From assembly GCA_002790835.1 (NCBI GenBank), contig PFVX01000083.1:1-64000 (forward strand): DNA of 64,000 bases, in the 5' to 3' direction. The notes under the pieces were generated by a model that saw nothing but the letters and a program-made list of their open reading frames with translations, was not told the DNA's origin and did no database searches. The position numbers and the translations under genes were made by a program. This DNA comes from a bacterium CG_4_9_14_3_um_filter_65_15. Its GTDB lineage: Bacteria; Krumholzibacteriota; Krumholzibacteriia; LZORAL124-64-63. How positions within the stretch are numbered: the stretch's first letter is position 1; each line of letters starts with the position of its first letter. Of the stretch, positions 1 to 64,000 are shown one piece after another.

Positions 1-118
1 GGTGAAGATAACACATTACCTGGAGAATGTCTAGACAATTATGAGACGGTTAGTAAGGGATGCCGGCACACGTTAAAAGATGTGAACGAGCCATTCCCGC
101 CGGGCAACGGCCCCGCCC

Positions 119-2086
119 ATGGGTTATGATGGATCCATGATCATCTCGAATCGCAGGCTCGGTGCCGTCGTTTTCCTCCTGATCGCCGCCTTGGCCGGCC
201 TGGTGACCGTTCAGGCGGTCCTCTTGCGCCAGGCCTGGCAGCGGGAGGCCCAGACCTTTCAGCGCAACGTCCTGTCGGCCATGGCCCTGACCGTGCAGCA
301 GTTGGACGCGCTGGAGATCGCCGGCGACGCCACATACATCATCCGCGGGACCCTTGATGATTCGCTCCTCACCACGGTCGATTCGATCCGCTCCGTTGCC
401 GACATCGACACGATGATCGCCATCGGCAGCTTTCCCGACAGCATGATGGCGGCCTTTCTCCAGCGGAAGCCGGATGGGAGTGTGCGCCAAGTCGATCTGG
501 AGACCCGCAGCCTGACCGTCACCGTCGAACACGACCGCCGCCGCTTCATCCAGCATGTCGTTCGGGGCATCGTGGACACCGAGCGGCCACCCATCACCGC
601 ACGACTGGACGCCGTGCCGCTGGATTCCATCCTGATCGTCCAGCTGGGCGAAGCGGGCATCGACGCGCGGCCGGAAGTCGGCGTGATCGGCACGATCGAC
701 GACGTTCCGGTGCGCTTGCCCGCCGGCGCCGACACCACCGCCTTCGTCGCCTCGCCCTTGCGGACCCGGGTGTTCGACCTCGACCTCAAGCCGCCCTTCC
801 ACGATCTGGTCCTGGTGTTTCCCGGCGAACGCTCCTGGGTCCTGCGTCGCATGGCCCCGCTGCTGGGCCTGTCCCTGGTGTTCGTCATCGTGGTCATCGC
901 CGCCCTGGTCCAGACCGTGCGCACCCTCTTGGAGCAGCGGCGGTTCGCCGGGCAGGTCGTGGATTTCGTCAACAACATGACCCACGAGTTCAAGACCCCC
1001 CTGTCCACCCTCACCCTCGCCGCCGACGCCATCGCCCGCGAAGCCGGTCCCGATGACGCGTCGCTCAGGCGGCACGCGCGCATGATCCGCGAAGAGACCG
1101 TGCGCATGGGTCTGCAGGCCGAGCGAATCCTCCAGGTGGCCCGTCTGGAGCAAGGCGAGCTGGATTTCGCCCCGGCCTTGCTGGACGGAAACCTACTGGT
1201 CCGGTGTGCGGCCGAATCCTTCGCCCTGCGGGTGCAGCAGCGCGACGGCGAGCTGGCAACCCGGACCGAAGCGGAGCTTTCGGGCCTGCGGGGAGACGAG
1301 ATGCACCTGACCGGGGTCCTGGACAACCTGCTGGACAACGCCCTGAAGTACTCCCCGGCCAAGCCGGACATCACCATGGCGACCTTCAACCGGGACGGCA
1401 GCTTCATCGTCACCGTGGCCGACCGCGGACAGGGCGTGCCCCAAGCCGACCGCGAGCGGGTCTTCGATCCCTACTTCCGCTGTGCCACGGGTGACCGCCA
1501 CAACGTCAAGGGTTACGGGCTGGGGCTGAGCTTCGTGCGGCTGGTGGTGCGGGCCCACGGCGGCAACGTGGTGCTGGAGCCGAACCCCGGAGGCGGCTCC
1601 TGTGTGCGCGTGACCCTGCCCCTGATCTTCCTGACCGCCCGCTCCCTGGTGGATGACCGCGTCGAAGGCCTGCGGCTGGGGGCGGACGACTATGTGACAA
1701 AACCCTTCAGCCTCGAGGAACTGGTCCTGCGCATCGATGCGGTGTTGCGCCGCTGCGGACAAGGGCTGGAAACCGGGGAGACCGCAACGGCGATCCAGGT
1801 GGGAACCTTCATCTTCGACCCGGTGCAGCAGACCCTGGTCCGCAACGCGGCGGAAACCCGGCTCACCGCGCGCGAGTCCGAACTCCTGCACCTGCTGGCG
1901 GCCTCCGTCAACCGGACCGTCGCCCGCACGACCATCCTGCGCCGCATCTGGGGCGACGACGGTTACCACGCGGGCCGCAGCATGGACGTCTTCGTCTCCC
2001 GCCTGCGCAAGCATCTCGCTCCCGACCCTTCGGTCGAGATCCGCACCATCCACGGCAAGGGATTGAAGCTCATCGGCGGGCGGTGA
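119..2086 (+). CDS. Histidine kinase fused to a truncated OmpR-family response regulator
   Basis: Membrane sensor kinase joined in frame to the back half of a response regulator, 655 aa. Membrane span at about residues 13-33, an extracytoplasmic sensor to about 245, a second span at about 246-266, then a HisKA H-box (NNMTHEFKTP, His289) of the CorR/RprX type common in Bacteroidota, and an HATPase_c domain ending near residue 499 with the DRGQG and GYGLGL boxes. Directly after VTLPL the chain continues as IFLTAR...GADDYVTKPF, which is beta4-alpha5 of a receiver domain, then an OmpR winged helix to the end. The first ~75 receiver residues, including the acidic pair and the phospho-acceptor Asp, are absent. 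The likely origin is a deletion joining neighbouring kinase and regulator genes, though an assembly collapse is also possible. Met7 (base 137) is an alternative start; no clear ribosome site is visible. Confidence 0.85.
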   Translation: MGYDGSMIISNRRLGAVVFLLIAALAGLVTVQAVLLRQAWQREAQTFQRNVLSAMALTVQQLDALEIAGDATYIIRGTLDDSLLTTVDSIRSVADIDTMIAIGSFPDSMMAAFLQRKPDGSVRQVDLETRSLTVTVEHDRRRFIQHVVRGIVDTERPPITARLDAVPLDSILIVQLGEAGIDARPEVGVIGTIDDVPVRLPAGADTTAFVASPLRTRVFDLDLKPPFHDLVLVFPGERSWVLRRMAPLLGLSLVFVIVVIAALVQTVRTLLEQRRFAGQVVDFVNNMTHEFKTPLSTLTLAADAIAREAGPDDASLRRHARMIREETVRMGLQAERILQVARLEQGELDFAPALLDGNLLVRCAAESFALRVQQRDGELATRTEAELSGLRGDEMHLTGVLDNLLDNALKYSPAKPDITMATFNRDGSFIVTVADRGQGVPQADRERVFDPYFRCATGDRHNVKGYGLGLSFVRLVVRAHGGNVVLEPNPGGGSCVRVTLPLIFLTARSLVDDRVEGLRLGADDYVTKPFSLEELVLRIDAVLRRCGQGLETGETATAIQVGTFIFDPVQQTLVRNAAETRLTARESELLHLLAASVNRTVARTTILRRIWGDDGYHAGRSMDVFVSRLRKHLAPDPSVEIRTIHGKGLKLIGGR

Positions 2087-2090
2087 CTCC

Positions 2091-3362
2091 CTAGGTCTTC
2101 TGGGGTTTCTTCCGCGCCGCCGGGAACAGGACATTATTCAGGATCAAGCGGTAGCCGGGACTGGTCGGATAGAGGTCCAGGTCGGTGGGTGGATCCCCCA
2201 CTCGATGCTGGTAGTCTTCCGGGTCGTGCCCGCCCAGGAAGGTCCAGGTGCCGCGCCCCTTGCGACCGTGGATGTACTTGACCTCGTCGGGCCCGTCCAC
2301 CGCACCCAGCACGATGACCGAACGTTTGAGGAACTCGCGGTGGAAGCCCGTGGTCTGGCCCAGAAAGCCGTTGATCACGTTGACGTGGTTCTGGGTCAGC
2401 ATCGCCGGGACGGGATCGTACTTGGCCGCGAAGGAGAACAGGGTGAAGTAGTCGGCCAGCGCCCCGCGCAACCGGGCGTAGTCGCTGGTGTCGATGTTCG
2501 AGAACTCGTACTGCATGGGGTTGGTCACCAGCTTGAAGTTCTCAAAGGCGAAGGTGTTCTCGAATTCGACCTTGGCCCGGTAATCCGGGTCCAGGGGCGT
2601 ATTGTCGAATGGTGTGCCGACGATATCGGTAGTCAGCCAGGCCAGGGCGATGTCGATGGTGTCGGTGGCCGAGCACATGGCGAACAGGAATCCTCCGCCT
2701 TCGACGTAATCCCGAATGGTCGCGGCGACCGCGTGCTTCAGCTCCCAGACCGTCTTGAACCCGAGAGCCGAGGCGAGATCCTCGTTGAACTTCTTCTGCT
2801 CCAGATACCACGGCTCGAGTCCGAAGCTCGCGTAGAACTTCCCGTACTGGCCGGTGAAGTCCTCGTGGTGCAGATGGAGCCAGTCGTAGTCGTTCAGTTT
2901 GCCGCTCAGCACGTTCTGGTCGTAGACCACGTCGTACGGCACCTCGGCGTAGCTCAGCGCCAGGGTGACCGCGTCGTCCCAGGGCTGCTTGTTGGGCGGG
3001 CTGTAGACGGCGATGCGAGGCGGTTTCTCCAGCAGGACCTCGTCCATGTTCTCCTGGGCTACGACGGCGCGGATCCGCTGCCGCTCGGTATCGTCGATGG
3101 CTTCGAACAACACGCCCATCAAACGGGCATCCAGGCGCGCCCGCTGGTCGTCCTCCATCAGGAAGCTGCCCCCGCGGTAGTTCAGCAGCCAGGTCACGTT
3201 CTGGCCGACCTGCAGGCGGTGGAACGCCATGCCGTAGGCCTTCAGATGGTTGGTCTGATCCAGATCCATGGGCACCAGCAACCAGGACGCCGCACAGGCC
3301 TGGCTCCAGACCGCACCCAGCAGCAGAGCGGTCAGACTCACCGCCAGACGCATTTTTCTCAT
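2091..3362 (-). CDS. Secreted protein of the family often annotated 'asparagine synthetase B' (function unknown)
   Basis: 423 aa with a signal peptide (about residues 1-24, cleaved after a CAA-like alanine stretch). The mature start SWLLVPMDLDQTNHLKAYG and the following WLLNYRGGSF block match, from memory, a secreted family that Bacteroidota genomes label asparagine synthetase B. I see no ATP-pyrophosphatase or class-II glutamine amidotransferase motif, so that name is probably wrong. The middle (IAVYSPPNKQPWDDAV, then DYVEGGGFLFAMCSATD) looks like the class-I amidotransferase-like fold seen in ThuA/DUF4159 proteins. It is the last gene of the operon and its ATG overlaps the TPR gene's stop (ATGA), so it is translationally coupled. 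Role unknown; periplasmic or surface location inferred. Confidence 0.7.
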   Translation of the reverse strand: MRKMRLAVSLTALLLGAVWSQACAASWLLVPMDLDQTNHLKAYGMAFHRLQVGQNVTWLLNYRGGSFLMEDDQRARLDARLMGVLFEAIDDTERQRIRAVVAQENMDEVLLEKPPRIAVYSPPNKQPWDDAVTLALSYAEVPYDVVYDQNVLSGKLNDYDWLHLHHEDFTGQYGKFYASFGLEPWYLEQKKFNEDLASALGFKTVWELKHAVAATIRDYVEGGGFLFAMCSATDTIDIALAWLTTDIVGTPFDNTPLDPDYRAKVEFENTFAFENFKLVTNPMQYEFSNIDTSDYARLRGALADYFTLFSFAAKYDPVPAMLTQNHVNVINGFLGQTTGFHREFLKRSVIVLGAVDGPDEVKYIHGRKGRGTWTFLGGHDPEDYQHRVGDPPTDLDLYPTSPGYRLILNNVLFPAARKKPQKT

Positions 3363-5332
3363 GGCAATTCCTTCAGATTTTCCAGTTCCTCGCGGACGTC
3401 GGCCAGGAACAGGTCGTCGGGGTACTGGACCAGCAGTCGAGTCCAGATGTCGCGCGCCTCGTCCAGGCGTCCCTGGGCCTGCAGCAACTGGCCCGCAAGG
3501 TTCATGGCCCGCGCCGCGTAGCGACTGTCGGGATGTTCCGTGTAGAGGGTCCGCAGCACCCGTCGGGCCGCAACGACGGAATCGGCCTCGGCCAGCGCTC
3601 CGCCCAGTTCGAACAGACCCCGTTCCAGCATGTGTTGGGGCTCGTCGGAATCCACCCGGCGGGTGACCTCGTAGACGAAGGTGCGCAAGGCGGCCAGACG
3701 CTCGTTCGGGCGCTCAAACACCTGGGCCAGGACGCAGGGCGCGTACAGTTCCAGGATCTCCGGGCCGCCGCTGGGGTTGTCCAGCTCCTCGGCCACGGTC
3801 AGCCCCAGTTCCAGAGAGTCGTTGGCGTAGGGTGCGCCCGGGTTGTCCAGGGCCACCACGGCGAAGCGATCGCGGGCCGTCGGCCATGCCCCCTCGGCCA
3901 GGTCCAGGCGGGCGAGCTGGAAGTGGGCCGCTCCGGCCGCATCGCGATAGTCGGGGTCCCGGCCCAGCTGGGTCAGGACCGCCCGGCCGCGCGCGGTGTC
4001 GGCGGCGGCCAGGTAGCATTCGCCCAGCGACAGCCGCGTCAGCGCCACGCCCGCGGTGGGCAGATCGGGATCCAGCAGCAGGCGTTCCAGGCGGCGAGCC
4101 GCACGCTCGGGATCCTTCAGGGTGTCCTTGAGGTAGCGGGCCAAAGTGAGCTGGGCCGCGTACAGGTTGTCGCTGGCCGGGTTGACCTTGCGCACCTCTT
4201 CCACCAGGTCGTTGAACCGCTCCACCGCAGCCACCGGGTCGTCGCCCAGACGCCCCGTGACCAGGGCTTGCTGGCACACCTCGGCGAGACGATCGGCCGC
4301 GCGTTGCCGCAGCAGCCGCGGCATGACCGAAGACGTGGCCGTCTTTTCCATGACCTCCAGGAGGTAGCTCACCGTGGCGTCGTACTGGTCGTCGTGATCG
4401 AGCAGCTCCAGTTCGCGGACCAGGGTCCCGGCATTCTGCAGAATGGCGTTGCCGGCAGCCGCATCGGCGGTGAGGGCCAGTGCGTAGTCGGTCGCCTCCC
4501 GCGCCCGCCCCGACACCAGCAACATGTTGGCCACCAGGATTTTCTCCGCCGGGATGGAGCCGGGCCCGTCGGCAATGGAGCGCATGGCCTGGAGGAAATC
4601 CCCGTCGGTCTTCGGGTCGAAGTTCCCTTGCAGGAGGCGCCCCCTGACCAGGGACAGGTTGTAGGGCTGTTCGCGCAGGGCGGCGCTGATCTCCACGGCG
4701 GCGGCCGTCTTGCGGTCGAGAGCCAGCAGGGCCTGGGATTTCTGCAGGGCGGCATAGCGGGGCTCCTCCAACACCCCGCGCAAAGAATCGATCAGCCCCG
4801 CGGCCATCCGATAGCGCCGGGTCTGCAGGCACATGTCGATCCCCACGGTGCCGGCGCTGCGCAGTTCGGGGCTGGTCTTCATGAACCCGTCCAGGGCGAT
4901 GCGGGCCGAATCGGTCTGCGCCGTGACCAGCAGCGATCCGGCCAGGTAACGCCACAACGAGACTTCTGTCGGTTGGGTGTTCAGCCCCTCGCGGGCGATG
5001 CGGATGGCGCCCGCATGATCGCCCTGCAACTGGGCCAGACGGGCGCGTCGCGTCACCAGTGGGCCCTGCATGATGCTGTGCTGTTCCAGGTCGGTGATCA
5101 GGGCCTGGGCCTGGCTCACGCTCCCCAGGGAGAGTTTGCGATCCAGTTCCTGCAGCCGACGCTGAAGATCCATGGCCACGTGGGGATCGAACTTCATCAT
5201 GCCGGGACGCTCAGGCTCCGGCCGCGGCGTCTCCTGGGGACGAGGATCCTGGGAGCGGGAATCCTGGGCCTGCACGGACACGGCCATCAGCGCCGCCAGA
5301 CCGAGCGCAACAAATCCGCTTCGGCGCATCAT
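3359..5332 (-). CDS. Secreted TPR-repeat protein
   Basis: 657 aa. Signal peptide at about residues 1-22 (ends VQAQ), then a Pro/Arg/Glu-rich linker and a long alpha-helical solenoid with TPR-like repeats throughout, for example around GDHAGAIRIAREGLNTQP and near the C terminus at GRLDEARDIWTRLLVQYPDD. No catalytic motif is visible, so it is probably a periplasmic scaffold. It overlaps both neighbours by ATGA (the DUF4175 gene upstream and the AsnB-like gene downstream), which ties the three products together. TPR proteins commonly accompany DUF4175/DUF4159 genes, but no function is established. Confidence 0.75.
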   Translation of the reverse strand: MMRRSGFVALGLAALMAVSVQAQDSRSQDPRPQETPRPEPERPGMMKFDPHVAMDLQRRLQELDRKLSLGSVSQAQALITDLEQHSIMQGPLVTRRARLAQLQGDHAGAIRIAREGLNTQPTEVSLWRYLAGSLLVTAQTDSARIALDGFMKTSPELRSAGTVGIDMCLQTRRYRMAAGLIDSLRGVLEEPRYAALQKSQALLALDRKTAAAVEISAALREQPYNLSLVRGRLLQGNFDPKTDGDFLQAMRSIADGPGSIPAEKILVANMLLVSGRAREATDYALALTADAAAGNAILQNAGTLVRELELLDHDDQYDATVSYLLEVMEKTATSSVMPRLLRQRAADRLAEVCQQALVTGRLGDDPVAAVERFNDLVEEVRKVNPASDNLYAAQLTLARYLKDTLKDPERAARRLERLLLDPDLPTAGVALTRLSLGECYLAAADTARGRAVLTQLGRDPDYRDAAGAAHFQLARLDLAEGAWPTARDRFAVVALDNPGAPYANDSLELGLTVAEELDNPSGGPEILELYAPCVLAQVFERPNERLAALRTFVYEVTRRVDSDEPQHMLERGLFELGGALAEADSVVAARRVLRTLYTEHPDSRYAARAMNLAGQLLQAQGRLDEARDIWTRLLVQYPDDLFLADVREELENLKELP

Positions 5333-8300
5333 GGGGTGTCCCCCGGTAGCGGCAACGTCTCGAGTCTCTGCAGGGAATCCAGCGCGCTGAAGTAGCGGCG
5401 CACCAGGCTCTGGTAGTCCGGCGGCGCGGCGTCGAGGGACTGGTAGCGCAGGCGGAACCGTTCCCGCCGAGCGTCCTCGGCCAGCGTGCCGTTTTGCTGA
5501 TCGCCGTATACCCGCTCCGCGGTCCGGCTCTCCCTGCGCATGCTGAAATCCCTCTGCCGAACGCTGTTGCGGGCGTCGAGCATCCGGCTGAGGATCCGTT
5601 CCTGGCGCTGCAGGGTCTCGTCGCTGACGCCCCCCTGCTCGATGTCGTCGGTGATGGCCTGCAGATCCTCGCCCATCTGGTCGAGGTTTCCCAGCAGACG
5701 GCCGCTTTCGGGCCGCACCCGTTCCTGTTCGGCCAGTTCCTGCATCCGGCCGGCGAGTTGGCCCTGCTGCTCGCCCAGGCGCTTCATCTGCGCGCGCGCT
5801 TCCTGGCTCATGCCCCGGTCGGCCAGCATCTTGCGCAACTGCGCCGTCAGCTCGTTCGTGCCGGCCTGTTCCTTGATCATCTGCATGAGCTGCTCGGCCA
5901 GGGACGACGAGGTTTCCCCGCCCTGGCTGCTACTGCTGCTGCTCATCTGGGCCTGGGTCAGCAGACCGATGACGATGTTGTTGGTCTGCGCAAGGGCATC
6001 GCGGCTTTGCCGCTGGGCCGAACTGCCTTGCCCTTCCTCGATGGCGTTGACGGCGTAACCCATGGTCTCGATGAGACCGTCCAGCTTCTTCAGCAACTCG
6101 AGGGTCTGCATGGGCGCTTCGGTGGAAAGCTTGGCAAGCTTCTCGCGGACCTTGGTGGCCGCCTGCTGCATCCGGTGCTGTTTGCGGGTCACTTCGCGGG
6201 TCCTCACATCGCGTAACCGTGAAGGCACCTGCTGGGCGATTTCCTCCTGGCGCATCGACAGATCCAGCAAATCGGCGGCGATTCCGTGCAGGGACTTGAT
6301 CTCGTTGTTCTTCATGGCCATCTGCATGGCCTCATGGGACTCGAGCAAAACGTGGTACAAGGAGCTCAGGTCCCGCAGGGCCTGCTCCTGCATCTCGGCC
6401 GCCTGTTCGGGGTCGAGCTGCTGGAGCTGCTGGCCGGCCTGTTGCATCTTCTGCTTGGCCTCCTGCTTCTTCAATTGCTCCAGCATTTCTTCCAGCGACT
6501 GCTGAAGCTGCTGCGCGGATTTCTCCCCGGACTGCTGACCGTTCTGCTCCTGGGCGCGCTTCTCCGCTTCCTTGCGGGCGGCTTCAAGGCGCTCCTGCAA
6601 CTCGTCCAGCTGGGTTGCCAATATCTCCTGCTGCGCTGCCAGATCGTCGGCATCCTCCTGGGCTCCCTGGTCCTCGGGCGATTTCTGCCCCTGCTGGACA
6701 TCCTGGTCTTCCTGCTGCTCACCCTCGCCGGTTTTCTCGCCCTGCTGTTGCCGCTCTCCCAGGTCCGTCTCGTCTGATGCTTCGCGACTAGCGGATTCCT
6801 TGGTCTCGGAATCCCCCTCCGGGTCCTGACCTTCCTTTCGGTCGGACTGACCCGCTTGGTCTTTGCGCTCCTCGGCGAGGGCCCGACTTTGCTCGGCCAG
6901 TTCCTGCTGCTGCTGCATGATCTTTTCCAGCATAGCGGTCAGGCCTTCCAGCTCCTGCTGCTGGTCCATCTTCTCCATCATGGCCAGGGCCATGTCCATG
7001 CGGCGGGCCAGGTCATTCTGGTTCCGGGCCACTTCCTGCAGGGTCCGCGCGACATCCTGCGGCGAGACCTCGCCCCGTGGCCGATCCAGTTTCTTCAGCA
7101 GGCTGTCCAGGTAGGGGCTGTCCTGCTGCTCCATGAGCTGGGAAACCTGCTCGGCCATTTCCAGCTGGCGTTCGCTGGTCATCTGGTTGGCCGCCAACCG
7201 GTCCAGTTCCTGCTGCAGTCGTTGGCTCATCTCCTGCAACTTGTCCTGGAGCTCGTTGCGGCGGGCGATGGCGTCTTCCATCTCCTGCCGGCGGGACCAA
7301 TCCGGAGTGGGATTCTTCATGAGTTCCCGGGTCAGACGGTCCAGATCCTGCCCCAGTTTGCGGGTGCGGCGGCGGGCGTCCTCAAGTTCGGCGGTACGGG
7401 ATTCGCGCGCCTGGGTCTGATCCGCGAGAACTTCCCCGGCCGAAGGCAACACCAAGGTCAAGATCGTCGACCAGGTGCTCTGCCCCGCGCCCGGTCGCCG
7501 ATTGTCCCGGGCCACCGCCACGAGTTCCAAGCCCTCGCCCGCACCCAGCGTAAGGCCGGCCAGATCCAACGCCAGTTCCTGCCGGGCCTGCAACGGCCTC
7601 GCGGTCCCGTCACTTTGGACCACGCGCACCGACCAGGGTCCGAGCTCCGACACCAGGTTGGACGTGGAATCGGCCCCCAGAGGCCAGACGGAGCCGCCTT
7701 GCCAGCCCGCTTCGGGATTGGCCGGGGATCCGGAGCCCAGAGGCCGGAGCATCAGGCTCACATCGGCCAGCCCGAAATCGTCCACCGCTTCGGCCACCAG
7801 GGAGATTTGCCCGCCCAGGGGCAGGATGCCGTCGTCATCCGGCCGGTCCAGGCGGATGGCCGGTTTCTCGTCGGGCAAGGGCAGGACGCGATAGGTCAGG
7901 GGGTCCCGGTTGAACAGCCCGTACTCGTTCTCCAGCACCACGTGGAAGGTGGTCTCGGTCTCCACCGTGAAGCCGCCACGGACCGTCGTCGCATCGGCCG
8001 TCATGGCCAGGGAATCCCCGCCGTCGGTCACGATCAACGCCCGGCGCAAAGGCTGGCTGCTGGTTCCCGTCAGGACCAGCCGGCCGCCCTGCGGCACCTC
8101 GCTGACAGCGGGCAGGATCTCGAGATTTCGCTCGGGCGCATGGGTGTAGTCGGGGGGGAGCACTCGGCCCGCAACGGCGGTCAGCAGCGGATGACGGAGC
8201 ACCTGCACCTGTTGCGCCGCCGACACTCTCGTCCCGCTGCGATACCGCCACTGGAAATCCTCGCGGACATCCTCGAGGCGGGCTTCCAGGGCTCGAAACG

Positions 8301-9057
8301 GCGCCCGCAGGGTCAATTCGTATCCCGGAGGCGGGACTTCCAGGGCCGCAATGTCGCGCCAGCCGCCGGTTCCGGTCCGCACCTGGCAGACGGCAGCCTC
8401 CCGGTCGTCGCCGAAATCCCTGGCTCCCAGCACCACCGTCTCGCCTTCCACAACCGGATCCTCGATGCCGATCGCATAGATGCCGCCCGTCGGCGGGGTG
8501 AGCTCTCCGGCGCTCGGATGCAGGAGCCGTCCCAGGCCCAGCACGATCTGTTCGGGACCGCTCAGCAGCAGCCCCAGGACGACCAACGACCCGATTGTCC
8601 AGCCGACAACCACCCGGGTACCGTGGCCCAGGGGGACCAGATCCCGAACCGATATCCCGGCCACGATCCGCTCCGCCTTGTCCACGACCCGCCGCCGAAA
8701 CTCCCTTCCTACCGGGTCGTCACCCGAGGTGTCGGGCTCGGCCGCCGCCGCCACCAGGTTCCGGCACGGCGCCACCTTCTCGATGATCTGGGCCAACCGG
8801 CGCGGCGAGGACAGTCTGCGCCAGGGGATCAGCACCTGGTCCCACAGCAGCATCAGCACCAGGGCCGCGAGGGTGAGGCCCAGGCCACCCAGCAACACCG
8901 GACCCGGGGTCCGGGAACCGCCGGCAGCCCAAATCGCAGCCGCCGCCGCAGGCAAAGCCACCGCGCCGGCGCGCAGGAACCCCCGCAGCAACAGGCGGAG
9001 GCGGGCGGTTTCCCACAGCCTCTTGAGCCTCGCTGCAAACTGGCGTTCCCGGTTCAT
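5329..9057 (-). CDS. DUF4175 family membrane protein with long coiled coil
   Basis: 1242 aa. N-terminal hydrophobic spans at about residues 28-45 and 52-72, and a third at about 150-167, are followed by an Ig-like extracytoplasmic region (about 190-520). A very long Gln/Glu/Lys-rich helical region (about 530-1130) is predicted to be coiled coil, with runs such as QQQQELAEQ and EQLKKQEAKQKMQQAG. The layout fits DUF4175, an uncharacterised envelope family. It starts 10 bases after the DUF4159 gene and overlaps the TPR gene by ATGA. The C-terminal ~80 residues are Arg-rich and less repetitive. A structural or tethering role is inferred from the coiled coil only. Confidence 0.75.
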   Translation of the reverse strand: MNRERQFAARLKRLWETARLRLLLRGFLRAGAVALPAAAAAIWAAGGSRTPGPVLLGGLGLTLAALVLMLLWDQVLIPWRRLSSPRRLAQIIEKVAPCRNLVAAAAEPDTSGDDPVGREFRRRVVDKAERIVAGISVRDLVPLGHGTRVVVGWTIGSLVVLGLLLSGPEQIVLGLGRLLHPSAGELTPPTGGIYAIGIEDPVVEGETVVLGARDFGDDREAAVCQVRTGTGGWRDIAALEVPPPGYELTLRAPFRALEARLEDVREDFQWRYRSGTRVSAAQQVQVLRHPLLTAVAGRVLPPDYTHAPERNLEILPAVSEVPQGGRLVLTGTSSQPLRRALIVTDGGDSLAMTADATTVRGGFTVETETTFHVVLENEYGLFNRDPLTYRVLPLPDEKPAIRLDRPDDDGILPLGGQISLVAEAVDDFGLADVSLMLRPLGSGSPANPEAGWQGGSVWPLGADSTSNLVSELGPWSVRVVQSDGTARPLQARQELALDLAGLTLGAGEGLELVAVARDNRRPGAGQSTWSTILTLVLPSAGEVLADQTQARESRTAELEDARRRTRKLGQDLDRLTRELMKNPTPDWSRRQEMEDAIARRNELQDKLQEMSQRLQQELDRLAANQMTSERQLEMAEQVSQLMEQQDSPYLDSLLKKLDRPRGEVSPQDVARTLQEVARNQNDLARRMDMALAMMEKMDQQQELEGLTAMLEKIMQQQQELAEQSRALAEERKDQAGQSDRKEGQDPEGDSETKESASREASDETDLGERQQQGEKTGEGEQQEDQDVQQGQKSPEDQGAQEDADDLAAQQEILATQLDELQERLEAARKEAEKRAQEQNGQQSGEKSAQQLQQSLEEMLEQLKKQEAKQKMQQAGQQLQQLDPEQAAEMQEQALRDLSSLYHVLLESHEAMQMAMKNNEIKSLHGIAADLLDLSMRQEEIAQQVPSRLRDVRTREVTRKQHRMQQAATKVREKLAKLSTEAPMQTLELLKKLDGLIETMGYAVNAIEEGQGSSAQRQSRDALAQTNNIVIGLLTQAQMSSSSSSQGGETSSSLAEQLMQMIKEQAGTNELTAQLRKMLADRGMSQEARAQMKRLGEQQGQLAGRMQELAEQERVRPESGRLLGNLDQMGEDLQAITDDIEQGGVSDETLQRQERILSRMLDARNSVRQRDFSMRRESRTAERVYGDQQNGTLAEDARRERFRLRYQSLDAAPPDYQSLVRRYFSALDSLQRLETLPLPGDTP

Positions 9058-9067
9058 GCTTCTCCAA

Positions 9068-9781
9068 TCACGGGTGGGTCAGGGCATACATCATGACGTT
9101 GACGGCCATGCGTGCGGCAGCCTCCCGCACGGGCGCGGGATCGCCGTGGACGTCGGGGTCCTCCAGGCCGTCGCCGATGTCCGAGGAATAGGAATAGAAC
9201 AGCACCAACCGGCCGCGGCGTACTACGCCGAAACCCTGGGCCGGTTCCCCATCGTGCCGATGGATCTTGGGCAGACCCGGCAGATCGTAGTAGGCGTGGT
9301 AGATGGGGTGTCCCGCCGGCAGGGGCACGAGCTGCTCATCGGGAAAAACCTGCGCCACCATCGCCCGGAAAGACGCGTCCATGCCGTAGTTGTCGTCGGC
9401 GTAGAGGAATCCGCCGGCATCGAGATAACCGCGCAGCTGGACGGCTTCCTCATCGCTCAGGGCCACCCGGCCATGGCCGGACATGTAGAGCAGCGGGTAG
9501 CGGTAGAGATCCTCGCTGTCCAGGGTCACCACATGGTCCCGCTCCTCCGTGGACACACCCACCCGTGTGCGCATGAGTTCGAGCCAGTTGGGCAGGCTGC
9601 TGGGATCGCAGTACCAGTCCCCTCCCCCGTCGTAGTGCAGGCGGGCGATGCCCAGCAATCCCTCCTGATCCGCAGCCGCCGCGGCAACCGGGTTGTGGCT
9701 TCCCCCCAGCACCAACCACAGGGCGGCCGAAGCCATCCAGCGTCGCTGTCCCCTTCTTCCCGCTGTTCCGCTGTGGTTCAT
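9068..9781 (-). CDS. DUF4159 domain protein, secreted
   Basis: 237 aa from an ATG whose A overlaps the kinase stop codon (ATGA). The open frame extends further upstream inside the kinase gene, but that part is Arg/Gly-rich shadow sequence. Signal-like segment at about residues 15-34 (WMASAALWLVLGG...AAAA). The body shows the DUF4159 pattern: a GGGDWY start, the YPLLYMSGHG block, LRGYLDAGGFLYADDNYGMD, and a C-terminal VLFYSYSSDIGDG. The family has an amidotransferase-like fold of unknown function and is often found with MoxR, DUF58, BatA and DUF4175 genes. Here those partners are split: DUF4175 follows directly, while MoxR/DUF58/BatA sit near 57-61 kb. Confidence 0.8.
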   Translation of the reverse strand: MNHSGTAGRRGQRRWMASAALWLVLGGSHNPVAAAAADQEGLLGIARLHYDGGGDWYCDPSSLPNWLELMRTRVGVSTEERDHVVTLDSEDLYRYPLLYMSGHGRVALSDEEAVQLRGYLDAGGFLYADDNYGMDASFRAMVAQVFPDEQLVPLPAGHPIYHAYYDLPGLPKIHRHDGEPAQGFGVVRRGRLVLFYSYSSDIGDGLEDPDVHGDPAPVREAAARMAVNVMMYALTHP

Positions 9782-12700
9782 GAATCCTCGTCGACTGTGC
9801 CCGTGGCCTCCGCCCGGGGCAAAACCAGGTTGGCCACGGCGCCCTCGCCGTCCTCGCAGTTGGCCAGGGTGATGATCCCTCCCATGCGATCGACCAGGCT
9901 GCGGCAAATGGCCAGACCGAGGCCCGTGCCCCGTGTCTTGGTGGAAAAATAGGGATCAAAGAGGTGATCGGCCACATCGTCGGGAATGCCGCTGCCGTGA
10001 TCCCGCCAAACGAGGGTGACGCCGGCGTCGTCCCAATGCCAGGTGATTTCGACGTGCACCTGGGCGCCGGGGACGGCCGCGTCCAGCGAGTTCTGCATGA
10101 GATTCCCGAGGATTTTCTGCAGGGATTCGGTGTTGGCCAGCACCCGGGGCACCACAACATCCGCGATTTCCACCAGCGGCGGACCGGTCTCGGTTTCGGC
10201 GGCGGACCGCCCCGAGGCGTAGGCGGCCGCGACTTCCGTCACCAGGTTCCCCAGGTCCACCGGCACGACATCGAGCTGATCCGGTCGGCCCAGAAGGCTG
10301 AATTCCGATGCGATCCGGCGCAGCAGATCCACCTGGTCCAGGATCCGCTGCACCGTGTCGGGGACGATCTCGTCCAGACGCGCGTGCTGGTCCTGCCAGG
10401 CCTGGCCCAAGAGTTGGGCGGAGAGCCGGATCGGCGTGAGGGGATTCTTGATCTCGTGGGCCACCTGGCGGGCCAGCTCGGCGCTCAGCGCCAGCTTCTT
10501 GTTGACCAGGAAATCGGTGATGTCCTCGAACACGACCATGGTGTCCGTGCGGCCAGCGGGCAATTCCAGAGGTGCCACGGCTCCGCGCACGGTGCGCCCG
10601 CCTGCGCTGCGGACCTCGCCCCCCTCTCCGGCGGCGAAGGCGCCCAGGAACTGGTCCCGCAACCCCTGCAGGGCCAGCGCCGGATCCCCTCCCGGGGTGA
10701 ATTCCGCCAGGATCCTGCTCCCCGCCGGGTTGAGGACCACCAGACGTCCCGTGTCGTCCACCACGCCCACACCCACCGGAACCCGCTCCAGCACCAGGGA
10801 CAGGAAACGTTCCCGGGCCGCCAGACTCTCCCGCGCTGTGTGCAACTGGGTGCGCATGGCGCCGAAGGCGGTGGTCAGTTCACCCACTTCGTCGTGGCCG
10901 GGCACCGGCAACGGCGCCTGGAAATCCCCCGCCGCCAGGGATCGGGTGGCCTCCGCGAGCAACTGCAGGGGCCGAAAAATGCTCCAGCCCAGGATGCCCG
11001 CCAGCGCCAGGGCCGTCAGCAGGATCAGATTGGCGAGTCCGGTCAGGAAGAGGACCGTCTCCGTCCGGCGTGTCGTGAATTCCCGCTCCCGGTCCGGAAA
11101 CGACAACGCCAGGACCGCCGGCAGGACGTCCGCGAGCCAGCGATCCCCGCCGGTCTCGAAAGCGGGCAAGGGCATGGCCCCGGTAAAGGCGAACGGGCGG
11201 TCGCTGCCGGCAAAGATCCCGGGGCTGCCCGGGTGTCGCATCAACTCGGCCATCATGTGCGCCGCAACCAACCGGCCCTGGTTACCGGCGAAGAATTCTT
11301 CCGGATGGCTGGCGATGAGGGGACGGCCACCCACACTCAGGGTCGCCTCTCCCTGGACCAGGTCCGCGAGCCCGACCAGCAGATCCTCGTCCAACCGCTG
11401 GCGGTAGAGGAAGAATCCGTCGCTGGCGATCGCCCGGTTGTCCAGCCCCGGCGTCGGCGCCGCCGCATTCAGGATATCGGTCAGGTCGATGGGGATCACC
11501 GCCCCGACGAACAGGTCGTTGCGATTGCGGATGATCACCAGGGGCGCTTCCCGACCTGCGTTCAGCAGGGCACGGGCCTGTCGCGCATCCAGATTGCTCA
11601 ACGTCTCGTCCAGCAACAGCTCGCCATGACCGTCGAACACCATGGCCTGGCGCAATTCCACCGGCCCGGCGGTGCGGTTTCCCGCCAATTGCCCCAGCAA
11701 CATGTCGGCGATGTACTCGCTGCCGGCCAGGGATCGTGCCTGTTCGACCAGCAGGCTGCGCAGCTGCTCCACCGCGACCGACAGCCCCTGGCGGGTCCGG
11801 TTCCTGGCCTCCGAACGAACCGACTGGTACCCGGCCTGATCCACGCTCATACCCACGACCAGGAGCAGGAACAGGCCCAGCAGCAGGTATCCGCCCAAAA
11901 ACCGCTCCTGGAAACCGATGCGCCAGCGCGAACCCGGACGCAACGCCCAGGTCCCCAACGCGGAGACCGTCACCAACCACCAAAGGGCACGACCCAGGAA
12001 GAAGAAAGCCAGATTCAGCAACATGAGGCGGGACAGATCCAACAGGCGCCACGACAGACCGGGAATCTGCAAACCGATCAGGAAACCCTCGCCGGGGAAA
12101 CGAGCCGAGGCCTCCGGCAGGGCCTGCCACAGGCACCTCCACCGGCGCCCGCCGGCCGCGATGCGTCCCCACCGCGTCTGCCCGGACTTGAGGGCGTCCA
12201 CCACAGCGGCGCTCCCGAGGTCGGGGAAGATGTTGTCCACCGCCTGGCGCCACCCCGCCGCATCGCCCCGTACGAGGAGGACGGGCCCCGCCGCTTCGAC
12301 ACGGGGCCGATACGCTCGCGTCACCACATCCGCCAACGGACGCAAGCGGGCCTGCAGGGTGGAGACCCGCCAGGAGCGCAGGGGCATCTCGACCCGAACC
12401 CAGCCTCGCCCTGCGGGACGCGGCGCTTCACCGATCAGGACCTCTTCCTCGCCGCCGGAGTAGAGGCGCCGTTCGGTCTGGAAGGTGATGTCCCCCTCAC
12501 CCGGCGGCTGACCGTCGCGATCGATACGGGCGGTGCGCAGGGACACCTCGTACTGGAAATCCCGCAAAAAGCCCCGGGCCATGAGGCTTTCCTGATCACC
12601 GGCGGGATCCAACACCTCGACGAGGCAGGCTCCGCCCAGATCCTCCAGGGCCGATTCCTTCCACAGCCGCCAAGCCGGTTCGTCCCGCCAGATATCCGCC

Positions 12701-14583
12701 GGCGAATCCTGGGGCAAGGCCTCGTCCTGCCCAAGCATGTCCTCAAGAATGCTGCCCAGCAGGAACCGGGTCCAATCGTCGTCCACGGTGGTGATGGCCT
12801 CGGCCTTGTTCTCCAACCAGCGCCGCTCGGCGCGCCCATCCAGATCCCGCAACACCGTGTGGTTCCAGACCACCACCAGCATCAGCAGGGCCGGCAGGGT
12901 CAGCCGCCGCAACAAACGGGTGGTCCTGCCCAGTCCGGGAATCAGAAGCCAGAAGGCGAGAGCCAGCAGGGCGGCCAGAATCCTCCCCGCCGCGGTGTAC
13001 CCCGGAACCAGCAGGGATGCGATCAGCACACCGGCCGGCGCGGCGAAGAGGCCCGTGACGGACCACCCCTGCGCCCTTTGCTCCTGCGAGCGTCCCCGCC
13101 CTGCGGTCAACAGGAGGGCGAGGACGAATATCGCGGCCACCGAAACGGCCATCAAGGCCAGGTGCAGGGCCCAGAAGGATGTCGAGGCCAGCGGAATGCT
13201 TGTGCCGACCAACCGGGCATTGGCGTTGGCCGTCATCAAGCCGGTCAGGGACTCCAGAGCCGCCAGAACCAGGGCCGTGCCCATCCCGAAAACCAGCGCC
13301 GAACCAGGGCCTTTTCCGGCTCCCGGCCGCCAGTTCGAACCCCCGCCGACCAGCCGGGGCCAGCCGAAGGTGCGCCACAGGGCGATGGCCGTACCCAGCA
13401 CGACCAAGGCGCTCAGGAGGGCGTCCGCGGACGACGCCAACCATCCCCCCAGGACGGGAGTGGCGAAATAAGCCGGGTCCAGGAGGCTCAGCAGGGAGTT
13501 CGGCGGAACGGGAAAGACCTGGGATGGGTCGAGGTTGGCCAGGCGGTGCGCCACATCCAATCGGGCCAGGACACCACGGGCGAACCAGGCACCAGCCGTT
13601 ATCAGAAGGAGTTGCCGACCCGTCGGCTTTCTCGAGGCGAGCATGGCGCCCAGAATGAGCAGCCATCCTCCCGCCAGCATCAACAAGGATAGATTTCGCC
13701 GCCGGGAAGGATCACCAGGGGCCAGGTCGGACTCCAACCAGAGAACCGGTTCGCCGTCGCCGGCCACCAGATTGACGGTGCGCCCGCGGTCCTTTCCGGG
13801 GCGGGCCAACATGGCTGCCTCGCGGGGCGAGACAACTTTCAAACCGACCGCGTCTGCTCCGGTTCCGGGCAGGGTTTGGGGCAATTGCGCCTGCAACTCG
13901 ACGATTCCGCCACCCTTCACCGGGACGGCTTCCCGCACATACCAACCGCCGTTGCCCGCCTCCAGGAAACGGTCCATGGCCTCAAGTCCGGCCACGTCGG
14001 AATTCCCAACCGGAGGGGTCAGGGGCACCGCTCGGGGAGTCCACGCCAACCGCTGGTCATTCGACCACAGCACGACTTTGAGAGGGAAATCCTCCGTCAG
14101 GTCCTGCGGCCACAAGCCGGCCACTTCCGAGGCCCTGGCAAACAGCTCGGCTCCGGTACCCAGACCGTTCGGGAAGACCCCGACGGTTCCGCCCGCAGCC
14201 TGATCCAGTCCATCCAGGAGGTATTCCATGCGCTGGGAGGCGTGCTCAAGAGCTTCTTGGCGGCTCAGGACCGCCCGGCCGTCCGGCGTGATTCCCTCAC
14301 GGGATCCGAGGGCCAAGGCCAAGGTGCCCACCTGAACCGCCAGACCGGCGACAATGAAAAGCAGGCGCAGGTCCCACCACCGTGACCGGCTCTTTTTCCG
14401 GTTCCCCAAGGAGCGGGACCAGCCGGCAACAGCGACGGCAAGCAGCAATGTGGTCAGCAAAAACAGGGGGTTCATCACCCGCGTGTCCGGATTGCCCCCC
14501 CCCAACATCAGCAGCAACAGGGCCTGGCCACCCAGCACCAGCAGAACCGCAGGCAGCAGGGGACCCGACCAGACCGTGCGCAT
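9778..14583 (-). CDS. Very large NtrY-like sensor histidine kinase (HAMP-PAS-HisKA-HATPase)
   Basis: 1601 aa, about twice the usual NtrY length. Many hydrophobic spans: about residues 10-30, 38-56, 72-92, a cluster between 295 and 565, and further spans near 860-900. Two large soluble segments (about 95-295 and 580-840) lie between them and are likely sensor regions. After another extracytoplasmic segment (about 920-1180) come a membrane span (about 1190-1215), HAMP (RPLQLLAEATRSLAAGDF), PAS (about 1265-1360), HisKA with RQVAHEIKNPLTPIRLSAQ (His1376), and HATPase_c with NLMQNS and GTGLGLAI boxes. HEIKNPLTPI is typical of NtrY-type kinases. No response-regulator gene lies beside it. It begins 9 bases after the NTF2-like gene and its stop overlaps the DUF4159 start, so it should be co-expressed with the envelope operon. 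Confidence 0.85.
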   Translation of the reverse strand: MRTVWSGPLLPAVLLVLGGQALLLLMLGGGNPDTRVMNPLFLLTTLLLAVAVAGWSRSLGNRKKSRSRWWDLRLLFIVAGLAVQVGTLALALGSREGITPDGRAVLSRQEALEHASQRMEYLLDGLDQAAGGTVGVFPNGLGTGAELFARASEVAGLWPQDLTEDFPLKVVLWSNDQRLAWTPRAVPLTPPVGNSDVAGLEAMDRFLEAGNGGWYVREAVPVKGGGIVELQAQLPQTLPGTGADAVGLKVVSPREAAMLARPGKDRGRTVNLVAGDGEPVLWLESDLAPGDPSRRRNLSLLMLAGGWLLILGAMLASRKPTGRQLLLITAGAWFARGVLARLDVAHRLANLDPSQVFPVPPNSLLSLLDPAYFATPVLGGWLASSADALLSALVVLGTAIALWRTFGWPRLVGGGSNWRPGAGKGPGSALVFGMGTALVLAALESLTGLMTANANARLVGTSIPLASTSFWALHLALMAVSVAAIFVLALLLTAGRGRSQEQRAQGWSVTGLFAAPAGVLIASLLVPGYTAAGRILAALLALAFWLLIPGLGRTTRLLRRLTLPALLMLVVVWNHTVLRDLDGRAERRWLENKAEAITTVDDDWTRFLLGSILEDMLGQDEALPQDSPADIWRDEPAWRLWKESALEDLGGACLVEVLDPAGDQESLMARGFLRDFQYEVSLRTARIDRDGQPPGEGDITFQTERRLYSGGEEEVLIGEAPRPAGRGWVRVEMPLRSWRVSTLQARLRPLADVVTRAYRPRVEAAGPVLLVRGDAAGWRQAVDNIFPDLGSAAVVDALKSGQTRWGRIAAGGRRWRCLWQALPEASARFPGEGFLIGLQIPGLSWRLLDLSRLMLLNLAFFFLGRALWWLVTVSALGTWALRPGSRWRIGFQERFLGGYLLLGLFLLLVVGMSVDQAGYQSVRSEARNRTRQGLSVAVEQLRSLLVEQARSLAGSEYIADMLLGQLAGNRTAGPVELRQAMVFDGHGELLLDETLSNLDARQARALLNAGREAPLVIIRNRNDLFVGAVIPIDLTDILNAAAPTPGLDNRAIASDGFFLYRQRLDEDLLVGLADLVQGEATLSVGGRPLIASHPEEFFAGNQGRLVAAHMMAELMRHPGSPGIFAGSDRPFAFTGAMPLPAFETGGDRWLADVLPAVLALSFPDREREFTTRRTETVLFLTGLANLILLTALALAGILGWSIFRPLQLLAEATRSLAAGDFQAPLPVPGHDEVGELTTAFGAMRTQLHTARESLAARERFLSLVLERVPVGVGVVDDTGRLVVLNPAGSRILAEFTPGGDPALALQGLRDQFLGAFAAGEGGEVRSAGGRTVRGAVAPLELPAGRTDTMVVFEDITDFLVNKKLALSAELARQVAHEIKNPLTPIRLSAQLLGQAWQDQHARLDEIVPDTVQRILDQVDLLRRIASEFSLLGRPDQLDVVPVDLGNLVTEVAAAYASGRSAAETETGPPLVEIADVVVPRVLANTESLQKILGNLMQNSLDAAVPGAQVHVEITWHWDDAGVTLVWRDHGSGIPDDVADHLFDPYFSTKTRGTGLGLAICRSLVDRMGGIITLANCEDGEGAVANLVLPRAEATGTVDEDS

Positions 14584-14592
14584 CCGTGCCTC

Positions 14593-15117
14593 TTACTTGA
14601 TGGTGGTGATCTCGCTCAGGTACCAGTGGTCCTGGTCACGGGCCAGAACGATGACGAGCCGCAAGGCCTTCCGTTGCGTCCCATCCTCGAAATCCCACAG
14701 CGCCAGGCCGTGGACGCGGTCACCCCGGGGAAAGCCCTGGATCCGGGTCATGGTGAAGGTGAGGGTGTGATTGTCCTGGAAGAGGTTGCGAAAATAATAG
14801 AAAGCCTGACTGGGGCTGTAGGTGGCGGTGCGGTCACTCGCTCCCTGGGGAGTGATGACAAGACCGTCCGGATGCACCATCCCGGCCAGGGTCTTGCGGT
14901 CCGCGCTCCGCCAGGCCTGGGCCAGTCGCGAGAATTCGACTTGATAGGTAGGACCATCCTGGCTGGACCGGTCGTGTTCCCGGGTTTCAGCCATGGCCGG
15001 AGCCACCCCCGCCATGAGAGTCACGACGGCCACCAGAAGCCACAGGACAGCAGCGCGGTAGCCTCCGCGCCGACCCTCTCCTGACCCGGCGTTGTCCAGA
15101 TCCCAACCGTGGCGCAT
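14593..15117 (-). CDS. Secreted NTF2-like (DUF4440-type) protein
   Basis: 174 aa using the ATG at 15117, preceded by GAGG; a TTG further upstream could add nine residues. Long N-region, then a hydrophobic signal segment (about residues 23-40) ending PAMA. The mature part has the cone-like NTF2 pattern: a helical region (YQVEFSRLAQAWRSADRKTLAGMVHPDG), then strands ending WYLSEITTIK. Such domains bind small ligands or mediate dimerisation; no specific function can be assigned. It is the first gene of the minus-strand envelope operon, 9 bases before the giant kinase. Confidence 0.6.
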   Translation of the reverse strand: MRHGWDLDNAGSGEGRRGGYRAAVLWLLVAVVTLMAGVAPAMAETREHDRSSQDGPTYQVEFSRLAQAWRSADRKTLAGMVHPDGLVITPQGASDRTATYSPSQAFYYFRNLFQDNHTLTFTMTRIQGFPRGDRVHGLALWDFEDGTQRKALRLVIVLARDQDHWYLSEITTIK

Positions 15118-15355
15118 ATCCTCAACCCTCACAAGCCAAGCCAATCCATTTCCCGGTAGATTAGGGAGTTTCGCAAGAGGCGTGCCACGCAGACCCGCCC
15201 TCTCAGCCGCATTCTACCCCCTGAAGGCCGAATTGCGCCACGTTGAAGGTCCACCGCCGCAAAAGCGTCCCCTCGGGAAGGCAAATTGGACTCCCCACGA
15301 AACAAGGGAAGGTTTTTCTTAATGATTATATTTTTGACCCGATAACCATATCACC

Positions 15356-16150
15356 ATGAGAAAACAACTGCAAATTTTCGTTATGATCACGGCGTTCTGG
15401 GCTTGCTCCTCACCGGCCCAGGAACCTCCTGTGCAACCGGAGGCCCATCGCACAGCATCCTGCCGGATGTGCCACCAGGGCGGAGTCGCGGCTTCTGCCG
15501 CACGCGGCACGGCACTCAACGGAACCTGCCTGGGCTGCCACGAAGGTACGGCTCCGGTTCAGACCGGAACCACGAACATCCATGGCCCCGATCGGCAGGA
15601 CTGCCTGACCTGCCATCACTTCCACCAGACCGACCTGGTGAACACCACTCAAGGTCAACTCGCCCCCGGTTCACCGGGACCGAGTTCGGGCCACTGCCGG
15701 AGTTGCCACAGCCCCGAAGGCCGTCTCAGTCAGGTCAGCGAAGCCCACCGCATGGCGGCGACCCTGTACCACAGCGCAGGGGCCGAACTGCGCCGCACAT
15801 CCCCTTCGCAAGCATGCCTGCGCTGCCATGACTCCACTTCCGCATCTCCATGGCAGAGGCAAACCGCAGGCACCCTGACCCTCAACACCCACGCCAGCCA
15901 CCCCTTCGGCGTGAAGGTGGTTGCGGGCCAGGGCAACAGCGTCGATCACATCCGCTGGGATCCGGACTCGCGATTGCCCCTCTTCGACGGCCGCATGGAA
16001 TGCCAGAGCTGCCACCTGCTCTCCTCCGGCACCGACGACGACCTGATCGCCTACACGAATCCCTACGATCTCTGCCTGGGATGTCACGAACACGATCCGG
16101 GATCGGGATGGGGAACGACCGACATGGTGGCCACCATGGTCAGGCGCTGA
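15356..16150 (+). CDS. Heptahaem c-type cytochrome
   Basis: 264 aa with seven CXXCH haem-attachment motifs: CRMCH, CLGCH, CLTCH, CRSCH, CLRCH, CQSCH, CLGCH. Hydrophobic leader at residues 5-15; the FWACSS sequence could be a lipobox, although Trp is unusual there. The protein is therefore exported and either periplasmic or anchored. It is the only plus-strand gene of the cytochrome region. Its TGA abuts the TGA of the convergent hexahaem gene (TGATCA at the junction), so there is no room for a separate terminator. Probably an electron carrier feeding the conduit encoded on the other strand; partner assignment is inference. Confidence 0.85.
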   Translation: MRKQLQIFVMITAFWACSSPAQEPPVQPEAHRTASCRMCHQGGVAASAARGTALNGTCLGCHEGTAPVQTGTTNIHGPDRQDCLTCHHFHQTDLVNTTQGQLAPGSPGPSSGHCRSCHSPEGRLSQVSEAHRMAATLYHSAGAELRRTSPSQACLRCHDSTSASPWQRQTAGTLTLNTHASHPFGVKVVAGQGNSVDHIRWDPDSRLPLFDGRMECQSCHLLSSGTDDDLIAYTNPYDLCLGCHEHDPGSGWGTTDMVATMVRR

Positions 16151-17194
16151 TCAACCGCCCATCATGCCGCTGTGGCACTTGCGGCACAGGGGATCCTGGT
16201 TGGGATCCGGATAGGGATTCGGCAGGGGATACGACCCCGACACCACGCCGTCCTGCCCCAGGGTATCGACGTTGAAATCCCAACGACCCGCGTGGGGCCC
16301 CGATGTGGCGTGGGCCCGGTGGCAGCTCAGGCACATGACCCGGCTCGAGGTGCTCGGCCCGGCCGTGCCCGACACCGTCGTGGATGGGTCCTGGAAGGGG
16401 ACTTCCGGCAGGTAAGCGGTGGATGCATCCCCGCCGAAAGAATCGGCCGTCCCGTTATAGCGGTTGTATCGCGTGGCAAAGCCGCTGGGCAGGGTCTCGT
16501 CGGTGGGGTGTTCGAACCCCCCGGTCTCGTTGTGGTCGTTCAGATAATCCCCATGGCAATTCCCGCACCAGTTGCTGACCCCTGCCTGATAGGCGATGTG
16601 GTTGTCGGGCCTTTCGGACGAACCATCGAAGGGAATCCCAGCGGCCTCATAGGCGGGGTAGAGGAAAACCGCGCCGTCCACCGGTTGGTCCGGCCCGCGG
16701 AGGAAGCGGTAGCTCGTGTTTCCGTGGGGATCGTGGCAACTGGTGCATCCCAGCTGCCCGGACGGGAAGCTCCCCCCCGGCGAATTCAGATACGAGCCGT
16801 CAGCCGAGAGCCCGTGCCCCGGAGCGTCGATGTTGTGGCCTGCGGCATCGCCACTGATGGGGTTGAGGACACCGTCGGCGCCGTCGTTGAGGTTGTCCTC
16901 CCACAGGAAGACGAAGTTGCCCGCGCCGCGTTCGGGCGGCGGCGCCAGAGGATCGGTTCCGAGGACGGCTCCATATGTTTCGGCATGGCAGGCAAGGCAG
17001 ACATCGCTGGCCGATTCCTCCAGGAGCAGCCCGTCGCCGGAGCCCACCAGGCTTTGACCGTGCATGTCGTGGCAGTAGTTGCAGGCCGCCACGCCCCCGC
17101 CATGCACTTCGGCGAAGACCGGCCGGGTGACCAGCACCAGGGAGCAGCAGAACAACAGCCCCCTCATCCACGTTTTCTGCCCAGCCGTGCTCAT
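16151..17194 (-). CDS. OmcS-like hexahaem cytochrome, paralogue 1 (putative nanowire subunit)
   Basis: 347 aa, six CXXCH motifs: CNYCH, CLACH, CTSCH, CGNCH, CLSCH, CRKCH. Signal peptide ends PVFA, and the mature chain starts EVHGGGVAAC. Motif order and spacing parallel Geobacter OmcS as I recall it: GGVA-C-x2-CH-xMH, AAGHN, SPGGSFP, CTSCHDPHG, WCGNCHGD, YNRYNG, CLSCHRAHATS and a C-terminal C-x2-CH. It is clearly paralogous to the protein at 26022-27068 (shared ADPLAPP, GAGNFVFLWEDNLNDG-like and APGHGLSAD blocks). OmcS polymerises into extracellular filaments with closely stacked bis-His haems, so a filament role is plausible but unproven. It is the last gene of the minus-strand conduit operon, 24 bases after the 16-haem gene. 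Confidence 0.85.
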   Translation of the reverse strand: MSTAGQKTWMRGLLFCCSLVLVTRPVFAEVHGGGVAACNYCHDMHGQSLVGSGDGLLLEESASDVCLACHAETYGAVLGTDPLAPPPERGAGNFVFLWEDNLNDGADGVLNPISGDAAGHNIDAPGHGLSADGSYLNSPGGSFPSGQLGCTSCHDPHGNTSYRFLRGPDQPVDGAVFLYPAYEAAGIPFDGSSERPDNHIAYQAGVSNWCGNCHGDYLNDHNETGGFEHPTDETLPSGFATRYNRYNGTADSFGGDASTAYLPEVPFQDPSTTVSGTAGPSTSSRVMCLSCHRAHATSGPHAGRWDFNVDTLGQDGVVSGSYPLPNPYPDPNQDPLCRKCHSGMMGG

Positions 17195-17218
17195 CTCAAG
17201 AATATCCTTCCCCCATCC

Positions 17219-18445
17219 CTATTTGTCGTGGCATTGCAAACACAGTTCCATATCGGGATTCAGGGGCAAGTACGGCGAGAATTTCGCTCCGTGCAATTGG
17301 TGGCAACTCATGCAGGTCACCTGTTCCTTGGTGCGTGGATCGATGACCTCGGGTCCCACCGGATGGGTTGACCGGTGAGCCTGCTCGTGACAGTCGACGC
17401 AAAGGCCGGAATCGGTCTTCACCAGCAGCCGCGGATTGTCCGCCCCGTGGGGACGATGGCAATTCACGCAGTCCATCCCGTCGTGGGTGATGAACTCCTC
17501 CTTCTTCCTGCCCTCCCGGTCCCCGAAGTGGCAACCCAGGCAGAGCTTGACCTGGGATTTCAGCAGGAGGTCCGGCGAGTTGGAAGCGTGGGGGTTGTGG
17601 CACGAGGCGCAGGACTCCTCGGTGTTCATGATATGAGGGAATTCTGCCTTTTGGCCGGGAGCCACGGCCCGGTGACAACCCAGGCACAACTCGCCCACCG
17701 ATGTCGTCAGGGCGAAGGAGCCCCCCGAATCCAGATTCCCATGGCACCGCGAGCACTGCCCCGCGGCGAAAGGCTGGTGCTGGTTGGTCCGCAACAACCC
17801 CTTTCCGGAGGAAGCGTGCGGGTCATGGCAGGCCGTGCAGTCAGTACCGGCCATGGAACGGCCGGCATGGGCGCGATCGAGCTTCGCCCCCCCGTCGTGA
17901 CACTCCATGCATAGTCCGGGCACCGCGGTTTTCAGCAGGCCCTCCACGGTTCCGCCGTGGGGCACGTGGCAATCCGTGCAGTCCCCGGCCGCAACCGGGT
18001 CATGCACCACCTGCCGTTGCACCCACTGGCCGGCCTCCTCATGACAGCCGGCGCACAACTGGGCAGTCGCCGCCACGGTGTTGGCCGCATAGGCGCTGCC
18101 GTGGGGGTCGTGGCAACTGGTGCACTCCCCCAGGGCGACCGGCCGGTGCGGAGCCGGGAGATCTCCCAAACCCTGCATGTCGTCATGACACTTCAAGCAA
18201 AGGGCGCCCACATCGGACCGCAGCAGGGCGGCGTGACGCGAGGCGTGGGGATTGTGGCACGATGAACATTCCCCGTCGGCGAACGCCGTGTGGACGTGGG
18301 CACGCTGGAAGGCTTCCTCGAGTTCGCTGTGGCATTCCAGGCAGACCTTCGGCTGATCCACGGCGGCCGGAGCGCCATGTCCGAGGACCGGGTTGAGGGC
18401 CGCGATCCAGACCACCAGGGCAGAGGGAATCAATCGGTACCTCAT
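17219..18445 (-). CDS. 16-haem c-type cytochrome (paired-CXXCH repeats)
   Basis: 408 aa with a signal peptide (about residues 1-23) and sixteen CXXCH motifs. The motifs come in pairs about 20-25 residues apart. One of each pair is usually followed by DPHG, NPHA or a similar PH sequence, the other is an LCLxCH type. This is the doubled-CXXCH repeat architecture of large periplasmic or outer-membrane cytochromes. Its start overlaps the stop of the 26-haem gene (ATGA), so the two should be made together. Extra His residues in the HP and PHG positions can supply distal ligands. Likely an electron conduit or reservoir; direction of flow is not determinable. Confidence 0.9.
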   Translation of the reverse strand: MRYRLIPSALVVWIAALNPVLGHGAPAAVDQPKVCLECHSELEEAFQRAHVHTAFADGECSSCHNPHASRHAALLRSDVGALCLKCHDDMQGLGDLPAPHRPVALGECTSCHDPHGSAYAANTVAATAQLCAGCHEEAGQWVQRQVVHDPVAAGDCTDCHVPHGGTVEGLLKTAVPGLCMECHDGGAKLDRAHAGRSMAGTDCTACHDPHASSGKGLLRTNQHQPFAAGQCSRCHGNLDSGGSFALTTSVGELCLGCHRAVAPGQKAEFPHIMNTEESCASCHNPHASNSPDLLLKSQVKLCLGCHFGDREGRKKEEFITHDGMDCVNCHRPHGADNPRLLVKTDSGLCVDCHEQAHRSTHPVGPEVIDPRTKEQVTCMSCHQLHGAKFSPYLPLNPDMELCLQCHDK

Positions 18446-20448
18446 TCCTCACCTCCCTGTACGCCTGCGGGATGGCACATGGCACAGTCTCGACCGGCGA
18501 ACGGATCATGACGGTTGGGCAGTATGAGGCCCGCTTCATCGGACACATGGGGATCGTGACACTCGGTACAGTTCAAGCCCGCACCGGACCGACCCAGATG
18601 GGCGTCCAGGAAATCCTCGTCCTCGCCATCGTGACATTCCAGGCACAAGGTGGCGACCTCCGCTCTCAAAAGAGCCGGATGGTCCGTGCGATGGGGATCA
18701 TGGCAGGTCAGGCACTCGCCGTCGGCTGCCGGCGGATGGACATGGTCGCCCTGCAACTGCTCGCGGAGTTCCCGATGACAATTGAAACAGAGTTCCGGGG
18801 CATTTTCCGCCAGCAAGGCCTTCAGCCGACCGCCGTGGGGCAGATGACAGGAGGTGCAGGCGCTCTGGACTAACGGCTTGTGGACACTGCCGCCGGCCAC
18901 CGGGGCAGACTCCATGTCGTCGTGACAGTCCCGGCACAGGTCGCCCTGGGGTTTGACCAGCATGCCCGGCTCCATGGAACCGTGCGGCTGGTGACACTGG
19001 GTGCAGTCGTCGTCTTCCATGGGCGGATGGGCGACATCGCCTTCCATGTCGGTGCGCACCTGTTCATGGCAAGTGAGGCAGGTCTCCGCCCCCTTACGCT
19101 GCAAAAGCGCGGGCTGCGTCGATTGGTGGGGAAGATGGCAATCCAGGCACTGGCCCCGAACCACCGGCTGGTGGGTCTGGGTCAAGGTCAGCCATTCTTC
19201 CGGCTCGTCGTGACAATCCTGGCAAAGGGCCTTGACCGAACCGCGCACCAGACCCGCCTCCTGTGTTCCATGGGGATCATGGCAAGACAGGCATTCGCCA
19301 TCGGCGAAGGGAGAATGCACCGAGACCGCATCCTCCGCAGGGGTCGTATTCTCATGGCAACGGGAGCACAGCTGGGTTCCCGATTCGGCCAGCAAGTGGT
19401 CCGCGACCTTGCCGTGGCCCCTGTGGCAGGCCAGGCAATCCTTGCGGGCGGGATCGTGGGGATGGGCGGAGTTCACCTTATCCCCGATGTCGTCGTGGCA
19501 CTCCAGGCAAGCCGTGCCGACCGAGGCCGGCAGCAGATGTTCGCCCGTGGCCGCGTGGGGAACATGGCAGGCCAGGCAATCCCCCTCGGCCACCGGATCG
19601 TGGGTTCCGGGGGGCGCCAGCTCGCCCAGGTCGTGACATTCCATGCACATCGCTTCAGCCGAATCGGCATTCAAGGCCAGGGGATCGTCGGCCTCCGGCC
19701 CGGCATGGCAGGATGTGCACTCCCCATCGGTCATCGGGGGGTGGCTGGACCGCCGCATCAAACCGCCGGAGTCGGAAGAGTGGGGCGTGTGGCAACCCAG
19801 GCAATCCCGGCCGGCCAGGTCGAAGCCGTCATGGGCTGCGACCAGCTTCTTCTGCTTGGCGTCGTGGCACCGGGCGCAGAGCGCGTCCGGTTCGTCGACC
19901 AGCAGGTGCGGGTGATCGCTGCCGTGGATCTCATGGCACGCTGCGCAACCATCCTTGGCCAAAGGAGCATGATGGTGGGAGCGTTCGAACGGCTCGGCGT
20001 CGTGACACAGGAAGCAGGCTTGATCTCCGTCGGCGGCCAGCAGATTCGGAAAATCCGTGCCGTGAGGGTCGTGGCAGGCATCGCAGCGGCCCTGGGCAAC
20101 CGGCCCGTGCAGGTTTCCCCTCGCCAGACCCAGGTCGGCTTCCTGGTGGCACAGCAGGCACAGCTGGCGGCCCGTCTCCTTCAGTCGCAGGGCCCCGACC
20201 AGACCGTGGGACTTGTGGCAGCTCTGGCATTCCTTGTCGGCCACCGGTTTGTGGGGCCGCGAACCGACCTGGAAATCCTTCTCATGACAACTCAGGCAGT
20301 CGCCCTTCTTGCTGAAGCGACGTCCCCGCTGGATCTGGGCGTCCGCGGCGGCGACATCCAGCAGGAGCGCCCCGATTGCGATCAACAGGACCCCGGTCAT
20401 CCAGCTCCCGCCTCGTCGGAATTCCCTGGCCCGGACCGGAATCCTCAT
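18442..20448 (-). CDS. 26-haem c-type cytochrome (paired-CXXCH repeats)
   Basis: 668 aa with 26 CXXCH motifs. The ATG at 20448 overlaps the parvulin gene's stop (ATGA); open frame continues upstream but inside that gene. A hydrophobic leader at about residues 18-36 ends AAADAQ. The rest is roughly 13 repeats of about 48 residues, each with a GECxSCHDPHG-type site and an LCxxCHD-type site. Nearly all non-haem sequence is linker, giving about one haem per 25 residues. It is coupled by ATGA to the 16-haem gene. Such a string could span the periplasm or act as a haem wire; exact location is unknown. Confidence 0.9.
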   Translation of the reverse strand: MRIPVRAREFRRGGSWMTGVLLIAIGALLLDVAAADAQIQRGRRFSKKGDCLSCHEKDFQVGSRPHKPVADKECQSCHKSHGLVGALRLKETGRQLCLLCHQEADLGLARGNLHGPVAQGRCDACHDPHGTDFPNLLAADGDQACFLCHDAEPFERSHHHAPLAKDGCAACHEIHGSDHPHLLVDEPDALCARCHDAKQKKLVAAHDGFDLAGRDCLGCHTPHSSDSGGLMRRSSHPPMTDGECTSCHAGPEADDPLALNADSAEAMCMECHDLGELAPPGTHDPVAEGDCLACHVPHAATGEHLLPASVGTACLECHDDIGDKVNSAHPHDPARKDCLACHRGHGKVADHLLAESGTQLCSRCHENTTPAEDAVSVHSPFADGECLSCHDPHGTQEAGLVRGSVKALCQDCHDEPEEWLTLTQTHQPVVRGQCLDCHLPHQSTQPALLQRKGAETCLTCHEQVRTDMEGDVAHPPMEDDDCTQCHQPHGSMEPGMLVKPQGDLCRDCHDDMESAPVAGGSVHKPLVQSACTSCHLPHGGRLKALLAENAPELCFNCHRELREQLQGDHVHPPAADGECLTCHDPHRTDHPALLRAEVATLCLECHDGEDEDFLDAHLGRSGAGLNCTECHDPHVSDEAGLILPNRHDPFAGRDCAMCHPAGVQGGEE

Positions 20449-22154
20449 GACCCTGACTCCTCGGAGGGATTGAAGTATTTTTTGATCCTGTCCTCGTGGC
20501 GGACGATGGTGGAACGGGATTTCAACTTGTCCAGCAATTCGTCCAGACGGTCGTTGAACTTCTCCTGGTAGATGACCTTGCGGATGTCCATCTCCACATC
20601 CTCCAGGGGCGGCGGAGTCCCGGGCCTCTGATCGGCCAGCTGGAAGACCATCCAACCCATGGGCATCTCCACAGCCTGGCTGCTCTGCCCCACCTGCATG
20701 TTTTCCAGCTGGTCACGGAACGGTTTGGACAACTGATCCGTGCTGATGTAGGCCGACTTGCCGGGGGTAAAATCGGTGTTGGGGTTGTTAAGCCCGAACA
20801 CAAAGCCGAAGTCCGCGCCGGCCGCGAGTTTTTGGGAGGCCTCCTTGGCCTGGGCCTCGTCGTCGAGAATCAGAATCTCCAGCCGGACCTCGTCGGGACC
20901 ACGGAAGCGATCCAGGTTCTTCTGGTAGAACTCCTCGAACTCCCCCTTCTTGAACGTGATGCGGGAGGCGACGGCGTCGTTGAGATAGGCCTGGATGAGA
21001 AGCTGTTCCCAATCGGTGTCCACCCGTTTCTGGACGTCCGCCCGCTCCGGGTACCCTTCCTGGGAAGCCAGATACCCCAGCACCAGGCCGCGCTTCTTTT
21101 CCGTGCGCGCGGCGGCCATGATCGCGGCGAAGGGTCGGGAGTTGTCCGTCATGGCTTCGTGGGAAACGGCCTTGCGCAACTCCGCCTCGGTGACCACCGG
21201 GCCGTCGGCAAGGAAAAGCACCGGTCGCGCACTCTCGCCGACGAAGGATCCCTGGAGTACCTGGGCCGAATCGGCCGCGATGGCGAACAGGGCGTTCATG
21301 TCCTCGTTCACCGGCACCTTGGCCATGGTCCGGGCGAGGAACGCGTCCCAGTCCCGCTGCCTCAGGATTCCCAGAACGGCGGCCGCGGACTTGTCGTGGA
21401 CCTTGGCGAAGGATTCCTCGTCCACAGGGGTGCGTTGTTCCACCCGCACGAAGGTGAAGGATTCCCGGAAAGGGAACACGGGGGAGATGTCCCCCACCCC
21501 GAGGGTCCGCACCTGGTCACGCAGGACGTTTTCGATGTCGGCCCAGTGCAGAAGTTTGAACAAACCGCCGTTGAGCTTCTTGGTGTCCAGTGACACCGCT
21601 CGGGCCAGGGAATCCATGTCCGCCCCCGCCAGCACCTCGGCCCGCAACTGCTCGGCTTCCTCGCGCGTGCGCACCGAGACCTGACGCAGCTGGATCCGCC
21701 AGTAGTAGCGGTCGAAGAAGGCCCGCACCGAATCCTCCGGGGCCGACTCGCGGTAGGTGAAGTTGTCCTTCACGTAGGCCTGGATGGCGTACTGCCGCTC
21801 CTTGTCCGCCGCGAATTCCAGCACCTCGGGTTCCTGGTCCATACCGGAGGCCAAGGCATCCTGCAGCAGGAGCAGGTCGTTCACCCGCTTTTCCAGGTAG
21901 CGATAGACCAGCCCCTGGCCGCTCGCCGCCAACTTCCCGCTCTGATGGGCTTCCAGCACCATGGCATCCAGATCGGCAACGGTGATGGGATCCTCGTTGA
22001 CGAGGATCAGGGTGTCCCCGGGCGCTTGCTCCTGTGCGACGACGGGTGATGTCGCAACCAGGAGGACCAGCAATGCCGACAGAAAAACCCAGCCACCCAT
22101 CGGACGTCGTTTGTTGCCGATGGTGACGGAGCGGAGCATCGAGTTGCAGATCAT
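20445..22154 (-). CDS. Periplasmic double-parvulin peptidyl-prolyl isomerase (SurA/PpiC-like)
   Basis: 569 aa. Signal peptide at about residues 22-41 (ends VVAQ), a helical SurA-N-like region beginning ILVNEDPITVADLD, then two parvulin-like domains at about residues 148-245 (QLRQVSVRTREEAEQL...) and 415-515 (RLEILILDDEAQAKEA...). Lys/Arg-rich C terminus. It is ATGA-coupled on both sides, to the lipoprotein gene upstream and to the 26-haem cytochrome downstream. This placement suggests a dedicated chaperone for the cytochromes or barrel of this locus. Prolyl isomerases are known beside Geobacter nanowire cytochrome genes (recalled knowledge). Catalytic activity of the parvulin domains cannot be judged. 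Confidence 0.8.
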   Translation of the reverse strand: MICNSMLRSVTIGNKRRPMGGWVFLSALLVLLVATSPVVAQEQAPGDTLILVNEDPITVADLDAMVLEAHQSGKLAASGQGLVYRYLEKRVNDLLLLQDALASGMDQEPEVLEFAADKERQYAIQAYVKDNFTYRESAPEDSVRAFFDRYYWRIQLRQVSVRTREEAEQLRAEVLAGADMDSLARAVSLDTKKLNGGLFKLLHWADIENVLRDQVRTLGVGDISPVFPFRESFTFVRVEQRTPVDEESFAKVHDKSAAAVLGILRQRDWDAFLARTMAKVPVNEDMNALFAIAADSAQVLQGSFVGESARPVLFLADGPVVTEAELRKAVSHEAMTDNSRPFAAIMAAARTEKKRGLVLGYLASQEGYPERADVQKRVDTDWEQLLIQAYLNDAVASRITFKKGEFEEFYQKNLDRFRGPDEVRLEILILDDEAQAKEASQKLAAGADFGFVFGLNNPNTDFTPGKSAYISTDQLSKPFRDQLENMQVGQSSQAVEMPMGWMVFQLADQRPGTPPPLEDVEMDIRKVIYQEKFNDRLDELLDKLKSRSTIVRHEDRIKKYFNPSEESGS

Positions 22155-23215
22155 GGTGACCTTTCTTGTTCCTGCAGCGGCAGGTTGTTTTGCAGATCCT
22201 TCACGAATTCATCACACATGACCGAAACCAGGTCGGTCAGAGCATGGACCCGGCTCTGTTGAAACCAACCTTCGTGGTCATTCCCGGCCTTTGCCAGTTC
22301 CCGGGCCAGGAACACTCGCCCGGTGCGGGCGTCCAAAACACGCAGACCAAGTGCCGCGCGGGGAACACTGGTGATCTGATCTCCTACAGCCTGATTCAGG
22401 ACATCCACCGTGCCGGTGGCCACGGCTACGAGGGAGTAGCTGCGACCCAGGTCCAGCAAATTCTCTCGATCGACGGCTCCGCGGTAGGCCGTCTCGCGGA
22501 CCAACTGTCGCGTGCGGATGAATCCCGGCTCCAGGACATCGTATCCGGCCTTCATCAGGCTGGTGACCAGGATCCCGCTGCAAACAGCCCCCGCGTTGTC
22601 CGACTCCGAAAGGTTGTCCAGGGCGACGACGGCGATTCGAGGACCGGCGGCGGAAGGGAGACCCGGTTCCGGCAACGGCAACAGACCCGTCAAGGCCGCA
22701 TCCACCAGGTCGGTTCCCAGGGTGGCCAGGGAATCAACGCGCCCCATGCCAAGCCAGCCGACCCGACCCTCACCCGTGCGCCCCAGGCTGATCGAGCGAA
22801 CCAGGGTCCCGGTCGCCGGATCCAGCACCCGCAGGGACAGGCCCAGTTCGGGGGCAGGCGGCGCGCCGTACACATCCCAGGAGCCCGTCAGGAGAAAATC
22901 CAGGTCCAATTCCGCAGCGAGTTGGCGGGCATCGGCGTCGCCGATCATGCCGCGGCTGCGGATCCGGTTCCGGCGCAGGACCGGCCGCAGGGAATCGCCG
23001 GCGATCACCGTCAACCCGGAGGCGGTGAGCCCCTCCAGAAGCAGGGGCCGCAACAGATTCGCCGCGACGTCGCTCCGGCAATTGTTTGCGAACGGCAGGA
23101 CCCCAATGCGGATGCGGGCGGCCGACGGGGCGGTCCCGGCCGGGCGGTTCCCCGTCCCTGCACAACCGGCCCAGAGTACCGGCAGCACCAGGATCATCCA
23201 CAGTGCAGGCTTCAC
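22151..23215 (-). CDS. Lipoprotein with tandem CsgG/GNA1162-like domains
   Basis: 354 aa from a GTG at 23215, chosen because AGGAG lies nine bases upstream; a longer frame would overlap the preceding gene. The hydrophobic leader ends LWAGC, a probable lipidation site. Two similar domains follow, each starting with a strand like IGVLPFANN or IAVVALDNLSES, then a helix, LxVLDPxTG or LRVLDARTG, and a closing helix. This is the pattern of CsgG/GNA1162/TolB-N-like outer-membrane lipoproteins. CsgG forms the curli export pore, but the membrane hairpins cannot be confirmed here. It overlaps the parvulin start by ATGA. Confidence 0.65.
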   Translation of the reverse strand: MKPALWMILVLPVLWAGCAGTGNRPAGTAPSAARIRIGVLPFANNCRSDVAANLLRPLLLEGLTASGLTVIAGDSLRPVLRRNRIRSRGMIGDADARQLAAELDLDFLLTGSWDVYGAPPAPELGLSLRVLDPATGTLVRSISLGRTGEGRVGWLGMGRVDSLATLGTDLVDAALTGLLPLPEPGLPSAAGPRIAVVALDNLSESDNAGAVCSGILVTSLMKAGYDVLEPGFIRTRQLVRETAYRGAVDRENLLDLGRSYSLVAVATGTVDVLNQAVGDQITSVPRAALGLRVLDARTGRVFLARELAKAGNDHEGWFQQSRVHALTDLVSVMCDEFVKDLQNNLPLQEQERSP

Positions 23216-23232
23216 ACGCAACTTCTCCTGCC

Positions 23233-23802
23233 TCAATCGAGCAAGGTGCCGAGGCACTTGTCAAGGCACTTGCGGGTGACTTCCCCGCGCGAGGCCTGGC
23301 TGGTTCCCAGTAGCGAGGACCAAAAGCCCTGGCTGTCCTCCGATTGGGTGACCGACCACACCGTTTCGCCCGTCTCGGTCTCCACCAGCCGCAGCACGAC
23401 CGTCACCACGCTGACGTTGTTGGAGCCGCTGCGGACCGAGGCCGATTCGCTCACCGAACCCAGGAACAGGCCCTGGACGCCCAGTTCCCGCCCCACCTGG
23501 GTGATCTGGTCCCGGGTCAACTCCGCCGTGCGGATCACACCCACCTTGCTCAAGGCGTTGGCCACCTCGCCCGGTTCGGCCACGGTGAAAGATTCGCTGG
23601 CCAGCAGCGAGTTGACCAAATAACGCGTGGCCCTGGCGCCGGCCCCTTGCTCTCCCGAGAGATTCTCGAAGGGAACGACTCCGACCTTCTCGATGAAGGA
23701 GAAATCGAATTCGGGATGGATGAACCTCTCTCCCCCCGTACCCCCGCAACCGGCGCAGAACAGCAGCAGCCCCAGTATCAGATATCCCTTTTTCTTCGTC
23801 AT
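23233..23802 (-). CDS. Lipoprotein, single CsgG/GNA1162-like domain
   Basis: 189 aa from ATG 23802 (MTKKKGYLI), the start that gives a normal lipoprotein signal with lipobox LFCAGC. The domain starts VGVVPFENLSGEQG and contains LRLVETETGETVWSV, the same layout as each half of the neighbouring 354-aa lipoprotein, so the pair looks like a duplication family. At under 200 residues it is shorter than CsgG and may lack a full pore-forming insert. It lies between the barrel gene (19-base gap) and the tandem-domain lipoprotein, all inside the cytochrome operon. Confidence 0.65.
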   Translation of the reverse strand: MTKKKGYLILGLLLFCAGCGGTGGERFIHPEFDFSFIEKVGVVPFENLSGEQGAGARATRYLVNSLLASESFTVAEPGEVANALSKVGVIRTAELTRDQITQVGRELGVQGLFLGSVSESASVRSGSNNVSVVTVVLRLVETETGETVWSVTQSEDSQGFWSSLLGTSQASRGEVTRKCLDKCLGTLLD

Positions 23803-23821
23803 ACTCGCCGCCTGTCCGGAT

Positions 23822-25891
23822 TCAGAACGTGGCCCTAAATCCCTGTTGAATGGAAACGGTCTTGGCACCGCCACCTCCCGTCAAATCCACCTGGGCGATC
23901 CTCAGGTAAAGATAACTGCGCCTGTTCAGATCCAAGTTCAGATTGAGGCTCCACCGCCTGCTGGTGACCACCCCGTCGGTCCGCAAATCGTAGGCTTGCC
24001 CGGATAGCTTCAACGAGGGCAACACGTTCCACCCCAGAAGGATATCACGAATCACCGATTCGCTTCTCTCCGAAACTCCCTGGATACTCATCCGCATGGA
24101 GAGATTCGACCCCGGCCGCCAGTCCACACCGGCGGTGCCCGTGCGACGCAGGCGAATTCCCGGTTCGCTTGCCGTGGTGCTTTCCTGGTAACGTGCCAGC
24201 AAGGACAGCTGAAGATTGCGCCGCAGAGACGACTCCAATCCCGCCTGGTTGAACCAGCTGTCGACAATCCGGTCGACCAGCAGATCATTGCTGCGGGACA
24301 GGCCCTGACTGAGCCTTGCATCCAACCCCGGCAGCAAGGCCAGGTTGTTGTCCAGGCTCGCGCTGCGGATGTCACGGGAGGCCGCCCCGTTCAGATCAGA
24401 ATTCCGCTGGCTGGCGGACAGGGCCCCCCACCAGCCGGGAGCGGGCTTGAAGATCATGGTGTAGCCGAGGGACACTTCCTGCTGAGTTGCCTCGTCCCCG
24501 TTGCCCTGCTGGTCGGAATATTCCAGCCGCAGATTGTGGGCCAGGACGGCCGACGGAGTGAAACCCAGTCGCCAGCCCAGGCCGGTCCGGGTTCGGTCAC
24601 CTTCGGTGCCCATGATTTCGCTGTGCTGCAGGGACGCGTCGAGGCTGCTCTCCCACCGTTCGGAAAAACGATAGGCCGCCCGACCGTCGAACAGATTGAT
24701 GGCCGAAATCCGTCGCTGGTGGCCCATGGCCGCGCGCTGACGCAAAGCATCCACCTCGGTGACGAAAATCTCCGCGATCTGGTTCAGCCCAGCGTTGACC
24801 ACCTTGATGTAACGCCGGTCGACGGCGGAAAAGGTGATCTCGTAACGGTTCAAGGCCGGGTTGAAGACCTGACCCGGGAAAGATGTCCACAGTTCCCAGG
24901 TGAGGTTGTCTTCGGAGATATAGACCTGCCAGGTGACCTGGTCCCCCGACGGCCGGTCGGTGTAGACGTAGATCGCACCCACCGGCAAAGGCGCCCCCAG
25001 GTCCAAGCCCAGGTTGATGTCGATGTTGCCCCCGCCGATGTCGATGGCCGGGTCGGTGGCATCGGTGGTGTTGCCGTCGATCAAGCCGGACACTTCGTCC
25101 AGAGGGTCCAGATCCGGGCCGTCGTCCCGGGCATAGAGACCGGCGGTGGCGGGGGTACGTTCCAGCACCACGCCCCCGGAAAGGACCTCGTCATTCTGGT
25201 CCTGGTACTGGGAAGACAAACTGCCGGTCAGAGTCAGGCGGCCGTCAGCCCCACTCCCCCGTTGTCCGCTCCAGCGCAGCGTGTGCCGGCGGTTGACCGA
25301 CGAAAGGCCGCTGATGACGTTTTCGCTTGCGAGCCGGGAGAATTGGTAGGAATAGGTGCTGCCATTGCGCCCGTAATCGGCCCCGGCCTGGAAGCGCCTG
25401 TTGCGGATATTCTGGGCCTCCGGCTGGTCCGGATAGAATGTGTGCTGGTCGCCGTAGCTCAACCTGACCAAAGGCAGGTTGGTGTCCACGGATTGGGCCT
25501 GGAACTGCAGGTCTCGGGTGACGATGGCCGCGTCGTTGCTGGTGGTCACGCGACGGCGGGAGCCCGTGGCGCCGAACAGGAAGAGGGGATTGCGCCAGCG
25601 CAGATTTCCCGAGGGCAGGATTTCTTCCCGATAAGTGCCCAGGGTGAGATCCAGGTCCTGGTCGAAGCGGTAGTATCTCAATCCCAGGTCCAGGTCCAGC
25701 CGGGGCGCCAGGGACTTGCGGAAGGTGCCGTTGAATTCCTGCCGAAAAGTATCCTGTTTGCGGGCGTCGATCTCGGATTGGACCCGGGCCAGGTCCACGA
25801 ATCCCCCGAAAGGACTGAAGGCAGACGCCTGGGCGTCGTGCCGCGCGCACAATGCCAGGATGACGAGGATGCCGGCCAGGATGCGATTCAC
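23822..25891 (-). CDS. Outer-membrane beta-barrel with discoidin-like insert (putative porin of the cytochrome conduit)
   Basis: 689 aa from GTG 25891, with GGAG five bases upstream; a TTG at 25906 is less well supported. Signal peptide ends AQASA. Alternating amphipathic strands rich in Tyr/Arg/Ser fill the N-terminal ~250 and C-terminal ~300 residues, and the chain ends in Phe (GFRATF), the classic barrel-assembly signal. Between them, about residues 270-390, is a soluble domain (INLGLDLGAPLPVGAIYVYT, WQVYISEDNLTWELW, RRYIKVVNAG) that resembles F5/8-type-C or discoidin folds. Being surrounded by cytochrome genes, it fits the porin of a porin-cytochrome complex. It is not a recognisable MtrB sequence by eye. 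Confidence 0.7.
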   Translation of the reverse strand: MNRILAGILVILALCARHDAQASAFSPFGGFVDLARVQSEIDARKQDTFRQEFNGTFRKSLAPRLDLDLGLRYYRFDQDLDLTLGTYREEILPSGNLRWRNPLFLFGATGSRRRVTTSNDAAIVTRDLQFQAQSVDTNLPLVRLSYGDQHTFYPDQPEAQNIRNRRFQAGADYGRNGSTYSYQFSRLASENVISGLSSVNRRHTLRWSGQRGSGADGRLTLTGSLSSQYQDQNDEVLSGGVVLERTPATAGLYARDDGPDLDPLDEVSGLIDGNTTDATDPAIDIGGGNIDINLGLDLGAPLPVGAIYVYTDRPSGDQVTWQVYISEDNLTWELWTSFPGQVFNPALNRYEITFSAVDRRYIKVVNAGLNQIAEIFVTEVDALRQRAAMGHQRRISAINLFDGRAAYRFSERWESSLDASLQHSEIMGTEGDRTRTGLGWRLGFTPSAVLAHNLRLEYSDQQGNGDEATQQEVSLGYTMIFKPAPGWWGALSASQRNSDLNGAASRDIRSASLDNNLALLPGLDARLSQGLSRSNDLLVDRIVDSWFNQAGLESSLRRNLQLSLLARYQESTTASEPGIRLRRTGTAGVDWRPGSNLSMRMSIQGVSERSESVIRDILLGWNVLPSLKLSGQAYDLRTDGVVTSRRWSLNLNLDLNRRSYLYLRIAQVDLTGGGGAKTVSIQQGFRATF

Positions 25892-25946
25892 CGGTTCTCC
25901 AAACAACGGGTAACCATGAAAATGGGTACCCGGCCCCCAATCGTGA

Positions 25947-25980
25947 TCCGACGCCCGGGCGGTTAAACCCGGGCGTCGGA
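25947..25980. terminator. Strong hairpin between the OmcS-like gene and the barrel gene
   Basis: A perfect 13-base inverted repeat (TCCGACGCCCGGG and its complement) with an 8-base loop. No T-run follows on the minus strand, so it is probably not a simple terminator. A partial terminator or RNA-stability element that gives more of the upstream hexahaem message than of the downstream conduit genes would fit the position. Confidence 0.6.
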
Positions 25981-26021
25981 AAGTTTACCACAATAATATC
26001 TCTCGATCCCTGGGTTTCAAC

Positions 26022-27068
26022 CTAGGGAGCGATCGTGTCGAAGGCGTCCTTGTTGTGGCACTTGTTGCACAGCGAGCGCTGGTTCGGGCTGGCATAGGGA
26101 TCGGGGATCGCGTACGAACCCGATATCGCGCCGTCCTCTTCCAGCAGGGTCACGCTGAAGTCCCAGCGACCGGCGTCCGGAGCCGAGCTGGCGTGGGCGC
26201 GGTGGCAGGTGATGCAGGACACCTGGCTGCCGGCGCCGGGGCCAGCGGTGCTACTGGTGGTGTTGGCCGCATCCTCGAAGGGAACCTCGGCCAGGTAGGC
26301 CGAGGCGGCGAGGCCACCGGTCTGATCTTCGGTGCCATTGTACTGGTTGTAGGTCTGGGCGATGGTCCCACCCAGGGTTATGCCCGAGGGGTGGATCAGC
26401 TTGGTGCCGTTGGCATGGAAGTCGCCGTGGCAGTTGCCGCACCAGGCCGACATGCCGCCCTTATAGGCGGTATGGCTGGTCTGGGACTCGGAACCGAAGA
26501 AAACAGCCAGACCCTCGGCGTCGGGGGCCGGGTTGGTAAAGTTCGCGATCCCGCCCTGGACCACGCGACCGGCGCCGTACAGGAACCGGAAGTCGCTGGT
26601 GCCGTGGGGATCGTGGCAGCTCGTGCAGCCCATGGCGCTGGCGGGGAAGGATCCGCCCGGTGATGTGGTGAGGGTTTCGTCCGCTTGCAGCCCGTGACCG
26701 GGGGCGTTCAGGTTGTGGCCGGCGGCGTCGCCACCGATGGGGTTGCTGGCCCCGCCATGGCCGTCGTTCAGGTTGTCTTCCAACAGGAACACGAAGTTAC
26801 CGGCACCCTTCATGGCCGGGGGGGCCAGAGGATCGGCGCCCAGGGGTTTGTCCAGGTGGTCGTGGCAGGCGATGCAAACGTCGCTGGGCGTGGCGTCGAC
26901 GAGCAGCCACGGGTTGCCGTTGGGGCTGTCGGGATCGACGAGTTGGCCGTTCTGGCTGTTGTGCATGGTGTGGCAGCCGTTGCAATGGGCAACGCCGCCA
27001 TCATGGAATGCGAGGGCCGTGCCGGCGATGAAGCAGAGCCCCAGGGTGATGACAAAAGTCTTCCTCAT
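26022..27068 (-). CDS. OmcS-like hexahaem cytochrome, paralogue 2 (putative nanowire subunit)
   Basis: 348 aa, six CXXCH motifs: CNGCH, CIACH, CTSCH, CGNCH, CITCH, CNKCH. Signal peptide ends TALA, and the mature protein begins FHDGGVAHCNGCHTMHNSQ, nearly the start I recall for Geobacter OmcS. Further shared landmarks are AAGHN, SPGGSFPA, CTSCHDPHG, GMSAWCGNCHGDFH, the IAQTYNQYNG block, ASAYLAEVPFE, CHRAHASS and the terminal RSLCNKCHNKD. It is shorter than OmcS by about 80 residues. OmcS assembles into conductive extracellular filaments; conservation of all six motifs makes that role plausible here. ATGA-coupled to the NHL gene; a GGAGG site lies seven bases before its ATG. Confidence 0.9.
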   Translation of the reverse strand: MRKTFVITLGLCFIAGTALAFHDGGVAHCNGCHTMHNSQNGQLVDPDSPNGNPWLLVDATPSDVCIACHDHLDKPLGADPLAPPAMKGAGNFVFLLEDNLNDGHGGASNPIGGDAAGHNLNAPGHGLQADETLTTSPGGSFPASAMGCTSCHDPHGTSDFRFLYGAGRVVQGGIANFTNPAPDAEGLAVFFGSESQTSHTAYKGGMSAWCGNCHGDFHANGTKLIHPSGITLGGTIAQTYNQYNGTEDQTGGLAASAYLAEVPFEDAANTTSSTAGPGAGSQVSCITCHRAHASSAPDAGRWDFSVTLLEEDGAISGSYAIPDPYASPNQRSLCNKCHNKDAFDTIAP

Positions 27069-28195
27069 GTTGATGCCTCCGAAGAGATTCTGACCAAAGT
27101 TCGAAGCCCGGTATGGGCCCCGGGAAAAGTCGGGCGATAAGGTGATGTTGAGGACCTCCTTGGACTTGAATAAACGGCCCCGGAAGCGACCCCGTCGCTC
27201 CCGATGTCCGCATTCGGTTCAGGGTTGATGGAAGCTGCCCCGACCACATTCGTGCGGACGAAGTCGGGCAGCTCGACGATTTGGATGCGATTGGAGAAAA
27301 TCTGGCCCACGACCGCGGATTCGGGGCCGTTGAGGGCGAGCAGGGACGGGTTGATGAACCAGCCGGGGGACAATCCCTTGCCGCCGAATTCACCCAGGAA
27401 ACGGCCTTCAGGGCTGTAACAGACGATGCAGAACCGATTCTTGTCCAGGACCAGGTAATTGCCCTGTTCGGTCCGCTGCACCGCCACGGGGAAGGCCAGG
27501 GCACCGGGCTTGGAACCCCCGTGACCCACTGCGCCCAGGAAGCGGCCGCCGGTGTCATAGCGCATGACGAATCCCGATGTGGAAACCGGGAGCAGGAATT
27601 CGCCGCGATCCCAGACCAACTGCCCCAGTCCGGACACACTGGTGGTGTCGTCGGCCAGTTGGGGGGACAGGTCGCAAACGACCCGCCAACCGTTCGTGAT
27701 GTCCAGGATGCGAGCGCCCCGGTCATCGAGGCCGTAAAGGCGGCCCCGGTCGTCGCAGGCCAAGTGGGTCAGCGTGACATTCTTTCCGGCGAGGGTCGCG
27801 GGAATGGAAAAACGCTCCAGGGCCAGCCCGTCAAAATCGAAACGTTGCAGCACGCGGCCTGCCTGGCTGGACCCCAGAACATAAATGGAGCCATCAGGAT
27901 CGGTCACCAAATCCAGAGGGCTGGTTATGGAATCACCCAATCCGAAGGCGAAACGGAAGGCGCCGGCCGCCGAAAAAATGACGATGCGGTTGTGCCCGGG
28001 GTCGGCGACCAACAGTTCCCCATGCACTCGGTCAAAATGCATGGCACTGGGACGCACGATACCGTCCCCTTGCCCGGGGACACCGAGGTCGCGCACGAAG
28101 ACGGCAGGAACGGACATTCCCTCCTGGGCCGTTGCCGGGGAGGCTCCAGCCAGGAGAATCGCCGTTACCATCAGTGTGGATTTGACTGCCGTCAT
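27065..28195 (-). CDS. NHL-repeat beta-propeller protein, secreted
   Basis: 376 aa from ATG 28195 (GGAG nine bases upstream), giving a signal peptide that ends SPATAQ. Repeats such as PSAMHFDRVHGELLVADPGHN, SPLDLVTDPDGSIYVLGSS and LACDDRGRLYGLDD match NHL or SMP-30-like propeller blades. The last ~45 residues (SSPRRSSTSPYRPTFPG...) are low-complexity and unlike the propeller. Propellers of this kind bind proteins or ligands. NHL genes are, as I recall, regular neighbours of omcS-type cytochromes. It is the promoter-proximal gene of the minus-strand conduit operon and overlaps the OmcS-like gene by ATGA. Confidence 0.75.
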   Translation of the reverse strand: MTAVKSTLMVTAILLAGASPATAQEGMSVPAVFVRDLGVPGQGDGIVRPSAMHFDRVHGELLVADPGHNRIVIFSAAGAFRFAFGLGDSITSPLDLVTDPDGSIYVLGSSQAGRVLQRFDFDGLALERFSIPATLAGKNVTLTHLACDDRGRLYGLDDRGARILDITNGWRVVCDLSPQLADDTTSVSGLGQLVWDRGEFLLPVSTSGFVMRYDTGGRFLGAVGHGGSKPGALAFPVAVQRTEQGNYLVLDKNRFCIVCYSPEGRFLGEFGGKGLSPGWFINPSLLALNGPESAVVGQIFSNRIQIVELPDFVRTNVVGAASINPEPNADIGSDGVASGAVYSSPRRSSTSPYRPTFPGAHTGLRTLVRISSEAST

Positions 28196-28240
28196 GCTCA
28201 ACAACTCCGCTGCCCTCGTTGCCCGCCTCTGCGGGGGCAC

Positions 28241-28490
28241 TGGTTAACTGTTTAACATCAGGAGAAAGATATCACAGGAATGTCATGTGATACAAGAATT
28301 ATTTTTCAAAATCCCGGAATTTAATGAAAAAGGTGTACTTATTCATTTATATTCAATCGTGAAACTATAGAATTACCTCATTCATCTCGTGCATTTCGAG
28401 AGTCTCATTGACCAAAAATTTAAAGAATACCTTTAATATCGGGGATTATGCAACGGGAATCTGTTAATTGAGAGTCAGGGTCAACAGAAA
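28241..28490. other. AT-rich intergenic region
   Basis: No gene is visible. The stretch is markedly AT-rich against its GC-rich surroundings, as expected for a regulatory region. It contains the candidate promoter/operator at 28266-28295 and a small GTTAA repeat near 28243-28256. It separates the cytochrome operon from the secDF terminator. Confidence 0.5.
28266..28295 (-). promoter_or_regulatory. Candidate promoter with overlapping operator palindrome for the cytochrome operon
   Basis: On the minus strand, TTGTAT (28295-28290) and TATCTT (28271-28266) are separated by 18 bases. The inverted repeat TATCACA-N9-TGTGATA (28270-28292) lies across the spacer and both boxes. A transcript would start near 28258, about 63 bases before the NHL-gene ATG. 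A regulator bound there would block polymerase. Its identity is unknown; the half-site order is opposite to a CRP site. Confidence 0.4.
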
Positions 28491-28493
28491 AGG

Positions 28494-28539
28494 AAAAACC
28501 CGGAAGAAAGCCCAAATATGGGTGCTCTTCCGGGTTTTT
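28494..28539 (-). terminator. Rho-independent terminator after secF
   Basis: A perfect 14-base inverted repeat (AAAAACCCGGAAGA / TCTTCCGGGTTTTT) with a loop that can itself pair (CCCA/TGGG). T5 ends the minus-strand copy, and the A5 start makes it usable in both directions. It lies 26 bases after the secF stop. Confidence 0.9.
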
Positions 28540-28564
28540 GAACCACCAAGGTTCGGCAAGGCTG

Positions 28565-29491
28565 CTACATGCTGACTGCGGCCCGCTTCTTGTCCTTCAG
28601 GCGGGATTCGTACCACCAGACCAGAACCGGGCTGGCGATGAACATCGAACTGTAGGTACCCACCACCACGCCGAACACCAGGGCGAAGGCGAAGTCGTGG
28701 ATCACCGGCCCGCCGAACAGGAACAGCATCAACGCCACGAACAAGGTCGTCAACGAGGTCAGGATGGTCCGGCTGAGGCACTCGTTGATGGAGCGGTTGA
28801 TGACCTCACGGTAGCCTTCCTTGCGCCGCAGCTTCATGTTCTCGCGGATGCGGTCGAAGATCACGATGGTGTCGTTGAGGGAGTAACCAATGATCGTCAG
28901 GAAAGCCGCAATGGTCTGGAGGTTGACCTCCATGTTCAGCAAAGAAAACGCGCCCAGGGTCAGGGTCACGTCATGGATCAGGGCGATGATGGCCGCGATC
29001 CCGTAGCGGAACACGAACCGGATGGTCAGGTACAGGACGATCAGGGCCAGGGCAGCCACGATGGAGTTGATGGCCGCGGTCCTCAGCTCGCCGCCGATCT
29101 TGGGTCCCACGCTCTCTTCCCGGCGCAGCTCGATATCGGCCCCGGCCATGGCCGCCTTCAGGTCGTTGAGCAGCACCTGGGAAGCGTCCATGGTCTTTTC
29201 GGTGTCCTCCACCCCCGGCACGGTGATGAGGAACTCATCATTGGACCCGAATTCGGTGACCTGCGCCCCCTCGTAGCCCTTTTCCTCCAGGGTGGCGCGC
29301 ACCTCGCTCACGCTGGGTGTGGGATGGATCCGCACCTGGAGAACCGACCCACCGGTGAAATCGATACCCAGCTGCGGGCCTCCGTGGATCACCAGCGAAA
29401 CCACGCTGATCAGGATGAGAATCATGGAGAAGGCGAAAGCCCCCTTCATGGCTCCGACCACGTTCAAATTGGGGTTCCGAAAGAATTCCAT
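28565..29491 (-). CDS. secF: Protein translocase subunit SecF
   Basis: 308 aa from ATG 29491 (MEFFRNPNLN); longer frames add non-homologous sequence. SecF partners SecD in the inner membrane and uses the proton motive force to pull exported proteins across. First membrane span at about residues 17-37, then the periplasmic loop starting with the family motif GIDFTGGSVLQV. Spans 2-6 lie in the C-terminal half, with the conserved TIIGYSLNDTIVIFDRIREN helix. Full length for the family. It follows secD by 87 bases and is followed by a strong terminator. Confidence 0.97.
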   Translation of the reverse strand: MEFFRNPNLNVVGAMKGAFAFSMILILISVVSLVIHGGPQLGIDFTGGSVLQVRIHPTPSVSEVRATLEEKGYEGAQVTEFGSNDEFLITVPGVEDTEKTMDASQVLLNDLKAAMAGADIELRREESVGPKIGGELRTAAINSIVAALALIVLYLTIRFVFRYGIAAIIALIHDVTLTLGAFSLLNMEVNLQTIAAFLTIIGYSLNDTIVIFDRIRENMKLRRKEGYREVINRSINECLSRTILTSLTTLFVALMLFLFGGPVIHDFAFALVFGVVVGTYSSMFIASPVLVWWYESRLKDKKRAAVSM

Positions 29492-29578
29492 CTCGCTCGA
29501 CCTTTCCCGGGGCCGTCCCCGGCGATTACCCATCAGGGGAAATGTCCACACGGGTGGGACGCTGCCCACCCCCGCGGA

Positions 29579-31309
29579 TCAGATGCTCATTTTATCCTGG
29601 CCCCTGCCGCGGACCAACAGTTCCAAAAGGGCCCGGGTCATGACCAGGGCCGTGAACATGGAGCTCAGGATACCGATGCTCAGGGTGACGGCGAAGCCCT
29701 TGATCGGCCCGGTGCCGAACCACAGCAGGATCACACCGGCGATCAGGGTCGTCACGTTGGCGTCCACGATGGTGCGGGTGGCGTTCTGGTAGCCGGACTG
29801 CACGGCAGCCTTGATGGTTTTGCCCTTGTGCAATTCTTCCCGCACGCGCTCGTTGATCAGCACGTTCGCATCCACGGCCATACCCACCGTCAGGATGATA
29901 CCGGCGATGCCCGGAAGGGTCAGCACCAGGTCGAACTGGGCCAATACGGCCATGAGGATGAGGATATTGGCCAGCAGGGCGATGTCGGTGATCACACCGG
30001 TCATCTTGTAGTACAGGACGATGAAGATGATCACCAGCACCGAACCATACAGCGCGGCGTTGACGCCGGCATGGATGGAGTCGCTACCCAGGCTCGGACC
30101 CACGGTCCGCTCCTCGGCGATGAAAACGTCCACGGGCAGGGCGCCCGCGCGCAACAAGAGGGCTAGATCGCTGGCCTCGGCGTTGCTGAACCGCCCCTGG
30201 ATCACACCCGAACCGCTGGGGATCTTGCCCTGGATCACCGGGGCGGAACTGACTCGGCCGTCCAGGCTGATGGCCAGGTAGCGCCCCACGTTTTCGCCGG
30301 TGACCTTGGCGAAGACCCGGGCGCCACGGCTGTTCAGTGTGAAGTTGACTTCCCAGTTGCCCGGCGTTTGGGAGTCGGCCGTCGACGTGGCGTCCACCAG
30401 CTGGTCGCCGGTCAGGACGGCCTTGGCGTCCATCAGGTAAAGCGGGCGCACAGACCGACCTTGGCCCATGTTCACCGGCTCCATGCCCATCTGGAATTCC
30501 AGACCCCGCAAACGACCGGCAACGAGCGGGTCGTCCAGCATCGCCTGCACGCGGGCCACATTATTCTCGTTCACGAACACCGGAGTGCTGGAACTCCGGC
30601 TGGCGCTCGGAATCCGGACCACGAGACCGCTGAAGGGATGGTCCTTCATGTACTGCGCGTCCACGGCCGCGGTGTCCTCCTCGCCACCCAACAGGGCGTC
30701 CAGGTCGTCCAGGCCGGTGGTGTCGGTGGCGGCACTGTCGGTGGCGGCAACGGCGGTTTCTCCCCTGCCGGCTGCCGGGTCGCCCGCGGCGTCCCCCTCG
30801 GCGGCGCCAACCGTCTTGCCCATGAACACCTGGTCCATCTTGTCGAGAGCGGCCTGGATGTCGTCGGACGAACGAACCATGCGGAACTCCAGCCGCGCCG
30901 TCTGGCCGAGCAGGCGCTTGGCCCGCTCGGGGTCCTGCAGTCCCGGCAACTTCACCACGATGCGACTGCTGCCGAAAGTCGTGATCTCCGGCTCGGAAAC
31001 CCCGAATTTGTTGATGCGGTTGTAGAGGATCTCCTTGACCCTCACCAGGGCATCCTGGGCTTCGCCGGCGGTCATCCCGGTCTGGTCGACTTCCAGAACC
31101 AGATACATGCCGCCCTTGAGGTCGAGCCCGCGCCGAATGGCCTTGGCGTCGATTTCGGCGATTTTCGTGGCCAGGGCCGGATCGGACTTGGCCGCCTCCC
31201 GATCCGCCTTGGGGACGGAAAGGGCCCGGATGGTCGGCAACAACCCGATAACGGCGAGCAGCAGAACGACGACGCTCACCACAGCCCTGATCTGCTGGGA
31301 ACGATTCAT
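29579..31309 (-). CDS. secD: Protein translocase subunit SecD
   Basis: 576 aa inner-membrane partner of SecF. N-terminal span at about residues 8-28, the RRGLDLKGGMYLVLEV motif at about 59-74, a large periplasmic P1/P4 region, and five C-terminal spans including ILTVGMAVDANVLINERVREE. A feature worth noting is an Ala/Gly/Asp/Thr-rich segment at about residues 165-215 inside the periplasmic domain, absent from short SecD proteins. ATG has GGGAG eight bases upstream. The usual yajC gene is not beside it. Confidence 0.97.
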   Translation of the reverse strand: MNRSQQIRAVVSVVVLLLAVIGLLPTIRALSVPKADREAAKSDPALATKIAEIDAKAIRRGLDLKGGMYLVLEVDQTGMTAGEAQDALVRVKEILYNRINKFGVSEPEITTFGSSRIVVKLPGLQDPERAKRLLGQTARLEFRMVRSSDDIQAALDKMDQVFMGKTVGAAEGDAAGDPAAGRGETAVAATDSAATDTTGLDDLDALLGGEEDTAAVDAQYMKDHPFSGLVVRIPSASRSSSTPVFVNENNVARVQAMLDDPLVAGRLRGLEFQMGMEPVNMGQGRSVRPLYLMDAKAVLTGDQLVDATSTADSQTPGNWEVNFTLNSRGARVFAKVTGENVGRYLAISLDGRVSSAPVIQGKIPSGSGVIQGRFSNAEASDLALLLRAGALPVDVFIAEERTVGPSLGSDSIHAGVNAALYGSVLVIIFIVLYYKMTGVITDIALLANILILMAVLAQFDLVLTLPGIAGIILTVGMAVDANVLINERVREELHKGKTIKAAVQSGYQNATRTIVDANVTTLIAGVILLWFGTGPIKGFAVTLSIGILSSMFTALVMTRALLELLVRGRGQDKMSI

Positions 31310-31467
31310 GTGTCAACTCCCGTGTCACACGCACAAGGGTCAAAAAAAAACACGCCCTGATGTCTGAACGGAGCGGCGGGATAATGGCATCAAGGCGTAT
31401 GGGACGGACTTCCGCTCCGCTTGAAAGCGGCTATTATAATAGTATGGGGAAGTTCACATTTCCAGAA

Positions 31468-32502
31468 CTATCCGGATGGCTGGTCCTGCAGATGATATTC
31501 CCTTGAACCCAGGCCCAAGGATTCGGCCTCCGCCAGCATCACCGCCGGATCCGTGGGGTATCCGTGCCAGTTGCGGATGCTGCCGCCACAGGCTTCGCTC
31601 AAGAGATCCCAGGCCGCCTGGTCCACGGCGACCGGATCGGTCCCGGCCAGCAATCTCCCCTGGTTCAAGGCCAGGGCCATGCGACGTCCCGGCCCCGCCA
31701 CATAGCTGTCCAGGCCCAGCAAAAGGTTCAAATAGACCTGGGGGCCGGGAAATGACGCCCGGACGGACACGGCCGAGGCCGCCACCGATTTTTGGAAGCC
31801 GGCCAGATCCTGTTTGTCCTCGACCGTCAGACCTTCCAGGTGGCAAGCGCTCATGCACTCCCCGCAGCCGGTGCAGCGTTCGTGGAGGATGTGGGCCCTG
31901 CCGCCCTTGAGGGCGATGGCATCGTACAGGCACACCACCATGCACGAACCGCAACCCGCGCACAGGGGGGTGTCCACCTGGGGCCTCACCTGTCGGTGCA
32001 AGGCCAGCTTGCCCTCCCGGGCCAGCATTCCCACACCCAACTCGGCGGTCACGCCCCGGAAACCGAAATGGGGATCCGGACGCACGGGGTTCAGGACGCC
32101 CAGGGCCCCGGCGCCATCCAGCCCGGCGACCCGCTCCCCCGGTCCGCGCTCCGGATCGGGCGGTTCCTCGCCGCCGGCCGCCACAAAAGGCCGCAGGCCG
32201 GACACCCGGTCCAGGCCGTTGGCGACCGCCCGATCGCCCAAGGCGGCCGTGGTTTCCAGCCCCAGGGTGGAAATGGACACGGTGTCGAAACAGAACGAGG
32301 TCGGCCCGCAACCCAGGGCGGCCGCAGCGGACTGCAGCCATACCGGTTCGATCCAGGCCGACATGCCCGGGGGGGAGATCTTGATCTTCAGGGCCCAGAC
32401 GGCCTTGTCGGCGGGCGCTGCCGCCGCTTGCAGGATGCGGCGGATATCCTCGGGCCCGGCGCCGCCGAGAGATAGGACCCGGTGCTGGACGGAGCTCTTC
32501 AT
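31468..32502 (-). CDS. DUF362 protein with two [4Fe-4S] ferredoxin motifs
   Basis: 344 aa, cytoplasmic by lack of a signal. N- and C-terminal parts match the DUF362 pattern (IKISPPG near residue 41; LLAGTDPVAVDQAAWDLL near 285). Between them is a bacterial-type two-cluster ferredoxin: CAGCGSCMVVC and CTGCGECMSAC at about residues 178-220. The usual Pro after the last Cys of each motif is missing. DUF362 ferredoxins are widespread but uncharacterised; a redox role is inferred. Its ATG overlaps the stop of the deacetylase-like gene (ATGA). Confidence 0.85.
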   Translation of the reverse strand: MKSSVQHRVLSLGGAGPEDIRRILQAAAAPADKAVWALKIKISPPGMSAWIEPVWLQSAAAALGCGPTSFCFDTVSISTLGLETTAALGDRAVANGLDRVSGLRPFVAAGGEEPPDPERGPGERVAGLDGAGALGVLNPVRPDPHFGFRGVTAELGVGMLAREGKLALHRQVRPQVDTPLCAGCGSCMVVCLYDAIALKGGRAHILHERCTGCGECMSACHLEGLTVEDKQDLAGFQKSVAASAVSVRASFPGPQVYLNLLLGLDSYVAGPGRRMALALNQGRLLAGTDPVAVDQAAWDLLSEACGGSIRNWHGYPTDPAVMLAEAESLGLGSREYHLQDQPSG

Positions 32503-34037
32503 GGGGTTCCTCCCACGGCCGCATGCTGCAGGGCCAACAGCTCCGACACGGTCACGAAGCGGATGCCCTCCCGCTGCAGACGCGGAATCTCCTCCGCCAG
32601 CACCCGGGCGGTGGCCGGATGGGGATGGCCGATGCCGACGACGAATCCGGACTTGCGGGCGCTGGCGGCCAGCAGGTTCAGGTTGGCGCGGATCCGCTCG
32701 GGGCTCTCCTGGTCGTAATCCAGGAATGTCCGGTTGCGCAGCGCCTGGAGGCCGGCCTCCCGCGCCGTCCGATAGGCCACCGAATTGGCCGAGGTCAGAC
32801 TGTCCAGGAAGTAGAAGTGCCGCTTCTTCAGCACCTTCATCAAGGCCCGCATGGTGGGTTCGTCGCTGGTGGCGGCGCTGCCCATGTGGTTGTTCAGCCC
32901 GGCCACCGGAGGCAATCCCCGCAGATCCTGCTCCAGGAGGGATGAGATCTCGCTCTCTTTCATGCCCACCATGAGGGCCCCGGCGCCCGGGTCATTCTCG
33001 GGATAGTCCTGCGGTTCCATGGGCAGGTGCAGAATGATTTCGCGCCTGCGGGGGGAAAGACTCTGCCGGCTTCGCCCCACACGAACCTCCACGGGGCATC
33101 CCGCGGCCATGCGCTGGGCCGTGGCCTCATCCTGGCCGGCAGGGGCCACATTCCCGTCGCGGTCGGGCGGTAGGATCAGCTCGGTCCCCTCGAGGGCGAA
33201 CTTCCGGCTGAAGGGGCGGCCCGGCAGGACCGACATGGTCAAGGGGATGTCGAGACCCAGGACGGTTTTGGTCGGGGAATTGGTGTTGTTGCCCCAGTCG
33301 TCGATGACCAGGGCGATGGTCGGCCGGGGATCGGCCGCCAGGGATTCCCAAAGCGTCAGCGCGCCCTCTGCTCCCCAGCGGATCACCGGGCGCGTGCCCT
33401 CCCGGTACAGGACCAGGGTATGGGTGGGCCGGCCGGGCACGCCCACGTCCAGGCGCAAGAGGTCCCGGTGCTCGTCGGGCTGGGCGTTGGCCGATCCGGC
33501 GGGGAAAAGCCGTTCCCCCCACAGGACCCGGGCTCCGGCGGGGTCGAGCGCCTCGACGATCCGATCCTGCAGCGCCCACCAGCTCAGGTCTGCGGACACA
33601 CCCACGCTGCGGCAGCGAACGGCGGCCCCCGGCCCCAGTCCCGCCGCCGGCCAGTCGCAATCCGCTCCCGCGGAATTGCCTTCGGCGGACCGCAGAGCGG
33701 CCGGTCCGGCCGGCAGATCGGGCAGGACCGCCAGCAGGGCATCCTCCACCGCGGCCTGGACCTCCGGATAAGCCCGCGGAGAACCCAGGGTCAGCAGCGC
33801 GGCCTGCCCCGGGCGCGTCCCGGCCCACTTGACCAGACCGATGCCGGCGATGATCACCACCACCACGATCGGCAGCAGCCAGCGCCACGGCCCCCGCCCA
33901 CGGGAGGAACGACGCGATTTTCCGGGTATGCGACGGGATTTGCGGACGGCGTTCAACTTCAGGAGCATCTCCAGGAAAGACGTCGCGCCTGGGGCAACAT
34001 CATGGGGAATCATCCGGTGGCGATCGGTCCCGGACAT
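32499..34037 (-). CDS. Divergent polysaccharide deacetylase family protein (YibQ-like)
   Basis: About 512 aa. The start is uncertain: frames beginning above 34070 run through the terminator of the next gene, so ATG 34037 or a later one (34013, 33968) is used. Basic N terminus, one membrane span (about residues 51-72), then a ~200-residue linker and a YibQ/DUF610-type deacetylase domain. The domain begins TIALVIDDWGNN, with LTMSVLPGRPFS, LHLPMEPQDYP, LNNHMGSAAT and VVGIGHPHPATARVL. It keeps the Asp pair and the His residues of that divergent family. It likely acts in the periplasm on a glycan, often linked with division amidases. ATGA-coupled to the DUF362 gene. Confidence 0.85.
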   Translation of the reverse strand: MSGTDRHRMIPHDVAPGATSFLEMLLKLNAVRKSRRIPGKSRRSSRGRGPWRWLLPIVVVVIIAGIGLVKWAGTRPGQAALLTLGSPRAYPEVQAAVEDALLAVLPDLPAGPAALRSAEGNSAGADCDWPAAGLGPGAAVRCRSVGVSADLSWWALQDRIVEALDPAGARVLWGERLFPAGSANAQPDEHRDLLRLDVGVPGRPTHTLVLYREGTRPVIRWGAEGALTLWESLAADPRPTIALVIDDWGNNTNSPTKTVLGLDIPLTMSVLPGRPFSRKFALEGTELILPPDRDGNVAPAGQDEATAQRMAAGCPVEVRVGRSRQSLSPRRREIILHLPMEPQDYPENDPGAGALMVGMKESEISSLLEQDLRGLPPVAGLNNHMGSAATSDEPTMRALMKVLKKRHFYFLDSLTSANSVAYRTAREAGLQALRNRTFLDYDQESPERIRANLNLLAASARKSGFVVGIGHPHPATARVLAEEIPRLQREGIRFVTVSELLALQHAAVGGTP

Positions 34038-34070
34038 GGTAAGCGCCCGGTGGGCCGGTGGCCAAGATCG

Positions 34071-34097
34071 AAAAAGGGGGAGCCGCTCGGCTCCCCC
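34071..34097 (-). terminator. Rho-independent terminator after the 202-aa lipoprotein gene
   Basis: Inverted repeat GGGGGAGCCG / CGGCTCCCCC with a tight loop, followed on the minus strand by T5. It sits 28 bases after the lipoprotein stop and ends the barrel-lipoprotein transcript before the deacetylase gene. Confidence 0.85.
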
Positions 34098-34124
34098 CAT
34101 GTCATGGCATCCAGGCGGATGTCC

Positions 34125-34733
34125 CTAACCGTCGTTGGTCAGATCGTACTGCCCGATCATCTGGTAGTAGGGTTTCATGGATCCCTGGTGCAGGGAGTCA
34201 TGGGAGGTGATGTAGAACTTGATCTGACCGGTGACCTTCAGGGTCTTGTCCCCGGCCCGGGAAAACTCGAAGTACACGTCGAACAGGGCGCTCTCGGCGT
34301 TGGGAATGGGATCGTCCCCGGGAGAGGTTTCCCAACTCGTCAACTGGGTGGGCTCCTGCAGGGTGATGGATGAAATGGGTGTGGTCAGATCGCCCTTGGA
34401 ATCATGGCCGGCGGCGCCGGAGAACATGTGGTTGGCGATGTCCATTTCCTCGGTGTAATCCAGCGTGGTGCCCACCTCGGGAAAGTCCGACGTGGTCGAC
34501 GCCTGCAGAATGGTCAGGTAGTCCGGGTGCAGCAGCGTCTGGTAGGCGTTGTAGTCCATGTTTTCATAGATGGTCTTGAAGTTCGCCATCAACTTCGCGG
34601 GAGTATCGGGAAAAACGAGGGTGGGTTTAATATCGATGATCGGGTTATTATCACCGGGCGGGGAAAAAATGCAGCCCGTGGGAACGACGAGCAACCCCAC
34701 CAATCCCAACATCAGGACACTCTTTCTGATCAT
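34125..34733 (-). CDS. Lipoprotein of unknown function (NTF2-like pattern)
   Basis: 202 aa from ATG 34733, chosen for the GGAGG eight bases upstream and because it gives a clean lipoprotein signal (lipobox VPTGC). The mature chain opens with FPDTPAKLMANFKTIYENMDYNAYQTLLHPDY, which resembles the first helices of NTF2/DUF4440 domains, and closes with strands (KTLKVTGQIKFYIT). It is similar in length and layout to the next upstream lipoprotein (34851-35465), so the two may be diverged copies. It follows a barrel gene in the same transcript; role unknown. Confidence 0.65.
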   Translation of the reverse strand: MIRKSVLMLGLVGLLVVPTGCIFSPPGDNNPIIDIKPTLVFPDTPAKLMANFKTIYENMDYNAYQTLLHPDYLTILQASTTSDFPEVGTTLDYTEEMDIANHMFSGAAGHDSKGDLTTPISSITLQEPTQLTSWETSPGDDPIPNAESALFDVYFEFSRAGDKTLKVTGQIKFYITSHDSLHQGSMKPYYQMIGQYDLTNDG

Positions 34734-34850
34734 TGTGCAATCCTCCAGCAGGCCAGGGTTCCCCTCGGGGTGACAGAACCTTCTAAGCAGAAAGGGAACC
34801 GAACAGTCTTCACGGGGTGCTATTCCCCACCATTTTAACATATTGCAATA

Positions 34851-35465
34851 TTATTTGCTACCAAAAGTTCCCCGCAACACCCCCATGGTGGGCAAGATCT
34901 GGCCCTCGTTGTCCGGGTTGCTTTCCCCGAATTGGTCTTCCCACTTGGCAATATACCAAAAATTGGCCACCAAGCGAAAGGTAATTATCGCCCGGCCCCG
35001 GTATCGGATGGAGGAATCGCCGGTCTTGACCGTCAGATCGTAGACGACTCCCTCCCAGACCACCACGGTGCCCGACGGATCGGGCACGATGAATTCGTCG
35101 TTACGCAGCTTGGCGGTGATGGACACCCCGCTGTCGTACAGGTTGCCGATGAAGTTCACTTCCTTGGCCCGGTCCCAGGTGGCGAATATCCCCGGGAATT
35201 GCTCGTCGGCGTTGGTGTCGGGCAGGTAGATGAAGTCGTTGCCCTCCGGAACGATGTTGTCCTCCCAGCCGAAGGCGTGGGTGTTGATGAGGGATCTTTC
35301 CAGGTTGGCCCAGGCGTTGGAGGGGCTGGTCTTGGGCAGATACTGAACGCTGACGGTGCTGGGAGCTTCCGGGGTGCGGGGTTCGAAGAGACACCCGGTC
35401 AACGGGGCCAGAACCAGAAACCCGGCCAGGGCGCAGACAGCTGAGTGGCGAAAGATCCTTGTCAT
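34851..35465 (-). CDS. Lipoprotein of unknown function, likely paralogue of its neighbour
   Basis: 204 aa with lipobox PLTGC and a short Pro-rich linker. The mature part starts KTSPSNAWANLERSLINTHAFGWEDN and ends with strands (RYRGRAIITFRLVANFWYIAKWED), the same helix-then-strand plan as the 34125-34733 product. No catalytic residues are recognisable. Its ATG begins one base after the barrel gene's stop, so the lipoprotein and barrel are tightly coupled and may form an outer-membrane complex (inference). Confidence 0.65.
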   Translation of the reverse strand: MTRIFRHSAVCALAGFLVLAPLTGCLFEPRTPEAPSTVSVQYLPKTSPSNAWANLERSLINTHAFGWEDNIVPEGNDFIYLPDTNADEQFPGIFATWDRAKEVNFIGNLYDSGVSITAKLRNDEFIVPDPSGTVVVWEGVVYDLTVKTGDSSIRYRGRAIITFRLVANFWYIAKWEDQFGESNPDNEGQILPTMGVLRGTFGSK

Positions 35466-35466
35466 C

Positions 35467-37569
35467 TCAGAAGCTCCACTTCATCCAGACGTCGGCCTCC
35501 CAGTAGTCGGCGCTGGTTTCCCTCACGGCCGGGCCGTAGGCGTTGTATTTCTTGACCACCGCGTTCACTTCCAGGGGACGCGTCTTGCCCCACTTCTTGT
35601 TCACCCGCACACCCACCCAGACCTGGCCGCTGTGGGTGATGGTGGTGGCCTCCACGGAGCCCAGAAGGTCCTTGGCGTCGCGGGTCTGGTAGGTCGCCCC
35701 CTCGAACGTCACGTCCGGTGTCGCCCGGAAACGGATCGCCAGGTCCACCTTGTTGATGGCCTGGATCTGGTCCTTGTTGTAGAAACTGCGACCGGTGACG
35801 TCGGTCTTGGTGCGGGTGGCATTGAACCGCTTGTTGTAATCGTGCTGAACGATCACATCCAACCGGGAAGTCGGATTGATGGTCACCTTGGTCGACAGGT
35901 TTCCGCGCTTGTTGTAGTTGTCCGAACGGCCGACGGCCTCCAGCTCGCTGTAGGTGTAATCGGTGTACTGGATGAAGATCTGGTAGCTTTGATCCAGGGT
36001 CAGCCAGGGAGAGAGGGTCCACAGGTACGTGGGTGATATCTCGTAGGTGTCCTTGATGTTGTTGTTGGACGAACGGGATTCCCTGATGGAAAGATCCTGG
36101 GCCTGCTTGTAGGAGAAGATCATGGAGGTGCGGAACAGGTTCGGCCACTCCCGGTTCAGGCGCAGGGAGGTATCGGTCAGCAGGCGATCCTTGTCGTTCT
36201 GGTTGTAGAGGTTCTCGGCGATGTCCTGGGTCAACCCCTCGTGGTACCGAAAGGTCATGCGGGTGCGTTCGATCAGCGGCCGTTCCCAGGTCATGTCGAA
36301 ATCCCGGCCCTTGGCGAACTGCTTGCCGCGAAAGGCCGTGGCCTCCTTGATGCGCTGATCGTCCCACTTCCAGCTGTATTTGTAGGATAACGCCAACGAG
36401 TCGCGCCCGACCTTCGCGCTCCAGGTCAGGTTCATCCGGTCCTGCCGGCGCTTCTTCAAACCGATCCGACTGACCCGATAGTCCTGGTCGTCGGTGTCGC
36501 GGCCCAGGGTGACCGACAAGGAAGTTCGACTCAACTTGAAGGTGTTCTGGAACTCGACGCTGACCGCATCCTTGGTCTCCAGTTCCTGGACGACCTTCTC
36601 TTCCTCGGCCAGGCCCACCGTGTCGATGAGCCCGTTGCTGTTCTTGCGGAAGTCCAGATACTGGCGGTCCATATTGCTCCGGGCAACTTCGAATCGGCCG
36701 GTGCCCACGCCCCGCGAGAAGTAGACCCCGAATCCGGTCGAATCGGCGCTGGCCGAAGACTGCGAACTGGAATCGCCGAGATAGCGGTCGCCGGAGGTGG
36801 TTTTCCCGTAGACGCGGCCGACCAGCACGATGCCGTCGGCGACCTCCAGGCCGGCCTGGTAGCCTCCCGAAAGCGCGAGCTCACTGAAGTTGTTCCGCTG
36901 GTTCTGGTTGACCGATTTCTGATCGTTCAACTCGAAGATCGTCTTGAAGGAGTTGGTCAGTGCCCCCATCTGGATCTTGGCGGGAGAGGCGGAGGCCGTC
37001 AGCATCTTGGTTTCGCGCCGGGACTGGTTCGTGTAGCCCACCGTGTTGGTGGTCAAATCGTCGGACCAGTTCCAGCTCCCGTTCATGTTGAAGGCGAACG
37101 GCAGCATTTTGCCCGTGCCGTAGTTGAACTGGCTGGAGCGGTTCTCGGTGGTCTTCTGCTGCTTGCGATAATCCTCCCAGGACCAATTGAGGGTGTTCTT
37201 GAAGGCGCCCTCGCGGAAAGTCAGGGTGGTGATGTCCTCGCCGTAGTACTTGTACTGCCGCACGTCGGCCTGGACCCCGGCCTTGGGTTCGTGGGAGACC
37301 TTGGTGAGGAAGGGCACGGCCTCGAGTGCGGTGTCCGTGGTCTTGCCCTGGACTGCCGCCTGGGCGACGGCGGCGGCGCCTCCGACCGCGGCAGATTGAA
37401 TGGTGGCGACGCTATCGGCGGCGGCCGCGGAAAGGGTGTCGGCCGCGGCGGAATTCGGGTCGGCGTGGGCCATCAGCGCGCCGGTCACGGCGAGCCACAG
37501 CACCAAACCCGGGACCAGGACCGGGGTCACGTGCCCTCGTGGCATGGCGGGGATAGGACCTGGGGTCAC
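35467..37569 (-). CDS. Outer-membrane beta-barrel protein of unknown function
   Basis: 700 aa starting at GTG 37569 (AGGGAG upstream). Signal peptide ends MAHA, followed by an Ala-rich linker (about residues 37-80). The rest alternates aromatic/charged strands typical of a large barrel, for example FNMNGSWNWSDDL, LALSYKYSWKWDD and RMTFRYHEGLTQD, and ends WMKWSF with terminal Phe, the barrel-assembly signal. No plug or TonB box is seen. It lies 3 bases after ksgA and just before two lipoprotein genes. The cargo or partner is unknown. Confidence 0.75.
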   Translation of the reverse strand: MTPGPIPAMPRGHVTPVLVPGLVLWLAVTGALMAHADPNSAAADTLSAAAADSVATIQSAAVGGAAAVAQAAVQGKTTDTALEAVPFLTKVSHEPKAGVQADVRQYKYYGEDITTLTFREGAFKNTLNWSWEDYRKQQKTTENRSSQFNYGTGKMLPFAFNMNGSWNWSDDLTTNTVGYTNQSRRETKMLTASASPAKIQMGALTNSFKTIFELNDQKSVNQNQRNNFSELALSGGYQAGLEVADGIVLVGRVYGKTTSGDRYLGDSSSQSSASADSTGFGVYFSRGVGTGRFEVARSNMDRQYLDFRKNSNGLIDTVGLAEEEKVVQELETKDAVSVEFQNTFKLSRTSLSVTLGRDTDDQDYRVSRIGLKKRRQDRMNLTWSAKVGRDSLALSYKYSWKWDDQRIKEATAFRGKQFAKGRDFDMTWERPLIERTRMTFRYHEGLTQDIAENLYNQNDKDRLLTDTSLRLNREWPNLFRTSMIFSYKQAQDLSIRESRSSNNNIKDTYEISPTYLWTLSPWLTLDQSYQIFIQYTDYTYSELEAVGRSDNYNKRGNLSTKVTINPTSRLDVIVQHDYNKRFNATRTKTDVTGRSFYNKDQIQAINKVDLAIRFRATPDVTFEGATYQTRDAKDLLGSVEATTITHSGQVWVGVRVNKKWGKTRPLEVNAVVKKYNAYGPAVRETSADYWEADVWMKWSF

Positions 37570-37572
37570 GCG

Positions 37573-38439
37573 TCAGTCTCCCTGGGGCGTTCCTTGATCT
37601 CGATCGGCGGTGATGGCCGCGGCCAGTCGGCGCCACTGGCTGCGGTCGAGTTGCTCGGGGCGCAGATCCGGATCAATATCCGCGGTCCGGGCCACCTTGT
37701 CCACTCCCGGAGCATCGTAACCGAATCGGCGCCTGAGCACCGAGCCCAGTTTTTTGCGCCTCTGCTCGAAGGCTCTGCGCACCACGCCGGAAAAGGTGGT
37801 GAATTCGTCGGGCTCCCACGGTGCTTCCGGAATCAGCTTCACCATGGCCGAAGCCACCTCGGGCCGGGGCCAGAAAACCTCCGGGGGCACGTTGCGCAGG
37901 TGGGTTATGGCAAAAATCGAGCCTAACACCACCGAAAGCACCCCGTAGTCCCGTGATCCCGGCGCAGCAGTGAGGCGGCCGGCGACTTCCTTCTGCACCA
38001 TGAACACTCCCCCGGCGATCCGGTCACGCAGATCGGCGATGGCGAACAGGACGGTGCTGGTCAGCACGTAGGGCAGGTTTCCCGCGACGACCGGACGGCT
38101 TCCGGCGCGCTCCACGAGGGCGGGCCAATCCAGTTTGCCCAGGTCATCTTCCTGCAGGTCGAATGCGGCCTGGGACCCGAATTCGGCCCGCAACAGGGCA
38201 CACAGGTGGCGATCCACCTCCACGCAAAGCACCCGACGGGCACCGGCGGCCAGCAGCGGACCCGTCAGGGCGCCGGCCCCCGCGCCCAGTTCCAGCACCT
38301 CGTCCCCCACCGCCAGCACATCCTGCGCAATGGCCCGGGCGAGGTTTCCGTCGACGAGGAAATTCTGACCCCTTCGTTTGACCGGACGGATGCCGTAGCG
38401 GCGCAGAAGTTCGGACTGGCTTTCCGGTCGATCGCTCAT
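37573..38439 (-). CDS. ksgA: 16S rRNA dimethyladenosine transferase KsgA/RsmA
   Basis: 288 aa. Transfers methyl groups from S-adenosylmethionine to two adjacent adenines near the 3' end of 16S rRNA. The family start RRYGIRPVKRRGQNFLVD is followed by the SAM-binding loop LELGAGAGALTGPLL, the acidic VEVDRHL, and the catalytic NLPY (after PVVAGN). C-terminal part RRAFEQRRKKLGSVL is typical. The correct start is ATG 38439, which overlaps the tatD stop (ATGA); open frame further upstream lies inside tatD. Normal length for the family. Confidence 0.97.
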   Translation of the reverse strand: MSDRPESQSELLRRYGIRPVKRRGQNFLVDGNLARAIAQDVLAVGDEVLELGAGAGALTGPLLAAGARRVLCVEVDRHLCALLRAEFGSQAAFDLQEDDLGKLDWPALVERAGSRPVVAGNLPYVLTSTVLFAIADLRDRIAGGVFMVQKEVAGRLTAAPGSRDYGVLSVVLGSIFAITHLRNVPPEVFWPRPEVASAMVKLIPEAPWEPDEFTTFSGVVRRAFEQRRKKLGSVLRRRFGYDAPGVDKVARTADIDPDLRPEQLDRSQWRRLAAAITADRDQGTPQGD

Positions 38440-39236
38440 GCCGTGGTGGGCCCGCCGAACAGGCGGCGAAAATTGGCGGTGGTCGCGGCATCCACGGCCT
38501 CGGGGGAAATGTCCAAGATCGAGGCCACCTTGTCCCTGGTGTGGACGAGATAGCCCGACTCGTTGCGCCGGCCACGGTACGGAACCGGAGGCAGCCAGGG
38601 GGCGTCGGTTTCCAGCAGCAGCATGTCCAGGTCGGCGGCAGCCACCTGCTCGGGCAGGGTGCTGTTCTTGTAGGTCACCGGCCCTCCGATCCCCACGAGA
38701 AACCCACGGTCCCGGGCCCACCCCACGTGATCGGCCGTGCCGGAAAAGGCGTGCAACACGCCGCGGCGTCGGGGCAAGCCGTGCTCGTCCAGAAAGGCCA
38801 GGGTCTGGGGCCAAGCGTCGCGGATGTGGAAGACAACCGGCAAATCCACCCGGGCGGCCAGATCCAGCTGGGCCGCCAGGGCCGCTCGCTGGGCGGGACG
38901 CGGAGAAAGATCCCGATAGAAATCGAGGCCGATCTCTCCGATGGCCAGCACCCGCGGATGCGCGGCCAGCTCCTCCAGGCGGATGAGGATGTCGCGGCCC
39001 GCGGCGGTCAGGGCACCTTCGGGGTCGGCCAGCAGCTCGGCGTCATGGGGATGGATGCCGACGGTCGCCCAGACGTCGGCGTGCTGTTCGGCCAAGGCCA
39101 CCGATTCCTCGCAGGTCGCCGGGTCGTAACCCACGTTGAGGAAGCCCGTCACCCCGGACTCGCGGGCGCTCTGCATCACCGCGGCCCGGTCGGCGGCGAA
39201 TTCCGGACGATTCAGATGGACGTGGCTGTCGATCAT
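38436..39236 (-). CDS. tatD: TatD family metal-dependent deoxyribonuclease
   Basis: 266 aa TIM-barrel hydrolase. Metal ligands visible: HVH at residues 5-7 (MIDSHVHLN), the Glu in AIGEIGLDFYRD, His in VVFHIRDA, His in GVLHAFSGT and the Asp in LLLETDAPWLPP. All family motifs are present and the length is normal. Cytoplasmic 3'-5' exonuclease, implicated in DNA repair. ATGA-coupled to ksgA, an arrangement common in other bacteria. Confidence 0.95.
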   Translation of the reverse strand: MIDSHVHLNRPEFAADRAAVMQSARESGVTGFLNVGYDPATCEESVALAEQHADVWATVGIHPHDAELLADPEGALTAAGRDILIRLEELAAHPRVLAIGEIGLDFYRDLSPRPAQRAALAAQLDLAARVDLPVVFHIRDAWPQTLAFLDEHGLPRRRGVLHAFSGTADHVGWARDRGFLVGIGGPVTYKNSTLPEQVAAADLDMLLLETDAPWLPPVPYRGRRNESGYLVHTRDKVASILDISPEAVDAATTANFRRLFGGPTTA

Positions 39237-39362
39237 GATTTCTGGCTTCCTCCATACCCGGCCATGAATGCTTCGGCCGGAAACTTACCATCTCGCGTGC
39301 GCCTTTGCGAATCCCTTGTCGCTCTGCTCCCACCTCCGATCCGCCGGGATCAGACGCGAATA

Positions 39363-39392
39363 GAAGCCCGGACCCATATGGGCACGGGCTTC
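39363..39392 (-). terminator. Hairpin downstream of the DUF4397 gene
   Basis: Inverted repeat GAAGCCCG / CGGGCTTC, with an inner CCCATATGGG palindrome that extends the stem. It lies 57 bases past the DUF4397 stop and before tatD. No T-run follows, so it is a likely but not canonical terminator. Confidence 0.55.
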
Positions 39393-39448
39393 CTTTGATT
39401 GGAGCATGGGCGTCTGGCACCCAAGCCCCTGTCGGGGGATCATCCAAC

Positions 39449-40882
39449 CTAGTTGGGCAAAACCTCCACAGCCTGCCAGGGGAACATGGTGGCATCCACC
39501 AGGATCAGGCGGAACTCCTCCCCACGCTCGGTCAGGGACCCACTGGCCACCGCGAAGGCCTTCAGGCCCGTGGTCAGGTTCAGGTCGAAGGAGGCCACGA
39601 TCGGGGTGATGGTTCCGGTTCCGGTGACGCCGATGGTCAGACCACCGGGATTCAGGGACGTACCCACGCCATCGGACGACTCACCGAAGCCCAGATCGCT
39701 GAAGGGGTCCACGGGGATGAAGGTCGTCCCGTCATACACACCCACATCGACCGCCGGAGCGTCGGGAGAGGCGTGAACCACGCGGACCAGCGGGTTCATC
39801 GTTTCACCGAACATCTCCTGCAGGGGCAGGATCTGGAACTCCTTCAGGGGATCACTCCCGAAACCGGAGGCGATCACCAGGTAACGCTCCCCGGCCATCA
39901 GGTCGGGAGTCTCGACGGTGCTCACCAGGGAGCCACCCTGGCTCACGACCACGTCGAGGCTGTACATGGCGGGCGAAACCTGAATGACCGGGGAAAGTTC
40001 ACCGAAAGAGACATCGCCAACCAGCTCGATGTCGGTGCCACCCACCTTGACGTCCACCGCCGGGGCGTCCGGCGAAGCGTGTAGGATTAAGAGGGACGGA
40101 TCCTGCTTGATCAGACCGATGGTGCCGGTAGGACCGACGGCGAGGAGGCCGAATCCGTCCTCGTCACGGGGCAACTCGGAGAGCTTGCCGGTGGCGATGA
40201 GGAAGATCTCACCTTCGGGCAAAGCCGGGGTGGTGAAGCTGGTGACCTTGGTCAGAGGATCGGCCTGCCAGATCCCGATGGCCAGAGGCGTTCCGGCCGG
40301 AAGGGCCACGCCATCGGCGCCGGTTTCGGCGAAGCGATCCAGGGAAGCGATCTCGGGGCTACCGTCGTTGCCCACATCGATCGCAACGGCAGGAGCGTCG
40401 GCCGCACCGTGCACGATGCGCACGGCGGCGTTACCGGTACCCGGATCATTGAAGGACTCGACGAACAACAACACCCGGAAAGCATCCTCGGGGTTGCTGC
40501 TGGTCAGGAATCCGGAAGCGACGGCGGTGATCTTCGCATCGGCCGGCACGACGATATCCCCGGTCTCGAAGGCCGGAGTGCTGGTCGCGGAAGCACCCGC
40601 GGCGCGCAGCTGGATATTGTAGGTTCCGGGATCCAGTTCCAGGTAGGGACCGGTCGCGGTGTAAGGCACGTTGCTCAAAAGGGGAGTCGAGATCCCCTCG
40701 GCATAGACATCCACCGAGCCGGCGTCCGGCGAGGCGTGTACCACCCGCAACATGGCTCCGTCACCGATGGAAGGTCCGGTCATCATCCCGTTGTCGTCAT
40801 CGTCGTCCGAGCAGCCGGTGGCAGACAGGGCCATCGCGAGCAGCGCGGTCAAGGCCAGAAGTGTGAGTTTCCTGTTCTTCAT
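39449..40882 (-). CDS. Lipoprotein with four DUF4397 repeats
   Basis: 477 aa. Lipobox SATGC, then an Asp-rich linker (DDDDD). Four copies of a beta-rich domain follow, each opening with the DUF4397 signature: RVVHASPDAGSVDVY (about residue 46), RIVHGAADAPAVAID (about 155), LILHASPDAPAVDVK (about 266) and RVVHASPDAPAVDVG (about 367). DUF4397 domains are extracellular and of unknown function, possibly adhesive. It is monocistronic, with a possible promoter in the AT-rich stretch upstream and a hairpin downstream. Confidence 0.88.
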   Translation of the reverse strand: MKNRKLTLLALTALLAMALSATGCSDDDDDNGMMTGPSIGDGAMLRVVHASPDAGSVDVYAEGISTPLLSNVPYTATGPYLELDPGTYNIQLRAAGASATSTPAFETGDIVVPADAKITAVASGFLTSSNPEDAFRVLLFVESFNDPGTGNAAVRIVHGAADAPAVAIDVGNDGSPEIASLDRFAETGADGVALPAGTPLAIGIWQADPLTKVTSFTTPALPEGEIFLIATGKLSELPRDEDGFGLLAVGPTGTIGLIKQDPSLLILHASPDAPAVDVKVGGTDIELVGDVSFGELSPVIQVSPAMYSLDVVVSQGGSLVSTVETPDLMAGERYLVIASGFGSDPLKEFQILPLQEMFGETMNPLVRVVHASPDAPAVDVGVYDGTTFIPVDPFSDLGFGESSDGVGTSLNPGGLTIGVTGTGTITPIVASFDLNLTTGLKAFAVASGSLTERGEEFRLILVDATMFPWQAVEVLPN

Positions 40883-40989
40883 TGTTCTCTCCCTTTATGA
40901 GGCCGAGCTCCTTGGAGCTTCGTGTTCAACTGTGCCCGAAGGCCTTTTCTCTCGGTCATCGGGTTCGGCGCTCGCCACCCGGTGACAGC

Positions 40990-41018
40990 ACAATAATCAA
41001 TCGTATATTATCTGTAAA
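40990..41018 (-). promoter_or_regulatory. Candidate promoter of the DUF4397 gene
   Basis: On the minus strand, TTTACA (41018-41013) and TATTGT (40995-40990) are 17 bases apart inside an AT-rich stretch, about 108 bases before the ATG. The spacing fits a housekeeping sigma factor, but the boxes are imperfect. Confidence 0.35.
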
Positions 41019-41147
41019 TGTTTTTCTATACATTAAATATACAAAACTCAAAGACCCCAGGAATGACCCCCAAGCCCCTCTGAAGGCCGAGAGATCAATC
41101 TCCTATGCGATGCAGAACGGAAAAACGTTGGACGGAAGGGGAATCGA

Positions 41148-42095
41148 TCACCGTCGAGGCCGGGAGGACGGATTGCCGAGCGGAAGGCTGTTGTGCCCGT
41201 CCCAGTGGAGTTGTCCCGCGGGGAATTCCAGGTAGCGGTCTTCGCCCTGAACCTCGACCAGGCAGGATTCCCGCAACAGGTCCAGCTTGCGCACCACCCC
41301 CGCGCCGGCCGGTGTGGTCACGTGCGCGCCCACCTTGGGCAGATTGCGGCGCAATTCTCCGTATAGCTTTTCTTCGTAGTTGAGGCAGCAACGCAGGCGA
41401 CCGCACGGCCCCGACAGCTTCGCCGGATTCAGGGGCAACTGCTGCACCTTGGCCATCTTCAGCGTCACCGGGACGAACTTGTGCAGGAATCCTGAGCAGC
41501 AGAATTCCCGGCCACAGATGCCCATGCCGCCCTTGAAGCGGGCCTCGTCCCGCACTCCGATCTGGCGCAGTTCGATGCGCGTGCAGAAGACCCCGGCCAG
41601 GTCACGCACCAGCTCCCGGAAATCCACGCGGTTCTCGGCGGTGAAGTAGAAGGTGATCTTCTTGTGGTCGAACTGGCGTTCCACCGCAACCAGATCCATG
41701 TTCAGCCGGCGGGCCTGGATCTTCTCCCGGCAGATGTCGTAGAATTCCCACTCGTCGCCCCGGTTCTCGTGCAGCCGCGCGAGGTCCTGCTCCCCGGCGA
41801 TGTCCAGCACGCCCTGGTCCTGGGCGAAGGCCCACCATTCGCGTCGCCCGGGGCCGATGTAGACCACCCGCCCCATGTCCTGACCCCGATCCGCTTCCAC
41901 CATGCAGTACAGCCCCACCTTCACCGGCACCTGCCGGCGGTTGTGGTAGTACGCCTTGCGGTGGCCCTTGAACTGGACCATCACCAGGTCAACGCCCTCG
42001 GGCAGCTCGTCCGGCGGCTGCCGGCGCGGGCGGCGGATCGGTGGGCCCTTTGGGTTTCTAGCTCCCCTGGAGTGCGGTCCGGTCCTCTTCGGCAT
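41148..42095 (-). CDS. PSP1 domain protein (RicT/YaaT-like)
   Basis: 315 aa. The PSP1 core spans about residues 40-290. It carries the conserved cysteine cluster GICGREFCCSGFL plus SGPCGRLRCCLNYE, which in RicT-type proteins takes part in iron-sulfur binding. Basic, Pro-rich N terminus and a short C-terminal tail. The gene overlaps holB by 38 bases, a neighbour pair conserved in many bacteria. In Bacillus, RicT acts in RNA processing and development; function in Gram-negative lineages is not settled. Confidence 0.9.
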   Translation of the reverse strand: MPKRTGPHSRGARNPKGPPIRRPRRQPPDELPEGVDLVMVQFKGHRKAYYHNRRQVPVKVGLYCMVEADRGQDMGRVVYIGPGRREWWAFAQDQGVLDIAGEQDLARLHENRGDEWEFYDICREKIQARRLNMDLVAVERQFDHKKITFYFTAENRVDFRELVRDLAGVFCTRIELRQIGVRDEARFKGGMGICGREFCCSGFLHKFVPVTLKMAKVQQLPLNPAKLSGPCGRLRCCLNYEEKLYGELRRNLPKVGAHVTTPAGAGVVRKLDLLRESCLVEVQGEDRYLEFPAGQLHWDGHNSLPLGNPSSRPRR

Positions 42096-43305
42096 GGTCG
42101 ATCAGTTCCTCGCTCAGTACAGCCAAGAGCAGGCCGATGTTGAGGTTACGGTCGATAGCGGCACAGCAGGCGTCGATACGGGCCATGTCACCCAGCACGC
42201 TGTCGGTGCTGCGGGATGCGGCGGCCTGGAGAATTACCTCCCGGGCCTCGGGCACGCGGGGCCGCCAGGTGTCCTGCAGCTCGCGGCACTTCATGATCTC
42301 ACTGTAAAGCAGGACCAGCCATTCGCAAAGCTGGATGGCAAGATCCCTGCGCAGGCCCGCGGCCCCGGGAGCCACGCCGTCGGCCGCCTTGCCGCCTCCG
42401 GACCGGCGATCGGTCGCCCCCTTCTTGCCGTATCCCTTCCAGACCGAAGCTTGGTTCTCATTGAGAACATGGGGCGGGACACCCCGGTGCATCTCGTCGG
42501 CCAGGATCGCCGCAAATCCCCGGCGCCGCGTGGTAATCCATTCCAACCAGGCGATGGCCACCCGGCGGACCACTGGCGCGATATCCTGCAGCAGGGCCGC
42601 AGCCCGGCGCGCGTTGCCGGCCGCCACCGTCGCCGCGGCCACCGACTCGGCCGCTTCGACCCCGTGCAGCTCGCAGAGCAACGCCGCGAGCTCGTCCTCC
42701 GGCCAGGGGTTGACCCGCAATTCCTGGCACCGCGACAGGATGGTCGGCAGCATGCCCTCGGTGCCGGTGGCCAGCAGGAAGATCACCGCGTTTTCCGGGG
42801 GCTCCTCCAGGGTCTTGAGAAAGGCGTTGGCGGCGGAGACGTTCAGGCGCTGGCCGTCGGCGACGATGGCGACACGCTGCGCGGCCTGGAAGGCGTGCTG
42901 CTGGAGAAAACGGATCACGTGGCGCACGGTCATGGGGCCGGGATGCTCGGAGTCCCCGATACCCACGTTGGCGGTCGCGGCAAACGGCGGGTGGAAGAAG
43001 GGGTCGGCCTGCTTGGCGTTGAAGAGGGCGCGCGCGTCGTCCTCGTCGAACTTCGCGGGCGCCGGACCGATCCACAGGATGTCCGGGTGCTGGAAAGTCA
43101 CCACCTTGGCGCAACTCTCGCAGGGCTTCGCCGGGGTGCACTCGCCCGGCGACACGCAGGCCAGGCGGCGGGCGAATTCCAAGGCCGTCGCTTCCTTGCC
43201 CGAACCTTCGGGCCCGGTCAGCAGCACCGGCTGGCGCATGCGCCCGGCGGCGTGGATCTGCTGGAGACGGGCCAGGATTTCCGCTCGATGGGGATAGAAT
43301 TCCAC
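42058..43305 (-). CDS. holB: DNA polymerase III subunit delta' (clamp loader)
   Basis: 415 aa from GTG 43305, which has a GGAAGG-type ribosome site; an in-frame TTG at 43338 is less likely. Begins VEFYPHRAEILARLQQ, with P-loop-like GPEGSGKEATA, a zinc-module Cys set (ECTPAKPCESC), then LKTLEEPPENAVIFLLAT and LSRCQELR (sensor region). These are hallmarks of the delta' AAA+ fold. C-terminal collar domain present. It acts in loading the sliding clamp on DNA. Its 3' end overlaps the PSP1 gene by 38 bases. Confidence 0.9.
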   Translation of the reverse strand: MEFYPHRAEILARLQQIHAAGRMRQPVLLTGPEGSGKEATALEFARRLACVSPGECTPAKPCESCAKVVTFQHPDILWIGPAPAKFDEDDARALFNAKQADPFFHPPFAATANVGIGDSEHPGPMTVRHVIRFLQQHAFQAAQRVAIVADGQRLNVSAANAFLKTLEEPPENAVIFLLATGTEGMLPTILSRCQELRVNPWPEDELAALLCELHGVEAAESVAAATVAAGNARRAAALLQDIAPVVRRVAIAWLEWITTRRRGFAAILADEMHRGVPPHVLNENQASVWKGYGKKGATDRRSGGGKAADGVAPGAAGLRRDLAIQLCEWLVLLYSEIMKCRELQDTWRPRVPEAREVILQAAASRSTDSVLGDMARIDACCAAIDRNLNIGLLLAVLSEELIDHAEEDRTALQGS

Positions 43306-43404
43306 GGCAGCGCACCTTCCGGTAACGAAACGGAACAATTCCCGCAGCTCGGAAATCCACGCAGCGCCGGCATCGTCGGAAAATCAGCTGGGTTCGAAAG
43401 CGGA

Positions 43405-44622
43405 TCAACGGGTCCGCAGCCACTGCTCCGGATCCAGGGGCGTGCGGCCCTTGCGGATCTCGAAATAGAGCTGGGATTCCTCATCCGCCGACGGTCGTCC
43501 GACCTCGGCGATGACCTGCCCCTTGGCAACCCGGGCGCCGGCGGCGACGAAAACGCGCTCCAGGAAGGCGTACAGGGTGTAATAGCCCTGTCCGTGGTCA
43601 AGGATAACGCATTGCCCGAAGCCGGGCAACTGGTCCTGGAATTCCACCACCCCGGACGCGACGGCGGCCACGGGCGCACCTTCGGTGGCGGCGATGTTGA
43701 CGCCGTTGTTGAGGGTGACGGTCTGGAATTTGGGGTGGACCGAACGACCGAATCCCCGCAGCAGGGCGCCGCGTACGGGCCACTCCAGAATTCCGGCCAA
43801 TTCGACCAGGTGATTGTCGGCGAGGGAATCCTGCCGGGCTGCGCGGGCCTCGCGCTGCTTGTCCAGATCCGACAGGACGTAGGTGAGCTTCTGCTCGTTC
43901 AGGCTCAGCTCCAGCAGATGGTCATTCACCTCTTGGCGCTGGTCCTTAAGGTCGCGCAACGCCGCCTGCTGCTCGGCCAGCAGCAGTTCCAGATGGTCGT
44001 TCTCCCGATCCATGTCCAGACGGGAGCGGACGAGTTCGGCCAGGGCGGCCTCCTGCTGCTTCTTGTCGTGCAGGATGGTGCTGGCCTGCCGCCGCGTCTC
44101 GCTGACCAGTTGGGCCTCCATCCGCGCCAGCATGCGCTGCAGCTTCAGACGCGTCATCATGTCGGAAAAACTCTGCGCGGTGAGGATGCCTTCCAACTCC
44201 CCGCGCTCGCCGCGCAGGTACATGGCCCGCAGGCTTCCGGCGAGGGTCTCCCGACGGCCCGCGAAATCCTCGCTGCTGGTGGCCAGCTCCTGCCCCAGCA
44301 GCTTGGAACGCTCGTTCAGCATCCGCTCGCGCTCTGCCATCTGAACCAGCAGCTTCCGCGACATCTCGATGTCCCGCTGGATCTTCTCCACGCCCCGGAC
44401 GACCTCGTTCTCCTGGTCGTTCAGATGAGAGATGCGGTTCTTGCCGGCGGTGATTTCGTCGCGCAGCTTTTGAAGCTTGCCCGTGTTCTTGGCGATCGCG
44501 CCCTGAAGCTGGTCGCCGTCCTGCGTCTGCGCGGTGGCGGTGACACCGGGCAGAACCGCGAGCAGGACCGACGCGATCACCGCGACGGCCACACACCCAC
44601 CTCTGGATCCGAACCGCCTCAT
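43405..44622 (-). CDS. envC: EnvC-like murein hydrolase activator (degenerate LytM/M23 domain)
   Basis: 405 aa. ATG 44622 overlaps the ftsX stop (ATGA). Signal peptide ends ATAQ, then a long coiled coil (about residues 35-275) and a C-terminal LytM domain (about 285-405). The zinc site is broken: the His-x3-Asp pair reads H..N (NNGVNI), the HGxGYxTxYxHL motif reads HGQGYYTLYAFL, and the final HFEVR-type His is Tyr (LYFEIR). This matches EnvC-type proteins that activate amidases rather than cut peptidoglycan. FtsEX normally switches EnvC on at the division site, and here all three genes form one operon. Confidence 0.9.
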   Translation of the reverse strand: MRRFGSRGGCVAVAVIASVLLAVLPGVTATAQTQDGDQLQGAIAKNTGKLQKLRDEITAGKNRISHLNDQENEVVRGVEKIQRDIEMSRKLLVQMAERERMLNERSKLLGQELATSSEDFAGRRETLAGSLRAMYLRGERGELEGILTAQSFSDMMTRLKLQRMLARMEAQLVSETRRQASTILHDKKQQEAALAELVRSRLDMDRENDHLELLLAEQQAALRDLKDQRQEVNDHLLELSLNEQKLTYVLSDLDKQREARAARQDSLADNHLVELAGILEWPVRGALLRGFGRSVHPKFQTVTLNNGVNIAATEGAPVAAVASGVVEFQDQLPGFGQCVILDHGQGYYTLYAFLERVFVAAGARVAKGQVIAEVGRPSADEESQLYFEIRKGRTPLDPEQWLRTR

Positions 44623-45503
44623 CCCTCGCTCCGCAGACCGAGATACTTGCCCATGGCCGCCCAACTGCCGATCAGGCCCAGGACGACACACAACCCCACG
44701 AAGCCCGCCATCTGGGCGGGGGTGAACACGATCAGTCCCGTCAGCTCGTCCTTCATGACGTGCATGGCCGTCGCCAGCAGGCCCATGGCCAGGGTCCCGG
44801 CCAACAAGCCCTGCATCATGCCCTCGCAAATGAACGGCGTGCGGATGAACGTGTTGGTCGCGCCGACCAGCTTCTGCACCCGGATCACCGCGGAACTGGA
44901 GGCGATGGTCAGCTTGACCGTATTGGAGATCACGAAGATGGCGGCCAGGAACACCACCAGGCCCACCACCAGGCTGGCCATCTGGAAGCGATAGGTCCAG
45001 CGCTCGAGGACGTCGATCCATTCCTGGTTGTAGAGGATGTCGCTCACTTCCTCCCAACCGGCGATTTCGTCGCGAATCCCGTGGACCGCCTGCAGGGTGC
45101 GCGAGCCCCGCGTCAGTTCCAGACGATAGGAGGCCGGCAAAGGGTTGGCGTCCAGCAGGGCCAGGAGGCTGGCGTCATCGCCCAGGGACTGCCGGAACTC
45201 ATCCAGCGCCATGTCCCGGGAGATGAATTGCACGTCGGCCACACCCGGAATGCGCAGCAACCGCGGCTGCAGCTCCGCCAGCTGCTGAGCCGGAAGGTTG
45301 TCCATCAGGAACACCCGCATGTCGATGCCCTGGCGGGCGGTATCCAGCAGGTTGCCCAGGTTCAGGGTGGTCATGGTCAGCACCGCCAGCACCATGAGCG
45401 ACGAGGACATGATCAGGATGGTGACGCCCGTGGTCAGGGTCCGACGCCGGAACCCGGCCACCGATTCCCGGGCCAGGTATTTCCACTGGGAGCCGCTAAG
45501 CAT
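44619..45503 (-). CDS. ftsX: Cell division protein FtsX (permease)
   Basis: 294 aa from ATG 45503, overlapping the ftsE stop by eight bases (ATGCTTAG). Four membrane spans: about residues 22-45, 165-190, 215-240 and 260-282, with the extracytoplasmic loop after the first span that contacts EnvC. Typical FtsX sequence such as FISRDMALDEFRQSLGDD and VQKLVGATNTFIRTPF. Works with FtsE at the septum to transmit an ATP-driven signal to the periplasmic activator. It is coupled to the EnvC-like gene by ATGA. Confidence 0.95.
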   Translation of the reverse strand: MLSGSQWKYLARESVAGFRRRTLTTGVTILIMSSSLMVLAVLTMTTLNLGNLLDTARQGIDMRVFLMDNLPAQQLAELQPRLLRIPGVADVQFISRDMALDEFRQSLGDDASLLALLDANPLPASYRLELTRGSRTLQAVHGIRDEIAGWEEVSDILYNQEWIDVLERWTYRFQMASLVVGLVVFLAAIFVISNTVKLTIASSSAVIRVQKLVGATNTFIRTPFICEGMMQGLLAGTLAMGLLATAMHVMKDELTGLIVFTPAQMAGFVGLCVVLGLIGSWAAMGKYLGLRSEG

Positions 45504-46329
45504 GGCTGGGAACCTCCACCTGTTGAGGCCGTGGTCCGGCGGATTCGGCACGGTACATCCCGTCGTCCAGCCGGGCGGTGCGGTCCACCTGGTCGTCGCG
45601 CAACTTGTCCGAAACGATGGCCCCGTTCTCCAGCACGATGACCCGGCGACCGAAGGTCTTGACGATGCCGTGGTCGTGGGTGCTGAAGATCACGCAGGTG
45701 CCCATGTCGTTGAAACGGAACAGCAGATCGATGATCTCCTGGGCGGTGACGGGATCGAGGTTTCCGGTGGGCTCGTCGGCCAGCAGGATCTTGGGGCTGT
45801 TGACCATGGCGCGGGCAACGGCAACCCGCTGCTGCTCGCCGCCGCTGAGCTGACAGGGCTTGCGGTGGCGCTTTTCCCACAGGCCGACCTTGTTCAGCAC
45901 GCGGGTCACGTTCTCGGCGATCTGGCGCCCCGGCACCCCGATGACGAGCTGGGCGAACGCCACGTTGTCGTAAACGCTGCGGTCCTCCAGCAGGCGAAAG
46001 TCCTGAAAGACGAAGCCGATCTCGCGCCGCAACTGCGGAATGCGGCGACGGTTCATGCTGCTGGCCAGCATGCCGCGCACACGCACCTGGCCCCGGGTGG
46101 GGAACGCATCCATGGAGATCAGGCGCAAGATGCTGCTCTTGCCGGCCCCGCTCGGGCCGGTCAGGCAGAGGAACTCGCCGTTGGCCACCTGGAAGTTGAC
46201 GTCCTTCAGGGCGACCTGGTCCGGGTAGGACAAGTTCACGTGGTTCAGGCTGATGATGACCCGTTCTTCGAGGGGGCCCTGCCCGTCCCGCTCAGGGCGG
46301 TCCGGGCTCGATGTCGAATTGTGAGGCAA
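45496..46329 (-). CDS. ftsE: Cell division ATP-binding protein FtsE
   Basis: 277 aa from TTG 46329, with GGAGGG five bases upstream; no ATG is near the conserved start, and the long upstream frame is Arg-rich and unlike FtsE. ABC ATPase motifs: Walker A GPSGAGKSS, Q-loop FVFQDFRLL, signature LSGGEQQRVAVARAM, Walker B ILLADEPTGNLD, and H-loop STHDHGIV. Partner of FtsX. A 20-residue leader before VIISLNHVNL is unusual for FtsE. Divergent from the plus-strand glycosyltransferase. Confidence 0.93.
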   Translation of the reverse strand: MPHNSTSSPDRPERDGQGPLEERVIISLNHVNLSYPDQVALKDVNFQVANGEFLCLTGPSGAGKSSILRLISMDAFPTRGQVRVRGMLASSMNRRRIPQLRREIGFVFQDFRLLEDRSVYDNVAFAQLVIGVPGRQIAENVTRVLNKVGLWEKRHRKPCQLSGGEQQRVAVARAMVNSPKILLADEPTGNLDPVTAQEIIDLLFRFNDMGTCVIFSTHDHGIVKTFGRRVIVLENGAIVSDKLRDDQVDRTARLDDGMYRAESAGPRPQQVEVPSHA

Positions 46330-46502
46330 AATCACCCTCCCGGGCTGGTCGGTGGCGCCGGAGCGCCGAATCCCGTCTTGATCGCGCGCACTGAACTTGC
46401 AGGTTCCATGCCGCAGACAGGACCGTCGCTCCCGGACCCCGGGACGACCGCCAACTGCCCGGATTTCCAATTGAAGCCTGATTTTGCCCGCGGGAGGGAA
46501 GA

Positions 46503-47732
46503 ATGGGCCGGCTGAGCCTATGCATGATCGTCCGCAACGAACAGCGGATGCTGCCTGATTTTCTGGCAAGCGTGGCCGGAATCTGGGACGAACTGATCGT
46601 CGTGGACACCGGCTCAGAAGACGACACCCCGCGCCTGGCCGAGGCGGCCGGCGCCCGGGTTCTGCACCACCTTTGGCAGGATGATTTTTCCGCCGCCCGC
46701 AACGCGTCCCTGGCTGCGGCCACCGGCGACTGGATCTGCTACCTGGACGCGGACGAGCGCTGCACCCCGGAACTGGCCGTCCAGGTTCGCGACCTGCTGG
46801 AGGACCCCCAGGCCGGAGCCGCTACCGTCGTCATGCGCAACCGACGCCCCGACGGAACCCACCGCGACGCCGACCTGTTGCGCCTGTTCCGCAACGACCC
46901 GGACATCCGTTTCCGCCACCGCATCCACGAAGACCCATCCGGCCACGTCCAGGCCTACCTGGAGCGCACGGGATTGGCGATGCGTCGTCTGACCGGCGTG
47001 GTGGACCATCTGGGCTACCTCAAGAACGTCGCCGCCGCGCAGGGCAAGCGCCGGCGCGACACCGCCCTGCTGAGGCGCCAGGTGAAGGGAAACCCCGACG
47101 ACCTCTACAGCTGGTTCAAGATCATGGAGCAGGCGCGGTACTGGGAAGACCGATCCGCCTGGCGCAAGGCCGCCCGCGGCTGCCGCCGCCGTTTCGAGAA
47201 GGCCGACCCAGCAGACCTCGCCCGCCAGCCGTGGGCCGACGAGCTGTGCGCCCTGCTCGCCCAGGGCCTGCACAACCACCCCGCCCAGGGGCTGCAATGG
47301 CTGGACGCCTTGCCCGAGGAACTTCGCATGGGCCCGGCCGTGCAGTTGCGCCGCGGAATGTGGTTGGAGGAGGTCGGCCGTCCGGACGATGCCGAGGCCG
47401 CCTACACCGCCTGTGCGGCGGCGGGGGACCGAGCCGGGAACGACACCCAGTTCGGGTTGCGTTGCGGTATGGGATTGTGTCGTCTCAAAGCGGGAGCCGG
47501 TGATGTTCCGGGGGCATGGGACCAGGCCGTCCGCGCCGGGCGAGCCTGCCCCAGCGACCCCGAGGCCCTCCTGGCTGCGGTCATGTTCGCGCCCTCGGAT
47601 CTGGCCCGGGCCGACTGGCTGGCCGGCCACCTGACCGCCTATCCCGAAGCGGCCCCAGCGGTGGCCGAGACCCTCAAATCCTGCGGCCTGACGGATCTGG
47701 CCGAAGCCCTGGCCGCCACCCAGCTTTCCTGA
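46503..47732 (+). CDS. Glycosyltransferase family 2 with C-terminal TPR-like region
   Basis: 409 aa, ATG preceded by GGGAGGGA. GT-A fold N-terminal domain: SLCMIVRNEQRMLPDFL, VVDTGSEDDTP, WQDDFSAARNASL and the DADE metal site near residue 82. This subgroup (SunS or beta-1,4-glucosyltransferase type) is followed by an alpha-helical TPR-like part (about residues 210-409). Probably cytoplasmic; acceptor unknown, and the TPR part could bind a protein acceptor. It stands alone on the plus strand, with its promoter in the gap shared with ftsE. Confidence 0.88.
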   Translation: MGRLSLCMIVRNEQRMLPDFLASVAGIWDELIVVDTGSEDDTPRLAEAAGARVLHHLWQDDFSAARNASLAAATGDWICYLDADERCTPELAVQVRDLLEDPQAGAATVVMRNRRPDGTHRDADLLRLFRNDPDIRFRHRIHEDPSGHVQAYLERTGLAMRRLTGVVDHLGYLKNVAAAQGKRRRDTALLRRQVKGNPDDLYSWFKIMEQARYWEDRSAWRKAARGCRRRFEKADPADLARQPWADELCALLAQGLHNHPAQGLQWLDALPEELRMGPAVQLRRGMWLEEVGRPDDAEAAYTACAAAGDRAGNDTQFGLRCGMGLCRLKAGAGDVPGAWDQAVRAGRACPSDPEALLAAVMFAPSDLARADWLAGHLTAYPEAAPAVAETLKSCGLTDLAEALAATQLS

Positions 47733-47821
47733 CCCGTTGCAGGCCGGGCCTGCCCTTCTGGCCTGTTCATGGCGTCATGAAGGTCCCGAAGCCATGGATG
47801 GCGAAGGGGCCGAAATGCCGA

Positions 47822-47852
47822 GGACGCCGTCGCCACGAGGGCGACGGCGTCC
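47822..47852. terminator. Strong hairpin between convergent genes
   Basis: Perfect 13-base stem (GGACGCCGTCGCC and its complement) with loop ACGAG, between the ends of the glycosyltransferase and surA genes. No T-run on either side, so it probably acts as a bidirectional structural terminator or stabiliser. Confidence 0.6.
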
Positions 47853-47894
47853 GTCCATGAACTGACCAGAAGGGAAGACCCGGGCTGCTGCCGG

Positions 47895-49247
47895 TCAGGA
47901 TTCCATGTCCACGAAAAACCGGTCCCTCAACCCATCCACGTACTCGGAAAGAGCCTTTTCGATCTTCTGAGACTCCACCGCCTGGCGCAGGTTGTCCTTG
48001 AGTTCCTCGAAGGTGTACATGTGGCCTTCACGGCGCTCCAGGACCTTGAAAACGTACCAGCCGGCCGGGGTCAGCAACGGCTCGGTGACATCCCCCTCCC
48101 GGGCGTCCTGCAGGGCTTCCTGGAAATTTCTGGAAAGATCCGTGAGGGCGAAAGAGCCCAGCACGCCACCACTGCGGGCTGAGGCCGGGTCCTCGCTGAC
48201 CTCGGCGGCCACCAGGGCGAAGGCCTCGCCGTCCAGGATCCGCCGACGGGCCGCTTCGCACTTGGCCTTGGACGCGGCCACGTCCTCCTGCGACACCGTG
48301 ATGGGCAGGAACACCTGGCTGAGGGTTCGCCGGCCGTCTTCGGTGACGGCGTCCAGATGCAGCAGGTGCACGCCGCGGGAACTGACCACCGGTTCGCTGA
48401 TCTGCCCGACCTTCAGGGAGAAGGCCGCGGTCTCCAGTGCGGGGTCGAACAGTTCGCCTTTGCCCATGGTGCCGATGCGGCCACCCCGCTTGGCGGCCGG
48501 CCCCAGGGAGTACTCCTTGGCGACCGAGGCGAAATCCCGCCCCGTAGCCAGAGCGGCCTGGATCCGCCCCACCTCGGCCTGGACCTGCCGGCGCACCTCC
48601 ACCGACGGTTGCACGGTGACCAGGATATCGGCGATGGTCAAGCTGTCCGGGTCCGTGGGCATCTCGGCCAGATGTTCCTGGTAGTAGGCCCGGACCTCGT
48701 TCTCCATCACCTCCACCTGGGGCCGAATGAACTTGCCGACCACAAGGCGCAGGTACTGCTGGTCACGCATCTGGGTCCTCATGCGCCTCTTGTAATCATC
48801 CAGGGACATCCCGCTGCGCTTCAACTCGACTTCCAGCTTCTCCATGGAGCCGAAGTGCTCGACATACTGCTGGATCTTCTGGTCCACGCTCTGGCCGATG
48901 GCCTCGGCGTCCACCTTCATGTCGGCCTGTTTGGCCGCGGCGATGATCAGCTTGTTCTCGATGAGGCGCTGCAACATCTCCTTGCGGACCTCCGCGGGAG
49001 CCGCGGTGACCTTCTCGCCGCCGTACTCCTTTTCCAGCCGGAAGACCTCGATCTCACGGTCCAGATCACTCTGCAGGATGGGTTCCTCGTCCACGATCGC
49101 CACGATGCGGTCGATCAGACGGGGGCCGCTTCCTGACTGTCCGGCGCCAGGTTGCTGGGCACCGGCCGAGACCGCACCCAGGAGGAGCCCGATTCCCAGT
49201 ACCAGGGCCGATCGGCTAGGGGATCCCATCCGCAGCAGGCAGGACAT
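47895..49247 (-). CDS. surA: SurA-like periplasmic chaperone, two parvulin domains
   Basis: 450 aa from ATG 49247, with GGGAG eight bases upstream. Signal peptide ends SAGAQ. SurA N-domain starts RLIDRIVAIVDEEPILQSDLD, the family hallmark. Two PpiC domains follow: DILVTVQPSVEVRRQV...SLGPAAKRGGRIGTMGKGELFDPALETAAF (about residues 205-300) and QVFLPITVSQED...SARSGGVLGSF (about 312-410). Expected to escort barrel proteins to the BAM complex, and this window encodes at least two barrels. It is separated from the upstream parvulin lipoprotein by a terminator, so it has its own promoter or low read-through. Confidence 0.92.
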   Translation of the reverse strand: MSCLLRMGSPSRSALVLGIGLLLGAVSAGAQQPGAGQSGSGPRLIDRIVAIVDEEPILQSDLDREIEVFRLEKEYGGEKVTAAPAEVRKEMLQRLIENKLIIAAAKQADMKVDAEAIGQSVDQKIQQYVEHFGSMEKLEVELKRSGMSLDDYKRRMRTQMRDQQYLRLVVGKFIRPQVEVMENEVRAYYQEHLAEMPTDPDSLTIADILVTVQPSVEVRRQVQAEVGRIQAALATGRDFASVAKEYSLGPAAKRGGRIGTMGKGELFDPALETAAFSLKVGQISEPVVSSRGVHLLHLDAVTEDGRRTLSQVFLPITVSQEDVAASKAKCEAARRRILDGEAFALVAAEVSEDPASARSGGVLGSFALTDLSRNFQEALQDAREGDVTEPLLTPAGWYVFKVLERREGHMYTFEELKDNLRQAVESQKIEKALSEYVDGLRDRFFVDMES

Positions 49248-49267
49248 GATTGCGTCTCCCGTTCTCG

Positions 49268-49296
49268 AAAAAGGGGCCGGCTGTGCAGCCGACCCC
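49268..49296 (-). terminator. Rho-independent terminator after the parvulin lipoprotein gene
   Basis: Stem GGGG-x-CGGCT / AGCCG-x-CCCC with one mismatch, followed on the minus strand by T5. It lies directly after the 609-aa gene and before surA. Confidence 0.85.
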
Positions 49297-49305
49297 ACAT
49301 GGTTA

Positions 49306-51135
49306 CTAGCTGTCGCGTGGAATGACGTTCTCGGGAAGTGGCGGGTTTACCAGCTCTGCCCAGCCGGGAAGGTCGGCGAGGTTTTCCTCGTATACCTTCA
49401 CCCCGAAGTCCGTTCGCCACTCGTCCAAAAGTTTTTCGAAGGCAGCATTTTCGCGCTGGCGGCGGATGACCATACCGACGGTCTCGGAATCTTCCTTCAG
49501 ATTCCCGGGTTTTCCCGGGGTGATCTGTTCGCAGCTTATGATGCCGTAACGGCCATTGTCCAAGGGAAGGGGACCGGAAACCTCGTCCTTGGCCAAGCCG
49601 AACATGTAATCACGGATCGGGCCCTGAGAGTTGGAGCCGATGTTCGTCAGACGCCCTGCCCGTGCCTTGTTGTCCCGGTCCGTGCCGTACTGAAGGAGAA
49701 TCTTCTTCCACTGCGCTCCCGCATCCAACTCGGCCTTGGCCTTGGCGGCCTGCGCGGCGTTGAGGCAGACCACGAGGTGGCCGGAACGCAACTCGGGTTT
49801 GGCGAAGTCGTCCTTGTGTTCGGCCCAGTAGGTGTCGAGCTGCTCCGGAGTGACCCGCTCGTCGTACTTCACGAGGTCCTGGTAGATCTTGTTGACCAGG
49901 ACCTCCTCCAGCCTCTCGTTCACCAGGGACACCACCCGCGTGTCTTCGTACATGCCGCGAGCTCTGGCCTCGATGTTGAACAGGGCCTTGTCCATTTCCG
50001 TGTAGATCTTGTTGCGCAGGCCACCCAGCATTTCCGATTTCTTGGGCCGCTGGAACACGCTCATGCGGTCGAAAACGGCCTTGAAGTCGCCAAGGGAGTA
50101 GGCTGTGACCTTGCCTTCGGCTTTGTAGGAATAGAACGGCAAATCCATATCGGCGGGTTTGATGTCCAGGGGTTCGAGCTTATCCTGGGCCGTCGGCTTC
50201 CCGGTTTCCGGATTGAGGATCACTTCGCCCTGCGGGAGACCGGTGTAGCACCTCCACAGCGCATCTTCGTTGATCTCCAGATTGTATTTGGCGCGCAGTT
50301 CGTCACGGAAATCGGTGTGCAGCTTGGCCCTCTTGCGGGCGTACACCGTATCGAGGATCTTGGCCCGGGCCTTGTCCGGATCGAGCTTCTTTTCCGGACG
50401 GGGCTGGGTTTCCTGGTCGACACGCAATACCCAGTAACCATAGACCGTGAGGATGGGTTCGGTAATTTTGCCGACGGCGGCAGCAAACACCGGAGTCTCG
50501 AAATCCCTGCCATATTGCCCAAAGGGAACATCGATGACGAATTCACCGGTGGGGGGTTCATCACCGGCGTGATAGGCGGCCGCCACATCGTCCCAGTCGG
50601 AGCCGTCGAGCGCCATCTTGCGGGCCGCCTCGGCATCCTCGATGAAGTTGGTGATCAGATAGTGGCATTTGCGCACGATACCCATCTTCGCGTAAAAGGC
50701 GTCGAACTCCTCGTCGCTGATTTCCCGGCTGGCCTGGACGACGATCTCGTCCAACAGGACCTGTCCGGCGTAGATCTCGGTCAGGGTCTTTTGGGCTTCG
50801 GCAACGGCCGGGTCCTTCAGGTACCCGATCTTCTGGGCTTCCTGGCGCATGAGTTCCTTGTTGATGATGGCTTCCAGGAAAGCCTGCTTGCCCTCCAGGG
50901 TGGTCATGTCAAGGAACTTGCCGTCATCATCCTTGGGCAGGTCGGCCATTTCCTGATGGCTCAGGCGCCGGATGTACTCGCTGGCCATGATATGGCTTTC
51001 GCCCACGTCGGCCAGGACGACGTCCTCGGGTGTGTCGGCCTTCTTGCTGCAGCCCGACCAGACCGGAAGGGTCAGGATCATGACGACGGCAATCAGGCCG
51101 AAAAGGAAACGCTCAGGGGATTTCTTGCAGAACAT
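49306..51135 (-). CDS. Parvulin-type foldase lipoprotein (PrsA/PpiD-like)
   Basis: 609 aa, ATG with AAGGAG five bases upstream. Lipobox VWSGC, then a SurA-N-like helical region (LADVGESHIMASEYIRRL). A first parvulin-like domain lies at about residues 150-245 (HYLITNFIEDAEAARKMAL). A second, more degenerate region near 460-550 includes SGHLVVCLNAAQAAKAKAEL and DNGRYGIISCEQI. Membrane-anchored periplasmic foldase; clients unknown. It follows mfd by two bases. With surA and the cytochrome-locus isomerase, the window encodes three different parvulin chaperones. Confidence 0.85.
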   Translation of the reverse strand: MFCKKSPERFLFGLIAVVMILTLPVWSGCSKKADTPEDVVLADVGESHIMASEYIRRLSHQEMADLPKDDDGKFLDMTTLEGKQAFLEAIINKELMRQEAQKIGYLKDPAVAEAQKTLTEIYAGQVLLDEIVVQASREISDEEFDAFYAKMGIVRKCHYLITNFIEDAEAARKMALDGSDWDDVAAAYHAGDEPPTGEFVIDVPFGQYGRDFETPVFAAAVGKITEPILTVYGYWVLRVDQETQPRPEKKLDPDKARAKILDTVYARKRAKLHTDFRDELRAKYNLEINEDALWRCYTGLPQGEVILNPETGKPTAQDKLEPLDIKPADMDLPFYSYKAEGKVTAYSLGDFKAVFDRMSVFQRPKKSEMLGGLRNKIYTEMDKALFNIEARARGMYEDTRVVSLVNERLEEVLVNKIYQDLVKYDERVTPEQLDTYWAEHKDDFAKPELRSGHLVVCLNAAQAAKAKAELDAGAQWKKILLQYGTDRDNKARAGRLTNIGSNSQGPIRDYMFGLAKDEVSGPLPLDNGRYGIISCEQITPGKPGNLKEDSETVGMVIRRQRENAAFEKLLDEWRTDFGVKVYEENLADLPGWAELVNPPLPENVIPRDS

Positions 51136-51137
51136 GG

Positions 51138-54100
51138 TTACTCCTTGTCACGCAGCGCGAGAACACGCTCCAGCATGACCGCGGCGGCGGCGAGATGCTC
51201 CTCGCGTGCGGCGGGCATCTTCATGATGAACTGATCGATGGCCTTGAATTTCAAGCCCCGGGGACCCTTGGCCATCAAGCCTTGAATTATAGGCGGCGCG
51301 GGTTCCTGCCCGCCAGCGAAAAAGAAATCCAGGCCTTGGCGGGTGGCCTTGATCTCCTGGATACCGGCCTGCCCGGCCAGGATCCGCAGGCGTTGAACGG
51401 TCAGCAGGTTTTCCACCGGGGCCGGCAGCAGGCCGTAGCGGTCCTTGAATTCCTCGGCCAACCGCGCGCAGCCCTCCGGATTCCGCATGCGGGCCACGCG
51501 TCGGTAAAGATCCATCTTCTGCTGCGGGTCGCCAACGTAATCGTCGGGCAGGTAGGCGCTGACCCGCATTTCCACCTTCACATCCAGCGGTGCTACACCG
51601 CCGCCACCTTGGAGTTCCGCCACGGTTTCCTCCAGCAAACGGCAGTAGAGATCGAAGCCGATGGCCTCCATGTGGCCGTGCTGCTCCTCCCCCAGCAGGT
51701 TTCCGGCACCGCGAATCTCCAGATCGCGCATGGCGATATGGTAGCCCGAACCCAGGGCCTGGAATTCTTCCAGGGCGGCCAGACGGCGACGCGCGTCCGG
51801 CGTCAGGCGTTCGCCGGGGGGGGTCATCAGGTAGGCGAAGGCGCGGTGATTGCTGCGTCCGACCCTTCCGCGGAGCTGGTAGAGCTGGGCCAGGCCGAAA
51901 CGGTCGGCGCGGTCGATGATGATGGTGTTGACGCGCGGCATGTCCAGACCCGACTCGATGATTGCCGTGGCCACCAGCACGTCGAATTTGTGATCCAGGA
52001 AATCGAGCATGATGCGCTCGAGCTTCTCCTCCTGCATCTGTCCATGGGCCCAGGCCACCCGCACGTGTGGCAGATGTTCGCGGATGAGTTGCGCCACCCC
52101 CTCGATGGTCTGCACCCTGTTGTGGACGAAGAAAACCTGCCCGCCGCGATGCACCTCGCGCAGGATCGCCTCCACCAGAACCTGGCGGCTGAAGGTGCAG
52201 ATCTCCGTGTGGATGGGCAGACGGTCGCGGGGCGGCGTGTTGATCAGGGACATGTCCCGCGCCCCCATCAACGCCAGGTACAGCGTGCGCGGGATGGGAG
52301 TGGCGCTGAGCGTGATCACGTCGACCTGACGCTTGAGCTCCTTGATGCGCTCCTTGTGGCGCACCCCGAAACGCTGTTCTTCGTCGATGACCAGCAACCC
52401 CAGGTCCTTGAATTTCACGTCCCGCGAGAGCAGCCGGTGGGTGCCGACCAGTACGTCGACCTTGCCGTCGGCGCAGCGCTGCAGGATTTCCTTCTGTTCG
52501 GCGGGGGTGCGAAAGCGGCTGAGGACCTCCACTCGGACGGGGTAGTCGCGGAAGCGCTCGCCGAAGGTCTCGCCGTGCTGCTGCGCCAGCAAAGTGGTCG
52601 GGCAAAGCACGGCCACCTGTTTGCCGGAGGTGACCGCCTTGAACGCCGCTCGGATGGCCACTTCGGTCTTGCCGAAACCCACGTCCCCGCACACCAGGCG
52701 GTCCATGGGCTGGGTGTCCTCCATGTCCCGCTTGGTCTCGGTGATGGCCGTCAACTGGTCGGGAGTCTCCTCGTAGAGGAAGGAATCCTCCAGGGCCCGC
52801 TGCAGGTGGGTGTCGGCGGGAAAGGCGAAGCCGGGCTGCGCCTTGCGGACCGCGTAGATCTCCATCAGCTCGGCCGCCATGGCGCGGATGGCCTTGCGCG
52901 CCCTGCCCTTGACCTTCAGCCAGCTTCCCGAGCCCAGCCGGGCCAGGGGCGGGTTCGCGCCCTGGTCGGTGCTGTAGCGTTCGATCTGATCGATGTTCTC
53001 CACAGGGACGAAGACCTTGCCGCCATCTCCGTATTCCAGCTCGAGACACTCGCGGTCGGCGCCTTCGACCGTGATGACCTTCATGCCCCGGAAACGCCCG
53101 ATGCCGTATTCCAGGTGCACCACGTACTCGCCCGGCCGCAGGGATGCCCGTTCCTTGACCAGCCCGGAACTGCGGTGCCGCACCCGCACCGGGCGTCGGT
53201 ATCGCTGGAAGAATTCGTGGTCGGTGATGACTGTCAGCCTGGCCTCCGGCCAGTCGAACCCCGCGGACAGCGTTCCCACTCGGGGCAGGGCCTCGGCCGG
53301 CACTTCGCCCTCATCGAGCAGCAATTCGATCAGGCGTTCGGCCTGCCCTTTGTTGTCGCAGACGACCAGGCTGGCCCGACCTTCGGCCGCATTTTCCCGC
53401 AACCGTTCGGCAAGGGCCTCGGCCCCTCCGCCCCGGAGATCCTGCCCAGAGGTCTGAAACGCAACATCCTGCCGCGGCGCCTCGGCGAGCCAGGCGGCTG
53501 CCTCGTCGCCGACGATCCAGCCGCCTGCTACAAGGGTATGGCGGAAGCCGGCATGCTCCAGGCGCGCGGCCGGCTCGACCAGTTCCTCCAGATCCGGCAG
53601 GATGGCCTCGTGCTCCAGCCGCCCCTCCCGCAACCGCGGCAACTCCTGGTCCAAAAGCTCGGAGTGTTCCTTGAGCCGAACGGGATCGACCCAGAAGACG
53701 TGGGTCCCGACGGGCAGGTAGTCGGCCACCGTCGCCGTCGGTCCCAGCCAGGGCAGGTAGGATTCCAGGCCGTCGTCCACGAGGCGGTCCTCCAGGCGGG
53801 CCTGAAGGTCGTGGAGAAAGTCGTCGTCGTCGGGGGGCGCGCCGGATTCCAGCAACCGTTCTTCCACCCGGGCCAGGCAACCCAGCACCGCGTCGTCATC
53901 CAGCAGCAGGTGGCTGACCGGCAGGATGAGCGCCTCGGTCCCGCGCGCGGTGGTACGCTGGGTCGTCACGCTGAAGTGGCGGATGGATACGATTTCGTCG
54001 TCGAAGAACTCGATGCGCAAGGGATGTTCGCCCGGAGTGAAGACGTCGATCATGCCTCCGCGGCGGGCGAAATCGCCCACCTTGGCCACCAGGCCGGCCG

Positions 54101-54632
54101 GCCGGTACCCGCGCTGGACCAGGGCGGCGCACAACTCGTCGGGATCCTGGATTTTCCCCGTCTTCAGGCGCAACAGGGCGCGTTCGAAAGTGTGGGGAGC
54201 CATGATGCGCTGGCGCAGGGCCGGCAGCGAGGTGACGATGATGCGGCCACTGCCGGCGCGGATCCGCTCCAGGCCGACGAAGAAATCGCCCACCATGGCC
54301 GGTTCGGGCGAGTTGCGGTCGAAGGCCAGCACGTCCTGTTGGGGGAGATAGACGGCGGATCCGGCGCCCAGCCAGACCTCCAGGTCGTCGGCGAGCTGTT
54401 CGGCGTCCTTGCGGTCGGCGGTCACCAGCAGGGCGGTTCCCCCGGCGCCGGGGCCGGCGGCCCATCCGGCCAGCAACGCTCCGGCGGCGCCGCCGTGCAG
54501 GCCGCGGATCAGGACGGGGTCATGCTCGGGGCCGCGCTCGATCGCCTCGGCGACACGGGCGGCCGCCGCCAGCAACCCTTCGCCGGCGGTGCTGCCCAGC
54601 AGGGATTCCTGCAGCAACCCTCCGTCGCTCAA
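51138..54632 (-). CDS. mfd: Transcription-repair coupling factor Mfd
   Basis: 1164 aa. Removes RNA polymerase stalled at DNA lesions and recruits UvrA. The UvrB-homology N-terminal module (YLPQQDVLAFDRNSPEP), the RNA-polymerase-interaction domain (PGEYVVHLEYGIGRFRGM), and the RecG-like helicase are all visible. Helicase motifs include GDVGFGKTEVAIRAAF (Walker A), DEEQRFGVRHKERIK (Walker B), LSATPIPRTL, and the TRG region with LRGRVGRS. TRCF C-domain present. The start is TTG overlapping the nifS stop (TTGA), so it is translationally coupled to cysteine desulfurase, an unusual pairing. Confidence 0.96.
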   Translation of the reverse strand: MSDGGLLQESLLGSTAGEGLLAAAARVAEAIERGPEHDPVLIRGLHGGAAGALLAGWAAGPGAGGTALLVTADRKDAEQLADDLEVWLGAGSAVYLPQQDVLAFDRNSPEPAMVGDFFVGLERIRAGSGRIIVTSLPALRQRIMAPHTFERALLRLKTGKIQDPDELCAALVQRGYRPAGLVAKVGDFARRGGMIDVFTPGEHPLRIEFFDDEIVSIRHFSVTTQRTTARGTEALILPVSHLLLDDDAVLGCLARVEERLLESGAPPDDDDFLHDLQARLEDRLVDDGLESYLPWLGPTATVADYLPVGTHVFWVDPVRLKEHSELLDQELPRLREGRLEHEAILPDLEELVEPAARLEHAGFRHTLVAGGWIVGDEAAAWLAEAPRQDVAFQTSGQDLRGGGAEALAERLRENAAEGRASLVVCDNKGQAERLIELLLDEGEVPAEALPRVGTLSAGFDWPEARLTVITDHEFFQRYRRPVRVRHRSSGLVKERASLRPGEYVVHLEYGIGRFRGMKVITVEGADRECLELEYGDGGKVFVPVENIDQIERYSTDQGANPPLARLGSGSWLKVKGRARKAIRAMAAELMEIYAVRKAQPGFAFPADTHLQRALEDSFLYEETPDQLTAITETKRDMEDTQPMDRLVCGDVGFGKTEVAIRAAFKAVTSGKQVAVLCPTTLLAQQHGETFGERFRDYPVRVEVLSRFRTPAEQKEILQRCADGKVDVLVGTHRLLSRDVKFKDLGLLVIDEEQRFGVRHKERIKELKRQVDVITLSATPIPRTLYLALMGARDMSLINTPPRDRLPIHTEICTFSRQVLVEAILREVHRGGQVFFVHNRVQTIEGVAQLIREHLPHVRVAWAHGQMQEEKLERIMLDFLDHKFDVLVATAIIESGLDMPRVNTIIIDRADRFGLAQLYQLRGRVGRSNHRAFAYLMTPPGERLTPDARRRLAALEEFQALGSGYHIAMRDLEIRGAGNLLGEEQHGHMEAIGFDLYCRLLEETVAELQGGGGVAPLDVKVEMRVSAYLPDDYVGDPQQKMDLYRRVARMRNPEGCARLAEEFKDRYGLLPAPVENLLTVQRLRILAGQAGIQEIKATRQGLDFFFAGGQEPAPPIIQGLMAKGPRGLKFKAIDQFIMKMPAAREEHLAAAAVMLERVLALRDKE

Positions 54633-55858
54633 AAGGTGGCCCGTTCGGCGTTGAAGGGCGTGATCATGCGCAAGCGTTCGATGATGGGCGGCAGGACCTG
54701 CACCACGTAGTCCACCTCGTCCTGCGTGTTGTAGCGCGACAGGGAGAAGCGGATGGATCCGTGGGTCAGGGTGAAGGGCAAACCCATCGCCCGCAGCACG
54801 TGGCTGGGCTCGAGGCTGCCGCTGGTGCAGGCCGACCCGCTGCTCGCGGCGACCCCCACACGATCGAGCAGCAACAGGATCCCCTCACCCTCGATGTACT
54901 GGAAGCTGAGGTTGCAGGTGTTGGGCAGGCGCCGCTCGCGGTCGCCGTTGAGGTGCACATCGGGGATGGCCTGAAGCAAGCCGTCCTGAAGCCGGTCGCG
55001 CAGGGCGCGCACCACGGTGTTCTCGTGATCCAGCCCTTCCGCAGCGAGATCACAGGCCACGCCCAGCCCGGCGATGCCCGGGGTGTTCTCGGTACCGGCG
55101 CGGCGTCCGCGTTCCTGGTGGCCGCCCGTGATGAGCGGTCGCAGCTTGGTACCCCGACGCACGTAGAGGGCGCCGACACCCTTGGGGGCATGCAGCTTGT
55201 GCCCCGAAATGGAGAGCAGGTCGATGGGGCTCTTCTTCACGTCCAGGGGCAGCTTGCCCGCCGCCTGTACGGCATCGACGTGGAACAGCGCGCCCTTGCT
55301 CTTGACGATTTTCCCGATGGCGTTGCTGTCGAAGATCACGCCGGTCTCGTTGTTGGCCATCATGATCGAGACGATGGCCGTGTCGTCGCGGACGGCTGCG
55401 CGCAATTCGTCCAGATCCAGCGCGCCGCTCTTGTCCACCCCGAGGTAGGTCACCTCGTGGCCATGACGTTTTTCCAGTTCGCGACACAGCCCCAGCACGG
55501 CCGGGTGCTCGACCTGCGTGGTCACCACGTGGCGCTTGTCCGGCTGGGCGTGCAGGGCGCCCACGATGGCCAGGTTGTCGCTCTCGGATCCCCCGCTGGT
55601 AAAGACGATCTCGCCGGCAGCCGCCGCACCCACCAGGGCGGCCACCTTGTCGCGCGCCGCGGCGACTTCCGCTCCGGCGGCGGCACCGAAACCGTGCATG
55701 CTCGAAGGATTGCCGAAGTTGCTGCGCAGCATGGGGATGACCTTCTCGGCCACTTCGGGCGCCACCTGGGTGGTGGCATTGTTGTCGAAATAAATGCCCT
55801 TTTCCGGCTTGTCCGGCAGACCATCGGTGAGGTTGAATTTCCGGCTCTGGGCACTCAT
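54629..55858 (-). CDS. nifS: Cysteine desulfurase NifS/IscS
   Basis: 409 aa PLP enzyme that takes sulfur from cysteine for iron-sulfur clusters. YFDNNATTQVAPEV at the start of the fold, EHPAV near residue 119, the PLP lysine in SISGHKLHAPKG (about residue 220), the substrate-binding RRAGTENTPGI, and the catalytic loop Cys in SSGSACTSGSLEPSHVL (about residue 345). It overlaps the NifU gene by one base (TGATG), so scaffold and sulfur donor are co-translated. Sequence is of the NifS class. Confidence 0.96.
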   Translation of the reverse strand: MSAQSRKFNLTDGLPDKPEKGIYFDNNATTQVAPEVAEKVIPMLRSNFGNPSSMHGFGAAAGAEVAAARDKVAALVGAAAAGEIVFTSGGSESDNLAIVGALHAQPDKRHVVTTQVEHPAVLGLCRELEKRHGHEVTYLGVDKSGALDLDELRAAVRDDTAIVSIMMANNETGVIFDSNAIGKIVKSKGALFHVDAVQAAGKLPLDVKKSPIDLLSISGHKLHAPKGVGALYVRRGTKLRPLITGGHQERGRRAGTENTPGIAGLGVACDLAAEGLDHENTVVRALRDRLQDGLLQAIPDVHLNGDRERRLPNTCNLSFQYIEGEGILLLLDRVGVAASSGSACTSGSLEPSHVLRAMGLPFTLTHGSIRFSLSRYNTQDEVDYVVQVLPPIIERLRMITPFNAERATF

Positions 55859-56754
55859 CAGCTGTTCACCTCGATCACTTCCAGCTTCTCGTCCACGAAT
55901 TCGTGCAGCCGGGATTCGACGTAGCCCTTGATGGTGGCGTCGGAGGCGCGGCAGGCCGCGCAGGCCCCGGTCAGGCGCACGAACACGCTATCCCCCTGCA
56001 TGCGCACGAACTCGATGTCGCCCCCGTCGTTGCGCAGGGCCGGGGCGATATCCTCTTCCAGCAACTCCCGGATGCGGGCGGCGCGCGGATCCTCCTCGGT
56101 CGCCGGTGCGGGCGTGGCGGGAGAGAGTTCCGTCAGCTCGACCAGGCCCTTGGGCGGCGGCGCTTCGCCCCGCTCGATCTGGTCCCAGCAGTCGCGCAGC
56201 ATGTCGGCGATGTCGTGGTGGCAATCGGTGCAGCCACCGCCGGCCTTGGTGTAATGGGTCACGTCCTCGATCTCCTGCAGGCGGTGGTCGAGGATGGCCT
56301 GGCGGACGGTGTCCTTGCTGACCTGCAGGCAGTGGCAGAGGATGGTTTCGCGGTGCAGCAGGTCGCAGGGCACGCCTTTGCCCAGCCGCTTGTAGTAATC
56401 GATCATGGCGGCCTCGAGGGCTTCGCGTCCCATGACCGAGCAGTGCATCTTCTCGCGGGGCAGGCCGTCCAGAGCGTCGGCGATGTCCTCGTTGGTGATT
56501 CGGGCGGCCTCTTCGAGGGTCTTGCCCTTGACCATCTCGGTCAGCACGCTGCTGCTGGCGATGGCGCTGCCGCAGCCGAAAGTCTGGAAACGGCATTCGG
56601 CGATCCGGGCCTGGTCATCCAGCTTGAAGGACAGCCGCAGGGCATCGCCGCAGGCCATGGAGCCCACCTCGCCCACTCCGTCGGGATTCTCGATCTCGCC
56701 GACGTTGCGCGGGTTCATGAAGTGGTCGAAGACCTTTTCGGAATAGTTCCACAT
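55858..56754 (-). CDS. nifU: Modular iron-sulfur scaffold NifU
   Basis: 298 aa with the full three-part NifU layout. Residues 1-125 are IscU-like, with three scaffold cysteines in SMACGDALRL, FGCGSAIASSS and KMHCSVMGREAL. Residues about 139-190 are a BFD-type [2Fe-2S] domain (CHCLQVS and GGGCTDCHHD). Residues about 225-298 are the NifU C-terminal scaffold (RNDGGDIEFV and GACAACRASDATIKG). Assembles clusters with sulfur from NifS, encoded next. Full-length NifU is found in many non-nitrogen-fixers; no nif structural genes are present. AAAGGAG lies eight bases before the ATG. Confidence 0.95.
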   Translation of the reverse strand: MWNYSEKVFDHFMNPRNVGEIENPDGVGEVGSMACGDALRLSFKLDDQARIAECRFQTFGCGSAIASSSVLTEMVKGKTLEEAARITNEDIADALDGLPREKMHCSVMGREALEAAMIDYYKRLGKGVPCDLLHRETILCHCLQVSKDTVRQAILDHRLQEIEDVTHYTKAGGGCTDCHHDIADMLRDCWDQIERGEAPPPKGLVELTELSPATPAPATEEDPRAARIRELLEEDIAPALRNDGGDIEFVRMQGDSVFVRLTGACAACRASDATIKGYVESRLHEFVDEKLEVIEVNS

Positions 56755-56800
56755 AAGCGGGCTCCTTTCGTGCTGAAAAGTAGATGAAAACCCGCAATTA

Positions 56801-58909
56801 TCAACCAGAACCCCGCCCCAGGCGGAGTTCCAGCATCAGCACGCCGATCGTCAGCAGGAAGAACCAGGGCGCCAGATCCCGACCTTTCAACAGGCGGCCC
56901 ATGCGGCCGGGGGCCGCTCCGGTCAGGTCTCCGCCGACGGTCAGCCCCGCGGCGGTCATCCGGGCTCCCCAGGGACCGGGCTCCTCCAGGGACAGGCCCG
57001 ATTCGGCGCCGGGCACCCCGATGGCGACCTGGCCCAGGGTGTCGGTGCCGGCGGTCACGACGGCGAATCCGGCCCGGCGGGACGATCCGCAACGCAGCTG
57101 GGGCCGGGCGCCGTTCCAATCGGCGATCACCGGCAGGGCCCGGGTCTCACCGGGCAGGCGCACCACGGGAGCGGGATTTCCCGGCTCCGTGGGCGGAGTC
57201 CAGCCGCGGGGCGGGTTCACGGCGATCTCCTGCCCCACCGCAAGATTGTCCCGATCGTTCTGGTCGCCGGCGGCCGCCAGCCAGGAGGTCATGCGCTGCA
57301 ACAAGGGCAGGGCCATGGCACTGACGGGCAGGTCACCGGACTCGGGCCGCATGTCGCTGGCCATGACCAGGACGCGTCCGGCATCCCGTTGCTTCAGCAT
57401 CACCAGGGGATCGCCGCCCGGCAGGGCCAGCAGCACCCGTTCCTGCCTTTCCTGGAGCGAAAACCACCGGCGCCAGCGAATGTCCCGCAGGGTGCCCAGG
57501 GCGTCTCTTCCGAAGCCGGTCAGGATCTCGTCCTGGTCGTCGATCAGCCGCATGGCCAGCCCCTCGTCCTGGACCTGGAAGCGGGGGGTCTGATCGCCGA
57601 ACCCAAAGGCCGGCAACAAGGTCGACCCGAGGTAGGCCGCTTGGGTCGGGTCCCCGGCCATCAGGAACGCGCCACCTCCGCCGCGAATCCAGGCGCCGAT
57701 TCCCGCCAGGGCGGTTCGTCCCACCGGGTCGGGATCCACCAGGACCAGCACCCCCGAGCGATCGAGATCGCCGGTGACCAGGTCGGCGGAAATCACCGGG
57801 CGCACGGCGAACGGTTGTCCCCGGCTGCCGGGGTCGAGGGCCTGCTGCAAAAAGCGCCAGCCCCCGCGGCCGGGCGGGCCGTCGTCGGGGCGATCGGCTC
57901 CGTGGACCAGCAGGACCGGCACCCCGGCGCCGACCCGCAAGAGGAAGGGCCGCGCATCGTCGGCCGGCAGGCGGTCGCCGGGTTTGCGGATCCAGCCGCG
58001 GTGCAGGCCGGGCGCGGGCACGGTGAGGGAAAATTCGAGGTCGCGGATTCCGTTGCCCTCTCCCGTGGCCACCGCCTCGCCCGCCTCGATGCCGTCCAGC
58101 TCCAGGGTGAACGGTTCGTCGGCGACATCGGTCAGGACCCGCGCCGTCACGGTGATGGTTTCGCCCGTGCGCAGCGCGCGCGGGGGCAGGACCACGTCCA
58201 TGATTCCGCCCCCGGCGGCGGTCTCACCCGTGCGCCGGACCAGGAAGCGCACCGGCAGTTCTTCCTCCAGGTCGGCCGCGACACCCGCCAGGTCCGGCCG
58301 GCTGCGCGTTCTCTGCAGGTCGCTGAACAGGACCACGTCGACGGCGCTGCCGGGGGCGCCCCGCACCTGGCGCACGACCTCGGGCAGGGTGGTTTCCAGG
58401 GCGAATGTGCCGTCATCCGGCACCAGCTGGGTCAAAACCTCCCGGGGCACCGTTCCGGCGGGCAACCAGTCGCCGAGCAGCGGGGTGACCTCCGCGCCGG
58501 CTGCGAGAATCTGGATGGGCGTGGCTTCGGGCAGCATGCGGAGCATGCGCGCCCCGTCGGTCGCGGCCTGCGCCAGGCGGGTGCCGTCTTCCTCCTGGGT
58601 GCCCATGCTGGCGCTGGTATCCAGGACCATCAGCACGCTGTGGCCGGCGAGCCCGCCGCCCAGGCCGCCCCAGCGCGGCCCGGCCACCGCCAGGGTCAAG
58701 AGCAGGACCGCCAACACACGCAGCAAGAGCAACAGCCAGCGGCGGGTGCTCAGGCGCCGGGTCTGGCGGGCCTGGACCTCCGTCAGGAAGCGCAGGTCGC
58801 TGAACTTCTCGCGCCGCACCTTGCGGCGACTCAGAAAGTGGATGATCACCGGCAACGTGGCGGCCAGGGCGCCGAAGAGCAGGGCGGGGTTGGCGAAACT
58901 CAAGGGCAT
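56801..58909 (-). CDS. BatA/VWA membrane protein
   Basis: 702 aa. N-terminal BatA module (MPLSFANPALLFGALAATLPVIIHFL, then RRKVRREKFSDLRFL) with a second span at about residues 57-78. A von Willebrand A domain follows, its metal site DTSASMG near residue 96. A long extracytoplasmic part includes an amidotransferase-like region (ISADLVTGDLDRSGVLVLVDPD), and a C-terminal span (WFFLLTIGVLMLELRL) closes the protein. Belongs to the MoxR-DUF58-BatA gene set, whose role is thought to be envelope or chaperone-related. It overlaps the DUF58 gene by one base (TGATG). Confidence 0.88.
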   Translation of the reverse strand: MPLSFANPALLFGALAATLPVIIHFLSRRKVRREKFSDLRFLTEVQARQTRRLSTRRWLLLLLRVLAVLLLTLAVAGPRWGGLGGGLAGHSVLMVLDTSASMGTQEEDGTRLAQAATDGARMLRMLPEATPIQILAAGAEVTPLLGDWLPAGTVPREVLTQLVPDDGTFALETTLPEVVRQVRGAPGSAVDVVLFSDLQRTRSRPDLAGVAADLEEELPVRFLVRRTGETAAGGGIMDVVLPPRALRTGETITVTARVLTDVADEPFTLELDGIEAGEAVATGEGNGIRDLEFSLTVPAPGLHRGWIRKPGDRLPADDARPFLLRVGAGVPVLLVHGADRPDDGPPGRGGWRFLQQALDPGSRGQPFAVRPVISADLVTGDLDRSGVLVLVDPDPVGRTALAGIGAWIRGGGGAFLMAGDPTQAAYLGSTLLPAFGFGDQTPRFQVQDEGLAMRLIDDQDEILTGFGRDALGTLRDIRWRRWFSLQERQERVLLALPGGDPLVMLKQRDAGRVLVMASDMRPESGDLPVSAMALPLLQRMTSWLAAAGDQNDRDNLAVGQEIAVNPPRGWTPPTEPGNPAPVVRLPGETRALPVIADWNGARPQLRCGSSRRAGFAVVTAGTDTLGQVAIGVPGAESGLSLEEPGPWGARMTAAGLTVGGDLTGAAPGRMGRLLKGRDLAPWFFLLTIGVLMLELRLGRGSG

Positions 58910-59801
58910 CAGGACATCCGCCGGCGTTTCTGGAGATAGGCGGCCAGGGCCGGGGCGAAGGCGGTCGACGTGGTCATCTCCACCATGTCCACCAGCCTAC
59001 GGCGGCATTCGCGGCGCAGGTCGTCGCGCCAGGCTTCGAAGCCGCGCCGGTAGTCGGCGCCCATGTGGGCCGGCTCCAGGCGCACTCGCCGGCCGGGTTC
59101 CTCCAGAGCCTCGAACTCGACCTCGCCGGAGAATTTGAGGTCCACCTCGCGGGGGTCGAGAACCTGGAAGACCAGCACCTCGTGGCCGCGGTGGCGGAAG
59201 TGCTTCAGGCCGTCAAGGACCGCGGCGGGGTCGTCCATCATGTCGCTCAGCAGGATCACCAGACCGCGGCGCGGGATGCGTTCGGCCACGTTGTGCAGCA
59301 CCGGGCCCAGGCGCGTGCCGTGACCGTCGGGCAAGTGTTCCAGCACCTTGAGCACCTGGAAGAGCTGGCGGCGCATCGAGCGGGCCGGCACGCGTTCGAG
59401 GGGCTGTTCGTCGAAGGTCACCAGGCCCACGGCGTCGTTCTGGCGCAGCAGCAGGTAGCTCAGCGCGGCGGCCAGCCAGGCGGCATAGGTCCGTTTGAGG
59501 GGCAGCTTGGGGTCGCTGCGGTAGGACATGCTCGCCGAACAATCCACCAGGATGGTGGCGCGCAGGTTGGTCTCCTCGGCGAAGACCTTCAGGTAGTGGC
59601 GATCGGTCTTGGCGAACAGGCGCCAGTCGATGTTGTTGACCGGTTCGCCGGGGATGTACTGGCGGTACTCGGCGAACTCGGCGCTGAAGCCGTGGTACGG
59701 ACTGCGGTGCAGTCCCATCAGGAACCCTTCGACCATCAGCCGGGCGATGAGATCCAGACGGCCCAGGCTGCCGATGGTCTCGGGGCTCAGGAGCGGATCG
59801 C

Positions 59802-59805
<4 letters not shown>
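58909..59805 (-). CDS. DUF58 domain protein (VWA-like)
   Basis: 298 aa, start GTG overlapping the MoxR stop (GTGA). Contains the DUF58 signature EFAEYRQYIPGEPVNNIDWRLFAK followed by ATILVDCSASMSY, a VWA-like metal-site segment near residue 92. No membrane span, so probably cytoplasmic. DUF58 proteins are partners of MoxR ATPases. The following gene is BatA-type, giving the standard MoxR-DUF58-BatA order. Confidence 0.92.
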
Positions 59806-60785
<980 letters not shown>

Positions 60786-61017
60786 GGGGAATCCTTTCGC
60801 AGAGGGCTGAAAACGGCGGCTGGGGCCGCGCGGGTCGGGAGTATAGAACGATAAGGGCGGAAGGTTCCAGCGTCCACTGAAGGCGGTGTTTGATCGGCGG
60901 CTATGCGGGGCGTGAATAACGAAAGGTCATGTTTTCCCAGATTATGCCGTTAACATACCGATGAGGGGAAGGATCCCCAGCGCCCTTCCAGGCGATGGCA
61001 CCGAAGGACCAGAGAAT

Positions 61018-61650
61018 TTGGGCCTGCGAAGCAAAACCAACGTGGCCGCGCTCAACGTGCAACGCCACCTGATGAACACCACGGCGCGCGTCACGCGCTC
61101 CCTCGAGCGCCTGAACAGCGGTCTGCGGATCAATCGAGCCGCCGACGATCCCGCCGGTCTGGCCGTATCCGAGAAGCTGAAGGCGGAGATCCGCGGCCTG
61201 GAAGTCGGCGTCCGCAACGCCGGCGACGGCATCAGCGTGCTGCAGACGGCCGACGGCGCCCTGGGCACGATCGCCGATATCCTCCTGCGAATGAGTGAAC
61301 TGACGGTGCAAGCCCGAAACGGCACCGTCAGCGACACCGACGCGGCTATCTGGACGCCGAGTTCCAGTCGCTCATCGAAGAGGTGAACCGCATCGCCCCC
61401 GGCGCCGAGTTCAGCGGGCTCAAGCTGCTGGACGGGTCGGGCGGCAGCGTATCGGTGAGCCTCGGCAATGGATCGGTCGATCTCGGCCTGGGCGGGGACT
61501 TCACCGCCGCCAACAGCCGCATCCGCGACGTGGACTACGCCGCCGAGATGCGAGTTGACGAGCGCCCAGATCCTGCAGCAGGTGGCCGTCGCCATGCTGG
61601 TCCAGGCCAACAGGCAGCAGGCTCTGATCCTCCAGCTTGACGACTTCTGA
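61018..61650 (+). pseudogene. Decayed flagellin gene
   Basis: Starts at TTG 61018, nine bases after GAAGGA, reading LGLRSKTNVAALNVQRHL and on through GLRINRAADDPAGLAVSEKL and SVLQTADGALGTIADIL, the flagellin N-terminal D0/D1 domain. Near 61341 the reading frame is lost: expected SDTDRGYLDAEFQSLIEEV continues in another frame, consistent with loss of one base. That frame runs to RIRDVDYAAEM near 61550. A second shift restores the C-terminal TSAQILQQVAVAMLVQAN...LQLDDF in a third register. The central helices of D1 are also missing. Three separate lesions make a functional product unlikely. No other flagellar gene is in the window. Confidence 0.85.
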
Positions 61651-61691
61651 TCGGGTATCCGCGATGGACACCGGGCACCGCCGGTGATAGG

Positions 61692-62240
61692 ATGCCACCA
61701 AGATTTGGGTTCGCTGTATATCTCATATCCTTGCACACAACTCGGTGCCGAGGCGGATTTTCTCGAAAACAGGGGCGTTTTACCCACGAAGCAAATCATC
61801 CCCAAATTTCCGCCATCGAAGTGACCCGCGACAACCTGACCAGCCGCGCCGGGTTGACCATGTTTGCCCGCTACCTCGATCGGATCGGCGTGGCCTGGTT
61901 TGCCGAGCGGTGGCTTGGCCAGATCCGCAAGAGCGGCAAGGGTTCCCCGGCATCCGAGTGCCTTCGACAGATCCTGTTGTTTCTCGTCGATGATACCTGC
62001 CGCCACCTGACCCAATTCGATGCCCTCAAGGATGATCCAGGATATGCGGCCACCATCGAGCGAAGGCCTCAGGATTTGCTGTCCTCCCACGCCGTCAAAC
62101 GCTTCTGCGGCAACTTCACTTTCGGCCGGATCTGGTTGCTGCGCAAACTGCTGCAGGAGGTTTTCATCTGGAGGCTTACGGCTGGACCACCACTTCCACA
62201 TACCACATTCATCATCGCGGTGTGCAATATAGACTTATAA
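61692..62240 (+). pseudogene. N-terminal fragment of a DDE transposase (IS1380-like)
   Basis: 182 aa open frame. From about residue 40 the sequence reads ISAIEVTRDNLTSRAGLTMF, then QIRKSGKGSPASE, HLTQFDALKDDPGY and SSHAVKRFCGNF...LLQEVFIWRL. This resembles the N-terminal part of IS1380-family transposases as I recall them. After FIWRL (near 62175) the similarity stops and the frame ends, before any of the catalytic Asp/Glu residues. The first ~35 residues are probably not genuine. A broken insertion-sequence remnant between the flagellin wreck and an intact-looking transposase. Confidence 0.65.
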
Positions 62241-62419
62241 GGCTTTGTCACGAATTTCTGGGGGAACTCCTGCGGCTTTCGATTTGACACGGGATGATCG
62301 CGGTGGGACAATCTCCGAGGATTTGGTGCGATCCGGGGCGTCCGGAGGTGGGACTATGCGGTTGAATTTCTTTTTGCATGCAACCTACCGGGAAAACTCC
62401 CATTTGCTGCAATTTGTTC

Positions 62420-62447
62420 TTGACATGTAAGACCCTGCTGATATTCT
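62420..62447 (+). promoter_or_regulatory. Candidate promoter of the IS1634-like transposase
   Basis: TTGACA (62420-62425) and TATTCT (62442-62447) with a 16-base spacer. A start site about seven bases later would fall at the transposase ATG (62454), so the message may have almost no leader; only a weak AGG precedes the ATG. Confidence 0.5.
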
Positions 62448-62453
62448 CCAGGC

Positions 62454-64000
62454 ATGGCTCATTTCCACATAAAGAAGAAAAAGGGAAGACCCTACCTCTA
62501 TGTCAGGGAGATCGCCCGCGTCGACGGCAAGCCCAAGGTCGTCAACCAGGTCTACATCGGCTCTCCGGAGAAGGTTGCCGCCATGGCCTCCGGCGGGTTC
62601 GGCGAGGATCTCGAACTGAAGGTCGAGGAGTTCGGCGCCCTGTGGCTGGCCCGGCTCATGGACCAGGACATCGATCTGGCCGGTATCGTTGATGACGTCG
62701 TTCCCCGGGGACGCACCGAAACGGGTCCCACCGTCGGCGAGTTTTTCCTGTATGCGGTGCTCAACCGGATGGTCGAGGCGGTCAGCAAGAACCAGCTTGC
62801 CCGCTGGTACGGCAGGACCGCCATCCAGCAGATTCGTCCGGTGGCGGTTGACCAGCTGACCAGTGAACGCTACTGGCAGAAGTGGGAACGGGTCACCGAG
62901 GCGGACCTGCAGCAGATCAGCCGCCGGTTTTTTGCCCGCCTGTGGACGGTCGAGCAGCCCGAGTCGGACTGCCTGCTGTTCGACACCACCAACTACTACA
63001 CGTTCATGTCCGGGGGCACGGAGTCGGACCTGGCTGTTCGCGGCCACAACAAGGCCGGCCGCAGCCACCTCAGGCAGGTCGGGCTGGCCTTGCTGGTGGC
63101 CCGGGAGTGCCGGTTGCCTCTTTACTGGCAGGCCTATCCGGGCAACCTTCACGATAGCAAGCTGTTCAGTTCCCTGATGCAGGAGATTTTCGGCATCACC
63201 TGCGGCCGGGGGCGGACCAAGCAACGGCTGACCGTGGTGGTGGACAAGGGGATGAACAGCGAGGAGAACTTCCTGTGGCTCGATGAGCACCCGCAGATTC
63301 ACTTCGTGACGACGTACTCCCCCCGCTACGTGGAAGAGTTGATGGCCGTACCCCTGGCCGACTATTTGCCCGTCGAGATCCCCCGTAATCGGGCCCTGGC
63401 TGCCGCCGGCCACCCCGAAGAGCAGATGCTTGCATGGCGGACGCGCGGCGAGTTCTGGGGCAAGGAGAGGGCCGTGGTCATAACCTGGAACCCACCCACG
63501 GCGCGCAAGAAGCAGCTCGTGCTCGAGCAGAAGCTGGACCGGGTTCGCCAGGAGTTGCTCGTGATGCGGGCCAAGGTTCGCACCGGGGAGCCACAGTGGC
63601 GGGACCCCGAGGTGATCTGGGAGCGGTATTTCCGCCTCTGCGAGCAGCTTCACCTCGGCAGCGATCTTTACGACCTGGAGTTCGCCGAGGAACCCGAGGG
63701 CCTGGCCATGGGGTTCCGCAAGGATGCCTACCGCGTCAGCCGCACGGAGCAGCGGTTCGGCAAGACGGTGATCGTCACCGACAATGTGGACTGGTCGACC
63801 GCGGAGATCGCGACCGCCAGCCTTGACCGCTGGCAGGTGGAAGATCGTTTTCGCCAGAGCAAGGACCATGATCTGGTGGGCGTGCAGCCTGTCCGGCACG
63901 GGACCGACGGCAAGATCCGCTGCCACATGTTCAGTTGCGTGGTGGCCCTGGCCTACCTTCGCAGGCTGGAACTGCGGCTGAGTGAGGCGGGGGTATCCCG
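62454..64000 (+). mobile_element. IS1634-like (IS4 superfamily) transposase gene, 3' end outside the window
   Basis: An uninterrupted frame from ATG 62454 (MAHFHIKKKKGRPYLYVREI) to the window edge, 515 codons visible and no stop, against a usual 550-600. The N-terminal strand-rich module is typical of this family. Catalytic DDE candidates: Asp in CLLFDTTNYYTF (about residue 179), Asp in TVVVDKGMNSEEN (about residue 263), and Glu in DRWQVEDRFRQSKDHD, the YREK-like C1 motif (about residue 464). The gene looks intact, unlike the transposase fragment before it. The right end, inverted repeats and target duplication lie outside or cannot be defined. Confidence 0.85.

Follow-up and report, generated by a model that had tools for sequence, protein, structure and literature searches.

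The window, a 64,000-nucleotide stretch of DNA from a Krumholzibacteriia metagenome-assembled genome, very probably carries an osc (omcS-companion) type nanowire assembly operon of this bacterium. The Krumholzibacteriota locus is a near-complete copy of the gene cluster with which Geobacter folds, exports and probably also wires up OmcS-type haem-protein nanowires. Because a near-complete Geobacter-type nanowire gene cluster is present, the cytochrome-nanowire locus noticed in the preliminary description is real, and the FCB-type host proposed there agrees with the placement of Krumholzibacteriia in the FCB group. The osc machinery is now found in Krumholzibacteriota and in relatives from several little-studied phyla, retaining its gene order and its haem numbers; therefore, respiration through nanowires may be a common trait among sediment bacteria in which it has never been tested.

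Organization of the locus

Ten adjacent open reading frames (g1–g10) are found at positions 15356-28195, five of which encode multihaem cytochromes with a total of 61 CXXCH motifs (7 in g1, 26 in g4, 16 in g3, and 6 each in g2 and g9), distributed along g1 to g10 as 7, 6, 16, 26, 0, 0, 0, 0, 6 and 0. Shuffled proteins yield at most 0.36 motifs per protein. At the DNA level, there are 62 CXXCH patterns in the 64-kb window, 61 of which lie inside the locus, against a chance level from shuffles of 3.9 on average and 10 at maximum. Nine genes lie on the minus strand, with ATGA overlaps at g10/g9, g6/g5, g5/g4 and g4/g3, while g1 lies on the opposite strand, convergent with them. These genes, motif counts and couplings are as the preliminary description reported. 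The presumed promoter region (28241-28564, minus strand), located between the operon and a SecF-type gene, is AT-rich and contains a hairpin at ~28493-28540; a promoter and terminator scan gave no hit that settles the promoter upstream of the operon.

Homology to the Geobacteraceae osc operon

The osc operon of Geobacter sulfurreducens comprises GSU2501-GSU2493, with OscH assigned to nanowire folding, OscE, OscF and OscG to secretion, and the propeller OscD to nanowire morphology (PMC13194489, PMC12977616). Profiles of relatives of the window proteins indicate one-to-one homology with the Geobacteraceae osc operon, with gene order conserved. Specifically, g8 (23822-25906, minus strand) encodes OscE (best E=6.7e-30), an outer-membrane barrel with a C-terminal Phe and ~28 strands predicted by AlphaFold2 (pLDDT 88.1, pTM 0.63), which carries a discoidin-like insert at approximately residues 247-391 (PF22633 at 276-369, below cut-off). 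g7 (23233-23874, minus strand; likely start ATG 23802) encodes OscF (E=4.4e-48), a lipoprotein that passes the Pfam cut-offs for LpoB and CsgG, and g6 (22151-23257, minus strand) encodes OscG (E=5.3e-49), a lipoprotein whose AlphaFold2 model (pLDDT 86.8) has two tandem CsgG/PelC/GNA1162-like domains, matched by Foldseek to GNA1162 (1.6e-8), PelC (8e-8) and also CsgG. g5 (20445-22154, minus strand) encodes OscH (E=2.5e-69), a periplasmic double-parvulin prolyl isomerase chaperone with PF00639 at 162-239 and PF13145 at 405-521. The barrel, the two CsgG/GNA1162-like lipoproteins, the double-parvulin chaperone and the NHL propeller described below had all been recognized correctly at the outset.

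The two doubled-CXXCH cytochromes are OscI, a 668-residue protein encoded by g4 (18442-20448, minus strand; E about 1e-205) with motifs spaced by 23-28 residues, and OscJ, encoded by g3 (17219-18445, minus strand; E=3.8e-118). They carry 26 and 16 haems, respectively, as do their Geobacteraceae counterparts; these numbers are the same across phyla, and GSU2495/OscI was published with 26 haems (PMC12977616). The likeliest start of g4 is ATG 20448, which overlaps the g5 stop and has GAGGAG upstream; a longer form starting at TTG 20655 was dropped. The doubled-CXXCH proteins show sub-threshold similarities to the NrfH, NrfB and DmsE families, as might be seen if the locus belonged to a soluble periplasmic respiratory pathway (e.g. 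nitrite, DMSO or tetrathionate reduction) that merely resembles an extracellular electron transfer locus. However, the ORFs and Pfam matches of the locus include no catalytic subunit, conservation of the locus extends to a large outer-membrane barrel and to lipoprotein rings, and the osc homology is one-to-one; we therefore rejected this highly improbable pathway. The convergent gene g1 (15356-16150, plus strand) encodes a 7-haem cytochrome, and homologues with 7 haems adjoin the cluster at L017, L020 and L021, loci from Calditrichota and Zixibacteria.

The first gene of the operon, g10 (27065-28240, minus strand; ATG 28195), encodes an NHL beta-propeller with a signal peptide and a Pfam NHL match. 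The profile of its relatives finds the 299-residue propeller downstream of the 16-haem OscJ in Geobacteraceae (E=8.7e-24), and g10 is the OscK orthologue. Assignment of g10 as OscD, to which it bears a weak likeness (E=0.003-0.03), was ruled out by profile comparison, OscD orthologues being a different propeller of 470-490 residues. With the OscD of locus L005 as query, no OscD orthologue was found in the locus or the genome; OscD is expected between OscC and OscE, and the corresponding gap between g9 and g8 measures 115 bp. Because about half of the otherwise conserved loci lack OscD, among them every Acidobacteriota locus with OmcS adjoining the barrel, we treat it as accessory and not as defining; by this cross-phylum comparison, OscD is dispensable in nature. 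The preliminary description was right that NHL and isomerase genes accompany omcS but incomplete, as the entire operon is the osc cluster.

Hexahaem OmcS-type cytochromes

The candidate nanowire subunit is the hexahaem cytochrome encoded by g9 (26022-27068, minus strand), whose match to OmcS (6ef8) has E=5e-42. A second hexahaem cytochrome is encoded by g2 (16151-17194, minus strand), the last operon gene, with E=3.5e-20 to 6ef8, and both are thus of OmcS type, as had been proposed. In the A3 alignment, g9 and g2 each keep 6/6 CXXCH and 6/6 distal His, giving 12 candidate haem-ligand His, and g9 contains, among six further conserved His, the equivalent of OmcS His16, which we take to be the inter-subunit ligand of OmcS. 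The donated inter-subunit His of OmcS (CHTMH motif) is kept in g9, g2 and all aligned homologues but one. In the OmcS filament, which has a rise of close to 48 A, 11 of the 12 His ligands come from the same subunit and one from the neighbour (PMC6584659).

The g9 family profile identifies OscC in the Geobacteraceae osc operon (E=1.6e-89), and the counterpart of g2 sits downstream of OscK in Geobacteraceae (profile match, E=1.2e-39). Because Geobacter OmcS and OscC form one clade in the tree, separate from the window's proteins, g9 is co-orthologous to both; the OmcS/OscC split lies inside the Geobacter lineage, and g9 was assigned neither as specifically OmcS nor as specifically OscC.

Polymerization was demonstrated for OmcS, not OscC (PMC12977616), and whether OmcS wires are physiologically needed is disputed (PMC11077965; PMC13194489). 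The operon might secrete a hexahaem cytochrome that acts as a monomeric or short surface carrier, with no nanowires, polymerization having come later in the Geobacter OmcS branch. Consistent with such a carrier, the Geobacter OmcS/OscC duplication postdates the split from the window's lineage, the OscC type occurs in 12/12 cluster-bearing Geobacter genomes while OmcS is not in all, and the authors of that survey suggest that the cluster may be older than nanowires (PMC12977616). However, the near-universal retention of the donated His argues against it: this His, being the sixth distal ligand, would lack a partner within the monomer if coordination is as in OmcS. We consider the monomeric carrier unlikely and favor a nanowire assembly operon.

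The conduit question

The preliminary description placed an outer-membrane conduit in the locus. A classical MtrCAB conduit was looked for with Pfam in the locus and with PF11854 across the genome and was not found: there is no MtrB/PioB family barrel (PF11854) in g8 or the whole genome, and TIGR03507, for an MtrC/OmcA-type surface decahaem, lies far under its cut-off (39.8 vs 209.3). Because the function of the osc cluster in Geobacter is nanowire folding, secretion and morphology, the OscE barrel is first of all a secretion component, and a porin-cytochrome conduit in the locus is at most possible. The earlier claim holds insofar as OscI is MtrA-like, scoring 271.9 bits against a cut-off of 192.2 for the DmsE/MtrA family and matching chain A of the Mtr complex (E=1.3e-19), and insofar as MtrB gives the predicted OscE fold its best TM-score among the matches listed (0.43/0.46); it fails in that the orthologue of the barrel is counted among the nanowire secretion components and falls outside the MtrB family.

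These similarities, the ~28 strands of OscE, the fusion of OscI and OscJ into a single 42-haem protein in some relatives, and the lack of a PF11854 barrel would fit a possible but doubtful model in which OscE holds part of an MtrA-like OscI/OscJ wire, the operon being an exporter and a conduit into the nanowire base that replaces a separate porin-cytochrome complex. Against it, the OscE-MtrB TM-score is below 0.5 with 8% sequence identity, Geobacter OscI/OscJ are given as periplasmic (PMC13194489), and a DUF3373 barrel that adjoins an octahaem cytochrome elsewhere in the genome could be the conduit instead. In a fuller version of this model, itself rather unlikely, a continuous 42-haem MtrA-like periplasmic wire made up of OscI and OscJ would dock in the 28-stranded OscE and feed electrons straight into the filament, making the operon an exporter plus electrical socket; no separate porin-cytochrome complex would then be needed. 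Outside the locus, the genome also encodes CbcL-like 11- and 19-haem plus cytochrome b proteins, as well as a tetrahaem c3-like cytochrome located in the periplasm; their presence supports the reading of the locus as a nanowire assembly operon. Because these quinol-oxidase-like and periplasmic cytochromes sit elsewhere in the genome, the system is unlikely to be self-contained, contrary to the initial proposal.

Distribution across phyla

The order of the cluster is kept in loci of Krumholzibacteriota, Acidobacteriota, Calditrichota, Zixibacteria, Fibrobacterota and Gemmatimonadota. Among 80 Krumholzibacteriota genomes, 27 contain OmcS-like genes, and 21 contain OmcS-like and OscG-like genes together (8.4 expected, p=2e-10). 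The osc machinery is already known from Geobacter, and the osc cluster paper of Shen et al. 2025 (Cell Chem Biol 32:239) reportedly calls it, in its title, 'widespread and ancient'. The locus does lie outside the classical hosts, but, going by that title, the window's system is an added member of a machinery reported to be widespread. New are the OmcS-like genes in Krumholzibacteriota genomes, the 42-haem OscI-OscJ fusion, and the movement of an OmcS-type subunit gene, without its machinery, into Polarisedimenticola-type Acidobacteriota. By the cross-phylum comparison, the subunit gene is exchangeable between phyla while the exporter remains, and the occasional fusion of the 26- and 16-haem partners bears on the mode of nanowire anchoring and charging. 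For Krumholzibacteriota and Polarisedimenticola, literature searches turned up no description of nanowires, which is weak evidence given the limited literature coverage.

Proposed mechanism

We infer how filaments form, by which path subunits are exported, which way electrons flow and what accepts them as follows. g9, and perhaps also g2, would be made as periplasmic c-type cytochromes, which OscH may fold or hold via prolyl isomerization. The PelC/CsgG-like OscF and OscG would build lipoprotein rings that gate the wide OscE barrel, through which the hexahaem subunits would exit and then polymerize outside, each supplying one His ligand for a haem in the adjoining subunit. OscI and OscJ would carry electrons across the periplasm toward the filament base, with OscK a presumptive accessory propeller, and electrons would pass along the filament to an external acceptor, e.g. 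Fe or Mn oxide, or a partner cell.

Comparison with known systems

The window resembles MtrCAB in that OscI is MtrA/DmsE-like in sequence and OscE is a wide barrel whose highest TM-score, among the matches listed, is with MtrB. It differs in having 26 + 16 haems where MtrCAB has 10, in a barrel outside the MtrB family, and in lacking an MtrC/OmcA-type surface decahaem.

In PelBC, PelC forms a ring beneath the outer-membrane barrel. The folds of OscG and OscF are reminiscent of PelC and CsgG from the PelBC exopolysaccharide and CsgG curli exporters, which likewise have ring-forming lipoproteins adjoining an outer-membrane barrel. However, the window's OscG has two tandem domains, the proposed cargo is a haem protein, any likeness of the OscE barrel to PelB is conjectural, and the locus contains no Pel or curli genes.

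The OmcS nanowire (PDB 6ef8/6nef) shares with the window protein the hexahaem architecture and the full set of 12 His ligand positions, that of the inter-subunit His among them. Identity is 41% in the A3 alignment, in which the OmcS reference matches the PDB alignment in the ligand-bearing segments and is provisional in the remaining loops. The loops that follow haem 3 and precede haem 6 are shorter in the window protein, whose polymerization is putative.

The closest system is the osc operon of G. sulfurreducens, of which the window has all protein families but OscD, together with hexahaem cytochromes, in the order E-F-G-H-I-J and with 26 + 16 haems. In contrast to the Geobacter operon, OscK opens the operon in the window instead of lying at its end, a single OmcS/OscC-type gene takes the front position that OmcS and OscC share in the Geobacteraceae locus, a convergent 7-haem gene is added, and the host belongs to another phylum. 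The second hexahaem gene at the operon end is shared with Geobacteraceae locus L079.

The locus is an osc-type nanowire assembly operon

The system at 15356-28195, which the preliminary description proposed as a cytochrome-nanowire and outer-membrane conduit locus, is real and well defined: it is a nanowire assembly operon of the type of osc, the omcS companion operon of Geobacter. The original description is correct on all ten ORFs, on their lengths and on the 61 CXXCH motifs; the whole window holds 62 such patterns (3.9 expected), of which 61 lie inside the locus. Nine minus-strand genes form a tight operon, with ATGA overlaps at oscK/hexahaem gene g9, oscG/oscH, oscH/oscI and oscI/oscJ, and the seven-haem gene is convergent with it. 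The 26-haem oscI most likely starts at 20448. A GC-rich hairpin flanked by A and T runs (28485-28540), likely a terminator, lies between a SecF-type gene and the operon.

Searches with the two hexahaem proteins, g9 and g2, give OmcS (6ef8) E-values of 5e-42 and 3.5e-20, respectively. In OmcS, one of the 12 His ligands is given by the neighbouring subunit (PMC6584659). Alignment indicates that g9 and g2 each retain six CXXCH motifs and six further His. The neighbour-supplied ligand, which we take to be His16, the His of the CHTMH motif, is kept in both. A Nitrospira sp. MAG (L048) carries an OscI-OscJ-OscK block and an OmcS-like protein that, alone among the aligned homologues, lacks the His16 equivalent. 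A third OmcS-like paralogue of the window's genome (contig C61, 26079-27056; L002:1387-2484) has an extra seventh CXXCH near its N-terminus; no osc genes lie within about 1.4 kb of it, and in the tree it clusters with L027 and the Acidobacteriota locus L030.

Exporter components

The OscG model (pLDDT 86.8) contains two tandem PelC/GNA1162/CsgG-like domains. OscE is modelled as a barrel with about 28 strands, and strand 11 is followed by a discoidin-like insert, which strand parity would place outside. Foldseek returned weak general-barrel matches for OscE, and the top TM-score among the matches listed is to MtrB (0.43/0.46). The computed Cα diameter of a 28-strand barrel is near 50 Å, from which a lumen of about 40 Å would follow, near the width of the OmcS wire. 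OscI scores above the DmsE/MtrA family cut-off and, in the Mtr complex, matches chain A (misnamed in the PDB table). We infer filament formation, the export path and the direction of electrons in this system.

Distribution and host

Conservation of the osc block extends across Krumholzibacteriota, Acidobacteriota, Calditrichota, Zixibacteria, Fibrobacterota, Gemmatimonadota-labelled and Geobacteraceae records, and further records have parts of it. OmcS-like genes occur in 27 of 80 Krumholzibacteriota genomes, mostly of one family, and occur together with OscG-like genes in 21 (8.4 expected, p = 2e-10); all ten genomes with full-length OscG have an OmcS-like gene. Nearly all complete OscI copies have exactly 26 haems; the others are truncated or fused, apart from one with 25 haems. 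OscI and OscJ form a single, complete 42-haem ORF at L043:4132-7266, and the same fusion in Krumholzibacteriota (L036:7530-10607) continues past the end of the fetched stretch.

The top matches of the hexahaem protein are Krumholzibacteriia MAGs (JANTFX bin10023 at 83%). The same position on that contig recurs as G058, which is labelled as the same genus as the window's genome (3.39 Mb, 95% complete), and in the machinery tree the window falls within Krumholzibacteriota (support 100). This phylum is listed with the FCB group (PMC9769843), which bears out the initial guess that the host is an FCB bacterium.

In Polarisedimenticola-type Acidobacteriota (L009:10001-11047 and L014:10001-11041), the hexahaem proteins share 72-75% identity with the window's and nest in the Krumholzibacteriota clade (support 98), while the exporter and OscI genes of these loci cluster with other Acidobacteriota (support 100) at 22-42% identity to the window's; all trees come from quick searches, with SH-aLRT as the sole branch support. 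From these sequences, the OmcS-type subunit gene thus appears to have crossed phyla into this group without the exporter machinery.

Electron supply

The window's genome encodes two CbcL-resembling fusions with C-terminal cytochrome b domains, of 19 haems (contig C76; L069:1508-4330) and 11 haems (contig C2; L073:5108-7024); CbcL-type proteins are quinol oxidases. It also encodes a NapC-type protein, a c3-like tetrahaem protein as periplasmic candidate, and a pair of overlapping (4 bases) 20-haem and 49-haem cytochrome genes (contig C56; L072:6199-11588), the latter product comprising 1216 aa with roughly 72-residue repeats. On contig C33 (L076:3146-6277), a DUF3373 barrel adjoins an octahaem cytochrome related to the octahaem tetrathionate reductase 1sp3 (E = 1.7e-61), possibly a separate porin-cytochrome pair. 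Electrons could therefore plausibly pass from quinol to the osc proteins, although such a path is unproven.

Comparison with the Geobacter osc operon

For G. sulfurreducens, PMC13194489 gives OscC as the hexahaem GSU2501, OscI as GSU2495 and OscJ as GSU2494, and assigns folding to OscH, secretion to OscE/F/G and morphology to OscD. GSU2495 has 26 haems, and GSU2501 is always followed by the eight-gene block GSU2500-2493 (PMC12977616). We gave the letters D-K to gene positions on the basis of the identities of OscC, OscI and OscJ and of the fixed order. In the Geobacteraceae loci (L049-L051, and L079, a continuation of one of them), the order is OmcS, OscC, propeller D, barrel E, lipoproteins F and G, PPIase H, 26-haem I, 16-haem J, NHL propeller K and second hexahaem. 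Profiles built from relatives of the window's genes match OscC (1.6e-89), OscE (6.7e-30), OscF (4.4e-48), OscG (5.3e-49), OscH (2.5e-69), OscI (about 1e-205), OscJ (3.8e-118), OscK (8.7e-24) and the second hexahaem (1.2e-39), that is, every Geobacteraceae osc gene except D.

OscD is absent from the window, where the gap between hexahaem gene and barrel is 115 bp, and a search of the rest of its genome found none; L004, the nearest relative, also lacks it. In the window, moreover, OscK stands ahead of the hexahaem gene. Its orthologues, propellers of 470-490 aa, lie between these two genes in many relatives, and a profile seeded from Krumholzibacteriota, Calditrichota and related loci matches Geobacteraceae OscD (E about 1e-41). 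OscD is patchy: outside Geobacter, about a dozen loci have it, and a similar or larger number of loci lack it with the barrel still adjoining the hexahaem gene.

Our literature search found no report of such a system for Krumholzibacteriota. As an osc-type assembly operon, the locus hence belongs to an already known kind of system; its interest lies in the 42-haem fusion, the distribution, the transferred subunit gene and the dispensable OscD.
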